Positions 1-64,000 of a DNA stretch of 64,000 nt are shown piece by piece. The notes below the pieces were generated by a model. That model had not been told where the DNA came from. It saw nothing but the letters and a program-made list of their open reading frames with translations, and did not search any database. Numbering within the stretch: position 1 is the stretch's first letter; every line of letters starts with the position of its first letter. Made by a program: the position numbers and the translations under genes. Source of the DNA: an uncultured Bacteroidota bacterium (GTDB taxonomy: Bacteria; Bacteroidota; Bacteroidia; Flavobacteriales; Flavobacteriaceae); NCBI GenBank assembly GCA_903913315.1, contig CAIWKX010000028.1, positions 1 to 64,000 on the forward strand. The letters run 5' to 3'.

Positions 1-501
1 AAACCTGTTTTATATGTTTGTAATGTTGACGAAAGTTCAGCAGTGAATGGGAATAAATATGTGGATCAAGTTCGTGAATTAGTAAAAGATGAGGTTGCTG
101 AGGTGATTATACTTTCTGTTGGAGCAGAAGCTGATATTACTGAGTTGGAAAGCTATGAAGAACGTCAGGTTTTTCTAGAAGACATGGGATTATCAGAGCC
201 TGGTTCAGCTGTTTTGATACGTGCTGCTTACAAACTTTTGAAATTACAAACCTATTTCACTGCTGGAGTTAAAGAAGTTCGAGCTTGGACAATTAATGTT
301 GGAGATACGGCACCAAAAGCGGCAGGTGTTATCCATACTGATTTTGAAAAAGGATTTATACGAGCAGAAGTTATTGCTTTTGAAGATTTTTCAAATTTTG
401 GTTCCGAGGCAAAAGTAAAAGAAGCTGGAAAACTGAGAGTAGAAGGAAAAGAATATATCGTTAAAGATGGAGACGTTATGCACTTTAGATTTAATGTATA
501 A
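1..501 (+). CDS. ychF: Redox-regulated ATPase/GTPase YchF, C-terminal part (truncated by window start)
   Basis: Frame is open from base 1 ([18 protein letters not shown]...). The TGS-type C-terminus [28 protein letters not shown]...[10 protein letters not shown] is characteristic. Confidence 0.95.
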
Positions 502-525
502 AAAAAATAAGCTTTACTAAAGCCT

Positions 526-563
526 AAAAACCTGCAAATGAAAAATTTGTAGGTTTTTTTTTG
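526..563 (+). terminator. Rho-independent terminator after ychF
   Basis: CCTGCAAAT..ATTTGTAGG stem followed by a T-run. Confidence 0.8.
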
Positions 564-744
564 GTTTATAATTTTTTTTTATTTTAATTTATAATCCCAA
601 AACATAAAACATAATCTAAATGAAAAAGAAACGCATGTTATCTGACAGTATAATAATTTCTTCTTCTGCAGAAATTCACATTCCTAAACCTACTATTTTT
701 CTTATCTCTCATAAGACAATTATAACTTTTATAAATTCTAATTT

Positions 745-2280
745 ATGAAAATTGATATGAAAAAATCAGGGGTAAACTCCCATCTGAATAGACAGATTAA
801 TAAGTTTTTATTAGATGAAAACATAAGGGACAATCCTCAAGTAGTTAATTTTATCGCAGCTGTAAATCAAAGTTATTTGAATTTTGAAAAAGATTCTGAC
901 CTGCATGAACAAGCTACAAGATTAAACGATATAGAATACCACGAAGTCAATACTAAACTAAAAGAAGAACTAGAAGAAAAAGTTTATTTTGAAAATAAAC
1001 TGATTAAAACTATTTACAAATTAACTGGAGATGAAGCGCATCTGGAATCCAACAAGGATTTATTCGGTTTAATTAAAGTATTGAATAATGAAATTGAAAT
1101 AAAAAAAGAATATCAAGATAAGCTATCGATTGCTAAAGCGAATGCAGAAAGTGCCAATGAAGCCAAATCTGATTTTCTTTCCATCATGAGCCATGAAATA
1201 AGAACTCCCTTAAATGCCATTATTGGATTGATTTATATCATGGAAAAAGAGAATACTCTAAAAAGTTTTCAAGAAAACTTAGAAGTTTTAAAGCACTCTT
1301 CCAACAATTTATTTCTTTTGATTAATAATATTTTAGACTTCAGTAAGATTGAAGCTGGCAAAATAGATATTGAAAAAATACCTTTTGATTTGAAGGATTT
1401 AATTATACAAATTTCAAGATCGTTAGAAATACAAGCCTCTGAAAATTTGAATAAAATAAAATTGATTATTGATGACAATTTCATGCCTAATGTTATTAGT
1501 GATCCGTTGCGTTTGAGTCAAATTATGACTAACCTAATTTCAAATGCAATTAAGTTTACAAAAGAAGGAGAAATTACTGTAGAAGTCACTCAAATGTCTT
1601 TTATTGATGGACTATCTACTTTTAAAATTCAAGTTAAAGACAGTGGAATAGGCATTGATTTAGAGAAGTTCAATTTAATTTTCGAGAAATTTTCTCAAGC
1701 GGAAACAACAACCACTCGTAATTTTGGAGGAACAGGCTTAGGCTTAGTAATCACCAAGAAGTTATTGAATTTATTAGATTCTGATATCAATATTGATAGT
1801 AAAATAGGTAAAGGGTCTAACTTTTATTTTGTACTTCAATTACCCATTGATGAAGATTTTACCGATCAAACCGATAGAATTTTTTCTAATGATTATGAGG
1901 AAAAAGACTTAAACGGATTGAGAGTACTTTTGGTTGAAGATAATTTAATTAATGTCAAAATTGCAAATAAAATCATTAGTCAATGGAATGTTGACGTCGA
2001 TATCGCTCATAATGGTTTGATAGCTGTTGAAAAACATTTAGTAAATCAATATGATGTTATACTCATGGATTTATCTATGCCAATAATGGATGGATATGAG
2101 GCAACAACAATTATTAGAGAAAGAGATAATAACATCCCTATTATTGCTTTGACTGCTTCAGCTTCCTATGGTTATTTAGATAGAGCTATCAAATTAGGAA
2201 TTAATGACTATGTCATAAAACCATTTAGTCCAAAAGAATTAAATATGAAACTTTATAAGTATTCAAAAAGTAAGTTATAA
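745..2280 (+). CDS. Hybrid sensor histidine kinase with C-terminal receiver domain
   Basis: H-box SIMSHEIRTPLNAI, N/G boxes (DSGIGI, GGTGLGL), receiver VLLVEDN...VILMDLSMPIMDG. Confidence 0.93.
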   Translation: MKIDMKKSGVNSHLNRQINKFLLDENIRDNPQVVNFIAAVNQSYLNFEKDSDLHEQATRLNDIEYHEVNTKLKEELEEKVYFENKLIKTIYKLTGDEAHLESNKDLFGLIKVLNNEIEIKKEYQDKLSIAKANAESANEAKSDFLSIMSHEIRTPLNAIIGLIYIMEKENTLKSFQENLEVLKHSSNNLFLLINNILDFSKIEAGKIDIEKIPFDLKDLIIQISRSLEIQASENLNKIKLIIDDNFMPNVISDPLRLSQIMTNLISNAIKFTKEGEITVEVTQMSFIDGLSTFKIQVKDSGIGIDLEKFNLIFEKFSQAETTTTRNFGGTGLGLVITKKLLNLLDSDINIDSKIGKGSNFYFVLQLPIDEDFTDQTDRIFSNDYEEKDLNGLRVLLVEDNLINVKIANKIISQWNVDVDIAHNGLIAVEKHLVNQYDVILMDLSMPIMDGYEATTIIRERDNNIPIIALTASASYGYLDRAIKLGINDYVIKPFSPKELNMKLYKYSKSKL

Positions 2281-2391
2281 ACCCACTTTTAGAATCAAAA
2301 TTGTCAAAAACATTCTTAATAACTTTGATAAATATCATTTTAAAAATGTCTCGAAATACACTATATTAGCGCAAATTCGATACCTTTTAAA

Positions 2392-4251
2392 ATGGCAGAA
2401 ATAGAACAGTATAACGAAGATAATATTCGCTCATTAGACTGGAAAGAACACATCCGAATGCGTCCTGGAATGTACATCGGAAAGTTGGGTGACGGATCTT
2501 CTCCTGACGATGGAATTTACATTCTTCTTAAAGAAGTAATAGACAACTGCATTGACGAATTTGTTATGGGTGCGGGAAAAGTAATCGAAGTTACTATTAA
2601 AGATAAATTGGTAACTGTTCGCGATTATGGTCGTGGAATCCCCCTAGGAAAAGTGGTTGATGTAGTTTCCAAAATGAATACGGGAGGTAAATACGACTCC
2701 AAAGCCTTTAAAAAATCTGTAGGTTTAAATGGGGTTGGTACCAAAGCAGTTAATGCTTTATCTAATTATTTCCGTGTAGAATCGGTTCGTGATAATCAAC
2801 AAAAAGCCGCAGAATTCTCTGAAGGTAATTTAACTCTAGAAGAAGATGTTATAGAATCTACTAAACGCAAAGGGACCAAAGTAGCGTTTATTGCGGATGA
2901 ATTAATTTTCAAGAACTATAAATACCGTAATGAGTATATTATCAAAATGCTCAAAAATTATTGTTATCTAAATCGTGGATTAACAATATACTATAATGGG
3001 GAGAAATATATTTCAGAATATGGTTTAAAAGATTTATTAGAAGAAACTATTACTGAAGAAGACATGCAATATCCTATCATTCATCTTGAAGGTGATGATA
3101 TTGAAATTGCTTTAACACACAGTAAGTCTCAATATTCGGAAGAATACCATTCGTTTGTGAATGGTCAAAACACTACGCAAGGAGGAACACACTTAAATGC
3201 CTTTCGTGAAGCTATTGTAAAAACCATTAGAGAATATTACAACAAAGGTTTTGAAGCTTCGGATATTCGTAAATCTATTGTTTCGGCTGTTTCTATAAAA
3301 GTGGAAGAACCCGTTTTTGAAAGTCAAACCAAAACCAAATTGGGTTCCAATGATATTGGTCCTAATGGCCCAACGGTTCGGACTTTCATTCATGATTTTA
3401 TTACTACTAAACTAGATAATTTCCTTCATAAAAATCCAGAAGTTTCCGATTTGTTATTGCGTAAGATTCTACAAGCTGAACGCGAACGTAAGGAACTTTC
3501 AGGAATTAGAAAATTAGCGAAAGACAGAGCAAAAAAATCGAGTTTACACAATAAAAAACTGCGCGATTGTCGTGTGCATTTAACCGATGCTAAAAACCCA
3601 AGAAGTCTAGAAAGCACTCTTTTCATTACCGAGGGAGATTCGGCTTCGGGTTCGATTACCAAAAGTCGTGATGTAAATACGCAAGCCGTATTTAGTTTGC
3701 GAGGTAAACCTTTGAATTCTTATGGGATGTCGAAGAAGATTGTCTATGAAAATGAAGAATTCAATTTACTTCAAGCAGCTTTAGACATTGAAGAAAGTAT
3801 AGAAGATTTACGTTACAATAATATTGTGATTGCGACTGATGCCGATGTCGATGGAATGCACATTCGATTATTATTGATTACGTTTTTCCTTCAATTTTTT
3901 CCTGAAATGATTAAAGAAGGGCATTTGTATATTTTGCAAACGCCGTTATTCCGTGTTCGAAATAAAAAAGAAACTATTTATTGCTATTCTGACGACGAGC
4001 GAAAAGATGCCATTGAAAAACTAAAACCTAAACCAGAAATCACGCGATTTAAAGGGTTGGGAGAGATTTCACCAGATGAGTTCAAGAATTTTATTGGAGA
4101 AAGCATTCGTTTAGATCCTGTAATGTTAGATAAAGCCACATCTATAGAAACTTTGTTAGAATTCTACATGGGTAAAAACACACCGGATAGACAAACGTTT
4201 ATTATCAATAATTTGAAAGTGGAATTGGATAAGGAATTGGTGGAGAAGTAA
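2392..4251 (+). CDS. parE: DNA topoisomerase IV subunit B
   Basis: GHKL ATPase start (RMRPGMYIG), [26 protein letters not shown]; 619 aa; parC-like gene downstream. Confidence 0.95.
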
Positions 4252-4286
4252 AATTGCTTAATATTGTTTGATTTAATTTTATAAAT

Positions 4287-5462
4287 ATGACTACTGAAGA
4301 AAAAGATAGATTAATGCAAGATGATTCAATTCAATTTGATTTATTTGGATTTGACGATAATGAAGTAGAAAAAGAAATTGGTAATGAGGATGTTGAAATA
4401 ATAGAGCCATTCGATCCTCAAAAGATTAATATAAAGATTGTGCCTTTAACGATAGGTCAATTGGTTGATAAATTACAATATGAAGAAGTAAAAATCCCAG
4501 AATATCAGAGAAAATCTGGATTGTGGGATTCAAAAAGAAAAAGTAGATTTATTGAATCACTCATGTTAAGATTACCTATTCCATTATTTTATTTTGATGA
4601 AAGAGAACTCGATATTTGGTGGGTTGTTGATGGTTTACAAAGAGTAACTACTATTAGAGAATTTGTTTTGAATAAAAAATTTAAATTATCAAATCTAGAA
4701 TTTTTGAAAAAATTAAATGGTTTAGGGTGGGATGATTTAGAAAGAAATTATCAAAGAAACATTAATCAATCCCAAATTACAATAAATCTAATCCAAAAAG
4801 ATACCCCTGAGAAAGTTAAGCATAATATTTTTAGAAGGATTAATCAAGGATCAATTGAATTAAGTTCTCAAGAACTTCGTACTGCATTACTCTGGGGATA
4901 TAGAATTGATTTTTTAAAACAATTAGTTAGAGGTAATTCTAAAGAAGCTCAAATTTTTTTAAAGGTTACGGATAATCGTGTTAAAGTGGATAGACAAGAG
5001 GATTTAGATTTTGCAAGCCGTTTTGTAGCATTTTATTTAAAAGGTTATCAAAAGTATGAACCTGATATGGATAATTTTCTCACTGAGGGTACACTTTTAG
5101 TTTCAGAAAGTAAATCTGAACAAGAGAAGATAAAATTTGCTTTTTATCAAGCTCTAGAAGTTGCAGATTCTATTTTTGGGAATGATGCTTTTAGGAGAAG
5201 AACGAGTATGAATGATCCAAATAGAAAACCGATAAACAAACCTTTATTTGAAGCATTATCAGTAGCTTTTGCATTACTTAATAATTCTCAAAAAGAAAAT
5301 CTGATTAAAAATAAGTTTGCCTTTTATGAATCTTTAATACAAAAACAATTAACTGATAAAAGTTTTTTAAATTCGATTTCAACTGGTACAGCGACAAAAG
5401 AAAGTGTTAACAAGAGAAATAAAGAAATAGGTGAGCTAATTAAAAGATTTTGCAATGATTAA
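4287..5462 (+). CDS. DUF262 (GmrSD/ParB-like fold) protein, putative defence component
   Basis: IPEYQRKSGLWDSKRKSRFIESLMLRLPIPLFYF...VVDGLQRVTTI, matching the DUF262 signature (D-G-x-Q-R). Confidence 0.85.
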   Translation: MTTEEKDRLMQDDSIQFDLFGFDDNEVEKEIGNEDVEIIEPFDPQKINIKIVPLTIGQLVDKLQYEEVKIPEYQRKSGLWDSKRKSRFIESLMLRLPIPLFYFDERELDIWWVVDGLQRVTTIREFVLNKKFKLSNLEFLKKLNGLGWDDLERNYQRNINQSQITINLIQKDTPEKVKHNIFRRINQGSIELSSQELRTALLWGYRIDFLKQLVRGNSKEAQIFLKVTDNRVKVDRQEDLDFASRFVAFYLKGYQKYEPDMDNFLTEGTLLVSESKSEQEKIKFAFYQALEVADSIFGNDAFRRRTSMNDPNRKPINKPLFEALSVAFALLNNSQKENLIKNKFAFYESLIQKQLTDKSFLNSISTGTATKESVNKRNKEIGELIKRFCND

Positions 5463-6591
5463 ATATTTAGAAGTTAATAATTTTAAGAGTCACAAGAAAA
5501 CAAAAATTGATTTATCAAATCTTACGGTTTTTTGTGGTAGTAATAGTGTTGGTAAGTCTTCAGTTTTCCAACCCTTATTACTATTGCGAGAAGCCCATTT
5601 AAATAAAACCAATTTTGAGTATTTAGATTTATTATCAAATCCAATAAAAATTGGTACAATTGCAGATGCATTTTTTCAATATTCTGAAAATGATGAAATT
5701 ACATTTCAAATCAAAACAGAAGTAGATGATTATATTTTTTCATTTGAATTAGAAAATAATGATTACACAAAAACATTAATAAACTCAAGAAAGAATAAAT
5801 TTGAGAATGGAGTAAATCCAAAAATTAGTTTATTTAATGAGAATTTTCAATATATAAGCTCAAGTAGAGTTGGTCCTCAAGAATCGTATAAAAAAGATGA
5901 CGTAGTTGTTGAAAAATATAAGCAAATATCACTTATTGAAGGAAAAGCGGAGTTTTGTATTCATTATTTGCATAAAAATCAGTCTCATAGAGTACTGAAA
6001 GAATTGGTAAACATTAATTCATTAGAGGAAAGTCTAATTTATCAAGTAACAAGCTGGGAAAAAGAAGTTAGTAAGGGTGTAAATGTTATAGTTGATGATA
6101 TTGGTAAATTAGGTTTTGAGTTGAAGTATCAATATGATACTCAACTTGGAAATGAAAAAACAAATAAGTTTTCAGCATTAAATGTTGGTTTTGGACTATC
6201 ATATGTTCTCCCAATAATAGTAGCTATACTTTCAGCAAAACCAGATGCTTTATTAATAATTGAAAACCCAGAAGCCCATCTTCATCCAAGTGGAATTTCC
6301 AAACTTACTGAGTTAATTTGTTTGGCTGCTCAAGCAGGAATCCAAATTATTATTGAAACACATTCTGATCACATTATTAATGGAATTCTAGTGCAATCCA
6401 AACTATACGAGGAGACAAAAAAAGGAATTGATAAAAATAATGTTAGTATATATCAATTTGAAAGAGATGAAGATTGTCATTGTTCGGTAGCTACAAAAGT
6501 AGAAGTTAAAGAAGGAGGAAGAATTAGTTTTGCTCCAGAAGGTTTTTTTGACCAAAGTACTATTGATACAGATTTTTTATTTGACTTATAA
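5455..6591 (+). CDS. AAA family ATPase with DUF3696-like C-terminus
   Basis: N-terminal YLEVNNFKSHKKTKIDLSNLTVFCGSNSVGKSS (Walker A), ALLIIENPEAHLHPSG (Walker B), ETHSDHIING, C-terminal APEGFFDQ. Confidence 0.88.
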   Translation: MIKYLEVNNFKSHKKTKIDLSNLTVFCGSNSVGKSSVFQPLLLLREAHLNKTNFEYLDLLSNPIKIGTIADAFFQYSENDEITFQIKTEVDDYIFSFELENNDYTKTLINSRKNKFENGVNPKISLFNENFQYISSSRVGPQESYKKDDVVVEKYKQISLIEGKAEFCIHYLHKNQSHRVLKELVNINSLEESLIYQVTSWEKEVSKGVNVIVDDIGKLGFELKYQYDTQLGNEKTNKFSALNVGFGLSYVLPIIVAILSAKPDALLIIENPEAHLHPSGISKLTELICLAAQAGIQIIIETHSDHIINGILVQSKLYEETKKGIDKNNVSIYQFERDEDCHCSVATKVEVKEGGRISFAPEGFFDQSTIDTDFLFDL

Positions 6592-6593
6592 TA

Positions 6594-7256
6594 ATGGAGC
6601 ATAATTTTGTATTTTATATTGATGATGTTTTTTTTACAGAAGGTTTGACATTAGAAATTTTAAGAGAATTTAAAATTTTATTTGAAGTGCCATTACAATT
6701 AAATATTCCAACAATATATAACAAATCAGCATTTCAAAATGCTATTGTAAATATTGAGAATGATAATTGTAGACCAAGTTATAAAAATAAAATAATTGAT
6801 GTTTTTGGAAAATTCAAAGAAGTTGAAAATTTTATTTATGACGATAATAAAATTAATATTAATCTTTCAAAGATAATTAATGTTGAAGCATTACAATTTA
6901 ATGATGCTAAAGAAATATGGGCTTTCATAAATTCAAAATTACCACAAAGAAATTTCAACCCAGCTTATACTAAACATGGTAGAAGAAAAAATGATGGAAC
7001 ATTGATACCAGCACAAATTGGAGAATCTCAATTATTAACAACTGATATACAATCTCAAAATTTACTTGATTCAGCTATTTTTGATTTAAGAAAAAGAGCA
7101 AGTTTTCATGTAAATTTTGATGAGTTTTATAATAATAAATATATTTTATTTCCTGATGAAAACACAAATGAATATACTTTTCATGCCTTTCATCTTGAAG
7201 AAAAATTATGGAGTCAAAAAGTTCCAAATTCAATAAGAAAATATTTCGGAAGATAA
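6594..7256 (+). CDS. Hypothetical protein, third gene of the DUF262/ATPase cassette
   Basis: 220-aa ORF, 2 nt after the ATPase stop and 1 nt before the parC start; no family recognised. Confidence 0.8.
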   Translation: MEHNFVFYIDDVFFTEGLTLEILREFKILFEVPLQLNIPTIYNKSAFQNAIVNIENDNCRPSYKNKIIDVFGKFKEVENFIYDDNKININLSKIINVEALQFNDAKEIWAFINSKLPQRNFNPAYTKHGRRKNDGTLIPAQIGESQLLTTDIQSQNLLDSAIFDLRKRASFHVNFDEFYNNKYILFPDENTNEYTFHAFHLEEKLWSQKVPNSIRKYFGR

Positions 7257-7257
7257 A

Positions 7258-9972
7258 ATGAAAGACGAAGAAGAAGATAATATTAATGAGGAAGAAACTA
7301 ACGACGAGTTAGGCGATTCAACCAACGACGAAAGTGTAGACGAAGGCTTTGAGGACATAGTTTCTAGAGGCGGAAATCACTTTTATGAAAACGACGAGAA
7401 TCCCGAAGATACAATTACCAAAGTTACAGGAATGTATAAAGATTGGTTTTTGGATTACGCTTCCTATGTAATTCTGGAGCGTGCCGTGCCTGCGATTGAA
7501 GATGGTTTCAAACCCGTGCAACGTCGTATCATGCATTCTTTAAAAGAATTGGATGATGGGCGTTACAATAAAGTAGCTAATGTCGTTGGACATACCATGC
7601 AGTACCACCCTCACGGTGACGCAAGTATTGGTGATGCCATGGTGCAAATAGGTCAAAAGGAATTGTTGATTGACTGTCAAGGAAACTGGGGGAATATCCT
7701 TACCGGAGATAGTGCTGCTGCTTCGAGATATATTGAAGCGCGTTTGTCTAAATTTGCTTTAGAAGTATTGTATTCTCCTAAGATTACTGATTGGGGAATG
7801 TCTTATGATGGGCGCCGTGCTGAACCAAATAATCTTCCTGTTAAGTTTCCATTGCTTTTAGCACAAGGTGCCGAAGGCATTGCCGTTGGACTTTCGACCA
7901 AAGTATTGCCTCACAATTTTAACGAATTGATTGATGCTTCTATAAAAATTCTAAAAGGGAAACCTTTTACCTTATATCCCGATTTTCAAACCGCAGGTAT
8001 TGCTGATATTTCCAATTATAATGATGGATTGCGTGGCGGACGTGTACGTGTTCGTGCTAAAATTGCGCAATTGGACAAACAAACCTTAGTGATTTCCCAA
8101 ATTCCTTTTTCAACCAATACCTCAACTTTGATTGATAGTATTTTGAAGGCGAATGAAAAAGGTAAAATAAAAATCAAGAAGATTGAGGACAATACCGCTG
8201 CCGAAGTAGAGATATTAATTCATCTTTTTCCAGGGGTTTCTCCAGATAAAACAATTGATGCCTTATATGCTTTCACGGCATGCGAAACATCGGTGGCGCC
8301 TTTAGGTTGTGTCATTGAAGACAACAAACCTTTGTTTATTGGGGTTTCGGCGATGCTTAAAATTTCAACCGAAAGAACGGTTCAGTTATTAAAAGCCGAA
8401 CTCGAAATTCAATTGGAAGAACTTAAAAACAAATGGCACTTCTCTACTTTAGAAAAGATATTCATTCGTGAGGAAATGTATATTGATTTCAAATTGTATT
8501 CTGACAGAGAATCGCTTTATGAGTATATGTACAAACGATTTGAGCCTTTTGCAAAATCATTTGTTAGAGCAATTGAAGATGACGATTTACAAAAATTAAC
8601 TCAAATTCCGATGATTCGTATTACTCGTTTTGATTCGGATAAAGCAGATGATTTTATTGCCAAATTGGAAGACGAAATGAAAGAAGTGCAACATCATTTA
8701 GACAACCTAATTGATTTTGCCATCGACTATTTTGCTCGATTGAAAGAGAAATACGGAAAAGGTCGTGAGCGTCAAACGGAATTGCGAAGTTTTGAAAACA
8801 TTGAAGCAACCAAAGTCGTTTTAAGAAATACCAAACTCTATGTAAACAAGGAAGAAGGTTTCTTTGGAACCGGTTTGAAAAAAGACGAATATGTTGCCGA
8901 TTGTTCTGATATCGATGATGTTATTGTTTTTTTACGTGATGGAAAAATGATGATTTCTAAAGTAGATGATAAAAAGTTCGTAGGCAAAGACATCATCCAT
9001 ATTGCCGTATTTGATAAGAATGATAAAAGAACCATTTACAACATGATTTATCGTGATGGTAAAAATGGGTCCACTTTTATAAAACGTTTTAATGTATCAG
9101 GAGTTACGCGTGATAAATTTTACGATTTGACACAAGAAAAAGCAGGCTCACAAGTATCTTACTTTTCTGCTAATCCGAATGGTGAAGCCGAAGTAGTGAC
9201 CATTTTATTGCGTCAAGTAGGAAGTGTTAAGAAACTAAAATGGGATGTCGATTTTACTGACATAGCTATAAAAGGACGTGCATCTCGTGGTAATACGGTT
9301 ACTAAATATCCAATCAAGAAAATCGAATTGAAAGAGAAAGGTATTTCTACTTTGCGTCCGAGAAAAGTTTGGTTTGATGATACGGTACAACGTTTAAACG
9401 TAGATGGAAGAGGCGAATTGTTGGGGGAGTTTAGACCTAACGACCGTTTGCTAATCATCAATCAAGCAGGAAAGTTGAAAACTATTATTCCTGAATTGAC
9501 TACGCACTTTGATGAAGATATGATAGTATTGGAAAAATGGAATCCGAAGAAACCAATATCTACCATTTATTATGACGGTGAAAAAGAGCGCTATTTTGTG
9601 AAACGTTTCTTGATTGAAAACGAAAACAAAGAAGAAACCTTTATTACGGAGCATGAAAAATCACAATTAGAGATTGTTTCTACTGATTGGAGACCCGTTG
9701 CTGAGATTGTTTTTGCCAAAGTAAAAGGCGTTCAAAAAGATAATCAGACGATAGATTTAGAACAATTTATTGCTGTGAAAGGAATAAAAGCCATCGGAAA
9801 TCAATTGACTTCTGACAAATTAAAACAAGTCAATCTTTTGGAATCGTTACCTTATGAAGAACCTGAAGAAGAAACTCCAGAAGAAATGGAAGTAACCGGA
9901 GATGACACTATTTCTGAAGATATTCAAACCGAATTAGATGACGATGGACAAATCACTCTGTCATTAGAATAA
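7258..9972 (+). CDS. parC: DNA topoisomerase IV subunit A
   Basis: DYASYVILERAVPAIEDGFKPVQRRIMHSL, catalytic Tyr region AAASRYIEARLSK. Confidence 0.95.
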   Translation: MKDEEEDNINEEETNDELGDSTNDESVDEGFEDIVSRGGNHFYENDENPEDTITKVTGMYKDWFLDYASYVILERAVPAIEDGFKPVQRRIMHSLKELDDGRYNKVANVVGHTMQYHPHGDASIGDAMVQIGQKELLIDCQGNWGNILTGDSAAASRYIEARLSKFALEVLYSPKITDWGMSYDGRRAEPNNLPVKFPLLLAQGAEGIAVGLSTKVLPHNFNELIDASIKILKGKPFTLYPDFQTAGIADISNYNDGLRGGRVRVRAKIAQLDKQTLVISQIPFSTNTSTLIDSILKANEKGKIKIKKIEDNTAAEVEILIHLFPGVSPDKTIDALYAFTACETSVAPLGCVIEDNKPLFIGVSAMLKISTERTVQLLKAELEIQLEELKNKWHFSTLEKIFIREEMYIDFKLYSDRESLYEYMYKRFEPFAKSFVRAIEDDDLQKLTQIPMIRITRFDSDKADDFIAKLEDEMKEVQHHLDNLIDFAIDYFARLKEKYGKGRERQTELRSFENIEATKVVLRNTKLYVNKEEGFFGTGLKKDEYVADCSDIDDVIVFLRDGKMMISKVDDKKFVGKDIIHIAVFDKNDKRTIYNMIYRDGKNGSTFIKRFNVSGVTRDKFYDLTQEKAGSQVSYFSANPNGEAEVVTILLRQVGSVKKLKWDVDFTDIAIKGRASRGNTVTKYPIKKIELKEKGISTLRPRKVWFDDTVQRLNVDGRGELLGEFRPNDRLLIINQAGKLKTIIPELTTHFDEDMIVLEKWNPKKPISTIYYDGEKERYFVKRFLIENENKEETFITEHEKSQLEIVSTDWRPVAEIVFAKVKGVQKDNQTIDLEQFIAVKGIKAIGNQLTSDKLKQVNLLESLPYEEPEEETPEEMEVTGDDTISEDIQTELDDDGQITLSLE

Positions 9973-9990
9973 AAATAAAGAAATACCATA

Positions 9991-10027
9991 GACCTGCAAG
10001 ACATTATTCTCTTGTAGGTCTTTTTAT
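9991..10027 (+). terminator. Rho-independent terminator after parC
   Basis: GACCTGCAAGA..TCTTGTAGGTC stem followed by TTTTT. Confidence 0.85.
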
Positions 10028-10044
10028 ATCTGATTTTTATCATT

Positions 10045-10204
10045 GAAGCCGTTTAAACTTTTTTCAATTGGCTGCAAAATTGTATTTTTATCCCATATTT
10101 CAGCTTTTTTTAATTCCGTAGCACAACTATGCACTGAAAAAAAGCTAAAAACTGAAACAAAAACCCTAATTTTTCGCTTCAATCAAAAAAGTTTAAACGA
10201 CTTC
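10045..10204. repeat. Nested inverted repeat in the parC-fhs intergenic region
   Basis: Outer arms GAAGCCGTTTAAACTTTTTT (10045-) and AAAAAAGTTTAAACGACTTC (-10204); inner arms AGCTTTTTTT (10102-10111) and AAAAAAAGCT (10137-10146). Confidence 0.85.
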
Positions 10205-10261
10205 ATTTTTAAATACACAACACAACCTTATTTTTACTACAAAATATAAAATCAACACCAA

Positions 10262-11935
10262 ATGTCACAATTCCCATCCGATATTGAGATTGCTCAAAGC
10301 GCCACAATGCAACACATTCGAGAAATCGCAAAAAAAATAAACATCCAAGAAGACGATTTAGAATACTACGGAAAATATAAAGCCAAGTTGCCTTTAGAAT
10401 TGCAATCAGAAAATCCAAAAGGGAAACTAATACTGGTTTCTGCCATGTCTCCCACAAAATATGGAGAGGGAAAAACCACAATGTCTATTGGCTTAACAGA
10501 CGGATTGAACTATATTGGTAAGAAAGCCATTGCTGCGTTGCGCGAACCCTCATTAGGACCAGTTTTTGGAATGAAAGGCGGTGCGGCTGGAGGTGGCTAT
10601 GCACAAGTATTACCAATGGAAGATATCAATTTGCACTTTACTGGTGATTTTTCTGCCATTGAAAAAGCGAATAATTTACTTGCTGCGGTAATCGATAACA
10701 ATCTTCAAAATCCGAAATACTCATTGAATCTTGATCCAAAATCTATTGCATGGAAACGCGTGATGGATATGAACGATCGTTCGCTGCGTCAGATTATTAT
10801 TGGTGTGGGAACAAAAGCGAACGGCACCATGCGGGAAGATGGATTTAATATAACCCCAGCTTCTGAAGTAATGGCGATTTTATGTTTGTCAAGAGATTTA
10901 GAAGATTTAAAATTCCGTTTGGGAAATATATACGTGGGAAAAACTTTGGATGGAAAAGCTATTTTTGCACGTGACTTAAAAGTAGTTGGTGCAATGGCGG
11001 TTTTGTTGAAAGATGCCTTGAAACCCAATTTAGTACAAACTTTAGAAGGCAATCCTGCTCTCCTTCATGGTGGTCCTTTTGCTAGTATTGCCCAAGGAAC
11101 CAATACTGTTATTGCGACTAAAATGGGGCTTTCTTTAGGCGATTATGTAGTTACCGAAGCTGGATTTGGCGCTGATTTGGGAGCGGAGAAGTTTCTTCAT
11201 ATCAAATGCGAACAATCGGGATTAAAACCGGATGCCGTGGTATTGGTGGCGACCATTCGTGCGATTAAACACCATGCCGGATTGGGTGCAGAAGATTTTA
11301 AAACCGAAAATATAGAAGCCATTGCCAAAGGTTTTTGCAATCTTGAAAAACATATTGAAAACATGCAACAGTTTGGATTGAATCCTGTGGTGTGCATCAA
11401 TGCTTTTCCAGATGATACTCCTGCCGAATATAACAAATTGAAAGCTTTGTGTTTAACTAAAGGCGTTACTGCCATAGTGAGTACTGCTTTTGTAGACGGA
11501 GGAAATGGTTCGGCAGAATTGGCAGAAAAAGTAATTGCCGAAATTGAGAGCGGCAAAGCCAACTACCAACCGTTATACCAAAAAAACGATACTATTGAAC
11601 ACAAAATAAGAACGATTGCGACCCGAATTTATGGTGCAGATACCGTTGAATTTTCTTCAAAATCCAAAATACAGTTGAAGATGATCAATGATTTAGGATT
11701 TAATGAATTTCAAATTTGTATGGCAAAAACACCAGCTAGTTTCTCAGATAATGAAAAGATAATTGGACGACCAACTAATTTTACTATTACTGTGCGCGAG
11801 TTTGAAATTGCCAGTGGTGCTGGGTTTATTGTGCCGTTGCTTGGAGATGTTATGCGCATGCCAGGTTTACCAGCCGTTCCCAATGCAGAACGAATAGATA
11901 TTGATAATGATGGGAAGATTATTGGGCTGTCTTAG
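10262..11935 (+). CDS. fhs: Formate--tetrahydrofolate ligase
   Basis: SAMSPTKYGEGKTTMSIGL, REPSLGPVFGMKGGAAGGGYAQVLPMEDINLHFTGD. Confidence 0.97.
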   Translation: MSQFPSDIEIAQSATMQHIREIAKKINIQEDDLEYYGKYKAKLPLELQSENPKGKLILVSAMSPTKYGEGKTTMSIGLTDGLNYIGKKAIAALREPSLGPVFGMKGGAAGGGYAQVLPMEDINLHFTGDFSAIEKANNLLAAVIDNNLQNPKYSLNLDPKSIAWKRVMDMNDRSLRQIIIGVGTKANGTMREDGFNITPASEVMAILCLSRDLEDLKFRLGNIYVGKTLDGKAIFARDLKVVGAMAVLLKDALKPNLVQTLEGNPALLHGGPFASIAQGTNTVIATKMGLSLGDYVVTEAGFGADLGAEKFLHIKCEQSGLKPDAVVLVATIRAIKHHAGLGAEDFKTENIEAIAKGFCNLEKHIENMQQFGLNPVVCINAFPDDTPAEYNKLKALCLTKGVTAIVSTAFVDGGNGSAELAEKVIAEIESGKANYQPLYQKNDTIEHKIRTIATRIYGADTVEFSSKSKIQLKMINDLGFNEFQICMAKTPASFSDNEKIIGRPTNFTITVREFEIASGAGFIVPLLGDVMRMPGLPAVPNAERIDIDNDGKIIGLS

Positions 11936-12019
11936 AAGGATTTTATTTGAGCATTGAGTGTTTTATAAATATATCTAGCACTCTATAAAATAGCTTTGGA
12001 AATTTCTAAAGATCTTTTC

Positions 12020-13060
12020 TTATTCCTCCTCTTCAGAAGCATTGGATTTAGAATAGTTTCTCCATTTCTCAATACAATCGGCCATATCCTTAGGGATTTC
12101 GGTGTCAAAGCGCATCATTACTCCTGTGGTGGGATGAACGAATCCTAATGTTTTAGCGTGTAGTGCTTGGCGTGGTAGTGTTTTAAAACAATTGTCTATA
12201 AATTGTTTGTATTTAGTAAACGTAGTTCCTTTTAGAATTAAATTTCCACCATAGCGTTCATCATTGAATAAAGGGTGTCCAATATGCTTCATGTGCACAC
12301 GAATTTGGTGCGTACGACCTGTTTCTAGTTTACAAGAAATCAAGGTAACATAACCAAAACGTTCCAATACTTTATAATGGGTAACGGCATGTTTGCCTAT
12401 TTCAGGGTCAGCAAAAACTGCCATTTGCATGCGGTCTTTTACATGTCGGGCAATATTTCCGATGATGGTTCCCTCCTCTTCTTTTACATTTCCCCAGACT
12501 AAAGCAATATATTCTCTTTCGGACGTTTTGTCTTCAAACTGTTTTGCTAAATGCGTCATTGCGGCTTCGGTTTTAGCTACAACCAAAAGACCAGAAGTAT
12601 CTTTATCAATTCGGTGAACCAGCCCGGGACGCTCAGAACTATTTAGTGGTAGGTTTTCAAAATGAAATGCTAAAGCGTTCACTAAAGTTCCTGTATAATT
12701 TCCATGACCGGGATGTACCACAAAATTAGGTGGCTTATTGATTAACAACAAAGCATCGTCTTCATAGACTATATCTAATGGAATATCTTCGGGGTCTACC
12801 CTATTTTCAAAAGGTGGATGAGATAATAAAATACGAATAACATCAAAGGGTTTTACCTTATAATTGGATTTTACAGGAATATCATTCACATAAATATCTC
12901 CATTGGTAGCGGCATTCTGAATTTTATTTCGTGTGGCATTAGGCACCATCAACATTAAATATTTATCAATTCTTAAAAATGTTTGTCCTTTGGGTACATC
13001 AAATCGATAGTGTTCAAAAAGTTCGTCTTCGGGCTCTTGAAAATCTATGTTATTGCTCAT
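12020..13060 (-). CDS. RluA-family 23S rRNA pseudouridine synthase
   Basis: S4-like N-terminus; VHRIDKDTSGLLVVAKTEAA; ETGRTHQIRVHMKHIGHPL. Confidence 0.94.
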   Translation of the reverse strand: MSNNIDFQEPEDELFEHYRFDVPKGQTFLRIDKYLMLMVPNATRNKIQNAATNGDIYVNDIPVKSNYKVKPFDVIRILLSHPPFENRVDPEDIPLDIVYEDDALLLINKPPNFVVHPGHGNYTGTLVNALAFHFENLPLNSSERPGLVHRIDKDTSGLLVVAKTEAAMTHLAKQFEDKTSEREYIALVWGNVKEEEGTIIGNIARHVKDRMQMAVFADPEIGKHAVTHYKVLERFGYVTLISCKLETGRTHQIRVHMKHIGHPLFNDERYGGNLILKGTTFTKYKQFIDNCFKTLPRQALHAKTLGFVHPTTGVMMRFDTEIPKDMADCIEKWRNYSKSNASEEEE

Positions 13061-13673
13061 TGGGGATGGTGTCTTTTAGAGTTTTTGATTTTGGGATAGA
13101 ATCTAATTGAGTCTCGTCAAAAACAACTTTTCCATCACCGAGTACTAAATCAATTTTAGACGCTTTTAATACTTTGGTACCTGCTTTTATCTTCACCCCA
13201 TTCATCCACATTTCAAGTACCATGTCTTTTCCGATGTAGGGAATGTATTTAATGGTTCCTTCTTGTAAACCAACAGCCTTCAAGGTTGGAACCGCTTGGC
13301 GATAGGTTTTCTCTACTAAATCAGGCACAGGAACCATTTTAAAAGTGGAAGCATTTAATTTTATATAAATGGTTCTTCCTCCTTTTACTTTTGACCCTGC
13401 AATAGGCTCTTGTTGTACGACCGTCAATTTTGGAAAACTCGGATTATAATCTACGGTATCAATTATTTCATAATTCAAATTGAGTTCATCTAACTTTTTC
13501 TCCACTTGTTCTGGATTTAATTTAGCCAAATTAGGAACCGCTGTTTCATTACCATGATTGGTAACAAAAGTTATCCATTGAAAAAATAAAAAAGCAATGG
13601 TAGCAATGATAGCCAATGCAGCTAAAACTTGTGCTGCAAAAACTTTGCTCGTTAGATATTTTCGTAAACTCAT
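13050..13673 (-). CDS. PASTA domain-containing membrane protein
   Basis: N-terminal TM helix followed by PASTA-like repeats (VPNLAKLNPEQVEKKL..., VPDLVEKTYRQAVPTLKAVGL). Confidence 0.85.
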   Translation of the reverse strand: MSLRKYLTSKVFAAQVLAALAIIATIAFLFFQWITFVTNHGNETAVPNLAKLNPEQVEKKLDELNLNYEIIDTVDYNPSFPKLTVVQQEPIAGSKVKGGRTIYIKLNASTFKMVPVPDLVEKTYRQAVPTLKAVGLQEGTIKYIPYIGKDMVLEMWMNGVKIKAGTKVLKASKIDLVLGDGKVVFDETQLDSIPKSKTLKDTIPNEQ

Positions 13674-13755
13674 AAAAATAGTATTTATCGCAAAGATATA
13701 ATTTTTAGTTTCAACAATTGTGCTATTTTTGTATAGTAATTAAAATAAAATCGCA

Positions 13756-14742
13756 ATGAACGTAGCTGTTGTTATGGGCGGATATTCAGACGAATCTGTT
13801 ATCTCTTTACGAAGTGGTCAATTGATATTAACTAATTTAGAACCATCAAAATACACCCCCTTTGAAGTTCACATCCTAGTAAACGAATGGTATTGTTTGA
13901 TTGAAGATGTTAAATACCCTATCAACAAAGCTGATTTTTCATTTACAAAGGACAATCAAACTATACAATTTGACATCGCTTTGAATACTATTCATGGCAC
14001 ACCAGGTGAAGATGGACACATGCAATCTTATTGGGAATTGGTTGATTTGCCTTATACCGGTTGTAATTTCTATCAATCAGCCTTGACATTCAATAAACGA
14101 GATACGCTTTCGGTTTTATCCAAATTTGATATTCCAAAAGCACAATCCATCTATTTATCAAAAGGAGATGCCATTGATGGAAAACAAGTTGCCACACAAT
14201 TAGGGTTGCCTTTCTTTGTAAAACCCAATCAATCTGGAAGCTCCTTAGGCGTTTCAATGGTTTCAACCCTAGATGATTTTCAAAAAGCATTGGATTTTGC
14301 TTTCGCAGAAGACAACGACATTTTAATAGAATCCTATTTAAACGGAAGAGAAGTATCGGTGGGTGTCATTAAATATAAAGGAGAAACTAAAGTAATGGGG
14401 ATTACAGAAATCCTTTCACAAAATAGTTTCTTTGATTATGAAGCTAAGTATTTGGGTAAATCAGAAGAAATAACGCCTGCTAATTTATCGGAAGAAATAA
14501 AAAATCGTGTGGAGGAAACTGCTAAAAAAGTATATGAAGCATTAGGGATGACTGGTTTTTCGAGAACTGATTTTATTATCATGAATGATATTCCGCATTT
14601 TATTGAAATCAATACCAATCCAGGTTTATCGCCTCAAAGTATTTTTCCGCAACAAGCTGCTTATTCCAAAATGCCAATGAGCGACTTGTTGGATAATGAA
14701 ATTAGTTTAGCTTTACAAAGAAAACCAATTTGGAAGAAATAA
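13756..14742 (+). CDS. ddl: D-alanine--D-alanine ligase
   Basis: ATP-grasp: PFFVKPNQSGSSLGVS, TDFIIMNDIPHFIEINTNPGLSPQSIFPQQ. Confidence 0.95.
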   Translation: MNVAVVMGGYSDESVISLRSGQLILTNLEPSKYTPFEVHILVNEWYCLIEDVKYPINKADFSFTKDNQTIQFDIALNTIHGTPGEDGHMQSYWELVDLPYTGCNFYQSALTFNKRDTLSVLSKFDIPKAQSIYLSKGDAIDGKQVATQLGLPFFVKPNQSGSSLGVSMVSTLDDFQKALDFAFAEDNDILIESYLNGREVSVGVIKYKGETKVMGITEILSQNSFFDYEAKYLGKSEEITPANLSEEIKNRVEETAKKVYEALGMTGFSRTDFIIMNDIPHFIEINTNPGLSPQSIFPQQAAYSKMPMSDLLDNEISLALQRKPIWKK

Positions 14743-14745
14743 TAT

Positions 14746-15362
14746 ATGATCTTATTAGTTGGAACAAGTAGCAAAATAATAAAAAAAGGAGAAGCAAATA
14801 ATATTACATGCCCTTATTGTCATTGTAATACAACTATGAAGTACTGCATTCACAATAAATATGCTGTAATTACATTGATTCCATTATTTCCTGTAGAAAA
14901 ATACGCCTCAATTTATTGTAATACTTGTAACGAAGAAATTAACCTAAAAGATTTAGATGAAAGCACATTATCAAGATTAGCTGCAGAAAATAATAACTTA
15001 ATAACTTAAGAAGCCCTCTTTGGATATTTTTTGGTAGCTTTGCTTTAGTATGTTGCCTTTTTTATGGTTCATATAGCTATTTCAAATCTGATACTAGAAC
15101 AGCTTTACTAATTAAAAATCCAATGATTAAAGATGTTTATTACACTAAAGATGATAAAGGATATTACTATACATTTAGAATTGACAACATTACTAAAGAC
15201 AGTATTTATACAACAGTAAATAATTATCAAGTTGATACACCTTATGATATAGACGACATAAATGTTTCAGAAAATTATTCTAATCAAAAAAGTGATTTTT
15301 CTAAAAATGAGTTAATGAAGCTTTATGATTCAGGCAAAATTATTTCAATAAAAAGGCAATAA
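14746..15362 (+). pseudogene. Zinc-ribbon + TM + extracytoplasmic protein, apparently frameshifted by an 8-bp tandem duplication
   Basis: ORF 14746-15009 (CPYCHC...CNTC zinc ribbon) ends just after tandem ATAACTTA x2 (14993-15008). Deleting one copy fuses it in frame to RSPLWIFFGSFALVCCLFYGSYSYF... and the ORF ending at 15362. Confidence 0.75.
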
Positions 15363-15815
15363 ATGAAAAAAGCAATATTCCCAGGTTCCTTTGATCCAAT
15401 TACCAATGGTCATTATGATATCATCAAAAGAGGCATTTCTCTATTTGACGAAGTCATTGTTGCTATCGGAATCAATGCCGAAAAAAAGTATATGTTTTCT
15501 TTAGAAGATAGAAAACGTTTTATTGAAGAAGCTTTCAAGAACGAACCAAAAGTAAGAGTTATCACTTATGAAGGTTTGACCATTGACTTATGTCATAAAG
15601 AAAAGGCACAATTCATACTTCGTGGTTTAAGAAACCCAGCCGATTTTGAATTTGAAAAAGCTATTGCACATACCAACCGATTGTTGTCAAAAATTGAAAC
15701 AGTATTCTTATTAACGGCTTCCAAAACATCGTTTATTAGTTCGAGTATTGTTAGAGATGTTATTAGAAATGGCGGTGATTATACGGTTTTAGTACCGGAT
15801 TCGGTGCGGATTTAG
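15363..15815 (+). CDS. coaD: Pantetheine-phosphate adenylyltransferase
   Basis: MKKAIFPGSFDPITNGHYDIIKRG; FISSSIVRDVIRNGGD. Confidence 0.96.
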   Translation: MKKAIFPGSFDPITNGHYDIIKRGISLFDEVIVAIGINAEKKYMFSLEDRKRFIEEAFKNEPKVRVITYEGLTIDLCHKEKAQFILRGLRNPADFEFEKAIAHTNRLLSKIETVFLLTASKTSFISSSIVRDVIRNGGDYTVLVPDSVRI

Positions 15816-15826
15816 TTTTCAGTCGC

Positions 15827-15865
15827 AGTCGCAGTTTTTAGATAGTATAACTGAAAACTGCGACT
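15827..15865. terminator. Perfect 12-bp inverted repeat between convergent genes, possible bidirectional terminator or dispersed repeat
   Basis: AGTCGCAGTTTT (15827-15838) and AAAACTGCGACT (15854-15865). Confidence 0.6.
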
Positions 15866-15881
15866 GAATACTGTGACTCAT

Positions 15882-17225
15882 TTACTCTTCCTTCTTAACA
15901 ACCTTTCTTGCTACCTCAATCTTAAACTTTTTCCCTTTCATTTTTTCATCCCGAATATTCGAAAGAAATTCTTTTACTTTTTTTGATTTTACGGCAGCAA
16001 ATGAAATAAAATCTTTGACTTCAATCAAACCTAAGTCACCTTTTTCTAGTTTTCCTTTTTGAGAAAAGAACCCTACGATGTCAATTTTATTTAACTTATT
16101 TTTCTTTCCACCACTTACATAAATAGTTTGAAATTGGGGTGGTTTGGGTAAAGTTGTATTATTGTCTACATTTAAAACTGGCATTTTATAATCTAGATAC
16201 TCCATCTTTTTCTCACTTTCATGCGCAATGATATAAGCGGTTCCAGAAGCCAACATTCTAGCGGTACGACCATTTCTATGTGTGAATTCGTCTTCTTTTA
16301 AAGGTAAATGATAATGAATTACATGTTTCATTTCGGGGATATCCAATCCACGGGCGGCTAAATCGGTCGTAATTAAGTAACTCATACTTCCGTTTCTGAA
16401 TTGAATTAAAGCTCGTTCGCGTTCCTCTTGATCCATTCCGCCATGATAATAAGTAGCGTAGATTCCTTTTTCATTTAAAGTATCGCTAATTCTTTCGGCA
16501 GCATCACGATGATTACAGAAAACAATTGCAGCTTCCGATTGTAAAGAACAAAGTAAATGGAACAGTGAATTGATTTTATCTTTTTCTTTGGAAACAACCA
16601 TTTTTAAAGAAAGATTGGAGTTTTCTTCTTCTAACGGAATAAAATCTAAAACTGTTGGATTGATAACTCTAGTATATTTTGGAATTTCAATATCAGAAGT
16701 TGCTGAAACCAAAACACGTTTATTCAACTTATTCAATCTAGCAATGATAAATGACATTTGCTCATGGAAACCCAATTGCAATGATTTATCAAATTCGTCT
16801 AAAATCAAAGTTTGAATAGCATCCGTAGAAAAAGTGCCCCTATCAATATGATCGGCTATTCTACCCGGAGTACCAATTAAAATAGCTGGTGGATTGGATA
16901 GATTTTTGATTTCAGTTTCAATAGAGTGTCCACCGTAGCATACATTTACCTTGTAATCAGTCCCCATTTTCTTCCAAACTTGTTCTATTTGCAATCCTAA
17001 TTCCCGTGAAGGAACTAAAATTAAACATTGCACCTCTTTGCCATCGTCTTGCAACATTTCGAATATTGGTAGTAAAAAAGCTAATGTTTTTCCAGAACCT
17101 GTTGGAGATAATAGCAAAACATTGGCATCATTCAAAATAGAATCTTGTGCCATTTCTTGCATTTCGTTTAAGCTTTCAATACCTAAATTTAGAAGTAAAT
17201 TGGTAGAATGTGGATTTTTATACAT
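15882..17225 (-). CDS. DEAD-box RNA helicase, DbpA-like
   Basis: SPTGSGKTLAFLLP, DEFD variant of DEAD, SAT motif, HRNGRTAR; C-terminal DbpA-type RNA-binding domain (GGKKNKLNKIDIVGFFSQKG). Confidence 0.92.
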   Translation of the reverse strand: MYKNPHSTNLLLNLGIESLNEMQEMAQDSILNDANVLLLSPTGSGKTLAFLLPIFEMLQDDGKEVQCLILVPSRELGLQIEQVWKKMGTDYKVNVCYGGHSIETEIKNLSNPPAILIGTPGRIADHIDRGTFSTDAIQTLILDEFDKSLQLGFHEQMSFIIARLNKLNKRVLVSATSDIEIPKYTRVINPTVLDFIPLEEENSNLSLKMVVSKEKDKINSLFHLLCSLQSEAAIVFCNHRDAAERISDTLNEKGIYATYYHGGMDQEERERALIQFRNGSMSYLITTDLAARGLDIPEMKHVIHYHLPLKEDEFTHRNGRTARMLASGTAYIIAHESEKKMEYLDYKMPVLNVDNNTTLPKPPQFQTIYVSGGKKNKLNKIDIVGFFSQKGKLEKGDLGLIEVKDFISFAAVKSKKVKEFLSNIRDEKMKGKKFKIEVARKVVKKEE

Positions 17226-17292
17226 TTTGCAAAGGTAAATGCAATTATGAATTAAAAATTATGAATTAAGAATTTTATTGCTTTACACACAA

Positions 17293-17901
17293 TTACTTTG
17301 AATGAATAGTATTCTCTTCAATAAACAACAGCTTGATATTCTCATACGAATTATTCAAAGCTTGCTTGATTTCCTCTGGGTTTAACCATGCCACTTTTTC
17401 AATTCCTTCGTTAGCCTGAGGAATAAGTTCTCCTTCAAAATCGGTTTTCATTTCAAACCAATGAGTGATTTTTAATCTATAAACTCCATTTCGCTTAAAA
17501 ATGTGATAGGTTTTTTGAAGTTTATTAGTGATTTTAAGTCTGGTAACGCCTGTTTCTTCTTCTACTTCTCTTATAGAACAATCTTCAATAGCTTCACCTT
17601 TATCACAACCTCCTTTGGGCAAATCCCACTTTCCATTTCTATAAATGAACAAAACTTCCCCTTTTTTGTTGTAAACTAATCCTCCTCCAGCTTTCTTTAC
17701 TGGAATCTTTTCCTTTACTTTTTTCAGAATTTCTTTCTCATCTGGATAGTACAAATACGCTTTCTTAATCTTATTATTAAACATTTTCACAATAAGTTGT
17801 TCAATGTCTACACTTTCTAACAAGAACAATTGGAAATCGGTTTCCTTTGCGACTTCATTTGTCAAAAAAAGTGGTTTGTCGTTCACAAAAACTTTATACA
17901 T
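17293..17901 (-). CDS. NUDIX hydrolase
   Basis: Nudix box GGCDKGEAIEDCSIREVEEETGV. Confidence 0.93.
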   Translation of the reverse strand: MYKVFVNDKPLFLTNEVAKETDFQLFLLESVDIEQLIVKMFNNKIKKAYLYYPDEKEILKKVKEKIPVKKAGGGLVYNKKGEVLFIYRNGKWDLPKGGCDKGEAIEDCSIREVEEETGVTRLKITNKLQKTYHIFKRNGVYRLKITHWFEMKTDFEGELIPQANEGIEKVAWLNPEEIKQALNNSYENIKLLFIEENTIHSK

Positions 17902-17904
17902 TTG
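17875..17904 (+). promoter_or_regulatory. Candidate Bacteroidota-type promoter for pyrE
   Basis: TTTG (17875-17878), N18, TACATTTG (17897-17904), matching TTTG/TAnnTTTG; 4 nt before the pyrE ATG. Confidence 0.55.
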
Positions 17905-17908
17905 CAGT

Positions 17909-18550
17909 ATGATTTTTAATAAAGAAACAGCCGAAAAAACAGCCGAATTGCTTTTACAAATAAATGCAATTAAATTGAATCCGTCAAATCCTTTTAAGTG
18001 GGCTTCGGGTTGGAATTCACCTATTTATTGTGATAACCGATTAACCCTTTCATTTCCAGCTATAAGAAATTATATCCGAGACGAATTTGCTAAACAAATT
18101 GAAGACATTTATGGTAAACCTGATGTAATTGCAGGGGTTGCAACCGGTGCAATTGGTATAGGAATCCTCGTTGCGGAGGAACTTGGACTCCCATTTGTCT
18201 ATGTTAGACCCGAACCAAAGAAACACGGGAGGCAAAATCAAGTAGAGGGATTTTTACAAAAAGGACAAAATGTTGTTGTGATAGAAGACTTAATTTCGAC
18301 AGGAAATAGTAGTTTACTTGCTGTTGAAGCTTTAAAAGAAGCTGGAGCCAATGTAAAAGGAATGATTGCTATTTTTTCTTATGGTTTTGACATTGCTGAT
18401 GAAAACTTTAAAAAAGCAAATGTAAATCTGAATACCTTAAGCAACTATGAACATCTTCTAGAATTGGCAGTAGAAAAGCAATACATCACAGAAACAGAAC
18501 AAACAACACTACAAGACTGGCGTAAAAGCCCATCAACTTGGGGTGTATAA
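17909..18550 (+). CDS. pyrE: Orotate phosphoribosyltransferase
   Basis: MIFNKETAEKTAELLLQINAIKLNPSNPFKWASGWNSPIYCDNR; PRPP loop VVVIEDLISTGNSS. Start taken as the internal ATG rather than the ORF-track start. Confidence 0.95.
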   Translation: MIFNKETAEKTAELLLQINAIKLNPSNPFKWASGWNSPIYCDNRLTLSFPAIRNYIRDEFAKQIEDIYGKPDVIAGVATGAIGIGILVAEELGLPFVYVRPEPKKHGRQNQVEGFLQKGQNVVVIEDLISTGNSSLLAVEALKEAGANVKGMIAIFSYGFDIADENFKKANVNLNTLSNYEHLLELAVEKQYITETEQTTLQDWRKSPSTWGV

Positions 18551-18637
18551 AAATTAGAAACAACAATATAGAAAATAGAACAGAGACATAACATCTTTTC
18601 TTTCTAATCTATTTTCATTTCTTTAAAAATAAAAAAT

Positions 18638-19030
18638 ATGAACCTAGAAAGCCCAAAAGTTACAGTAGAAAAATCAGCTGACTATTTATTCCATGCATTG
18701 TCTGATGTTAATAATTATGAAAAATTAATGCCTGAAAATATTGCTAAGTTTGAAGTGCTTGGTGATGATATTTTTAATTTTGGTTTAAAAGGGATGCCTG
18801 AAATTAAATTGAGATTGAAAGAAGGAGTTCCTTATTCTAAAATCAATCTTGCTGCAGCAAGTGATAAACTTCCGTTCACATTAGTTGCACATATTGAGGC
18901 TATATCAGAAAATTCTAGTACTGTGAAATTAGATTTTGAAGGTGAATTCAATCCAATGATGGCAATGATGATCAAAGGTCCGATTTCAAAATTCATTGAA
19001 ACTTTAGCTGAAAATATGCATAAATTGTAA
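18638..19030 (+). CDS. SRPBCC/START-like family protein
   Basis: Small single-domain ORF (ESPKVTVEKSADYLFHALSDVNNYEKLMPENI...). Confidence 0.75.
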   Translation: MNLESPKVTVEKSADYLFHALSDVNNYEKLMPENIAKFEVLGDDIFNFGLKGMPEIKLRLKEGVPYSKINLAAASDKLPFTLVAHIEAISENSSTVKLDFEGEFNPMMAMMIKGPISKFIETLAENMHKL

Positions 19031-19070
19031 AGAAGAGATTCCTACGGAATGACAACTAAACATAAACAGA

Positions 19071-19105
19071 AAAACCTCGTATCAAATTTGATACGAGGTT
19101 TTTCA
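19071..19105. terminator. Bidirectional rho-independent terminator
   Basis: AAAAACCTCGTATCAAATTTGATACGAGGTTTTT. Confidence 0.9.
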
Positions 19106-19126
19106 TTTCAAGAACTCATTTTAAAA

Positions 19127-21256
19127 CTAAACTAATTCTTCTTGATTTTTGAATTCAGCTACTAACTTTTTTTGAATTTCATAAGGAACAGGTTCGTAGT
19201 GATCAAAAGCTAAACTAAAACGAGCTCTACCTTGTGTTAAAGAACGTAAATCATTTCCAAATTCATGCATTTCTGCGTACGGAATATGCACTTTAATTAT
19301 CGTGAAATGACCTTCTGCATCCATTCCTTCAACCACAGCTCTATGTGTTTGAATATTACTCATAATTCCGCCTGTTAAATCTTCTGGAACATGAATTTCT
19401 ATATGATAATAAGGCTCTAATAATTGGGGATCAGCATTATGGAAGTTTTCTTTAAAAGCCATCATTCCTGCCAATTTAAAAGCCAAATCGTTACTATCGA
19501 CAGAGTGCATTTTTCCGTCATATAAAATTACCCTAACATCACGAACATAAGAACCTGTTAGCGGACCTTCGTTCATTTTTTCCATAATTCCTTTCAAAAT
19601 AGAAGGATGAAAACGGGTGTCAATCGCACCTCCAACAATACAATTATAGTACATTAATTTTCCACCCCAAGGCAGTTCAATTTCTTCTTTTCCTCTAATA
19701 TTGAAACCTACTGGCTCATCCATTCCTTCCTGCCAAGGTTCAATTTTCATAGAAACTTCAGCAAATTGTCCTGCACCACCTGATTGTTTTTTATGTCTAT
19801 ATATAGTATCTGCACTTTTACGAATAGTTTCTCTATAAGGAATTTTAGGTATTTTAAATTCCACTGATAATCTATAAGCATTTTCTAATCTCCATTTAAT
19901 AACCGCTAAATGTAATTCCCCATGACAATGAATTAATGTTTGTTTCAATTCTGCAGATACTTCCACTTTTATTGTTGGATCCTCTTCCACCAATTGATGC
20001 AATGCTATCGAAAGTTTTTCTTCCTCCCCTTTTTTAGTTCCTTCAACAGCAATGGTTAACGTTGGATTTGGAAATTGAATTGGAACTATTTCAATAGGTT
20101 TTCCTTTTTCATGAAGGGTATTATTAATATGAGTGTCTTTCAATTTTAAAGTGGCTCCTATATCTCCTGCAACCAATTCGTTTACGGAAGTTCTTTTACT
20201 TCCTTCCACTTCATAAAGTTGATTGATTCTTTCTACTTGACCAGTGTTTTCATTAGTCAATTCATCCCCTACTTTAACTTTTCCTGAAAGTACTTTAAAA
20301 AAGCTCAAATCTCCTACATGAGGCTCAGACAACGTTTTGTAAATAAAAATAGCTGTAGCAGCATTTTCACTACATTCAATTTCATCGCCGTCAATCGTTT
20401 TTTGTTTTGGCATTTCAAAAGCTGATGGACAAACATTATCAATAAAACTCATAATTCTACCACAACCCATATTTTTCTTAGCAGAAACACAGAAAACAGG
20501 AAAAATTTCATGTTTGATTAAGGAATGATGTAAACCTAATTTCATTTCATCTTCGTCCAATTCTCCTTTTTCGAAATAACGTTCCATTAAAGTTTCGTCA
20601 TTACCAGCAATAGTTTCTATTAATTCTTGATGTAATTGATTGGCTTTTTCTTGTTCAGAATCTGGAATAGCTAACTTCTCAGGTTTACCTCCTTGTTGTG
20701 GATATTTATACATTACCATGTTTAAGACATCAATAATCGCATCAAAACTTTCGCCTTGGTTTACTGGATATTGAACTACTACAACAGTATTCCCAAAATG
20801 CGATTTTGCTTCTCTTACCGTTTTATCAAAATCTGCTTTTTCATTATCCAAATGATTAACTGCCAATACCATTGGCAGGTTATATTCATCGGTATAAGTC
20901 CAAATAATATCAGTACCGACTTCAACTCCCATTGCCGAATTCAGTAGCATTAAACCACAATCAGCAACGCGCATTGCTCCAATTATTTCTCCAGCAAAAT
21001 CATCATATCCTGGACTATCTAATAAGTTTATTTTGTAATCTTTCCATTTGGTATAAACCAACTTAGAGAAAAAAGTTTTCCCTTTTTCGTGCTCGATATC
21101 GGTATAATCTGCAACAGTATTTTTATCTAAAATCGTTCCTCTACGGTTGATTAAACCCGCTTCAAAAAGCATTGATTCGGTAAGTGTAGTCTTACCACTA
21201 CCCGTGTGTCCAACTAAAACAACATTTTTAATGTGTTTACTATCAAAATTTGCCAT
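19127..21256 (-). CDS. Elongation factor G-like translational GTPase
   Basis: GHTGSGKTTLTESMLF, NHLD in the NKxD position, EF-G domain IV/V features; diverged from canonical FusA. Confidence 0.9.
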   Translation of the reverse strand: MANFDSKHIKNVVLVGHTGSGKTTLTESMLFEAGLINRRGTILDKNTVADYTDIEHEKGKTFFSKLVYTKWKDYKINLLDSPGYDDFAGEIIGAMRVADCGLMLLNSAMGVEVGTDIIWTYTDEYNLPMVLAVNHLDNEKADFDKTVREAKSHFGNTVVVVQYPVNQGESFDAIIDVLNMVMYKYPQQGGKPEKLAIPDSEQEKANQLHQELIETIAGNDETLMERYFEKGELDEDEMKLGLHHSLIKHEIFPVFCVSAKKNMGCGRIMSFIDNVCPSAFEMPKQKTIDGDEIECSENAATAIFIYKTLSEPHVGDLSFFKVLSGKVKVGDELTNENTGQVERINQLYEVEGSKRTSVNELVAGDIGATLKLKDTHINNTLHEKGKPIEIVPIQFPNPTLTIAVEGTKKGEEEKLSIALHQLVEEDPTIKVEVSAELKQTLIHCHGELHLAVIKWRLENAYRLSVEFKIPKIPYRETIRKSADTIYRHKKQSGGAGQFAEVSMKIEPWQEGMDEPVGFNIRGKEEIELPWGGKLMYYNCIVGGAIDTRFHPSILKGIMEKMNEGPLTGSYVRDVRVILYDGKMHSVDSNDLAFKLAGMMAFKENFHNADPQLLEPYYHIEIHVPEDLTGGIMSNIQTHRAVVEGMDAEGHFTIIKVHIPYAEMHEFGNDLRSLTQGRARFSLAFDHYEPVPYEIQKKLVAEFKNQEELV

Positions 21257-21378
21257 AATAATATGTTTTAATTTAGTTTTAAAATGATATCAAATTTCTG
21301 AATAAACAGAAAATAACTAAATGATATAAGTCATATAATTTTAGCACAAAAATGATTAGAATGGAATATAAATAACCC

Positions 21379-22110
21379 TCAAAATAACATCTGAATCTCT
21401 TTAATTCCAAATGTTCTCACGGCATCATCTTCAAGAATGACTTGTAACTTCCCTTCATTAGTCACACCTTGAATAATTCCCATAAATTGAATTTTATTTG
21501 AATCTATAAAAGGCATAGGGCTATTTATTTTAAAAAGATATTTATGATAATCATACCAAAGTTTTCCTGATTGATTTGAAAGTATGACACCACAATTCTT
21601 CTTTAGTTGAAAAATAATTCGTTCTAAAATAGTTTCAACATCGTATTCTTTTTGCATAACTGCAATCATTGATGATGCTTTTGGCAAGTTGTCGAAAGAC
21701 TTTTGATTTACATTCAATCCAATTCCGACTACCGATTCTATTTTATTGTCAGATTTAAAACTATTTTCTATTAAAATTCCACCTATTTTTTTATTGTCTG
21801 ACATAATGTCGTTAGGCCATTTTATAGTAAGTTTAGGAATATTATATTGCTCAAGTACTTGAATTACCGATAAAGCTGTAGCAACATTTAAGTCAAATAT
21901 TTCACTAATATCTTTTAACACCTCTTTTATCAAAACACTCATTATAAGATTTTTACTTGCTTCAGAATTCCAAGTAGACCCCATTTGACCTTTTCCTTTG
22001 GTCTGATTTTTAGTAGTAACAGTTGTGAAGTTTTCTGTAATTTGACTTCTTGATAATTCTTTTAAAAAATCGTTTGTAGAATCTACGGCATCGAGTTTGA
22101 TAATATTCAT
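21379..22110 (-). CDS. birA: Biotin--[acetyl-CoA-carboxylase] ligase
   Basis: TTKNQTKGKGQMGSTWNSEASKNLIMSVLI; LTIKWPNDIMSDNKKIGGILIE. Confidence 0.93.
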   Translation of the reverse strand: MNIIKLDAVDSTNDFLKELSRSQITENFTTVTTKNQTKGKGQMGSTWNSEASKNLIMSVLIKEVLKDISEIFDLNVATALSVIQVLEQYNIPKLTIKWPNDIMSDNKKIGGILIENSFKSDNKIESVVGIGLNVNQKSFDNLPKASSMIAVMQKEYDVETILERIIFQLKKNCGVILSNQSGKLWYDYHKYLFKINSPMPFIDSNKIQFMGIIQGVTNEGKLQVILEDDAVRTFGIKEIQMLF

Positions 22111-22199
22111 ATGAATTATAAAAAAAGAGTTTTAAACTTATGTTAAGCATCAAAAATAATGACAAATTTTGATACCTTTGCAAACTATATAAAATTTAG

Positions 22200-22571
22200 A
22201 TGACAAAAAATACAGTTAGTACAGATGTTTTATTGACAAACATCATTAAAGGAATAGAAGAAGTAAAGGGAAATGATATTGAAATACTTGATTTAAGAGC
22301 AATAGATACAGCCGTTTGTGATTATTTTGTAATCTGCAATGGTACTTCAAATACACAAGTTAATGCAATAGTAAACTCTATTCAAAAAATAGTTTCCAAA
22401 GAACTTAAAGACAAACCTTGGCATGTTGAAGGTACAGACAACGCCGAATGGGTATTGATGGATTATGTGAGTATAGTTGTTCATGTCTTCCAGAAAGAAA
22501 TTCGCGAATACTACAATATTGAAGGACTTTGGGGCGATGCAAAAATCACAACTTTAGCAAATAAAAACTAA
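22200..22571 (+). CDS. rsfS: Ribosome silencing factor
   Basis: DYFVICNGTSNTQVNAI; WHVEGTDNAEWVLMDYVSIVVHVF. Confidence 0.94.
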   Translation: MTKNTVSTDVLLTNIIKGIEEVKGNDIEILDLRAIDTAVCDYFVICNGTSNTQVNAIVNSIQKIVSKELKDKPWHVEGTDNAEWVLMDYVSIVVHVFQKEIREYYNIEGLWGDAKITTLANKN

Positions 22572-22586
22572 AAGCACAATTAAATA

Positions 22587-24515
22587 ATGTCAGATAACAA
22601 AAAATCAGGTGGACTAAAATTCAGTCCATGGTGGATATCAGGAGCTATTATTTTTATGTTTATTCTTTTAAACATATTTAATGGCACTAGTATGCAGGAT
22701 CCAACTAAAATCTCTTCTTCAAAATTTGATGAACTTTTAAATAGTGGGCAGATTGAAAAAGTTATTGTTTTCAACAAAACTCAAGCAGAAGCCTATCTTA
22801 CTGCCGCAGCTCAAAAAGACAAAGCCAATAAAAAAGTTTCTAAAGATCTTTTTGGGAATCCCAATAAGGGGCCGCATTATGTTTTCGAAATTGCTGATGC
22901 TCAAAATTTTGAAAATAAGCTTATCAAAGCAAAAACAGACCTCAAGCTTAAAGACTATGATTTTAAAGTTAAAGACGATTGGTCAGGTATTATCTTTCAA
23001 ATATTGCCATTTGTTCTAATAATTGGTGTTTGGATATACCTAATGAGAAGAATGTCTGGCGGTGGTGCTGGCGGTGGCGGTGGTCAAATCTTCAATATTG
23101 GCAAATCAAGAGCTAAATTATTTGACGAAAAGTCGGAAGTTAAAACTACTTTTAAAGATGTTGCTGGTTTAGAAGGGGCAAAAGAAGAAGTACAAGAAAT
23201 TGTAGAATTTCTGAAAAATCCAGAAAAATATACTGTACTGGGAGGAAAAATTCCTAAAGGAGCCCTTTTAGTTGGTCCCCCTGGAACCGGAAAAACATTA
23301 TTAGCGAAAGCTGTTGCTGGTGAGGCTAAAGTTCCTTTCTTTTCACTATCAGGTTCGGATTTTGTTGAAATGTTTGTAGGTGTTGGTGCTTCTCGCGTTA
23401 GAGATTTATTCAAACAAGCAAAAGAAAAATCACCTTCAATCATTTTTATTGACGAAATTGATGCTGTTGGTCGTGCAAGAGGAAAAAACAACATGTCAGG
23501 TGGAAATGACGAACGTGAAAATACGCTAAACCAGTTACTAACCGAAATGGATGGGTTTGGAACTGATACACATGTAATTGTAATAGCTGCAACTAATCGA
23601 GCTGATGTTTTAGACAAAGCATTAATGCGCGCAGGACGTTTTGACCGACAAATATATGTTGACTTACCAGATATTCGTGAGCGTAAAGAAATCTTTGAGG
23701 TTCACTTAGCGCCTCTTAAAAAAGTAGAAGGATTAGATACTGATTTTTTAGCAAAACAAACGCCAGGTTTTTCAGGTGCTGACATTGCTAATGTCTGTAA
23801 TGAAGCCGCTTTAATTGCTGCAAGAAATAATAAAACAGCTGTTGACAAGCAAGATTTTCTTGATGCCGTTGACAGAATTGTAGGTGGTTTGGAGAAGAAA
23901 AATAAAATTGTTACACCTGCAGAAAAAAGAGCTATTGCTGTTCACGAAGCTGGTCATGCAACAGTAAGTTGGATGCTTGAACATGCTGCTCCGCTTATTA
24001 AAGTAACTATTGTACCTAGAGGTCAAAGTCTAGGAGCTGCTTGGTATTTACCAGAAGAACGATTAATTGTTCGTCCAGATCAAATGCTTGATGAAATGTG
24101 TGCTACTATGGGTGGTCGCGCAGCTGAGAAAGTTATTTTTGATACCATATCAACTGGAGCATTATCTGATTTGGAAAAAGTTACTAAGCAAGCACGCGCC
24201 ATGGTTACAATATATGGCTTGAATGAAAAACTTGGTAACATTACTTATTATGATTCCTCAGGACAAAGTGAATACAGTTTTAACAAACCTTATTCAGAAG
24301 ATACTGCAATTACTATCGATAAAGAAATTTCATTATTAATTGAAGGTCAATACAAAAGAGCCATAGAAATTCTTCAAGAAAACAAAGACAAATTGTTACA
24401 ATTAGCAGATATACTAATTGAAAAAGAAGTTATTTTTAAAGATGATTTAGAAACAATTTTTGGTAAACGACCTTACCATAAAGACAATGAAGATTTGGCT
24501 GATTTGACCGTTTAA
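22587..24515 (+). CDS. ftsH: ATP-dependent zinc metalloprotease FtsH
   Basis: [21 protein letters not shown] region, HEAGH. Confidence 0.97.
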
Positions 24516-24537
24516 AATACATTTATATAAAAAATAA

Positions 24538-24582
24538 AAAAATCTTAATTCAAAAAATGCTTTTGAATTAAGATTTTTTTAT
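24538..24582 (+). terminator. Rho-independent terminator after ftsH
   Basis: AAATCTTAATTCAAAA..TTTTGAATTAAGATTTTTTT. Confidence 0.85.
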
Positions 24583-24627
24583 CTTTGAAAGTTTTCAAAT
24601 GATAAATAAAGAATTTTATACAACAAT

Positions 24628-25227
24628 ATGAGTCTTTTTAGAAAAATATTTGGTTCTGGCAATGATGCTTCCGATGAGGAAAACCTAAGTGAATATAACA
24701 CTCCAAAACCTTCTAACCTTCCTGTTGACGATTTGTTTACCTTCAATTTCAAAAAAAATGGAGGTAAATTTATTTATTGTGAAAACTTAAATGAAGTTAA
24801 AGAACAATTCGAAAATATATTAGAAGAAAACGATTGGTTTGAAAGTGAAGTTTTATGTTATGAACCAAAACTGTTTAATCTGCTTGACGAAAATAAACTA
24901 ACCTATACTAATCCTTCCAGTCCTAAGTTCTTTTTTGCTAGTTGCGAAAATTTAATTGCAGATGAAGGATCTGTTTTATTTTCTTCAAATCAAATTAAAC
25001 ATAGAAAACCAAACGAACTGCCGGATAACATAGTCATTTTGGCCACAACAAGTCAGATTTTAGAATCTAAAAGTGATGGTTTACGTACCATCAAAAAGAA
25101 ATATGATAAAGATTATCCAACAAATATAACCACTATAAAATATTTTGAAAAAGTACAAGAAGAAGATTTCTTAACGTATGGTAGTTGTGCTAAAAATCTT
25201 TACTTATTGCTACTTGAAGATTTATAA
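24628..25227 (+). CDS. LUD domain protein (lactate utilisation family)
   Basis: Size and sequence (SSNQIKHRKPNELPDNIVILATTSQI), position upstream of cdsA. Confidence 0.75.
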   Translation: MSLFRKIFGSGNDASDEENLSEYNTPKPSNLPVDDLFTFNFKKNGGKFIYCENLNEVKEQFENILEENDWFESEVLCYEPKLFNLLDENKLTYTNPSSPKFFFASCENLIADEGSVLFSSNQIKHRKPNELPDNIVILATTSQILESKSDGLRTIKKKYDKDYPTNITTIKYFEKVQEEDFLTYGSCAKNLYLLLLEDL

Positions 25228-25229
25228 AA

Positions 25230-26120
25230 ATGAATGAAACTTTAAAGCGAGCAATTTCTGGGGCAATATATATATTGTTATTACTATCTTCTATATTATT
25301 TTCAACTGAAAGTTTTTATCTTTTATTTGGTGTTTTTTTACTAATTTCTGTTTATGAATTTTGTGACTTAATTCAAATCCATAAACTATTCCCTATTATT
25401 TTAGCATCCTTATTATATGCTATCGTAACTTTGATAAGCTCCTACAAAAAAGAAACAGAGTATTTTCTAAATAAAAATTTTAGAATTAACACAAGTATTA
25501 CCATTAATATTAATAGTCTCAATACTATTTTATTGGCTATAACTTTAATCGTTTCTATAAAATGTATTATTTTTTTATTTTATGATTCCATTCAAAAAAT
25601 AAGTACATCGTCAAAATATTTATATTTATTAGGTTATATTATTTTACCCTTTATATTTATTACTAAAATATCGTTTGGCGTAAATGATTATAATCCTAAA
25701 ATTATAATTGGCCTATTTATACTAATTTGGACAAATGATACATTTGCATTTTTGGTTGGAAAATCTATTGGCAAACATAAATTATTTGAAAAAATTTCAC
25801 CAAAAAAAACTGTTGAAGGCTTCTTAGGAGGAATACTATTTGCGATTTTTACAGGTTTTTTAATTTCAAAATATTATATCCAAGCCAATTCAACACACCT
25901 TCAAAAATCTATTATTATTTGGACTTCTATTGCTGTAATCGTTGGGATAATAGGCACAATTGGAGATTTAATTGAATCCAAATTCAAAAGAATTGCAGGT
26001 GTAAAAGACAGTGGAAAAATAATGCCTGGGCATGGAGGCATCTTAGATCGATTAGATAGTGTTATATTTGTAGCTCCATTTATATTTTTATTTTATCAAA
26101 TTTTAAATTATGTTCATTAA
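25230..26120 (+). CDS. cdsA: Phosphatidate cytidylyltransferase
   Basis: Polytopic; SPKKTVEGFLGG, GDLIESKFKRIAGVKDSGKIMPGHGGILDRLDS. Confidence 0.95.
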   Translation: MNETLKRAISGAIYILLLLSSILFSTESFYLLFGVFLLISVYEFCDLIQIHKLFPIILASLLYAIVTLISSYKKETEYFLNKNFRINTSITININSLNTILLAITLIVSIKCIIFLFYDSIQKISTSSKYLYLLGYIILPFIFITKISFGVNDYNPKIIIGLFILIWTNDTFAFLVGKSIGKHKLFEKISPKKTVEGFLGGILFAIFTGFLISKYYIQANSTHLQKSIIIWTSIAVIVGIIGTIGDLIESKFKRIAGVKDSGKIMPGHGGILDRLDSVIFVAPFIFLFYQILNYVH

Positions 26121-26769
26121 ATTCCATAAAGAAGGCGCAAAAATAATTTTCATTTCACTTTCAGTATTTGTACTATTGTTATTAGTATCTCCATTGGTTT
26201 TTACAAATCCTTGGATTTTAAAGCCCGTACAGTATTTATTATTAGCACTACTTATCATCATCTTACAATTCTTTAGAAATCCTGATAGGAGTTTAGAAAT
26301 TAACGATCATACTATTATAGCTCCTGTTGATGGAAAAGTAGTAGTTATTGAAGAGGTTTTTGAACCAGAGTATTTTAAGGATAAACGCCTTCAGGTATCC
26401 ATCTTTATGTCACCTATCAATGTACACGTTACTCGATATGCTACAAGTGGAAAAGTAAAATATAGCCAATATCATCCTGGAAAATATTTGGTTGCTTGGC
26501 ATCCAAAAGCAAGTACTGAAAACGAACGAACAACAGTCGTTATTGAAAATAGAATATTCGGCGAAATCATGTACCGTCAAATTGCTGGAGCATTGGCAAA
26601 AAGGATTGTAAATTATGCCGAAGAAGGAATGAATGTCCGTCAAGGAAATGATGCTGGGTTTATAAAATTTGGTTCTAGAGTTGATTTATATTTCCCATTA
26701 GGAACTAAAATTAATGTAAAATTGAACCAAAAAGCTGTTGGTAACAGAACAATTATTGCAACAAAATAA
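26110..26769 (+). CDS. psd: Phosphatidylserine decarboxylase family protein
   Basis: PVDGKVVVIEE, MSPINVHVTRYATSGKV, KFGSRVDLYFP. Confidence 0.93.
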   Translation: MFIKFHKEGAKIIFISLSVFVLLLLVSPLVFTNPWILKPVQYLLLALLIIILQFFRNPDRSLEINDHTIIAPVDGKVVVIEEVFEPEYFKDKRLQVSIFMSPINVHVTRYATSGKVKYSQYHPGKYLVAWHPKASTENERTTVVIENRIFGEIMYRQIAGALAKRIVNYAEEGMNVRQGNDAGFIKFGSRVDLYFPLGTKINVKLNQKAVGNRTIIATK

Positions 26770-27042
26770 ATGCAGGAAAAAGATTTAGATACCCGCTTTG
26801 AAGAAGCCGTTGAAATGGCAAACACAATGACTCAAGCAGAGTTACCTCAAGATGTTCAATTGCGCTTGTATGCCCTATACAAACAATCTACCCATGGTAC
26901 CATCAATAGTAGGGTTTATCCCGTTTATGATTTAAGAAATGCTTTCAAGATGAATGCATGGATGCAAATAAGTCATCTAACCCAAGAAGAATGTAAAGAA
27001 TTATATATTGAAGCTATTACTTCATTAGCTAAAAAAAGATAA
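26770..27042 (+). CDS. Acyl-CoA-binding protein
   Basis: 90 aa; RFEEAVEMANTM...LYALYKQSTHG...DLRNAFKMNAW. Confidence 0.9.
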   Translation: MQEKDLDTRFEEAVEMANTMTQAELPQDVQLRLYALYKQSTHGTINSRVYPVYDLRNAFKMNAWMQISHLTQEECKELYIEAITSLAKKR

Positions 27043-27043
27043 T

Positions 27044-27814
27044 ATGAGAAAAGTTATTTTCCTTTTATTCTGTACTCTTTTTACCCTTTTTATAGGCTCT
27101 TGTAAAAGAAAAAAATACACTGAAGTGGTAGAAGTTCCACTTCCCACAGCCCAACAAAAAATGACTATTGGTTCCCCAGATGATGTCAAAGCCGAATCTG
27201 GAGCATTTGAACTTACCAAACTTACTTATGGTTATGATGCTATTGCGCCTAATATTGATGCTATGACAATGGAGCTTCATTATTCAAAACACTATCTAAC
27301 CTATACTAATAATCTAAATAAGGTTTTGGCAGGTACAGAATTAGAAAAAATTCCAATAGAAGAAATTTTTAAAAAAATGGATATGAATAATACCGAGTTG
27401 CGCAACAACCTAGGTGGTTATTACAATCATACTCTATTTTTCAACATCCTTGGAGTCATAAAAAATGAAAAACCAGCTGACACTTTGGCAAAGGCTATTG
27501 ATAAAGATTTTGGTTCTTTTGATAATTTTAAAATAAAATTTGAAGAGGTTGCCGAAAAACAATTTGGATCTGGGTGGGCATGGTTGGTTGTTGATAAATC
27601 TGGCAAATTACAAGTCACGAGTACTCCAAACCAAGACAATCCTTTAATGCCACATGCTGAAATTGCTGGAACTCCAATTCTTGCACTAGATATATGGGAA
27701 CATGCTTATTATTTGAATTATCAATATAAAAGAAAAAAATATATTGATACGTTCTTTACAATAATCAACTGGAAAAAGGTCAGTGATAACTTTAAAGAAG
27801 CAATTAAAAAATAA
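27044..27814 (+). CDS. Superoxide dismutase (Fe/Mn) with lipoprotein signal peptide
   Basis: MRKVIFLLFCTLFTLFIGSC lipobox; MELHYSKHYLTYTNNLN; GGYYNHTLFFN; DIWEHAYYLNYQ. Confidence 0.93.
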   Translation: MRKVIFLLFCTLFTLFIGSCKRKKYTEVVEVPLPTAQQKMTIGSPDDVKAESGAFELTKLTYGYDAIAPNIDAMTMELHYSKHYLTYTNNLNKVLAGTELEKIPIEEIFKKMDMNNTELRNNLGGYYNHTLFFNILGVIKNEKPADTLAKAIDKDFGSFDNFKIKFEEVAEKQFGSGWAWLVVDKSGKLQVTSTPNQDNPLMPHAEIAGTPILALDIWEHAYYLNYQYKRKKYIDTFFTIINWKKVSDNFKEAIKK

Positions 27815-27840
27815 TATAGCTCAACATTTAAGTGAATAAC

Positions 27841-27873
27841 AAAAAAAAGCCTCACAATTTGCGAGGCTTTTTA
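27841..27873. terminator. Bidirectional terminator between sod and typA
   Basis: AAAAAAAAGCCTCacaatttGCGAGGCTTTTT. Confidence 0.85.
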
Positions 27874-27893
27874 CTATTTAAAACTTTCTTAAA

Positions 27894-29690
27894 TTAGATT
27901 TTAAATCTTTTTCTATCTGTTTCTGTCAAATAAATTTTTCTCAAACGAATAGATTTTGGTGTAACTTCAACATATTCATCTTTTTGAATATATTCTAAAG
28001 CTTCTTCCAAAGAAAAAATAATTGGAGGAATAATCCTTGCTTTCTCATCATTTCCTGATGAACGAACGTTAGATTGTTTTTTCTCTTTAGTTACATTTAC
28101 ACACATATCATCACTACGAGAGTTTTCGCCAATTACTTGACCTTCGTAAATTTCTGCATTTGGTTCAACAAAAAACTTACCACGATCTTGCAATTTATCG
28201 ATAGAGTAAGGAATAGCTTTTCCTTTTTCCATAGAAATTAATGAACCTTTGTTACGTCCAGAAATTTCTCCTTTGTAAGGCTCATACCCTATAAAACGGT
28301 GTGCCATAATAGCCTCACCAGCAGTAGCAGTAAGTAATTGGTTACGCAATCCAATAATTCCACGTGATGGAATATTAAATTTTATAACCATACGCTCTCC
28401 TTTAGTTTCCATACTCAACATTTCTCCTTTACGTAAAGTAACAAACTCAACAGCTCTTCCAGAAAGAGTTTCTGGTAAGTCAATTGTCAATTCCTCGATT
28501 GGCTCACATTTTTTACCGTCAATTTCTTTAATGATAACTTGTGGTTGACCAATTTGTAACTCATATCCTTCTCTTCTCATTGTTTCAATAAGAACAGATA
28601 AGTGAAGTACTCCACGTCCAAAAACCATGAATTTATCTGCAGAATCAGTTTCGCCTAACTTCATCGCTAAGTTTTTTTCTAATTCTTTAGTTAAACGGTC
28701 TCTAATATGACGAGAAGTAACAAACTTACCTTCTTTACCAAAGAAAGGTGAGTCATTGATTGTAAACAACATACTCATTGTCGGTTCATCAATGGCAATT
28801 GTTTGTAATGCTTCTGGATTTTCGAAATCGGCAATAGTATCCCCAATTTCAAAACCTTCAACTCCAACAATTGCACAAATATCGCCAGCAATAACTTCTT
28901 GCACTTTTTTACGCCCAAGGCCTTCAAAAGTATGTAATTCTTTGATTCTAGATTTCATTATTGCACCATCTCTTTTTACCAAAGAAATTGGCATACCTTC
29001 CTTTAGTACTCCTCTTTCAAGACGACCAATAGCAATACGGCCTGTAAAAGCAGAGAAATCTAATGATGTAATCAACATTTGAGGAGTTCCTTCTGATACT
29101 TTTGGTGCTGGAACATGTTCCACAACCATATCTAAAAGAGGTTCGATATTATTAGTCATATTTTCCCAATGGTCGGACATCCAATTATTTTTAGCCGAAC
29201 CATAAACTGTTGGAAAATCCAATTGCCATTCTTCTGCACCTAATTCAAACATCAAATCAAAAACTTTTTCATGAACTTCTTCAGGAGTACAGTTTTCTTT
29301 ATCCACCTTATTGATAACCACACAAGGTTTTAGCCCTAAATCGATTGCTTTTTGCAAAACAAAACGAGTTTGAGGCATAGGTCCTTCAAAAGCATCTACT
29401 AAAAGGCAAACACCATCTGCCATATTTAATACACGCTCTACTTCACCACCGAAATCGGCGTGACCAGGTGTATCAATAATATTGATTTTTGTACCTTTAT
29501 ATACAACTGATACGTTTTTAGAGGTAATTGTAATACCTCTTTCTCGTTCTAAATCGTTATTATCAAGTATTAAGTCACCTGTATTTTCATTATCGCGAAA
29601 AAGTTGACAATGGTACATAATTTTATCAACCAAAGTAGTTTTACCATGATCGACGTGGGCAATAATTGCAATGTTTCTAATAGATTCCAT
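27894..29690 (-). CDS. typA: Translational GTPase TypA/BipA
   Basis: RNIAIIAHVDHGKTTLVDK; RERGITITSKN; full length 598 aa. Confidence 0.97.
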   Translation of the reverse strand: MESIRNIAIIAHVDHGKTTLVDKIMYHCQLFRDNENTGDLILDNNDLERERGITITSKNVSVVYKGTKINIIDTPGHADFGGEVERVLNMADGVCLLVDAFEGPMPQTRFVLQKAIDLGLKPCVVINKVDKENCTPEEVHEKVFDLMFELGAEEWQLDFPTVYGSAKNNWMSDHWENMTNNIEPLLDMVVEHVPAPKVSEGTPQMLITSLDFSAFTGRIAIGRLERGVLKEGMPISLVKRDGAIMKSRIKELHTFEGLGRKKVQEVIAGDICAIVGVEGFEIGDTIADFENPEALQTIAIDEPTMSMLFTINDSPFFGKEGKFVTSRHIRDRLTKELEKNLAMKLGETDSADKFMVFGRGVLHLSVLIETMRREGYELQIGQPQVIIKEIDGKKCEPIEELTIDLPETLSGRAVEFVTLRKGEMLSMETKGERMVIKFNIPSRGIIGLRNQLLTATAGEAIMAHRFIGYEPYKGEISGRNKGSLISMEKGKAIPYSIDKLQDRGKFFVEPNAEIYEGQVIGENSRSDDMCVNVTKEKKQSNVRSSGNDEKARIIPPIIFSLEEALEYIQKDEYVEVTPKSIRLRKIYLTETDRKRFKI

Positions 29691-29849
29691 CTGATTTTTT
29701 TAGGAGGTGCAAAGGTACACTTTATTTTGATAAAAAAAACCATAGCATCAATAGTTTACATTTTAATAACTCCTATTAAAAAAAAGAAGTTTAAAAGATA
29801 TTTTTGGTTAAAAAACATTTTATTGTGATTTTTTTTTTATTTTTGAGTA

Positions 29850-31550
29850 ATGAAAAATAATTACAATAAAACTTTTTTTACTTATTTTCTAGTTATTCTA
29901 ATGTTGGTTTTTACTAGCCAAAGCCTTATAATAAATTTTTCTTTAAAAAATAATTATATAATTTATACTTCCTTTAGTAGTGTAGTCATTGCTATAATAG
30001 CTTTTTTATTTTTTAAAATGGCAATTAATAGAAATAAAGAATACATTAATAACCTAGAAATTGAGTTTGAAGAACTCTCAAAATCCAATGAGAGATATGA
30101 CATTGTTGCAAAAGCAACAAGTGATACTATATGGGATTGGGACATCAAAACAGGAAGTTTCATTTGGAACAAAGGTATTCAAGGAGTATTTGGTTACAAA
30201 AAAGAAGATGTTGGAGATAATCTCCAATGGTGGTTTGACAAAATACATCCAGAAGATAGTTTAAAAATGTCTGTAAAGCTATATTCATTTATTGCAGAAA
30301 AATCTGAAAAATGGCAGGATGAGTATCGTTTTTGTTGTGCAGATGGGACTTATAAATATATTTTTGATAGAGGTTTTCTAGTAAAAGATGAAACCGATAC
30401 TATTATAAGAATGATTGGTGCAATGCAAGATGTAACGAAGCAAAAAGAAGAAGAGCAAAGATTGAAATTATTAGAAACAGTAATTACTCAAACAAAAGAT
30501 ACCGTTATTATAACTGAAGCGAGTGGAATAAATACTGACATTCCAAATATAGTATATGTAAATCCTGCTTTCACAAAAATGACTGGTTATGCTGCAGAAG
30601 ATGTTATTGGTAAGTCTCCAACAATATTTATGAGTAAATATTCCGTTAAAAACGAATTAAAAAAGCTTGCGGAAGCACTAAAGAAAAAAGAAGAATTTTC
30701 ATTTGAATCAATAAACAAAAGAAGAAATGGAGAAGAATATTGGGTCAATTTCATGATGATTCCAATAACCGACAAGGATAATATTCACTCACATTGGATT
30801 TCAATACAAAGAGATATTTCAGTTGAAAAGGAACGCGAAAAAGAAAGAGAGCACCTTATTAGTGAGTTAACACAAAACAACAAAGATTTAAAACAATTTT
30901 CTTATATTACTTCACACAATTTAAGAGCTCCATTATCAAATTTAACTGGTCTTTTAAATCTTGTTGAAGATATTCCTATTGAAAATTTAGAATTAAAAGA
31001 AATAATAAATGGTTTTTCTAAATCTACCAATCAATTAAACGAAACTATAAATGATTTAGTTAATGTAATAATTATTAAAGACAGTCCTTCAATACAGAAA
31101 GAGAATATTGTGATTAAAGATATTTTTGAAAATGTTTTTAACCAATTAAGTTTTTTAATTAGGTTAAAAAAACCAATAATAAAAATGAATTTGGATGAGA
31201 AAGAAACAATAAATTTAAATAAATCATATATTGAAAGTATTTTACTTAACTTAATGACAAATTCATTACGCTATTTTGATCCTAAAAAACAATTAAAAAT
31301 CCAAATAGCTTCTAAAAAAACAGATAATGAAACGATATTAACTTTTAAAGACAATGGAATCGGAATTGACCTAGAAAGAAATAAAGACAAAATATTTGGT
31401 TTATACCAGCGTTTTCATGATTACCCAGACAGTAAGGGACTTGGTCTGTATTTAGTAAAATCTCAAGTAGAATCTATGGGAGGAAAAATCAGTGTTGAAA
31501 GTCATGTTGGTGAAGGGACAACTTTTACTATAACATTTAAAAATAAATAA
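29850..31550 (+). CDS. PAS domain sensor histidine kinase
   Basis: N-terminal TM pair, two PAS/PAC regions, HNLRAPLSNLTGL H-box, DNGIGIDL, GLGLYLVKSQVESMGG. Confidence 0.92.
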   Translation: MKNNYNKTFFTYFLVILMLVFTSQSLIINFSLKNNYIIYTSFSSVVIAIIAFLFFKMAINRNKEYINNLEIEFEELSKSNERYDIVAKATSDTIWDWDIKTGSFIWNKGIQGVFGYKKEDVGDNLQWWFDKIHPEDSLKMSVKLYSFIAEKSEKWQDEYRFCCADGTYKYIFDRGFLVKDETDTIIRMIGAMQDVTKQKEEEQRLKLLETVITQTKDTVIITEASGINTDIPNIVYVNPAFTKMTGYAAEDVIGKSPTIFMSKYSVKNELKKLAEALKKKEEFSFESINKRRNGEEYWVNFMMIPITDKDNIHSHWISIQRDISVEKEREKEREHLISELTQNNKDLKQFSYITSHNLRAPLSNLTGLLNLVEDIPIENLELKEIINGFSKSTNQLNETINDLVNVIIIKDSPSIQKENIVIKDIFENVFNQLSFLIRLKKPIIKMNLDEKETINLNKSYIESILLNLMTNSLRYFDPKKQLKIQIASKKTDNETILTFKDNGIGIDLERNKDKIFGLYQRFHDYPDSKGLGLYLVKSQVESMGGKISVESHVGEGTTFTITFKNK

Positions 31551-31553
31551 AAG

Positions 31554-31955
31554 ATGTTTAATAAAATTTTATGTGTAGATGACGACCCAATTACTCTTAT
31601 GCTTTGTAAAAAAGTAATTGAAAAATCTGAATTTTCAAAAAAAATTGATACTGCTAATAATGGTGAAGATGCACTAACTTACTTTGACAATCTCAAAATT
31701 GAACTTGCAAATAATCCGAGTATTATTTTGCCAGAGTTGGTATTTTTAGACTTGAATATGCCAGTAATGGGGGGTTGGGAATTTTTAGATCTATTTTTAA
31801 AAGATGAATATTATTTCTTTTTCCCAAATTTAAAAGTTATTGTTCTATCTTCTACAATAGACCCAAAGGATATTGAAAAGTCAAAATTATATCCCATGGT
31901 TATCGATTTTCTATCAAAACCAATAACAAAGGAAACGTTAAACTCTTTGAGTTAA
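31554..31955 (+). CDS. Single-domain response regulator
   Basis: KILCVDDDPITLMLCKKVI...LVFLDLNMPVMGGWEFL; 3 nt after the kinase stop. Confidence 0.93.
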   Translation: MFNKILCVDDDPITLMLCKKVIEKSEFSKKIDTANNGEDALTYFDNLKIELANNPSIILPELVFLDLNMPVMGGWEFLDLFLKDEYYFFFPNLKVIVLSSTIDPKDIEKSKLYPMVIDFLSKPITKETLNSLS

Positions 31956-31968
31956 TAATTTAAATTAA

Positions 31969-32002
31969 AAGAAAAGCTTCCCAAAAAGGAAGCTTTTCTT
32001 TT
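31969..32002. terminator. Bidirectional terminator
   Basis: AAAAGCTTCCcaaaaaGGAAGCTTTTCTTTT. Confidence 0.85.
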
Positions 32003-32022
32003 AAAGCAAAAAGTTTGCAATA

Positions 32023-32274
32023 TTATAATTTTGAAACGTGCTTAGTTAATTTTGATTTTAAATTAGAAGCTTTATTATCATGAATAATGTTTTTCTTAGC
32101 TAATCTATCAATCATAGAGATTACACCTGACAATTTTGCTGAAGCATCAGATTTATCAGTTGCTAATCTTAATGCTTTTATTGCATTACGAGTAGTTTTG
32201 TGCTGATATCTATTTAACACTCTTTTCTTTTCGTTACTTCTAATTCTTTTTAAAGCTGACTTATGATTTGCCAT
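32023..32274 (-). CDS. rpsT: 30S ribosomal protein S20
   Basis: MANHKSALKRIRSNEKKRVLNRYQHKTTRNAIK. Confidence 0.96.
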   Translation of the reverse strand: MANHKSALKRIRSNEKKRVLNRYQHKTTRNAIKALRLATDKSDASAKLSGVISMIDRLAKKNIIHDNKASNLKSKLTKHVSKL

Positions 32275-32311
32275 TTTTTCTAATATTTTTTTTAAATAAA
32301 ATAATTTTTTG

Positions 32312-32383
32312 TAGCCCGTAGGGGAATCGAACCCCTCTTACCAGGATGAAAACCTGGCGTCCTAACCGATAGACGAACGGGCC
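32312..32383 (-). tRNA. tRNA-Glu (TTC)
   Basis: Reverse complement GGCCCGTTCGTCTATCGGTTAGGACGCCAGGTTTTCATCCTGGTAAGAGGGGTTCGATTCCCCTACGGGCTA; anticodon TTC. Confidence 0.95.
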
Positions 32384-32429
32384 AATGTCATCCTGGGTTA
32401 AATAATAATCTCAAAATATATTGAACTTG

Positions 32430-32501
32430 TAGCCCGTAGGGGAATCGAACCCCTCTTACCAGGATGAAAACCTGGCGTCCTAACCGATAGACGAACGGGC
32501 C
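32430..32501 (-). tRNA. tRNA-Glu (TTC), second identical copy
   Basis: Identical 72-nt sequence, 46 nt from the first copy. Confidence 0.95.
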
Positions 32502-32585
32502 ATTACATTATTTTGTAATGCGAGTGCAAAAATACAACTATTTTTATTCCACACAATAGCAGCAAGCACTTTTTTTAATAATTTT

Positions 32586-34064
32586 TTAATAAGCTTTTGC
32601 AAATAAAACCCTACCCGTTGATTTTGCACCTGTTAAGACACACTTACCCTCCTCTAGAGCTCTATTTAATGGAATACAACGAATAGTAGCTTTTGTCAAA
32701 TCTTTAATTTTTTCTTCAGTTTCTGGTGTACCATCCCAATGTGCAGAGATAAATCCTGCTTTATTTTCCAATACCTCTTTGAATTCTTCAAAACTATTCA
32801 CTTCTGTGATATGAGTATTTCTATAATTTAATGCTTTACCGAATAAATCATTTTGAATAGTTTCTAATAAATCATTAATATGGTCAACAATAATTTCTTT
32901 TGAAATAACTCCTTTTGTTAGAGTGTCTCTTCTTGCTACCTCAAATGTTCCATTCTCTAGATCTTTTGGCCCCACTGCGATTCTAACTGGCACCCCTTTC
33001 AATTCCCATTCAGCAAACTTAAATCCAGGTTTTTGTGTTGTTCTATTATCGTATTTAACTGAAATTCTTAATTTTTTAAATCGTGTAACTAATTCATTAA
33101 CAACTGAAGTAATTCTTTCAAGTTCTTCATCTGTTTTAAAAATTGGAACTATTACGACCTGAATTGGAGCTAAGTTTGGAGGTAATACCAATCCATTATC
33201 ATCTGAATGCGTCATTACTAAAGCCCCCATTAAACGAGTTGATACTCCCCAAGAAGTTCCCCAAACATACTCTTGTTTTCCTTCTGCATTAGCAAACTTT
33301 ACATCAAAAGCTTTTGCAAAGTTTTGCCCTAAAAAGTGTGAAGTTCCTGCTTGAAGTGCTTTCCCATCTTGCATCAATGCTTCAATACAATAGGTTTCTT
33401 CAGCGCCTGCAAAGCGTTCTGTTTCTGTTTTTAACCCTTTTATAACTGGAATCGCCATAAAATTTTGGGCAAAATCAGCATAGACATTCATCATTTTTTC
33501 AGATTCTTCTATAGCCTCCGTTTTCGTTGCATGAGCAGTATGACCTTCTTGCCACAAAAATTCAGCAGTTCTCAAAAATAAACGAGTTCTCATTTCCCAA
33601 CGAACAACATTAGCCCATTGATTTATCAATAAAGGCAAATCTCTATAGGATTGAACCCAATTTTTATAAGTACTCCAAATAATGGCTTCACTTGTTGGGC
33701 GAACAATAAGTTCTTCTTCAAGTTTCGCACTAGGATCGACAATTAATTTACCGGGTTTTTCTGGATCATTTTTCAATCTATAATGCGTCACAATGGCACA
33801 TTCTTTTGCAAAGCCTTCTGCATTTTTTTCTTCTGCTTCAAACATACTCTTTGGCACAAATAAAGGAAAATAAGCATTACTGTGCCCAGTTTCTTTAAAC
33901 ATTCTATCTAGCTCTGTTTGCATTTTTTCCCATATGGCATAGCCATATGGTTTAATCACCATGCAACCTCTAACACCTGAATTTTCAGCTAAATCAGCCT
34001 TTACTACTAGCTCATTATACCACTTGGAATAATCTTCTTCTCTTTTTGTCAAGTTCTTACTCAT
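32586..34064 (-). CDS. proS: Prolyl-tRNA synthetase
   Basis: Class II aa[36 protein letters not shown]. Confidence 0.96.
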
Positions 34065-34164
34065 AATTAATTGTTTGGTACAAAAATTGTTTAACTTATT
34101 TTAACTAAATATTCCGACAAAACTAACTATTTTTGTATTGTCCAACAATAAAAATGCTATAGAT

Positions 34165-35019
34165 ATGAAAACTAATTCTTTTTTTGCAAAAAAAATATCC
34201 ATTTATTCAATACTTGGATTTTTTACATTGATTGTAACTTCTTGTGGTTCTTATCAAAATTCATCGTATTATGATAATGATGGCGTCTATGGTTCTAATG
34301 AAAAACCTAAACAAATAGAAGAACCTAAATCTAATAGTGGCTATTATAAAGAATATTTCAGCAACTTAAATAAAGATAACGAACAAGTTTTTACTGATGT
34401 CGATAAATACTCTTCTTATAATGATACCATGCCAAATAATGGAAATGGAACGAATAACTTATATCAGGATCAATCAAACTACACTGGATGGGGTTCAAAT
34501 CCTGATAATGTTTCTGTAAATGTTTATGAAAACAATATGGGATGGAATAATTATGGTTTTTATGGTAACAATTGGGGATACGGTGCTGGATACTATGGAA
34601 ATTATTGGGGATGGAATCCATGGTATGGGCCAAGTTGGGGATGGAATCTATGGTATGGGCCAAGCTGGTATGGAAACTATGGATATGGGTATTATGGAAA
34701 TAATTGGGGTTGGAATTATGGCCATTTAGGACATAATTATGCCTATTCGGGAGGAAGAAGAAACAACAATTTAATTGGAAATGGATATGGAAATTATTCT
34801 GGCAGAAGATCTTCATCAGTAATAGGAGTACCAAGAAAAAATAATAACTCTGTTTCGCCAAGAAATTCAACAAATTATACTACTAGAAATTACAATAATA
34901 ACACTAACTCTTCTACAAGATCTTATACTCCTTCTAGTTCATCACCAAGATCTTACGGTGGCGGTGGTAGAAGTTATGGCGGTGGTGGTGGAAGATCTGG
35001 CGGTGGCGGAAGACGTTAA
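34165..35019 (+). CDS. Lipoprotein with Gly/Tyr/Trp/Asn-rich low-complexity domain
   Basis: MKTNSFFAKKISIYSILGFFTLIVTSCGSY lipobox; repeats YGNNWGYGAGYYGNYWGWNPWYGPSWGWNLWYGPSW; Gly/Arg tail. Confidence 0.8.
   Translation: MKTNSFFAKKISIYSILGFFTLIVTSCGSYQNSSYYDNDGVYGSNEKPKQIEEPKSNSGYYKEYFSNLNKDNEQVFTDVDKYSSYNDTMPNNGNGTNNLYQDQSNYTGWGSNPDNVSVNVYENNMGWNNYGFYGNNWGYGAGYYGNYWGWNPWYGPSWGWNLWYGPSWYGNYGYGYYGNNWGWNYGHLGHNYAYSGGRRNNNLIGNGYGNYSGRRSSSVIGVPRKNNNSVSPRNSTNYTTRNYNNNTNSSTRSYTPSSSSPRSYGGGGRSYGGGGGRSGGGGRR
34606..34665 (+). repeat. 30-bp tandem duplication (2 copies) inside the low-complexity lipoprotein
   Basis: TGGGGATGGAATCCATGGTATGGGCCAAGT / TGGGGATGGAATCTATGGTATGGGCCAAGC. Confidence 0.9.
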
Positions 35020-35055
35020 ATTAAAAACAAAAAACATAAATAATATTAATATACT

Positions 35056-36570
35056 ATGAAAAAGATTTTTGCATTAATAATAGCTAGCTTGGCTATAACT
35101 TCAATTGAAGCCCAAGATATAAATGACGCTCTACGTTATGCTCAAACAGATTTAGGAGGAACAGCAAGATTTAGAGCTATGAGTGGTGCTTTTGGAGCAC
35201 TTGGAGGAGATTTTTCTTCTATAAATATTAACCCTGCTGGATCAGCAATTTTTGCGAATAATCAGGTTGGATTCACATTAAGCAATTACAATACAACTAA
35301 TAATTCTAGTTATTTTGGAAATAATACTTCCGATAAAAGAAACTCATTTGATCTGAATCAAGCAGGTGGTGTTTTTGTTTTTAATAATTATAACAAAAGA
35401 AGTGATTGGAAAAAATTTGCTTTTACTTTAAACTATGATAATGCTAAAAATTTAGATAACTCCACTTTTTCTGCAGGTACTAACCCAAATAATTCTGTTG
35501 CTAATTATTTCTTAGGTTATGCCAATGGTGTTTCTTTAGGAACTTTAAATAATTATAATTTTGGGGATTTATATTATAATGAGCAACAAGCATATTTAGG
35601 ATACAATTCTTATATAATTGACCCTTTAGCAAATACTGACAATAATACTGGTTATAAATCCAATGTAGCTCCTGGAGGAAACTATTATCAAGAAAATAGG
35701 ACTCAAACTACCGGATATAATAGTAAACTTGCTTTCAATTTTTCTGGACAGTATACTGATAAATGGTTTTTTGGATTGAATTTAAACTCTCATTTTGTAG
35801 ATTATAGACAATCAAGTAGTTTTTATGAATCCAATAGCAATCCAAAAAACGCTACTGGATCAACTGTTGATGTAATCCAATTTAACAACGATTTATATAC
35901 ATATGGAAGTGGATTTTCATTTAATTTAGGAACAATCTTCAAACCTGTTAAAGAAGTTCGACTTGGTTTAGCATATGAATCTCCAACATGGTATAGATTA
36001 ACTGATGAGTTAAGCCAAAGAGTTACTACTTCTGGTTATGGATTAAATTCTACTCAAGATAATACGCAATATTCAGGTGTTACAACTGACCCAAATACCA
36101 CAATGGTTTTTCAACCATATAAATTACAAACTCCAGGAAAGGTGACGGGTAGTTTTGCTTATCTTTTTGGTAAACGAGGCCTATTGAGTTTAGATTATGC
36201 GATTAAAGATTATAGTGGCACAACCTATAGTCCCGCCAATGATTTCTCAAATACAAATGCAATAATGTCTAGCACTTTAACTAAATCAAGTGAAGTTAGA
36301 ATTGGTGGTGAATATAAAATAAGAAAAGTAAGCCTTCGTGGAGGTTATCGTTGGGAACAAAGCCCCTATAAAGATGGTAAAACCATAAGCGATTTGACAG
36401 GATATTCTGGAGGTTTAGGCTTCAATTTTGGTGCAACTAAATTGGATTTAGCATATTCATATGCTAAACGTGATTATGACCAACAATTTTTCTCTCAAGG
36501 GTTAACCGATGCTGCTAGAATTAAATCCGTAAATAACAATGTAAGTTTAACTTTATTGTTTGAATTATAA
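35056..36570 (+). CDS. OmpP1/FadL-like outer membrane protein
   Basis: Signal peptide; LRYAQTDLGGTARFRAMSGAFGALGGDFSSININPAGSAIF; C-terminal aromatic beta-strand ending LLFEL. Confidence 0.85.
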   Translation: MKKIFALIIASLAITSIEAQDINDALRYAQTDLGGTARFRAMSGAFGALGGDFSSININPAGSAIFANNQVGFTLSNYNTTNNSSYFGNNTSDKRNSFDLNQAGGVFVFNNYNKRSDWKKFAFTLNYDNAKNLDNSTFSAGTNPNNSVANYFLGYANGVSLGTLNNYNFGDLYYNEQQAYLGYNSYIIDPLANTDNNTGYKSNVAPGGNYYQENRTQTTGYNSKLAFNFSGQYTDKWFFGLNLNSHFVDYRQSSSFYESNSNPKNATGSTVDVIQFNNDLYTYGSGFSFNLGTIFKPVKEVRLGLAYESPTWYRLTDELSQRVTTSGYGLNSTQDNTQYSGVTTDPNTTMVFQPYKLQTPGKVTGSFAYLFGKRGLLSLDYAIKDYSGTTYSPANDFSNTNAIMSSTLTKSSEVRIGGEYKIRKVSLRGGYRWEQSPYKDGKTISDLTGYSGGLGFNFGATKLDLAYSYAKRDYDQQFFSQGLTDAARIKSVNNNVSLTLLFEL

Positions 36571-36591
36571 TTCTTTAAAAGAAAACATATT

Positions 36592-36621
36592 TAAAACCAT
36601 TCCTCATCGAATGGTTTTTTT
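36592..36621 (+). terminator. Rho-independent terminator
   Basis: AAAACCATTCctcatcGAATGGTTTTTTT. Confidence 0.85.
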
Positions 36622-36707
36622 ATACTTCATAGATGACCAACTAACAAGCCTGAAAGTTTCGCTTCTTAAAATAAATAATGTAATTTTGCACCCCAATTAA
36701 AAAAGGT

Positions 36708-38009
36708 ATGAGAACCAAATCGGTAAAAAAAAATAAAATCAATGTCATAACACTTGGGTGTTCAAAAAACACTTACGATAGTGAGGTTTTAATGGGACAA
36801 TTAAGAGCCAGTGGAAAAGATGTTGTTCATGAAGAAGAAGGAAATATTGTAGTAATAAACACCTGTGGTTTTATTGATAATGCTAAAGAAGAATCAGTAA
36901 ATACAATATTGGAATATGCTGACAAAAAAGAGAGAGGAATTGTAGATAAAGTATTTGTAACCGGATGCTTATCTGAACGATATCGTCCTGATTTAGAAAA
37001 AGAAATTCCAAATGTTGATCAATATTTTGGAACAACTGAATTACCCCTACTATTAAAAGCACTTGGTGCCGATTATAAGCACGAGTTACTAGGAGAAAGA
37101 TTGACTACCACTCCAAAAAATTACGCCTACTTGAAAATTGCTGAAGGTTGTGACAGACCTTGTAGTTTCTGTGCAATTCCAATTATGCGAGGCAAACACG
37201 TTTCACAATCTATTGAGAAATTAGTTAAAGAGTCTGAAGGTTTAGCTAAAAATGGTGTGAAAGAATTAATTCTTATTGCTCAAGATTTGACGTATTACGG
37301 GTTGGATTTATACAAAAAACGCAATCTAGCTGAATTGCTTGAGAATTTGGTTAAAGTTGAAGGAATTGAATGGATTCGCTTGCATTATGCCTTCCCTACT
37401 GGATTTCCGATGGATGTTTTGGAATTGATGAAACGTGAACCAAAGATTTGTAATTACATTGACATTCCATTACAACATATTTCAGATAGAATTCTAAAAT
37501 CTATGAAACGTGGAACGACAAAAGAGAAAACTACTAAACTCCTTAAAGATTTCCGTGAAGCTGTTCCTGGCATGACTATTAGAACTACTTTAATTGTTGG
37601 TTATCCTGGCGAAACTCAAGAAGATTTTGAAATTATGCGAGACTGGGTTCAAGAGATGAAATTTGAACGATTGGGCTGTTTTACGTATTCTCACGAAGAA
37701 AATACTGGCGCTTTTGCTTTGGAAGATGATGTTCCTGAAGAAGTTAAAAAAGCGCGTGCTCAAGAAATAATGGATTTACAATCGCAAATTTCTTGGGATT
37801 TAAATCAAGAGAAAATTGGGAACACTTTTAAATGTGTAATAGATCGTAAAGAAGGTGAACATTTTATTGGAAGAACAGAATTTGATAGCCCAGATGTAGA
37901 CAATGAAGTCTTAATTGATGCTTCAAAATTCTATGTAAAAACAGGAGAGTTTATCAATGTGAAAATTATCGATGCCACTGAATATGATTTATATGCTGAG
38001 CCTGTTTAG
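36708..38009 (+). CDS. rimO: Ribosomal protein S12 methylthiotransferase RimO
   Basis: INVITLGCSKNTYDSEVLMGQL; CDRPCSFCAIPIMRGKHVS radical SAM motif. Confidence 0.96.
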   Translation: MRTKSVKKNKINVITLGCSKNTYDSEVLMGQLRASGKDVVHEEEGNIVVINTCGFIDNAKEESVNTILEYADKKERGIVDKVFVTGCLSERYRPDLEKEIPNVDQYFGTTELPLLLKALGADYKHELLGERLTTTPKNYAYLKIAEGCDRPCSFCAIPIMRGKHVSQSIEKLVKESEGLAKNGVKELILIAQDLTYYGLDLYKKRNLAELLENLVKVEGIEWIRLHYAFPTGFPMDVLELMKREPKICNYIDIPLQHISDRILKSMKRGTTKEKTTKLLKDFREAVPGMTIRTTLIVGYPGETQEDFEIMRDWVQEMKFERLGCFTYSHEENTGAFALEDDVPEEVKKARAQEIMDLQSQISWDLNQEKIGNTFKCVIDRKEGEHFIGRTEFDSPDVDNEVLIDASKFYVKTGEFINVKIIDATEYDLYAEPV

Positions 38010-38053
38010 AATTACAAAAAAATATTTATTTTTATACCCTTAAACAATTTGAA

Positions 38054-38545
38054 ATGAAAACATTAAAAAACATCGTAACAATTAGCTTTATTCTGTTATC
38101 TTTTAATATAGTTTCCGCACAATATGGTGGTGGTGGAATGGGTGGTGGCATGGGAGGCGGAATGAACCGTGGCGGAATGGGTAGAAATCCCCAAAGTATG
38201 CAAAACACAAATAACTTTGGTAAAAATAAAAGCCCTGAGGAAATTGAAAAAGAAAGAGCAGAAAATCTTAATAAAAGCATTGAAAAAATGACTAAAGATT
38301 TAAATTTAGATGATCTTCAAGTAATTGTTATTAGAAAAGAAATTGAAGCAGGAGCTAAAAGTATTTCAGCAGTTACAAAAAGTGAAATTTCTAACGATGA
38401 AAAAATTAAAGAAGTCGATGCCATCAATGAAAAAACAGATAGAACAATAAATACTTATTTAAACCCAGAGCAAAAAGAAAAATATAAAAAATATATTGAA
38501 GAGCGAAAAGATAGAATGGAAAAATATAAAATGTCTAGAAATTAA
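38054..38545 (+). CDS. Secreted Gly/Met-rich protein, Spy/CpxP-like helical C-terminus
   Basis: Signal peptide ending VSAQ, then YGGGGMGGGMGGGMNRGGMG and a charged helical region. Confidence 0.65.
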   Translation: MKTLKNIVTISFILLSFNIVSAQYGGGGMGGGMGGGMNRGGMGRNPQSMQNTNNFGKNKSPEEIEKERAENLNKSIEKMTKDLNLDDLQVIVIRKEIEAGAKSISAVTKSEISNDEKIKEVDAINEKTDRTINTYLNPEQKEKYKKYIEERKDRMEKYKMSRN

Positions 38546-38562
38546 TATTTTCTTTGAAATAT

Positions 38563-38600
38563 AAAAAAATCCAAAACGTAATCGTTTTGGAGTTTTTTTA
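38563..38600. terminator. Rho-independent terminator
   Basis: AAAAAAATCCAAAACGtaatCGTTTTGGAGTTTTTTT. Confidence 0.8.
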
Positions 38601-38625
38601 TGCAAATAACAAACCCTTTATGTGC

Positions 38626-39039
38626 TTATTTTTTAGCTACAACCGTTCCTTTAAAGAGTAACGTTTTTGGAGTTTCCTCAGCACTAGTAGTAACCGTAAT
38701 AGTTTTTGAAAAAGGTCCTGCATTGGCTGCATTGAACGTAGCTTTTACATAACCTGTTTTTCCAGGTGCTATAGATTCCTTAGTGTAATCAGCATTAGTA
38801 CAACCACATCCTGGTTTTACACTGGTAATTAAGACTCCTTTTTCACTTGTATTCTTAAATTCAAACTCAATTAATTTGGGAGTTCCTTGTGGAATCTCAC
38901 CGACTTCAACGGTCTCGCTTTTCCAAGTTAATTGCGTTGATTTTAATTCTTTTATCATTCCATTTTTTGAGTTTGGAAGGATTGAGAATGACATTAGTAC
39001 TAAAGTCAATCCAAGTAATGTAATTTTTAATGTTTTCAT
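38626..39039 (-). CDS. DUF1573 domain protein
   Basis: FEFKNTSEKGVLITSVKPGCGCTNADYTKESIAPGKTGYVKATF. Confidence 0.9.
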   Translation of the reverse strand: MKTLKITLLGLTLVLMSFSILPNSKNGMIKELKSTQLTWKSETVEVGEIPQGTPKLIEFEFKNTSEKGVLITSVKPGCGCTNADYTKESIAPGKTGYVKATFNAANAGPFSKTITVTTSAEETPKTLLFKGTVVAKK

Positions 39040-39253
39040 AATTTGTACTTTTTAATGTTACTATTCGTTTTTTGATTGTGTCCATTCGTTTGAACAATCC
39101 AAAAGTATTTCAATTACTTTCATCTCCGTGTTAAGCGGTTTCAAATGTTTGTTAATGACTTGTTAACAATGAAATACTAATCTTTTTTTTAGTAATATTA
39201 CATTCGAAAACAAACAAAAATCATTACCTATTGACCAATTTGTCGTAAAACTC

Positions 39254-40507
39254 ATGAAAGCTAAAAATCTTAATATTATAATTGTTCTGGGACTTATTGC
39301 AACGATTGGAATATTGATTGCACAATTACTTTGGACAAAAGAAGCCTTCCATTTGGAGGAAAAAAAGTTTTCACAAAAAGCAAATATTGCCTTATTGGAA
39401 GTAGTGAAGAAATTATATCGAGGAACTAATAGTGAATTCCCTTCTGCTAATCCGATTAAGAAAATGGCTAACGATTATTATATTGTCAATATTGATAATG
39501 ATTTTGAGCCAAAAATATTAGAATACTATTTAAAAACCGAATTTACCAAGTTTAATATCAATACTGATTTTGAATATGCTATGTACAATTGCCAAAGTGA
39601 CGAGATGGTTTATGGAAATTATATTTCTTTAACGGATAAATCCCCAGAGAAAAGAACAGTATATTTCCCTAAACACAAGAATTTAGTCTATTACTTTGCT
39701 ATTCGCTTTCCAAATGAAACTACTTATTTGTTCAGTTCTCTTCGGTTTTGGTTTGTACTTTCTTTTGCTTTAATCATCATTTTATTGGTTTATGTGTATT
39801 CTATTTATACTATAATCCAACAAAAAAAATATTCAGAACTGCAGCGTGATTTCATTAATAATATGACACATGAGTTTAAAACACCACTATCTTCCATCCT
39901 ACTCGCTTCTAATTATTTGAATAAACAAGAGGTCATTCAGAAGGACGAGAAATTAGAAAAATATACCGAAATCATAATCAATCAAAGTAAAAAACTCAAC
40001 AGCCACATTGAACAGATTCTTACTATTGCTAAATCCGATAATGCTCCTATGAAAATGGAACTCAAAGAAGTTTCCATTATTCCAATACTAAAAGATGTAG
40101 TTGAAAACATGCAACTCAAACATGATAATTTAGTTGTCAAAATCAATGCTGACAAAGAGTTTCTTATTCAGGCTGATGAATTTCATTTTACTAATATTGT
40201 CTATAATTTATTAGATAATTCGATAAAATACTGTGAAGACAATCCATCCATAAATATTACCATTAAAGAAGAAAATAACTATGTCAAATTAGATTTTAAT
40301 GACAACGGAATTGGTATTTCTAACAAAAATTTAAATTTTATTTTTGATAAATTTTATAGAATTCCCAATAGTAAAACTAATGATGTGACGGGTTTCGGAC
40401 TTGGACTGTATTATGTTAAAAAGATTTGCACACAACACCATTGGAAGATTAGTGCCCAAAACAATAAAGGAAAAGGAATTACCATTTCTATTCTAATTGC
40501 AAGATAA
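39254..40507 (+). CDS. Sensor histidine kinase
   Basis: Two TM helices; NNMTHEFKTPLSSILLA, NDNGIGIS, TGFGLGLYYVK. Confidence 0.93.
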   Translation: MKAKNLNIIIVLGLIATIGILIAQLLWTKEAFHLEEKKFSQKANIALLEVVKKLYRGTNSEFPSANPIKKMANDYYIVNIDNDFEPKILEYYLKTEFTKFNINTDFEYAMYNCQSDEMVYGNYISLTDKSPEKRTVYFPKHKNLVYYFAIRFPNETTYLFSSLRFWFVLSFALIIILLVYVYSIYTIIQQKKYSELQRDFINNMTHEFKTPLSSILLASNYLNKQEVIQKDEKLEKYTEIIINQSKKLNSHIEQILTIAKSDNAPMKMELKEVSIIPILKDVVENMQLKHDNLVVKINADKEFLIQADEFHFTNIVYNLLDNSIKYCEDNPSINITIKEENNYVKLDFNDNGIGISNKNLNFIFDKFYRIPNSKTNDVTGFGLGLYYVKKICTQHHWKISAQNNKGKGITISILIAR

Positions 40508-40511
40508 AACC

Positions 40512-41201
40512 ATGACAAATTATAAAATACTATACACTGAAGATGACGAAACTCTTGGGTTTCTGACAAAAGACAATCTAGAACAGTATTATGATGTTAC
40601 CCATTGTGCAGATGGAGCGCTGGCTTTAACCGCATTTAAATCGGGCTCCTACGACATCTGTATTTTAGATATTATGATACCTAAAATGGACGGATTTGAA
40701 TTGGCCGAAAACATTCGGAAAATCAATTCCGATGTACCGATTATCTTTCTTTCTGCCAAAACATTAAAGGAAGACCGAATCAAAGGATTGCGTTTGGGAG
40801 CTGATGATTACTTGATAAAACCATTTAGCATTGAAGAACTCCTACTCAAGATTGAAATTTTTTTAAAGCGTTCTCATAAAAATTCTATCTCTGACAAAAG
40901 TATTTATACCCTTGGAAAATATCAATTTGATAGTAAAAATTATGTAATCTTCACCAATGCTGAAAAAATAACACTCACGCAACGCGAATCGGATTTATTA
41001 AAATTGTTTTTAGACAATAAAAATGTAGTCCTTAAACGCGAAGAAATCTTAAAATCACTTTGGGGTGATGACGATTATTTTATGGGTAGAAGTTTGGATG
41101 TTTTTATTTCTCGCTTACGCAAAATAGTTGCTAACGAAAAAGGAATTGCTATTGAAAATCTTCACGGAATTGGATTTAGGTTTAGTTTAGAAAAAAACTA
41201 A
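40512..41201 (+). CDS. OmpR-family response regulator
   Basis: Receiver YTEDDETLGFLTKDNL...CILDIMIPKMDGFELA; winged-helix output domain. Confidence 0.93.
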   Translation: MTNYKILYTEDDETLGFLTKDNLEQYYDVTHCADGALALTAFKSGSYDICILDIMIPKMDGFELAENIRKINSDVPIIFLSAKTLKEDRIKGLRLGADDYLIKPFSIEELLLKIEIFLKRSHKNSISDKSIYTLGKYQFDSKNYVIFTNAEKITLTQRESDLLKLFLDNKNVVLKREEILKSLWGDDDYFMGRSLDVFISRLRKIVANEKGIAIENLHGIGFRFSLEKN

Positions 41202-42398
41202 TTACTCAGTAATCACTCTATTAATCTGAACGAAAGTTCTTGTATAATAAGGTTCTCTAGTTGATGAAACGATAACACCAGTACTAGTGGATGAATGGAT
41301 GAACTTAATTTCACCATCATTAGAAACTTCAGTAATCATACCCACATGACTTATTCTTCTGTGTCCAAACGTGGCAAAGAAAATTAAATCACCTTTTTGA
41401 GCATGTGCTCTATCAATTCTAATACCATAAGTAGCCATTTCATAGGAAGATCTAGGAAGAGTCATATTTACATTTTTAAAGGTATTAAACATCAATCCAG
41501 AACAATCAAATCCTGCACTGGTAGTACCTCCAGGACGATAATGTGTTCCTAAGTGTTCTGAAGCTTTTCCAATTAAAAAATCAGCTTTTGCCAAATTTCC
41601 AACCGGAATATTCTTTACATCAACAGCAATATCTTTTGGTGTATTAGCAATAGAATCTGCTATTTCTTCAGGGGCACTATGAATTCCTTTTTTTACAATT
41701 AACAGATAATCTACTGGAAGTCCATTTTCAATACCTGGATTTAATTTTTCCAAATCAGCGACGGTTACACCATATTGTTTTGAAATTCGATACAATGTTT
41801 CTTTTGCAAGCACCTTATGTACCACATCCACATTAGACACTACATCATCCATTTTGGTCACCTCTACTTTTTCTGGTTTTGAAGAGGTATCATCATCGAC
41901 TTTCAGAGTAGTAGCTTCATGATTAGGCACTTTAATTTTAGCCCCTTTTTTTAAATTACTAGTTTTCAACTCCGGATTCATTTCACAAAGAGCTTCCATC
42001 GAGATCCCATATTGTTTGGCAAGGCTATACAAAGTTTCTTTAGGCAAAACTACATGAACAATCGTTGCCTCTTTTGGAATTACAACTACAGTTTTTTTGT
42101 CTTTAACCTCTTTGAGACTTTCTTTCTTATCCTTCTTTTCGGCAGCTAATTCTTTTTTAGATTTCTTTTCTTTTTCTTTAAAGTTTTTATTTGGAATTTT
42201 AATCTCTTCGTTCAACCGCAAGATGGCTCCTTTGGTTTTTGGATTCAATTCATAGATGCTTTTTTCAGATACTTTATATTTTAAAGCAAGTCCTAATATA
42301 GATTCACCGCTTTTAATTTTATGTTTCAATATTTTTTGGGAAAAAACATTGCCACTACAAAACAAAGCAATTAGTATAAAAATTTTAACGAATTTCAT
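41202..42398 (-). CDS. LysM repeats + NlpC/P60 peptidoglycan hydrolase
   Basis: Three LysM-like repeats (HKIKSGESILGLALKYKVS...), C-terminal AGFDCSGLMFNTF and HVGMI. Confidence 0.93.
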   Translation of the reverse strand: MKFVKIFILIALFCSGNVFSQKILKHKIKSGESILGLALKYKVSEKSIYELNPKTKGAILRLNEEIKIPNKNFKEKEKKSKKELAAEKKDKKESLKEVKDKKTVVVIPKEATIVHVVLPKETLYSLAKQYGISMEALCEMNPELKTSNLKKGAKIKVPNHEATTLKVDDDTSSKPEKVEVTKMDDVVSNVDVVHKVLAKETLYRISKQYGVTVADLEKLNPGIENGLPVDYLLIVKKGIHSAPEEIADSIANTPKDIAVDVKNIPVGNLAKADFLIGKASEHLGTHYRPGGTTSAGFDCSGLMFNTFKNVNMTLPRSSYEMATYGIRIDRAHAQKGDLIFFATFGHRRISHVGMITEVSNDGEIKFIHSSTSTGVIVSSTREPYYTRTFVQINRVITE

Positions 42399-42581
42399 GG
42401 GTACTTATTTATGCCGAAAGAACAATACTGCCCTTTTTAAGGAGGCGCAATTTACAAATAAAATGCCTTTTACCGATGATTTTAACTTTCTTTTAATGGG
42501 TAATAATTCAATTCAAACTCATTTAAAAATTACTAATAAAGTTTATAATTCATTTACTACTGAAAGTATTTTCTTTGTTTT

Positions 42582-42719
42582 GGTAGTGATACCGAGGCTT
42601 AGGGTAGTACTACCGAACCTTACGGTAGTGATACCGGAACCTCGGGTAGTTCTACCGAGCCTTTTGGTATTGATACCGTAACTTAAGGTATTGATACCGA
42701 TCCTGCCGGTATAGATACC
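42582..42719. repeat. Seven-unit 21-bp tandem array with palindromic GGTANNNNTACC cores
   Basis: Cores start at 42582, 42603, 42624, 42645, 42666, 42687 and 42708, exactly 21 bp apart. Confidence 0.95.
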
Positions 42720-42821
42720 AAAAGCATTGGGACCACTCACTTTTTGTAGACTAGGCATAAATTTCTGGGAGTAATCATTAGATTGTGTAAACTCTAAAAA
42801 CCACCTACTATAATATCTCAT

Positions 42822-42859
42822 AAAAAAAGCCGCCTTGTTTTGAACAAGACGGCTTTTTA
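42822..42859. terminator. Terminator of the carboxylase operon
   Basis: AAAAAAAGCCGCCTTGTTttgAACAAGACGGCTTTTT. Confidence 0.9.
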
Positions 42860-42873
42860 ATATATAAAAGTTA

Positions 42874-44415
42874 TTACAACGGAATATTACCGTGTTTTCG
42901 TTTAGGAGTATCGACTACTTTATTTTCTAACATACTAAACGCTTTAAGTAGTTTTCTACGAGTATCTTTGGGTAAGATAACTTCATCAATAAAACCACGT
43001 TGAGCTGCTGTGTACGGATTCGCAAATAACTCAGCGTATTCCGCTTCTTTTTCTAATAATTTAGCGGCTGGGTCGGCTGCTTCGCTAATTTCTTTTTTGA
43101 AGATAATTTCAGAAGCTCCTTTAGCACCCATTACAGCAATTTCGGCACTTGGCCAAGCGAAATTCATGTCGGCACCAATGTGTTTAGAATTCATTACGTC
43201 ATAAGCACCACCATAAGCTTTACGTGTAATTACGGTAACTCTTGGCACAGTCGCTTCACTGAAAGCATACAATAATTTAGCTCCGTGAACAATGATACCA
43301 TTCCACTCTTGATCCGTTCCAGGCAAGAATCCAGGAACATCTTCTAACACTAATAAAGGGATATTAAAACAATCGCAGAAACGAACAAACCGTGCTCCTT
43401 TAATAGATGATTTCACATCTAAACATCCTGCTAAAAACTTAGGATTATTAGCCACAATTCCAATACTTCTTCCGCCTAAACGAGCAAAACCAACCACAAT
43501 ATTTTCAGCAAAATCTTTATGGATTTCAAAGAAGGAATCTTCGTCAATGATATTGGCAATTACATCATGCATATCATAGGGTTTGCTCGCATTATCAGGA
43601 ACTATCGTATCTAACTTTTCACGAACCTCGTCATTAGTAACATACGGTAATTTTGGCGTCGTTTCTCTATTGTTTTGAGGCATATAGCTCAACAACTTTT
43701 TGATGTCTTCTAAACATTCTATTCCGTTTGGAGAAGTAATATGAGCCACACCTGATTTAGTAGAGTGTGTACTGGCACCACCTAATTCTTCAGAGGACAC
43801 TTCTTCATTAGTTACAGTTTTAACCACGTTGGGACCTGTAACAAACATATAACTATTTACTTCAACCATCATAGTAAAGTCGGTCATAGCAGGCGAATAC
43901 ACCGCACCACCAGCGCAAGGTCCCATGATAGCAGAAATCTGTGGAATAACCCCACTAGATTGTACGTTTCTATAGAAAATATCAGCATAACCACCTAATG
44001 AACGAACCCCTTCTTGAATACGAGCCCCACCAGAATCGTTCAATCCAATCATAGGCGCACCACTTCTCAAAGCCATATCCATCACTTTACAGATTTTCTC
44101 TGCGTGCGTTTCTGACAAAGCACCTCCAAAAACCGTAAAATCTTGTGCAAAAACATACACTACTCTGCCATTAATGGTTCCGTAACCCGTTACCACACCA
44201 TCCCCGTAATAGATTTCTTTTTCCATTCCGAAATCGGTAGTTCTGTGAGTCACCAACATTCCGATTTCTTCAAAAGAACCTTCATCCATAAGATATTCTA
44301 CACGCTCACGTGCTGTTAGTTTTTTCTTATCGTGATGTTTGGCTATTCTTTTCTCTCCACCGCCTAATTTGGCAAGGGCAATTTTATCGTTTAATATTTT
44401 AATTTTATCTTCCAT
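42874..44415 (-). CDS. Acyl-CoA (acetyl/propionyl-CoA) carboxylase carboxyltransferase subunit
   Basis: [69 protein letters not shown]. Start placed at MEDKIKIL. Confidence 0.94.
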
Positions 44416-44511
44416 TTTTTTCTTTTTTAGAGAATAGAAACTAGAGAAAAGAAAATAGACCATTCTAAAACTTTAATCTCTATATTCTTTTTTCTATGTT
44501 CTATATTCTTT

Positions 44512-45963
44512 TTACTCAATTGGTAATCGCAAGATTTTTGTATCAGCTAGATATTGTTTTAAAGCTATCATCGCCGCAATTTCTGCTTCTGTATCTAGAT
44601 TAGCTTTCATTTTTTCAGGATTGTAATACGCTTTCACAAAACCAGTATCAAAATCGCCTGAACGGAAGGCTTCGTGCTCCATTACAAATTTTCCGAAAGG
44701 TAAGGTAGTCGCTACTCCTTCTACATGATAGTTGTCTATCGCTTTTATCATCAACTCTATAGCTTCTTCACGAGTTTTTCCGTAAGTAACCAATTTAGAT
44801 AACATTGGGTCATAATAAATTGGTACATCCATTCCTTCTTCAATACCATTATCGACGCGAATTCCTTCTCCAACAGGTAATTTATAAGTACTTAAGAAAC
44901 CAACGTTAGGTAAGAAATCATTCATAGAATCTTCAGCATATACACGAAGTTCCATTGCGTGACCATGAATCATTAAATCTTCTTGTTTGATAGTCAATTC
45001 TTCACCACGAGCGACACGAATTTGCAATTCAACTAAATCCAAACCAGAAACCATTTCGGTAACCGGATGTTCTACTTGCAAACGCGTATTCATTTCCAAG
45101 AAATAGAAATTGTGTTTGTCGTCCATTAAGAACTCAACCGTTCCTGCTCCAAGATAATCACAAGCTTTAGCTACTTTTACAGCAGCTTCCCCCATTTTTT
45201 TACGCATTTCAGGAGTTAATATTGACGATGGTGCTTCTTCCACCACTTTTTGGTGACGACGTTGAATGCTACATTCTCTTTCAAAAACATATAATACATT
45301 TCCAAAACTATCTGCCATAATTTGAATTTCGATGTGACGCGGTTTGGTTACATATTTTTCAATAAAAACAGAACCATCCCCAAACGCAGAAGTAGCCTCG
45401 CTAATCGCTCTATCCATTTGTGAAACAAAATCTTCTTCTCTTTCAACGATACGCATTCCTTTTCCACCACCACCCGCAGAAGCTTTAATCAAGATAGGGA
45501 ATCCTACTTCTTTAGCAGATCTTTTGGCTTCTTCAATATCTGTAATGGCGTGGTCAATACCCGGAACCATTGGAATATCATAATGCATTACCGCTTCTTT
45601 AGCCGCTAGTTTACTACCCATCATTTCGATGGCTTTCGATTTTGGTCCGATGAAAATGATATTGTTTTTTTCACACTCTTCAGCGAAAGCACTATTTTCG
45701 CTCAAGAAACCATAGCCTGGGTGAACAGCATCTACGCCAAGTTCTTTACAAACTTCAATGATTTTATCACCCCTCAAATACGATTGACTTGAAGCAGCCT
45801 CACCAATGCAAACCGCTTCGTCGGCATATTTTACGTGAAGTGCATTTCTATCTGCAGTTGAAAAAACAGCAACTGTTTTGATGCCCATTATTTTAGCAGT
45901 TTTCATTACCCTAATGGCAATTTCACCTCTATTGGCAACTAATATTTTTTTAATTTCTTTCAT
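44512..45963 (-). CDS. accC: Biotin carboxylase subunit
   Basis: KILVANRGEIAIRVMKTA; KASAGGGGKGMRIV; EMNTRLQVEHPVTEMVSGLDLVE. Confidence 0.94.
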   Translation of the reverse strand: MKEIKKILVANRGEIAIRVMKTAKIMGIKTVAVFSTADRNALHVKYADEAVCIGEAASSQSYLRGDKIIEVCKELGVDAVHPGYGFLSENSAFAEECEKNNIIFIGPKSKAIEMMGSKLAAKEAVMHYDIPMVPGIDHAITDIEEAKRSAKEVGFPILIKASAGGGGKGMRIVEREEDFVSQMDRAISEATSAFGDGSVFIEKYVTKPRHIEIQIMADSFGNVLYVFERECSIQRRHQKVVEEAPSSILTPEMRKKMGEAAVKVAKACDYLGAGTVEFLMDDKHNFYFLEMNTRLQVEHPVTEMVSGLDLVELQIRVARGEELTIKQEDLMIHGHAMELRVYAEDSMNDFLPNVGFLSTYKLPVGEGIRVDNGIEEGMDVPIYYDPMLSKLVTYGKTREEAIELMIKAIDNYHVEGVATTLPFGKFVMEHEAFRSGDFDTGFVKAYYNPEKMKANLDTEAEIAAMIALKQYLADTKILRLPIE

Positions 45964-45979
45964 ATATTTATTTTAATTT

Positions 45980-46063
45980 GCCACGAAGACACTAAGTCGC
46001 TAAGTTTTTTTTAGTAAATGAATAAAAACTTAAAATTCTTTGTGTCTTTGCGCCTTTGTGGCT
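45980..46063. repeat. Imperfect inverted repeat between accC and the biotin carrier gene
   Basis: GCCACGAAGACACTAAG...CTTTGTGTCTTTGCGCCTTTGTGGC. Confidence 0.7.
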
Positions 46064-46077
46064 AATTTAGTGTCTTA

Positions 46078-46563
46078 TTATTCGAATTCAATTAATAATT
46101 GTCCTTTATCTACGGCATGCCCTTTTTCAACAGCAATCGATTTAATAACCCCATCTCGTGGAGAAAGAAAACTATTTTCCATTTTCATGGCTTCCAAAAT
46201 CAACAATGGGTCATTTTCTTTAACTGTTTGACCTACTTCAACACTGATTTCTAGAATTAAACCAGGCATTGGAGCTTTAATAGCATTCACCACTTTAGTT
46301 CTACCACGCTCAATACCCATACTTTTGATTAACATGTCCAAAGCATCAGCGATAGCCACTTCATAAGTATTGTTGTTGACTTTTATTGTATATTTTTTTG
46401 CTATAAAATCAGCAGATACAATTTCTACTTTATAGGGTTTGTGGTCTTTCAGCACATGGAATTTATTGTTTTCCACACTCACGGCATCCAGATTTTTAAG
46501 GTCACTTTCGTTTAAATCAAAACTAATTGCATGATTAACCGAAAGGGTATAAGATGTACTCAT
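46078..46563 (-). CDS. Biotin carboxyl carrier (biotin/lipoyl attachment) protein
   Basis: C-terminal LLILEAMKMENSF biotinylation motif. Confidence 0.93.
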   Translation of the reverse strand: MSTSYTLSVNHAISFDLNESDLKNLDAVSVENNKFHVLKDHKPYKVEIVSADFIAKKYTIKVNNNTYEVAIADALDMLIKSMGIERGRTKVVNAIKAPMPGLILEISVEVGQTVKENDPLLILEAMKMENSFLSPRDGVIKSIAVEKGHAVDKGQLLIEFE

Positions 46564-46729
46564 AAGGCATAAATTTTATTTTGTCGTAAATTTATAAAAA
46601 CGAAATCGATTGAGCTATGACAAAAGTCAACTAATTTGCTTATTTGATATAGGTTTATTTTAATTGAAATTTAAAATATAAAGTTGGTATTTTAGCTTAT
46701 TTTTGTTTTATAATCGCAACTAAAATCAT

Positions 46730-47530
46730 ATGAGAATTTCTTTAAGTTTACTAATTTATTTTTTAATTATTACTACTGGTTTTTGTCAAAAAACAATAAA
46801 AGAATACAGATCATTAGCTAAAGAATATGGCTATAAAGAAGACTTTAAAAAAGCTATTGATTGTTATAGCAAAATTATAGAATTGAATCCTAAAGATAGT
46901 ACTGCTTATTTTGATAGAGCTGTTTTAAAAGAAGCAACCAAGGATTTTAAAGGAGCCATTGAAGATTACACGATTGAAGGAAAAATTAATCCTTCCGAAC
47001 CTGATAATTTTTTTCTAAGAGGAATAGACCGATTGAAAATTAAAGATTATGATAATGCTTATGCTGATTTTGAAAAAGGAATTGAAATGGAACCAGACAA
47101 TCCAGATGCGTATCGGTATAGGGGACAAATAAAAGAAATTAGAAAAGATTATAAAGGGGCTATGGGGGATTTTAGCAAAGCCATTGAAATTCAACCCCAT
47201 TCAAATAGTTACTGCGATAGGGCATCATTAAAATCTCATTTAAAAGATTATGACGGGGCTATTACTGATTTGAATAAAGCTATAGAAATTGACCCTTTAT
47301 TTGATCAATATTATTTTAATAAAAGCAATATTTATATAAAAAAAAATGATTTAAAAAAAGCTTTAAACGATATTAATATAGCCATCCAATTAAACAATAA
47401 AGACCCTAAATACTACTTAAAAAGAGCCACGATAAAAATTAAACTAGGCCAAAAAGATAGTGCATGTGAAGATTATACTTTTTATAAAAAATTGGGAGGA
47501 GCATTAAAGAAAAATATAAAATGCAACTAA
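46730..47530 (+). CDS. Secreted TPR repeat protein
   Basis: Signal peptide; multiple TPR units (AIDCYSKIIELNPKDSTAYFDRAVLKEATKDFKGAIEDY...). Confidence 0.9.
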   Translation: MRISLSLLIYFLIITTGFCQKTIKEYRSLAKEYGYKEDFKKAIDCYSKIIELNPKDSTAYFDRAVLKEATKDFKGAIEDYTIEGKINPSEPDNFFLRGIDRLKIKDYDNAYADFEKGIEMEPDNPDAYRYRGQIKEIRKDYKGAMGDFSKAIEIQPHSNSYCDRASLKSHLKDYDGAITDLNKAIEIDPLFDQYYFNKSNIYIKKNDLKKALNDINIAIQLNNKDPKYYLKRATIKIKLGQKDSACEDYTFYKKLGGALKKNIKCN

Positions 47531-47544
47531 TCATAAACGTAACA

Positions 47545-48546
47545 ATGAAAAAAAAATACTTATCCTTATTTCTAATTGTATTTAGTACGACAGCATCATT
47601 CTGTCAATTAGAATCTGCCTATATTGAAGGGACTACACAAGGGACAACTTATCATATCAACTATTTAGACACTAAACACAGAAACTTACAACCCGAAATC
47701 GAGAAGTTGTTAGTTGATTTTGACTTTTCTGTTTCTACATATAATCCCTATTCAATTATAACAAGGGTTAATCAGAATGATAAAGATGTCGAAGTAGACC
47801 ACTATTTTAAAGTGTGTTTTAAAAAAGCCAAAGAAGTCTGGAAAAATACAAACGGAGCCTTTGATCCCACTGTTTTACCTTTAACAAATGCTTGGGGATT
47901 TGGTCCTGGAAAAAAAATGACAATTGAAAAATCAAAAATTGATAGTATATTACAATTTGTGGGGTTTAATCTAATAAAACTAAAAGGAAATAAGATAATT
48001 AAAAAAGATCCAAGAGTATCTTTAGATTTTAATGCTTTTGCTCAAGGTTATTCTGTTGATGTGGTTTCTCATTTCTTAAATAAAAAAGGAATTAAGTCTT
48101 ATATCGTTGAGATTGGTGGCGAAGTATATGCTAAAGGAACTGATATTAATGGAAAGGTTTGGACTGTAAATTTAGAAGAACCAAAAGATAATAAAACATC
48201 TATAAACAAAACAATAGCGATAGCTACATTAAATAATTCAGCTATTTCAACTTCCGGAAATAATCGCCGTTATTTTATTGAAAATGGCGTCAAATATGCA
48301 CATCATTTAGATCCTAAAACAGGGTATCCTGCAAAAAACAATTTATTAACAGCCTCTGTATTTTCCAAAAACTGTATAACAACCGATTCCAATGCGACTG
48401 GTATTTTGGTTATGGGATTAGAAAAAGCAAAAGTATTTTTAGAAAATCATCCAGAATTAGAAGCTTTTATAATTTATTCTGATGAACAAGGTAACTATAA
48501 GTATTATAAAACAGATGGAATAAAAAAGATTATAGAATTCAAATAA
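47545..48546 (+). CDS. apbE: FAD:protein FMN transferase (ApbE family)
   Basis: VSLDFNAFAQGYSVDVVSHFL; GGEVYAKG; STSGNNRRYF; HHLDPKTGYPA. Confidence 0.93.
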   Translation: MKKKYLSLFLIVFSTTASFCQLESAYIEGTTQGTTYHINYLDTKHRNLQPEIEKLLVDFDFSVSTYNPYSIITRVNQNDKDVEVDHYFKVCFKKAKEVWKNTNGAFDPTVLPLTNAWGFGPGKKMTIEKSKIDSILQFVGFNLIKLKGNKIIKKDPRVSLDFNAFAQGYSVDVVSHFLNKKGIKSYIVEIGGEVYAKGTDINGKVWTVNLEEPKDNKTSINKTIAIATLNNSAISTSGNNRRYFIENGVKYAHHLDPKTGYPAKNNLLTASVFSKNCITTDSNATGILVMGLEKAKVFLENHPELEAFIIYSDEQGNYKYYKTDGIKKIIEFK

Positions 48547-48608
48547 TAAAAAGGTCCTATACAAATTTATATCTTTTTGATGTTTCTTAACCAGCCGTAA
48601 TGAGTCCA

Positions 48609-48650
48609 AAAAAAAAGCTATTTCACAATTGCAAAATAGCCTTCTTTTAT
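48609..48650. terminator. Bidirectional terminator
   Basis: AAAAAAAAGCTATTTcacaattgcAAAATAGCCTTCTTTT. Confidence 0.75.
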
Positions 48651-48664
48651 TTAAAAATATCCTA

Positions 48665-49465
48665 TTATTTTTCCAATACAACTTTGTACGTAGAAGTTGC
48701 ATTATCATCTGAAACATTTATTATATAAATCCCGTCATTAAATGATGAAAGATCTATTTTTTTAGTCGTAGATGATGTCGCTACTTTTATTTCTTCATTG
48801 TAAATAACTTTACCTGTAATATCAACTACTTGAATGTTTTTAATATCACTTTTCAAGTCTAAATTAAATATTCCTTTTGACGGTATAGGATAAACTACAG
48901 CTTCTGGTGCACTAGCAAAAGTTTCAGTAGCTAAAGTTGGTGTCCACGTAAGAGTCATGTTTGAAAAACTTGCATTAGTTGGTGTTGAACTAACTGTTGT
49001 TGTACCTTTTGTAAAAGGAAAATAAGCAACGGCAGTACTAGTACTTCCATGATCCCAAGTTTCTTCTACTGCAACTCGATAATTACCATTAGTCACAACT
49101 GTTCCTGCGGCATTAGTCCCATTCCAAGTTATTGTTTGTATTGCACCTGAAGCCCATGACATAGAAGAAGTTGAACTTACACCTGCACCTGTAACATTAG
49201 ATGAAGATGCTGTCGTCCAAGTTGGAGTATGGCTCGTTGGAACGCCTCTACCTGCCTGATACAATGTTTTTACAAAGCTCCAAGTAGTGCCAGTTGTGTT
49301 GTATTCAATCCAAACTGAAAAAACTCTTTTTGTTCCAGAATAGGTTGAACTATGCGCAACCTCCCCAATCTTAAAAGTTAATGTACCAGGAGTTGATTGT
49401 GCCCTTAAAGATGTTGAAAAGCATACTATTAATGCTATGACAACCAATTTGTAAATTTTTTTCAT
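48665..49465 (-). CDS. Secreted protein with type IX secretion (T9SS type A) sorting domain
   Basis: Signal peptide; C-terminal VYPIPSKGIFNLDLKS...VVDITGKVIYNEEI...LSSFNDGIYIINV...YKVVLEK. Confidence 0.9.
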   Translation of the reverse strand: MKKIYKLVVIALIVCFSTSLRAQSTPGTLTFKIGEVAHSSTYSGTKRVFSVWIEYNTTGTTWSFVKTLYQAGRGVPTSHTPTWTTASSSNVTGAGVSSTSSMSWASGAIQTITWNGTNAAGTVVTNGNYRVAVEETWDHGSTSTAVAYFPFTKGTTTVSSTPTNASFSNMTLTWTPTLATETFASAPEAVVYPIPSKGIFNLDLKSDIKNIQVVDITGKVIYNEEIKVATSSTTKKIDLSSFNDGIYIINVSDDNATSTYKVVLEK

Positions 49466-49493
49466 GATTGTTATATTTATTTTTAATTATAAT

Positions 49494-50030
49494 CTATTTT
49501 TTATCTTCTAATTCTAATTTAATAGAAATTTTAGCTGTTTCTGCTAATGTTTTCTTAGCCATTGCAGGAACTTCCAATTTATAATCACTTAACTTCACAG
49601 TAAATGTTCCTGAAATCCCTAATTTCCCTCCAGTATTTGTCACAGTAACTTTAGTTTTTACTTTATTAGTTACTCCATGAATAGTTAATTCACCATCTAC
49701 TTCATAACTTCCAGGTTTTCCATCGAATCCAGCAAGTTTTCCTTTGAAACTAGTTTTTGGAAGTTTATCACTTTCCATATAGTTTTCATTGAAATGCTCT
49801 TCCATTAAAGGAGATTTAAATTTGAATGATTTCACCATTCCCTGTACGACAAGTTCTCCAGTAGTTTTATCAAAAATTGAAGATACCGTTGTGCTAGTTC
49901 CAATTACTGGATCCATAGCTCCTGGAACGGTAGCATCAAATCTAATTTCTCCAGTACGCGTCATCATTTTTTGAGAGAACATTACAGAAGAAAAAACTAA
50001 ACATACGATTGTTACTATAATCTTTTTCAT
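49494..50030 (-). CDS. YceI family protein
   Basis: Signal peptide; TRTGEIRFDATVP...MVKSFKFKSPLMEEHFNENYMESDKLPKTSFKGKL...GELTIHGVTNKVK. Confidence 0.88.
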   Translation of the reverse strand: MKKIIVTIVCLVFSSVMFSQKMMTRTGEIRFDATVPGAMDPVIGTSTTVSSIFDKTTGELVVQGMVKSFKFKSPLMEEHFNENYMESDKLPKTSFKGKLAGFDGKPGSYEVDGELTIHGVTNKVKTKVTVTNTGGKLGISGTFTVKLSDYKLEVPAMAKKTLAETAKISIKLELEDKK

Positions 50031-50068
50031 ATTTATTTTGATTTTATTTAATTATTTAATTTTTAATA

Positions 50069-50467
50069 TTATTGTGGATAACCGTTATTAACCCAATTTG
50101 TAATAGTTGTTATACTTGAACTAGACAACGGCGCACCAGATTTAGGCATTCTATCTGCAGTACATGAACTAGCTTGAATACTACACAATAAACTAGGAGC
50201 ACCTTGAGCTCCTTGAGAATAACCATTAGCTCCATTATCATGTTGATAATCTACGACATTTTGATAAGTATCTAAACTTGGAAAATATTGTTGTCCGTTT
50301 TGCGAATGACAATTCACACATAAATTGTCTAAAATAGGCTTAACGTTTGCCGTATAAGTTGGGTTAAGAACAACTCCTTCTAAATCTTGTTGCGTTCTAG
50401 AATCACAAGAAACAAAGAAAGTAATTCCTACTAATATCGCTGCTATACTAAATTTTATATTTTTCAT
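50069..50467 (-). CDS. Putative monoheme cytochrome c-like lipoprotein
   Basis: Lipobox FFVSC; NLCVNCHSQ (CxxCH heme motif). Confidence 0.75.
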   Translation of the reverse strand: MKNIKFSIAAILVGITFFVSCDSRTQQDLEGVVLNPTYTANVKPILDNLCVNCHSQNGQQYFPSLDTYQNVVDYQHDNGANGYSQGAQGAPSLLCSIQASSCTADRMPKSGAPLSSSSITTITNWVNNGYPQ

Positions 50468-50479
50468 ATCTATTTATTA

Positions 50480-51349
50480 TTAAAAAACTCTATACATATT
50501 AAATCCGAAGAAAATACCTTTACCACCATTAATTCCAGATGCAGTTGTATAATAAGCAACATCATTCATTGTTTGGCTATTAGATAATACTAATTGAAAC
50601 ACATGTCCTCCTGTTTCAATATCTAAACCTAAAGTCATAGGATTATGATATGGATAAGTATATGCTTCTGGAAGATTTACTCTTGCTGCATAGTCTAAAT
50701 TAACACTTAATCTTTTTGAAATTTTACATCTTGCACCAGTTCCAACCAAATAAGTATTTTTCTGATCTGTAAGTTCATCATATAAATTTTTATGAACCAA
50801 AATTGGATTCACTTCAAGTGATATCGAATTATTAATTTTTCTTGAAATAATTAATTGAGAAGTATAGGCGAAACGATCATCAGTTCTTAACTCAGGATAT
50901 AAATCTGTTTTTAAATCACTTCTTATATCCATAGTATTGTACCCTACAATTGTAACAGGAAAACCACCATCCATTTGATTAGCAAATTTATATTTAGCCG
51001 CTAATTCATATGTTTTTTGAAAAGTATGTCTTGACAAACCTAAAGATAACCAATTGGTAACACCGTATATACCACCAAACTTAGTAAAAGCAGCATCTAA
51101 ACCAAAAAAGTTATTTAGACCATTAGTTAAATCACCAAAACGGTGAGAAACTAGAAAGTAAAATTCTCCTTTTTGAGGAAGTTTTGTCGATTGCATGTTG
51201 GCAATTTGCAACCCTTTGAAAGCTGCAGATGAGATCTCTTTTTTGTCCGATTTTGTGGCATTTAATTCATTCATCAAATCGTCTTGTGCATTGGCAAACC
51301 CAAAGCAAAAAAGAAAGAAAACAGAAAGTGTAATTTTTAGTAGTTTCAT
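50480..51349 (-). CDS. DUF5777-type outer membrane beta-barrel protein
   Basis: Signal peptide; LPQKGEFYFLVSHRFGDLTNGLNNFFGLD...WLSLGLSRHTFQKTYELAAKYKF. Confidence 0.75.
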   Translation of the reverse strand: MKLLKITLSVFFLFCFGFANAQDDLMNELNATKSDKKEISSAAFKGLQIANMQSTKLPQKGEFYFLVSHRFGDLTNGLNNFFGLDAAFTKFGGIYGVTNWLSLGLSRHTFQKTYELAAKYKFANQMDGGFPVTIVGYNTMDIRSDLKTDLYPELRTDDRFAYTSQLIISRKINNSISLEVNPILVHKNLYDELTDQKNTYLVGTGARCKISKRLSVNLDYAARVNLPEAYTYPYHNPMTLGLDIETGGHVFQLVLSNSQTMNDVAYYTTASGINGGKGIFFGFNMYRVF

Positions 51350-51361
51350 TTTTTTAATTAA

Positions 51362-51766
51362 TTATTTATTTATAGAACATTGATCTAATTTTAATTCGCC
51401 CAAAAGGTCATCATAACCAACCACTCTACCTTTGATTGTTAAAGATTGACCACTTTTGACAGAAGCATCAGCTGTGGTAAAACCACAGTTAACTGTTCCA
51501 TCAACAATTACTTCTTTGTCTTTAACAGAAGAAACTACTCCAGTAATAGCAACTGGTTTTTCAAGATATTTTTTGTTTGCTGCATCAGCATTAGCCGTAA
51601 ATTCAGCAATAATATCTTTTGTTTTTAATGTAAATGCGGCTGCTTCTGATTTAACATCTCTTTTACCAAGATTATTAACCATATAATCTTTTATAATTGG
51701 TAAAATGAAATAACCTCCGACAACTAATACGAGAAGTATAAGTGCAATTTTAAGTTTTTTACTCAT
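51362..51766 (-). CDS. OB-fold (tRNA_anti-like) membrane-anchored protein
   Basis: N-terminal TM; KYLEKPVAITGVVSSVKDKEVIVDGTVNCGF...LTIKGRVVGYDDLLGELKLDQCSI. Confidence 0.75.
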   Translation of the reverse strand: MSKKLKIALILLVLVVGGYFILPIIKDYMVNNLGKRDVKSEAAAFTLKTKDIIAEFTANADAANKKYLEKPVAITGVVSSVKDKEVIVDGTVNCGFTTADASVKSGQSLTIKGRVVGYDDLLGELKLDQCSINK

Positions 51767-52045
51767 CCTAATTTAATGTTAATTTTTATAATAAAAAATG
51801 TTTTATTTTCATTTTTATACATCGCAAAAATAGATATTAAGAGCGATTATTAAAACTATTTTTCTTAATTTATTCTTAATTCACAATTTAAGAAATCAAT
51901 ATTTTTTATGATTTAACTAATGAAAAAGTGATTAATCACAATTTTAATGCATAATTCTCAAATAAAATAACAAAAAATAGATAAAACTTATTTTTAAGCT
52001 AAAAAAATGATGTTATCAGATTTAATATTATAAAAAATGCTGCGC

Positions 52046-54229
52046 TTACAAAACTAAAAGTCCAAATTCCCGTAATGTTATAAATGGTTTAGAATACCAA
52101 AACAATTCAAAATTTTCAAACGATGTTTCAAAATCAGATTTCAACTGTGTAAATGTTAGTTTGTAATCATTAAAAACAGAAATGGTTTCTAATGTTTTGA
52201 TTAACCATTGTGCTTTGTCTTTATCTAATGAAATTTCAAAAGATTCGCTTTTATCGTGAAAAGTTAATTTCGTCATTTCCCAAGAATTCCCTTTTTTAGA
52301 TTTGATAAATGCTTCTGAAATAGGCTTTCCTCCTATCCAAACAATTTTGGCAGAGGATTTGATATTGAAATCTGTTTCTTTTTCCAAGCAAGTAACAATA
52401 TAATCAGCAGGGATTTTAGTGTTTGGAATTTTAAAGTCAAACCAGTCTTGTAAAGGATAATCAAAACAAATTCCGTGCATGTAATTGAACAATGATTTCT
52501 TTAATCCAAAACTAAATTTATCATGATTGATACCTGTTTTGTCTTTGAAATTGATATCGTTATTGGCAAAAGTGATTTCGTTTTGTTCTGGAATTACTCC
52601 AAACTCTTCGGGAAACATTCCTATTGGCGAATGTGTTGTCATGGCAAATTGATGCCAAAAACCGCTTTGTAAAATTCCTAATTCAAACAATTGACGTACC
52701 ATTTCTAAACTATCGACCGTCTCTTGAATGGTTTGTGTTGGATAACCATACATTAAATAGGCATGAACCATAATACCACTTTCAGTGAAATTGCTTGTTA
52801 CCTGAGCTACTTGTTCAACGGTTACACCTTTTTTTATCAATTCTAAAAGTCGGTCGGAAGCTACTTCCAATCCACCTGAAACCGCAATGCAACCAGATTC
52901 TTTTAATAAAACACATAAATCAGCTGTAAAACTTTTTTCAAATCTAATATTGGTCCACCAAGTGACTACTACCTTTCGTTTGATGATTTCCAAAGCCACT
53001 TCTCGCATTAAAGCCGGAGGTGCGGCCTCATCAACAAAATGAAATCCATTTTCACCCGTTTGCGCAATCATTTCCTCAATTCTATCCACTAGAATTTTAG
53101 CAGCAATAGGTTCGTAAAGTTTAATATAATCCAAAGAGATATCACAAAACGTACATTTTCCCCAATAACATCCGTGCGCCATGGTGAGTTTATTCCATCG
53201 ACCATCGCTCCATAAACTGTGCATTGGATTCGCAATTTCAATAACTGAAATGTATTTATCTAACAGCAAATCTGAATAATCGGGTGTTCCAACTTCACTT
53301 TGTTTGTAATCTGATTTTGTAGAATTGTTTTTATAAACTACTTTACCCTCTTCTAGAAGAAAAGTACGTTTATATTCTTTATCAATTATCACTTGTATAT
53401 TATCAATTATCAATTGAATCGGTAGTTCGCCGTCATCTAAAGTAATAAAATCGAAGAATTCAAAAACACGTTTATCTTTTAATTCCCGAAGTTCTGTATT
53501 TGGGAAACCACCACCCATGGCAATTTTAACTTCAGGAAAATATTTTTTAATAAATTGAGCCGAACGAAAAGCACTGTATAAATTGCCCGGAAACGGTACC
53601 GAAAAACAGATCAATTTAGGTTGTACTTTTTCAATTCTTCCTTTTAGAATTTTAAGTGTAATTTTGTCAATATAAGTACTTTCTTTTTGCAAATGTTGAT
53701 ACAATTCATCAAAGGAATTGGCACTTCTTCCTAAACGTTCAGCATAGCGACTGAACCCAAAGTTTTCATCAATACATTCTACTATAAAATCGGACAAATC
53801 TTCTAGAAATAATGTACATAAATATTTGGCTTTATCTTGTATTCCCATTATTCCAAAAGCCCATTCCATATCGTCAAGTTGTGAAAATCGAGACGCTTCT
53901 GGAAGAAAATTTCCGGAGCAAATTTGACGTGCTAGCGATGGATTTTTTCCTTGAAGAAATTCAATTACAGACTCTATAGTTTTGCTGTAGCCCTCTTGAA
54001 GAGAATATATTCGTTGAAGGTTATTCTCTGTAAGTTGTAATTGGCTAACTGTTGAAAAAATATTTTGTAATCCTTCTTTTGAAAACAATTCTAAAATCAC
54101 TTCAATTCCCAAATCCATTTGAAAAGCCGATATACTTTTGGTATTTAGAAACCCTTTTATATAAGCCGTTGCTGGATACGGAGTATTAAGTTGTGTAAAA
54201 GGAGGCGTTATTAAGAGAATATCTTTCAA
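52046..54229 (-). CDS. B12-binding domain radical SAM protein
   Basis: CYWGKCTFCDISLDYIK radical SAM motif; N-terminal ILLITPPFTQLNTPYPATAYIKGFL. TTG start at 54229 (MKDILLITPP) proposed. Confidence 0.88.
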   Translation of the reverse strand: MKDILLITPPFTQLNTPYPATAYIKGFLNTKSISAFQMDLGIEVILELFSKEGLQNIFSTVSQLQLTENNLQRIYSLQEGYSKTIESVIEFLQGKNPSLARQICSGNFLPEASRFSQLDDMEWAFGIMGIQDKAKYLCTLFLEDLSDFIVECIDENFGFSRYAERLGRSANSFDELYQHLQKESTYIDKITLKILKGRIEKVQPKLICFSVPFPGNLYSAFRSAQFIKKYFPEVKIAMGGGFPNTELRELKDKRVFEFFDFITLDDGELPIQLIIDNIQVIIDKEYKRTFLLEEGKVVYKNNSTKSDYKQSEVGTPDYSDLLLDKYISVIEIANPMHSLWSDGRWNKLTMAHGCYWGKCTFCDISLDYIKLYEPIAAKILVDRIEEMIAQTGENGFHFVDEAAPPALMREVALEIIKRKVVVTWWTNIRFEKSFTADLCVLLKESGCIAVSGGLEVASDRLLELIKKGVTVEQVAQVTSNFTESGIMVHAYLMYGYPTQTIQETVDSLEMVRQLFELGILQSGFWHQFAMTTHSPIGMFPEEFGVIPEQNEITFANNDINFKDKTGINHDKFSFGLKKSLFNYMHGICFDYPLQDWFDFKIPNTKIPADYIVTCLEKETDFNIKSSAKIVWIGGKPISEAFIKSKKGNSWEMTKLTFHDKSESFEISLDKDKAQWLIKTLETISVFNDYKLTFTQLKSDFETSFENFELFWYSKPFITLREFGLLVL

Positions 54230-54342
54230 TAGAATGGTTTTTTGCAAAAGTAAAATTAATATTCTAGGAATTAACAATTATTGCGAAAATTGAATTTGTA
54301 AATTGAAATCTAATTTTAAGTACTTTTGTAAAAAAATAACCA

Positions 54343-55932
54343 ATGTCAAGCGATTATATTAGCTATCAAAAATCAGGATATTTCACTAAATTAATTACCG
54401 ATTATTTAGATGAAAAGTCAGAGTTAAAACAATTATATAATCGTTTTCCAAAGATTAAAAATTTCAAAGACCAAATTGAGGAAAAACTTAACAATTTCTC
54501 TTTTGAAATTAGGCAAGTTTTAGTTTCTGAATTAGAGAAACAATATTCTAATTTTGAAGTTTCTGAAATTACATTAAATAATATTACTCTATTAAAAGAT
54601 TCCAAAACTTTTACAGTAACAACTGGACATCAACTAAATCTATTTACAGGTCCATTGTATTTCTTGTATAAAATTGTTTCTACTATCAATCTATGTAAAG
54701 AATTAAAATCAAATTATCCTGAATATAATTTTGTTCCAATTTATTGGATGGCTACAGAAGATCATGATTTTGAAGAAATCAATTATTTCAACTTTAAAAA
54801 TAAAAAAATCAAATGGAATTGTGAAAGCTTTGGTCCTGTAGGAAGACTTTCAACTAATAATTTAAATGAAGCTTTTAAAAATTTTTCAAATGAAATAGGA
54901 ATTGGTGAAAATGCAGAATATCTAAAATATTTATTCCAAAAATCTTATTTAGAACATTCTAATTTAGCTGATGCTACACGATTCTTAGCTAATGAATTAT
55001 TTAAAGCTGAAGGGCTAGTAATCCTTGATGGAGATTCAATTGACTTGAAAAAGTTGTTTATTCCTTATATAAGAAGAGAACTTTTAGAACAAACTTCATT
55101 TAAGAAAGTTACCGAAACCATTACACTTTTAAAAGACTATTTTGTTCAAGTAAATCCACGTGAAATTAATTTGTTTTACATTGATCATAATCTTCGTGAA
55201 CGAATTGTTTATGAAAATGGGATTTATAAAATCAATAATACTTCCCTACAATTTAGTGAAAGTGAAATTTTAGACGAATTAAAAAATCATCCTGATAAAT
55301 TTAGTCCTAATGTAATTTTACGCCCATTATATCAGGAAATTATTTTACCTAACCTATGTTACATTGGCGGTGGTGGTGAATTAGCTTATTGGTTGGAATT
55401 AAAGTCAAATTTTGAAGAAAACAACGTTACTTTTCCAATACTTTTACTTCGGAATTCTGTCCTATTGACTACAAAAAAACAAGCCGATAAAGCAGCTAAT
55501 TTAAATTTGAGCTGGGCAGATTTATTTTCAAATCAACAAGAGTTATTCAATAAAAAAACAAAAGAATTTTCTAGTTTAAAAATAGATTTTACGGAACAAA
55601 AGGAAGTTTTGAAAAAACAATTTGAAAATTTATCATCAATAGCTAATCAAACAGACAAATCGTTTATTGGTGCCGTAAAAGCACAAGAAACTAAACAAAT
55701 AAAAGGTGTTGAAAATTTAGAAAAAAGGTTGTTAAAGGCTGAAAAAAGAGTTCATGCAGATAAATTGGACCGCATTTTATTACTTCAAAATGAATTGTTT
55801 CCAAACCAAAGTTTACAAGAACGAAAATCTAACTTTTCTGAGTTTTATTTGGAATATGGACAAAAATTATTCTCCTTATTGTTACTAAAATTAAAACCAT
55901 TAAAACAAGAGTTTAAAGTTTTAATACTCTAA
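54343..55932 (+). CDS. bshC: Putative cysteine ligase BshC (bacillithiol synthesis)
   Basis: TVTTGHQLNLFTGPLYFLYKIVSTINL; PIYWMATEDHDFEEINYF. Confidence 0.94.
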   Translation: MSSDYISYQKSGYFTKLITDYLDEKSELKQLYNRFPKIKNFKDQIEEKLNNFSFEIRQVLVSELEKQYSNFEVSEITLNNITLLKDSKTFTVTTGHQLNLFTGPLYFLYKIVSTINLCKELKSNYPEYNFVPIYWMATEDHDFEEINYFNFKNKKIKWNCESFGPVGRLSTNNLNEAFKNFSNEIGIGENAEYLKYLFQKSYLEHSNLADATRFLANELFKAEGLVILDGDSIDLKKLFIPYIRRELLEQTSFKKVTETITLLKDYFVQVNPREINLFYIDHNLRERIVYENGIYKINNTSLQFSESEILDELKNHPDKFSPNVILRPLYQEIILPNLCYIGGGGELAYWLELKSNFEENNVTFPILLLRNSVLLTTKKQADKAANLNLSWADLFSNQQELFNKKTKEFSSLKIDFTEQKEVLKKQFENLSSIANQTDKSFIGAVKAQETKQIKGVENLEKRLLKAEKRVHADKLDRILLLQNELFPNQSLQERKSNFSEFYLEYGQKLFSLLLLKLKPLKQEFKVLIL

Positions 55933-56027
55933 AAAAAAATATTTTCTTTAATAGTCTAACATAATTATTACATAGAATATAAACTAGAAAAAAGTTACTA
56001 TTTGCAAATAAAACTTTTAAAACTGAG

Positions 56028-56058
56028 TTTGTAACTTCAATCTAAAGTTGTACTTTCG
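56028..56058 (+). promoter_or_regulatory. Candidate Bacteroidota-type promoter of ndk
   Basis: TTTG (56028-56031), N19, TACTTTCG (56051-56058). Confidence 0.55.
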
Positions 56059-56092
56059 CACCCGAATTTAAAATAAATAAATTAAAATAAAA

Positions 56093-56512
56093 ATGGCTAC
56101 AAATAGAACATTTACAATGATTAAGCCTGATGCTGTTGAAAAAGGACACATCGGTGGGATTTTAAATATGATTGCTGAAGGTGGTTTCAAAATTGTTTCT
56201 TTGAAATTGACTCAATTAACTATAGCTGATGCTCAAGCCTTTTATGCTGTTCACGCTGCAAGACCATTTTTTGGTGAGTTAGTTGAATTCATGACAAGAG
56301 GACCAATCGTTGCTGCTATCTTAGAAAAAGATAATGCAGTTGAAGACTTTAGAAATTTAATTGGTGCTACTAATCCAGCTGATGCTGCTGAAGGAACAAT
56401 CCGTAAAAAATATGCAACTTCAATTGGAGAAAATGCAGTTCATGGTTCAGATTCTGATGAAAATGCAGCTATCGAAGGTGCTTTTCATTTTGCTGGAAGA
56501 GAGCAATTCTAA
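56093..56512 (+). CDS. ndk: Nucleoside-diphosphate kinase
   Basis: [32 protein letters not shown]. Confidence 0.97.
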
Positions 56513-56562
56513 TATTTAGCACAACAACTGACTGAGTTCAGTGATTAGAGTGCCTAAAAAAT

Positions 56563-56594
56563 AAAAAACCCGTTTCAATGAAACGGGTTTTTCT
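56563..56594. terminator. Bidirectional terminator
   Basis: AAAAAACCCGTTTCaatGAAACGGGTTTTT. Confidence 0.9.
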
Positions 56595-56889
56595 ATCTTA
56601 AAACTATTTCTTTTACGACTTCTTTTCGAAGTTCTTCGTTTAGCATGCTAATAATTTTTTGCTTCCCATAGCTCAATTCTTCTCTTAAAACAGCCGAAGT
56701 TAATTTAACATACAATGTACTTCCTTTCAGAATAACTTCTTGAGTATAACTATTTACACCATTTCCCATAAGTGACTTCCACGCTTGTTCCACATCAATT
56801 TTATCCATACCTGATTCCAATTTATTTTGTTGAATAAACTGTTGTAAAACTTCTGAAATAGAACTTTGATTGCTTAAACGTTTTGCCAT
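56593..56889 (-). CDS. DUF721 domain protein
   Basis: 98 aa; VEQAWKSLMGNGVNSYTQEVILKGSTLYVKLTSAVLREELSYGKQKIISMLNEEL. Confidence 0.88.
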   Translation of the reverse strand: MAKRLSNQSSISEVLQQFIQQNKLESGMDKIDVEQAWKSLMGNGVNSYTQEVILKGSTLYVKLTSAVLREELSYGKQKIISMLNEELRKEVVKEIVLR

Positions 56890-56910
56890 TTTTGAATAAT
56901 TAATTTTAAC

Positions 56911-57330
56911 CTATTTTATTGAAAAGGGGACTTGTCGTTTGTAATGATATTCTAAATTGGCTTTATTCTTAAGAACTAAAACAGAATCCTTAACTTCAAT
57001 AATTTCTTCTTTCCACTTTCCAAAATTAGTTGAATAATTTATATAAAAATCCCCTCCAACTTTTGAAATAGTAATATTCTCCTTTATATTATTAGTTAAA
57101 TAAGTTCCATTCAATTGCGGCATCACTTTTTGGCGAAATCCAATATTATTTTTGATTTCAAAAAAATCAATTGTTTCATTTACTTTATATTCCTTCTTAT
57201 CTCCTTGAGGAAGTTTAACTTTTTGAATCTCCCAATAACCATTTATTTTGGCAATATCTTTATCCGTGATAGTTTGCTTACAAGAAACTATTACTACTCC
57301 GATAAGGAAAAATACAATTATTTTTTTCAT
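56911..57330 (-). CDS. Lipocalin-like lipoprotein
   Basis: Lipobox VVIVSC; IAKINGYWEIQKVKLPQGDKKEY. Confidence 0.65.
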   Translation of the reverse strand: MKKIIVFFLIGVVIVSCKQTITDKDIAKINGYWEIQKVKLPQGDKKEYKVNETIDFFEIKNNIGFRQKVMPQLNGTYLTNNIKENITISKVGGDFYINYSTNFGKWKEEIIEVKDSVLVLKNKANLEYHYKRQVPFSIK

Positions 57331-57432
57331 AGTATAAATAAAATCTAAAATTACAATTTATTTTAAAGAATAAAAAAGTATTTTTGATTAAACCTATTTG
57401 CTATTAATTATTCAAATAAAATAAAATTTGCC

Positions 57433-58527
57433 ATGAATAAAATTTTACTCTTATTAATTATAACTCTTTTTATTTTAGGTTGTAGCGCTGAACATGCCAC
57501 AGACTCATCTCCAATAGTTGAATCCATGTACTTTCCTCCAAACGATGGCAGCAATACTTGGGAAACCAAAACTATTTCTGATTTAGGTTGGAATCAAGAT
57601 GCAGTACAACCTCTTTTAGATTATTTACAATTAAAAAACTCAAAATCTTTTATGATTTTAGTAAATGGCAGGATAGTAATGGAAAATTATTTTAATGGTC
57701 ATACTGCAACAACTCCTTGGTATTGGGCAAGTGCTGGTAAAACATTAACTTCAATTGTAACTGGAATTGCACAACAAGAAGGTTTTGTAAATATCAATAA
57801 TAAGGTTTCTGATTATATTGGGACAGGTTGGACAAGTGAAACTTTAGCTCAAGAAAATTTAATTACTTGCAAAAATTTATTATCAATGACTTCAGGCTTG
57901 GATGATGCTTACAATGACAATTCAGATTCAACGTTAGATGACTGCGTTATTCCTTCTTGTCTAATTTATAATGCAGATGCAGGCACCCGATGGGCTTATG
58001 ACAATGTATATGTAAAACTGCAAGATGTAGTTGCTAATGCAACGAACCAAACTTGGAGCAATTATTTCAACACAAAACTAAGTACTAAAATTGGTATGAC
58101 TGGTTCTTGGATTCAATCAGACAATAACAGCGTGTTTTGGAGCACCACAAGAAGTATGGCGCGGTTTGGTCTAATGGCACTAAACAATGGACTTTGGAAT
58201 GGAACACAAGTAATCAATCAAACCTATTTTAATTCTGCAACTAACACTTCACAGTCTATTAATCAAGCTTATGGCTATTTATGGTGGTTAAACGGAAAAG
58301 CAAGTTATCATTTACCACAGAGTCAATTGCAATTAAATGGGAGTATAATTCCACACGGACCAAATGATATGTTTATGGCATTAGGGAAAAACGACCAAAA
58401 AATATATGTTATTCCAAGTAGGAAAATGGTAGTAATTAGGATGGGGAACGCTGCAGATTCTGTAAATATGGCATTATCAAATTTTGATGATGCTCTTTGG
58501 CAAAAAATAAGTGCCTTATATCAATAG
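57433..58527 (+). CDS. Serine hydrolase (beta-lactamase/class C family) lipoprotein
   Basis: Lipobox ILGC; SAGKTLTSIVTGIAQQEG (SxxK); YDNVYVKL; HGPNDMFMALGKNDQKIYVIPS. Confidence 0.9.
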   Translation: MNKILLLLIITLFILGCSAEHATDSSPIVESMYFPPNDGSNTWETKTISDLGWNQDAVQPLLDYLQLKNSKSFMILVNGRIVMENYFNGHTATTPWYWASAGKTLTSIVTGIAQQEGFVNINNKVSDYIGTGWTSETLAQENLITCKNLLSMTSGLDDAYNDNSDSTLDDCVIPSCLIYNADAGTRWAYDNVYVKLQDVVANATNQTWSNYFNTKLSTKIGMTGSWIQSDNNSVFWSTTRSMARFGLMALNNGLWNGTQVINQTYFNSATNTSQSINQAYGYLWWLNGKASYHLPQSQLQLNGSIIPHGPNDMFMALGKNDQKIYVIPSRKMVVIRMGNAADSVNMALSNFDDALWQKISALYQ

Positions 58528-58540
58528 GGCACTCTGTAAT

Positions 58541-58729
58541 CTATTTGAATCTTGAATTAAAGAATTTTATTAAAGCATAAAAAAACAAAATAAAAGTAAC
58601 AAGTTCTAATCCCATCGAAAAACTAGCAAACCATTTCTCAATAAATTTAGCTAAAACTTCAATTACAAAGCAAATTAGAATCAATAGTAATGGAGAAGCA
58701 GATTTAAAAAATAAAAAAAACCTATTCAT
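58541..58729 (-). CDS. Small membrane protein downstream of ftsY
   Basis: 62-aa ORF with two hydrophobic segments; starts 7 nt after the ftsY stop. Confidence 0.5.
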   Translation of the reverse strand: MNRFFLFFKSASPLLLILICFVIEVLAKFIEKWFASFSMGLELVTFILFFYALIKFFNSRFK

Positions 58730-58736
58730 ACGCTAA

Positions 58737-59690
58737 TTATTTAAAGAAACTGTCTACAAATTCATATTTATTAAACACTTGTAAATCTTCAATACCTTCG
58801 CCCACACCTATATATTTTACAGGAATTTGAAATTGATCGGAAATACCAATTACTACACCACCCTTTGCCGTCCCATCTAATTTAGTTACAGCTAAACATG
58901 AAACTTCTGTTGCAGCTGTAAATTGTTTTGCTTGTTCAAAAGCATTTTGACCTGTAGAACCATCTAAAACTAAAAGTACATCATGAGGAGCCTCTTCCGA
59001 TACTTTTTGCATTACACGCTTTACTTTAGAAAGCTCACTCATCAAACCAACTTTATTATGTAAACGACCAGCAGTGTCTATAATAACAACATCTGCGTTT
59101 TGAGAAATTGCGCTTTGCAAAGTATCAAAGGCAACCGACGCAGGATCACTTCCCATTTGTTGTTTTACAATAGGAACCCCTACTCTATCAGCCCAAATTT
59201 GTAATTGATCAATTGCTGCGGCTCTAAAAGTATCGGCGGCACCAAGAACAACTTTATATCCAGCTTTTTTGAATTGATAAGCTAATTTTCCAATAGTTGT
59301 TGTTTTTCCAACACCATTTACACCAACAACCATAATCACATACGGCTTTTTGTTGGCTGAAATTTTAAATTCCGATTCTTCACCCGATTTAGTTTCAGAT
59401 AAAAGTCCTGATATTTCTTCACGAAGAATTTGATTTAATTCATCAGTTCCTAGATATTTATCATTGGAAACCCTTTCTTCAATACGCTTGATTATTTTCA
59501 AAGTAGTTTCAACACCTACATCAGAAGAAACTAGAATTTCTTCTAGGTTATCTAAAACTTCATCATCAACTTTAGACTTTCCGGCAATAACTTTAGTAAA
59601 TTTAGAAAAAAACGAAGTCTTTGTTTTCTCTAAACCTTTATCTAATGTTTCCTTTTTTTCTGAGGAAAATATTCTTTTAAAAAAACTCAT
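58737..59690 (-). CDS. ftsY: Signal recognition particle receptor FtsY
   Basis: VVGVNGVGKTTTIGKLAYQFK; AADTFRAAAIDQLQIWADRVGV; DTAGRLHNK; TKLDGTAKGG. Confidence 0.96.
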   Translation of the reverse strand: MSFFKRIFSSEKKETLDKGLEKTKTSFFSKFTKVIAGKSKVDDEVLDNLEEILVSSDVGVETTLKIIKRIEERVSNDKYLGTDELNQILREEISGLLSETKSGEESEFKISANKKPYVIMVVGVNGVGKTTTIGKLAYQFKKAGYKVVLGAADTFRAAAIDQLQIWADRVGVPIVKQQMGSDPASVAFDTLQSAISQNADVVIIDTAGRLHNKVGLMSELSKVKRVMQKVSEEAPHDVLLVLDGSTGQNAFEQAKQFTAATEVSCLAVTKLDGTAKGGVVIGISDQFQIPVKYIGVGEGIEDLQVFNKYEFVDSFFK

Positions 59691-59770
59691 TTATATAATT
59701 TATGTTTTAGAAATAAGGAATTAAAAATAACTTTTTACCTTACAAATAAAATTAGAGACAAATATAAAAA

Positions 59771-59802
59771 TAAAAAAGCTACCCGTAAGAAAGTAGCTTT
59801 GA
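59771..59802 (-). terminator. Rho-independent terminator for the rpmB-rpmG-DUF4295 operon
   Basis: AAAAAAGCTACccgtaagaaaGTAGCTTT, read on the minus strand. Confidence 0.7.
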
Positions 59803-59821
59803 TATAAATTTTATTTAGGAT

Positions 59822-59974
59822 TTATTTCTTTTGCAAGAAAGCATCCACCTCTTCTGGAGTCATAATGCTTTCAACGAAAGTATATGCACCTGTTTTAGGA
59901 GACTTAACCATTTTAATAGCTTTGGTTAATCTTTTAGAAGCTGTCTGTAATGTTGCAACGGTCTTTTTTGCCAT
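59822..59974 (-). CDS. DUF4295 small protein (missed by the ORF track, 50 aa)
   Basis: MAKKTVATLQTASKRLTKAIKMVKSPKTGAYTFVESIMTPEEVDAFLQKK; located just downstream of rpmG. Confidence 0.85.
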   Translation of the reverse strand: MAKKTVATLQTASKRLTKAIKMVKSPKTGAYTFVESIMTPEEVDAFLQKK

Positions 59975-60015
59975 GATTCAATGAGTATTTGAAATTTTAT
60001 AAGAAAAATTTCTAA

Positions 60016-60198
60016 TTATTTAATTTCTTTATGAACAGTCATTCTCTTTAAGATTGGATTAAATTTTTTAATCTCTAATCTATCTGGAGTATTCTTTTTG
60101 TTTTTGTTTGTAATGTAACGAGAAGTTCCTGGAAGACCAGTTGCTTTGTGTTCTGTACATTCTAAAATTACTTGAATTCTATTACCTTTCTTTGCCAT
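60016..60198 (-). CDS. rpmG: 50S ribosomal protein L33
   Basis: [48 protein letters not shown]. Confidence 0.96.
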
Positions 60199-60225
60199 CT
60201 TACTTTATTTTTATTGGATGAAGGA

Positions 60226-60462
60226 TTATTTAATAAATCCGTTAGCTTTTGCCGTTTTCAACACAGCAGCTAATCCATTTTTATTGATTGTTTTAATTGT
60301 AGAAGCAGCTACTCTCAAAGTAACCCATCTGTCTTCTTCAGCAAGATAGAAACGTTTTTTAACTAAGTTTACAGAAAATTTTCTCTTAGTTTTGTTCATT
60401 GCGTGAGAAACATTATTTCCTACCATCGCTCTTTTACCTGTAAGGTCACAAACTCTTGACAT
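60226..60462 (-). CDS. rpmB: 50S ribosomal protein L28
   Basis: [33 protein letters not shown]. Confidence 0.96.
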
Positions 60463-60536
60463 TATACTTATCTTTTATCGTTATTCAAATCGAGGGTGCA
60501 AAGAAACAAAAAAGAAACCTTATACACAAAAAAAAA

Positions 60537-61787
60537 TTATAGATTTTTTAAAATTTCTTTCTGCAACATTTCAAATGCTTTATTTACCGTTCTATCTATC
60601 ACTTTTTCACGTGGTTGTCCAAAATTAAACTCTTCTACTATTACTTTATCCGTTGTGGCTAATGCAATAAAAACAGTTCCGACCAAGGCATCTGCCTCCC
60701 CCTTTGTCGGACCTGCATTACCAGTTGTTGCTATTGCATAATCTGTTTTCATCAATTTCTGTATTCCAAGAGCCATTTCTGTTGCAACTTGTGAACTTAC
60801 AACTGAATTTCGATCAATTATTTCTTGGGAAACACCTAGAACAGAAACTTTAACATCTGTAGCATAACTCACTACACTCCCTCTAAAATAATTTGATGCT
60901 CCTGCAACTGAAGTCAATACTTCAGCAATTTTACCTCCAGTGCAACTTTCTGCAGTAGAAATAGTTTTACCCAATCGTGCTAATTGCTGTCCTAAAACAA
61001 CTTCTATAGTTTCATTTTCATCAAATCCAACTATAATATCACCTATAATTTTAGCCAACAACTTTACGTTTTCATCTATTGCTTTTTCGAGAATTTCTTT
61101 ATCAATTCCTCTTGCAGATAAACGTAATCGAACTCTTCCTGGAGCAGGTAAATAGGCTAATTTTATAAATTCCGGTAATTTATTTTCCCAATCTTCTATT
61201 CGTTCAGCGACCAGACTTTCTCCTTGTCCATACGTTAAAATTGTTTTGTGCAAAATATAAGGACGTTTATACTCACGTACAACTTTAGGAATGATTTCTG
61301 TTTCAACGAGATATTTCATTTCATATGGAACTCCTGGCAATGAAATATAAACCGTCTCTTCTTTTTTCATCCACATCCCTGGAGCAGTCCCAACTTTATT
61401 AAACAACACTTCACATTTTGAAGGAACTAATGCTTGATCGCGGTTCATTTGGGTTATTGGCCTTTTAAAAACACTTTCAATTAACTCTGTAACATGAGCT
61501 AAAACTTCTTTATTTTCTATTAAAACATCGTCAAAATATTCACAGAAAGTTTTTTTTGTGATGTCGTCTTTTGTAGGACCTAAACCGCCCGTTATTATAA
61601 CCAAATCAACTTTATTTTGAAGTGATGAAAAAGTATTCAATATGTGATGCTTATCATCAGAAATAGAAAGCATTTCTGTAATTTGGACCCCAATTTTATC
61701 AAGTGATTTAGCTATAAAACCTGAGTTGGTATCGACTATTTGTCCAATTAAAATTTCATCGCCAATAGTAACAATGGTTGCTTTCAA
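60537..61787 (-). CDS. cinA: CinA family protein (competence/damage-inducible, NMN amidase)
   Basis: [66 protein letters not shown]. Confidence 0.95.
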
Positions 61788-61895
61788 AATAGAGTTTTAG
61801 ATATTAGATTGTTAGAATTCTTAGAGTAAAAAGAAAAAAGTTAACCTAGAAAACAGAGAAAAAAAAAGGTTTTTTAGGGCGAGATTAAAAAGAAA

Positions 61896-61934
61896 ATCGG
61901 GAATAACCATCATGTTGATTATTCCCGAAAAATT
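61896..61934 (-). terminator. Terminator after the Hpt/FAH gene pair
   Basis: CGGGAATAAccatcatgttgaTTATTCCCG followed (minus strand) by a T-rich run. Confidence 0.7.
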
Positions 61935-61939
61935 TTCTT

Positions 61940-62287
61940 CTATTTAATATCGAAATCTTTCTTGATTTCTTTAATCGCTTTGTCAATTTGATCCTGAATG
62001 CTTTCAAAAGTAGCTTCAATTTCATTTTTCTTTCCTTCAGCTCTTGTCCAAGCTTCAACTTGTAGAATTTCTTCAAAGGCCATAGTCATACCTAGTAAAT
62101 CTAGGGTTGGTTTTATTTTATGAGCGTAAGCATAGGCTTGCTTATGGTCTTTTTCTTTTATTCCAATTTCAATTTGCTTCAAGTCCTGAGGAACTTCAGT
62201 AACAAAAAGATCTATAATTTGCAACACAAATTCTTCATCATTGTCAGAAAGTGCGTAAACTTTTGATAGGTTATAATTTATTGCCAT
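61940..62287 (-). CDS. Hpt domain protein
   Basis: DDEEFVLQIIDLFVTEVPQDLKQIEIGIKEKDHKQAYAYAHKIKPTLDLLGM (Hpt AHKIKP). Confidence 0.88.
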   Translation of the reverse strand: MAINYNLSKVYALSDNDEEFVLQIIDLFVTEVPQDLKQIEIGIKEKDHKQAYAYAHKIKPTLDLLGMTMAFEEILQVEAWTRAEGKKNEIEATFESIQDQIDKAIKEIKKDFDIK

Positions 62288-62898
62288 TATTTAACTTGTA
62301 TTCTAAATGATTTTTTATTTTCAATGTATCCTTCTAATATATCATTTGGTTTTACAGCGCTAACGCCTTCTGGTGTTCCTGTAAAAATAATATCTCCTTT
62401 TTTTAATGTGAAAAATTGAGAAACATGTGAAATCAACTCATCAATTTTCCAAATCATATGATTTGTATTTCCTTTTTGAACTACATTACCATTATTGATT
62501 AACTCAAAATTAATGTTTTCTAATGAATTAAACTCATTTATCGGATAAAAGTCACCAATTACCGCTGAACCGTCAAAAGCTTTCGATTTTTCCCAAGGAA
62601 GACCTTTTTCTTTCAACTTACTTTGCAAATCTCTTGCTGTAAAATCTATTCCTAATCCGATTTCATCATAATAGTTATGAGCAAATTTAGGTTCGATGTA
62701 CTTTCCTACTTTATTTATTTTAACTAAAACTTCAACTTCATGATGCACATCATTGCTAAACTCTGGAATCACAAAGGGATGTTGTTTCAATAATATTGCA
62801 GAATCTGGCTTTAAGAAAACTACAGGTTCATCGGGCCTTTCATTTTGAAGCTCCTCAATATGTTTTACATAATTTCTTCCGATGCAAATTATTTTCAT
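62287..62898 (-). CDS. Fumarylacetoacetate hydrolase family protein
   Basis: MKIICIGRNYVKHIEELQNERPDEPVVFLKPDSA; HHEVEVLVKI; GTPEGVSAVKPND. Confidence 0.94.
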   Translation of the reverse strand: MKIICIGRNYVKHIEELQNERPDEPVVFLKPDSAILLKQHPFVIPEFSNDVHHEVEVLVKINKVGKYIEPKFAHNYYDEIGLGIDFTARDLQSKLKEKGLPWEKSKAFDGSAVIGDFYPINEFNSLENINFELINNGNVVQKGNTNHMIWKIDELISHVSQFFTLKKGDIIFTGTPEGVSAVKPNDILEGYIENKKSFRIQVK

Positions 62899-62941
62899 TT
62901 CTATACTTAACTTTACAAAGTAACTTTGTTTTTTAACATCT

Positions 62942-63724
62942 TTAACTTAATTTATTATTAAGTTTTCTTAATTTGATTCCTGTTAAAACCTTTTTAGTAT
63001 ATAATGGAAAGTCGGCTCCTTGAATCCAACCATAATATCCAGGCTCCTTTTCAAGAACATCCTCTACCAATTGTCCTTTGTTTTTCCCAAAAGTAAAAAT
63101 TTCTTTTCCTTCATTATTCAATGCAATGAATCCTGCGAAATCAACTGATTTTTTTCGAGTAGTGAAATCAGATAACCATTTCATATCGTTATCTAAATCT
63201 TCATATCTATCCAATTGTGCCTTTAGAATTTCGTAAGTTGCCATAGTATCGGCTTCAGCTGAATGAGCATTCTCTAGGCTTGTTCCACAATAAAATTTTA
63301 AAGCAGCACTCAAAGTGCGCTCTTCTTTTTTGTGAAAAATTGTTTGGACATCTACAGAAACTCTATTTTTCATATCAAAATCTACCTCGGCACGAAGCAA
63401 TTCTTCTGCCAAAAGAGGAATGTCAAATCTATCGGAGTTATATCCCGCCAAATCGGAATCTTTAATCATGTTATGCACTTGAGCGGCCAATTCTTTGAAA
63501 GTTGGTTCATTGGCTACTTTTTCATCAGAAATACCATGAACTGCTGTAGATTGAGGTGGAATTGGGATTGTAGGGTTAACCAACCAAGTTTTACTTTCTT
63601 TGTTTCCGTTGGGATACACCTTGAAAATTGATATTTCAACAATTCTATCTTTAGCAACATCAATCCCTGTAGTTTCAAGATCGAAAAAACAAATGGGTCT
63701 GTTTAATTTTAATTCCATCATCAA
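62942..63724 (-). CDS. 3'-5' exonuclease (DnaQ/PolIII epsilon-like)
   Basis: ICFFDLETTGIDVAKDRIVEIS; GYNSDRFDIPLL; HSAEADTMATYEIL. Confidence 0.93.
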   Translation of the reverse strand: MMMELKLNRPICFFDLETTGIDVAKDRIVEISIFKVYPNGNKESKTWLVNPTIPIPPQSTAVHGISDEKVANEPTFKELAAQVHNMIKDSDLAGYNSDRFDIPLLAEELLRAEVDFDMKNRVSVDVQTIFHKKEERTLSAALKFYCGTSLENAHSAEADTMATYEILKAQLDRYEDLDNDMKWLSDFTTRKKSVDFAGFIALNNEGKEIFTFGKNKGQLVEDVLEKEPGYYGWIQGADFPLYTKKVLTGIKLRKLNNKLS

Positions 63725-63797
63725 TAATTAGGGGACAAATATAAAATAATGAACTTACCCTTTATCGATTATTTGATTTTTTTCAATCTTTAAAATA

Positions 63798-63828
63798 AAA
63801 AACCCTTTCACTTTACTGAAAGGGTTGA
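63798..63828. terminator. Terminator between the 2-oxo acid dehydrogenase E2 gene and the exonuclease
   Basis: AAAACCCTTTCactttactGAAAGGGTT. Confidence 0.75.
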
Positions 63829-63847
63829 TTTGTAATTATTTGAAAAA

Positions 63848-64000
63848 TTAATACTCTCTATTGACATCAAATGCTTCTAGATATTCGGCTACTCGTTTTA
63901 CAAAACTTCCACCAAGCGCACCATCTACCACTCTATGATCGTAACTGTGCGACAAGAACATCTTTTGACGAATTCCAATAAAATCACCTTCGGGAGTTTC
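63848..64000 (-). CDS. 2-oxo acid dehydrogenase E2 (likely 2-oxoglutarate dehydrogenase), C-terminus, truncated by window end
   Basis: Minus-strand translation ETPEGDFIGIRQKMFLSHSYDHRVVDGALGGSFVKRVAEYLEAFDVNREY* with catalytic DHRVVDGA. Confidence 0.93.
   Translation of the reverse strand, partial: ETPEGDFIGIRQKMFLSHSYDHRVVDGALGGSFVKRVAEYLEAFDVNREY

Follow-up and report, generated by a model that had tools for sequence, protein, structure and literature searches.

The three genes at positions 4287-7256 of the window (the whole stretch of 64,000 nucleotides that was analysed) are best explained as a complete Menshen system, nsnA-nsnB-nsnC, which was very probably gained horizontally and now sits as a guest cassette within the topoisomerase IV operon. 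Menshen has already been catalogued, and the window adds a member with an unusually short NsnC; the insertion site is a more useful result than the system itself. The features of the locus are as follows.

2392..4251 (+): parE, topoisomerase IV subunit B, 619 aa; 5' flank, intact, C-terminus shared with the closest relatives
4287..5462 (+): nsnA, DUF262/GmrSD_N protein, 391 aa, with a DGLQR motif (from PADLOC, PF03235 and alignment)
5455..6591 (+): nsnB, ABC/OLD-like ATPase with DUF3696 at the C-terminus, 378 aa (from PADLOC, Pfam and alignment)
6594..7256 (+): nsnC, putative effector, 220 aa, N-terminal half shortened, C-terminal module (about 104-220) conserved
7258..9972 (+): parC, topoisomerase IV subunit A, 904 aa; 3' flank, intact, start shared with relatives
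9990..10021 (+): predicted intrinsic terminator with a 12-pair stem after parC, which would close a parE-nsnABC-parC unit (suggestive only)

Composition of the cassette

As had been claimed in the preliminary description, three tightly packed genes on the plus strand lie exactly between the two topoisomerase IV subunit genes. A spacer of 35 nt separates parE from nsnA, the last 8 nt of nsnA are shared with nsnB, nsnB and nsnC are 2 nt apart and a single nucleotide (7257) is left between nsnC and parC. Both flanking genes matched topoisomerase models: the upstream product was recognised as the B subunit of a type IIA topoisomerase, for which the GyrB/ParE models scored below their cut-offs, and the downstream product exceeds the cut-offs of NF009397 (gyrase/topoisomerase IV subunit A) and NF007209 (topoisomerase IV subunit A). 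The higher AT content noted earlier was also confirmed, the GC content being 26.7% in the cassette, 34.8% in parE and 36.6% in parC; the lowest value among 180 sampled 2970-nt stretches downstream (from 7300 on) was 27.5%. The open reading frames are not chance occurrences, because all three products match curated families.

No terminator was predicted between parE and parC, in a prediction whose overall count is at chance level. Given this and the tight packing, nsnABC would probably be expressed from the parE promoter and co-transcribed with parE and parC. A Bacteroidota promoter motif was not found 5' of nsnA, and the lone TTTG/TAnnTTTG match, at 6580 ahead of nsnC, may be due to chance.

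The best match of NsnA is the PADLOC NsnA profile PDLC03877 (E 2.2e-114, residues 25-389), followed by a secondary match to PD-T4-2_A (6.8e-28). The DUF262 signature originally read in this gene is well founded, since Pfam gives GmrSD_N (DUF262; PF03235, 6e-22) and the DGLQR motif (D115-R119) is invariant among 14 aligned homologues. NsnB matches the profile PDLC03878 end to end (E 3.2e-97, 345 profile positions), and its Pfam families are PF13304, PF13175 and PF12476 (AAA_21/AAA_15 plus DUF3696). Together with the Walker A motif (G28-S36, including K34) and ENPEAHLHP, both largely invariant in the aligned homologues, these families agree with the SMC/OLD-like AAA ATPase that had been proposed for the second gene.

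In sequence comparison, NsnC is the variable component of Menshen. PADLOC has many NsnC profiles, and other loci of the genus match several different ones. The window's protein matches PDLC03909 (2e-61) in two stretches with profile positions 93-134 skipped, and relatives of this type were found in Bacteroidota and in one Nitrospirae MAG. At 220 aa, against 260-307 aa in these relatives, it lacks about 42 profile positions that they have, and the missing part falls within the N-terminal half, where conservation is weak. All residues that are invariant in the alignments (H128, L158, A161, D176, E189, H197 and H200) are retained in the C-terminal module. A search for plasmid carriage of NsnC gave no match.

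Nothing significant was returned by Pfam for NsnC. The AlphaFold2 models reached a pLDDT of 67 for the full protein and 82 for the C-terminal module, and neither gave a significant Foldseek match against the PDB (best E for the module, 1.8); ParE, BrnT and HigB toxins surfaced only at noise level. The module also showed a weak match to the YxiD toxin domain (E 0.56), which was followed by an hhalign comparison of NsnC with an Ntox50 exemplar and found no support there. A nuclease fold was not adopted, as the structure search of the PDB gave no significant match and the Ntox50 lead was unsupported. The conserved residue set nevertheless suggests catalysis, and the module (H128, D176, E189, H197 and H200) resembles an active site of the nuclease or toxin type. 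Since none of the fold and family comparisons reached significance, 'effector nuclease' is a putative label for NsnC.

The short NsnC may alternatively be non-functional and the cassette a decaying or inactive Menshen remnant in the course of being lost, which we regard as unlikely. Impairment is possible given the length of NsnC and its profile gap, and a GxxExxY guest of the same slot in another genome (L052) is visibly decaying, with an in-frame stop. Nevertheless, the three open reading frames in the window are all intact and tightly coupled, the loss in NsnC is confined to its least conserved half, and its invariant residues are kept, as are the motifs of NsnA and NsnB.

Menshen and related systems

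Because the PADLOC NsnA, NsnB and NsnC profiles are the top matches for the three genes, nsnABC is assigned as a complete Menshen system. Menshen had been named only tentatively in the preliminary description, with a new type as the other option; the PADLOC run upholds the former, and a new system type was rejected since profiles cover all three proteins. The cassette has the same gene content, order and direction as Menshen, namely a DUF262 protein, an ABC ATPase and a variable third protein. The A-B-C genes are adjacent and on one strand in the window, and likewise at L091, L093, L097 and L110-L116. Li et al. reportedly carried out a domain survey on Menshen in 2025.

Several differences from other Menshen loci were observed. 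Besides the NsnC cut to 220 aa, the site between parE and parC is unusual compared with Menshen elsewhere. The N-terminus of NsnA is short here, whereas some copies in the genus are extended N-terminally by about 200 aa. These additional residues are dissimilar between the two loci L091 and L094 and therefore suggest a variable sensor part. A review ascribes an OLD/TOPRIM-type component to Menshen (PMC10952713), whereas TOPRIM was not detected in NsnB and no TOPRIM family was among the Pfam matches at E 0.1. The domain may not be a defining part of Menshen, given that the window's NsnB covers the PADLOC profile, of only 345 positions, over its full length.

Menshen (NsnA-NsnB-NsnC; Millman et al. 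2022) is discussed in PMC10952713; phage protection has been reported for other loci, and defence is lost when the DUF262 gene is mutated or deleted (PMC10952713). While Menshen defence is thus established elsewhere, defence activity of the window's own nsnABC is putative.

Assignment to another system that has a DUF262 protein and an ATPase (GmrSD type IV restriction, PD-T4-2 or PDC-M55, for example) is very improbable. NsnA does match PD-T4-2_A and GmrSD_N, and in two relatives (L038 and L089) the parE-parC slot holds PDC-M55, but the NsnA, NsnB and NsnC profiles lead by wide margins for all three proteins. GmrSD, BrxU and SspE (DUF262 plus DUF1524) share with NsnA the DUF262 domain and its DGxQR motif; the DUF1524 HNH nuclease domain by which GmrSD is recognised is absent from all three cassette proteins in Pfam, and the ABC ATPase and the effector are separate genes here. 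PDC-M55 resembles nsnABC in combining a DUF262 protein, a DUF3696 ATPase and a third protein in the parE-parC slot, but its families and order differ, with the ATPase first, then a B protein and then a 553-aa DUF262 protein. OLD, Gabija GajA and PARIS AriA belong to the same broad SMC/ABC ATPase group and are matched secondarily by NsnB, although at much weaker scores, and the TOPRIM nuclease half was not found in NsnB.

The parE-parC junction in the genus and beyond

The parE-parC junction is a high-turnover insertion hotspot in the genus. It was compared in 76 other genomes of the same genus, presumably Flavobacterium, the name used in the preliminary description, chosen mostly in order of parC similarity and not randomly, and 37 of the resulting 77 junctions, window included, are occupied. 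Gap sizes in the 76 others are bimodal, 40 being small or empty (4-231 nt) and 36 ranging from 467 to 4261 nt. The guests were clustered by sequence similarity, with family scans on representatives only, and at least seven unrelated types were recognised. They include DUF1016/YhcG PDDEXK nucleases (PADLOC PDC-S02) in 14 junctions; lipoprotein-like genes, labelled by eye, in 10, some of them adjoining a DUF1016 gene; GxxExxY in five; HEPN-MNT pairs in four; a complete PDC-M55 candidate (ATPase, B protein and DUF262 protein) in two, L038 (G112) and L089 (G102); and a UvrD helicase. Menshen occurs once, in the window. All 54 guest ORFs of the 36 other occupied junctions lie on the parE/parC strand; the median spacing is 21.5 nt on the parE side, counted from its stop codon, and 35.5 nt on the parC side, counted to its start codon. 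On the parE tree, at least 30 changes of content and at least 19 changes of occupancy are required.

Adjacent-gene gaps of one cell-wall/division cluster up to ftsZ, taken from 20 genomes of the genus, served as a control; three of 214 gaps measured at least 400 nt and none 1 kb (Fisher p 8e-22). Elsewhere in the family, the junction itself is conserved in 40 further genera, where it never exceeds 639 nt (0/40 at 1 kb or more). In these genera (L137-L176) the parE-parC gap is short or often holds a recurrent predicted membrane protein of about 160 aa.

Predicted defence or toxin-antitoxin genes are carried by about 21-22 of the 37 occupied junctions (about 60%). The term 'defence hotspot' is only partly right, because the remaining occupied junctions carry no such predicted genes; guests without a known defence link include the lipoproteins and DUF3298.

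The proposition that nsnABC serve topoisomerase IV as a housekeeping or regulatory partner would fit their apparent co-transcription and the single nucleotide between nsnC and parC, but it is hardly credible. The comparison across the genus, an approach put forward in the preliminary description, rules out universal conservation of the cassette: nsnABC are missing from the junction in all 76 other sampled genomes, and unrelated genes fill the same slot in some of them. Furthermore, of 198 genomes from the genus only 10, counting the window's own, were found to have NsnA, and its other copies never lie between parE and parC. Such rarity largely refutes a housekeeping partnership. An assembly or binning artefact is extremely doubtful, for although the genome is a draft of 295 contigs, the contig runs colinearly past parC into the folate-ligase gene that is also downstream in the nearest relative (G142), neither parE nor parC is disrupted, and the junction holds inserts in 36 of the 76 other genomes.

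The junction may represent a new kind of defence-bearing hotspot, to which we would give a little less than even chances: an operon slot free of integrase, att site and tRNA, in which promoterless co-directional cassettes are swapped time and again, and are expressed and kept by way of the essential topoisomerase IV transcript. Swapping could perhaps proceed through recombination within parE and parC, the conserved flanks, and insertions would persist because the slot offers steady expression without a promoter of their own. No prior description of a parE-parC hotspot was found in the literature searched, the coverage of which was incomplete. An essential two-gene operon acting as a high-turnover guest slot indicates where new defence systems may be sought in the genus, and suggests that the spread and expression of defence genes need not depend on a surrounding mobile element.

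A palindrome, CTGA..TCAG, located ahead of parC was considered as an integration site and rejected. It is present in 15 of the 40 empty and 13 of the 36 occupied junctions and missing in the window; as about one third of empty and occupied junctions alike have it, it does not mark insertion.

Imperfect inverted repeats (AGCACAAAGT... / ...ACTTTGTGCT) lie on either side of the GxxExxY guests (L015, L041, L051, L052 and L054), an arrangement that resembles small mobile units of a non-autonomous kind. In the control cluster, L127 and L132 have a small gene between inverted repeats, flanked by murD-like and ftsW-like genes, and this gene resembles, by eye only, four-helix-bundle proteins of the 23S intervening-sequence type.

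Origin and proposed mode of action

In the proposed mechanism, NsnA, with its ParB-like, NTP-binding DUF262 domain, and NsnB, an SMC/OLD-like ABC ATPase with DUF3696, would form an NTP-driven sensor and switch. Going by the biology of the family, this switch may answer a phage nucleic-acid or modification signal. NsnA and NsnB would then license NsnC, the putative effector, to halt the infection.

Arrival of Menshen in the window's genome by horizontal transfer is supported by the relationships of NsnB. Its closest relatives lie outside the genus (58% identity to a Cytophagales MAG), and in the NsnB tree it groups with Arcicella, Cellulophaga sp. BC115SP and the Cytophagales MAG with support of 100/99. 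A single clade of the genus NsnB proteins was rejected (p-AU 1.3e-5). This grouping with Cytophagales copies and the rejection of a genus clade both argue for transfer.

The preliminary description had regarded the cassette as a mobile or defence module. A horizontally transferred Menshen system agrees with this in part, but integrase, transposase and tRNA are all absent near the cassette, so that 'mobile' can refer to transferred cargo and not to an element. Nor is the locus a classical defence island, because the remaining genes of the window look like housekeeping genes.

Menshen is found in varied surroundings elsewhere. Within the genus, it lies inside a type I restriction operon at L092 and L095 (hsdM-hsdS-nsnA-nsnB-nsnC-hsdR, with HsdR at L095 assigned by eye from its similarity to L092), adjoins genes for a C5 methylase and for a ferrochelatase at L091, and has a batA-like gene on one side and a conserved 417-aa ORF on the other at L093 and L097. 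NsnABC synteny was also observed at seven loci (L110-L116) in other taxa. At one of these, L112 of a Cytophagales MAG, Menshen is located about 3.3 kb 5' of a parC homologue, possibly by coincidence. The Menshen regions of L110 and L114, together with their flanks, are nearly identical between 'Cellulophaga sp. BC115SP' and Flectobacillus longus, and the former record may therefore be misnamed.
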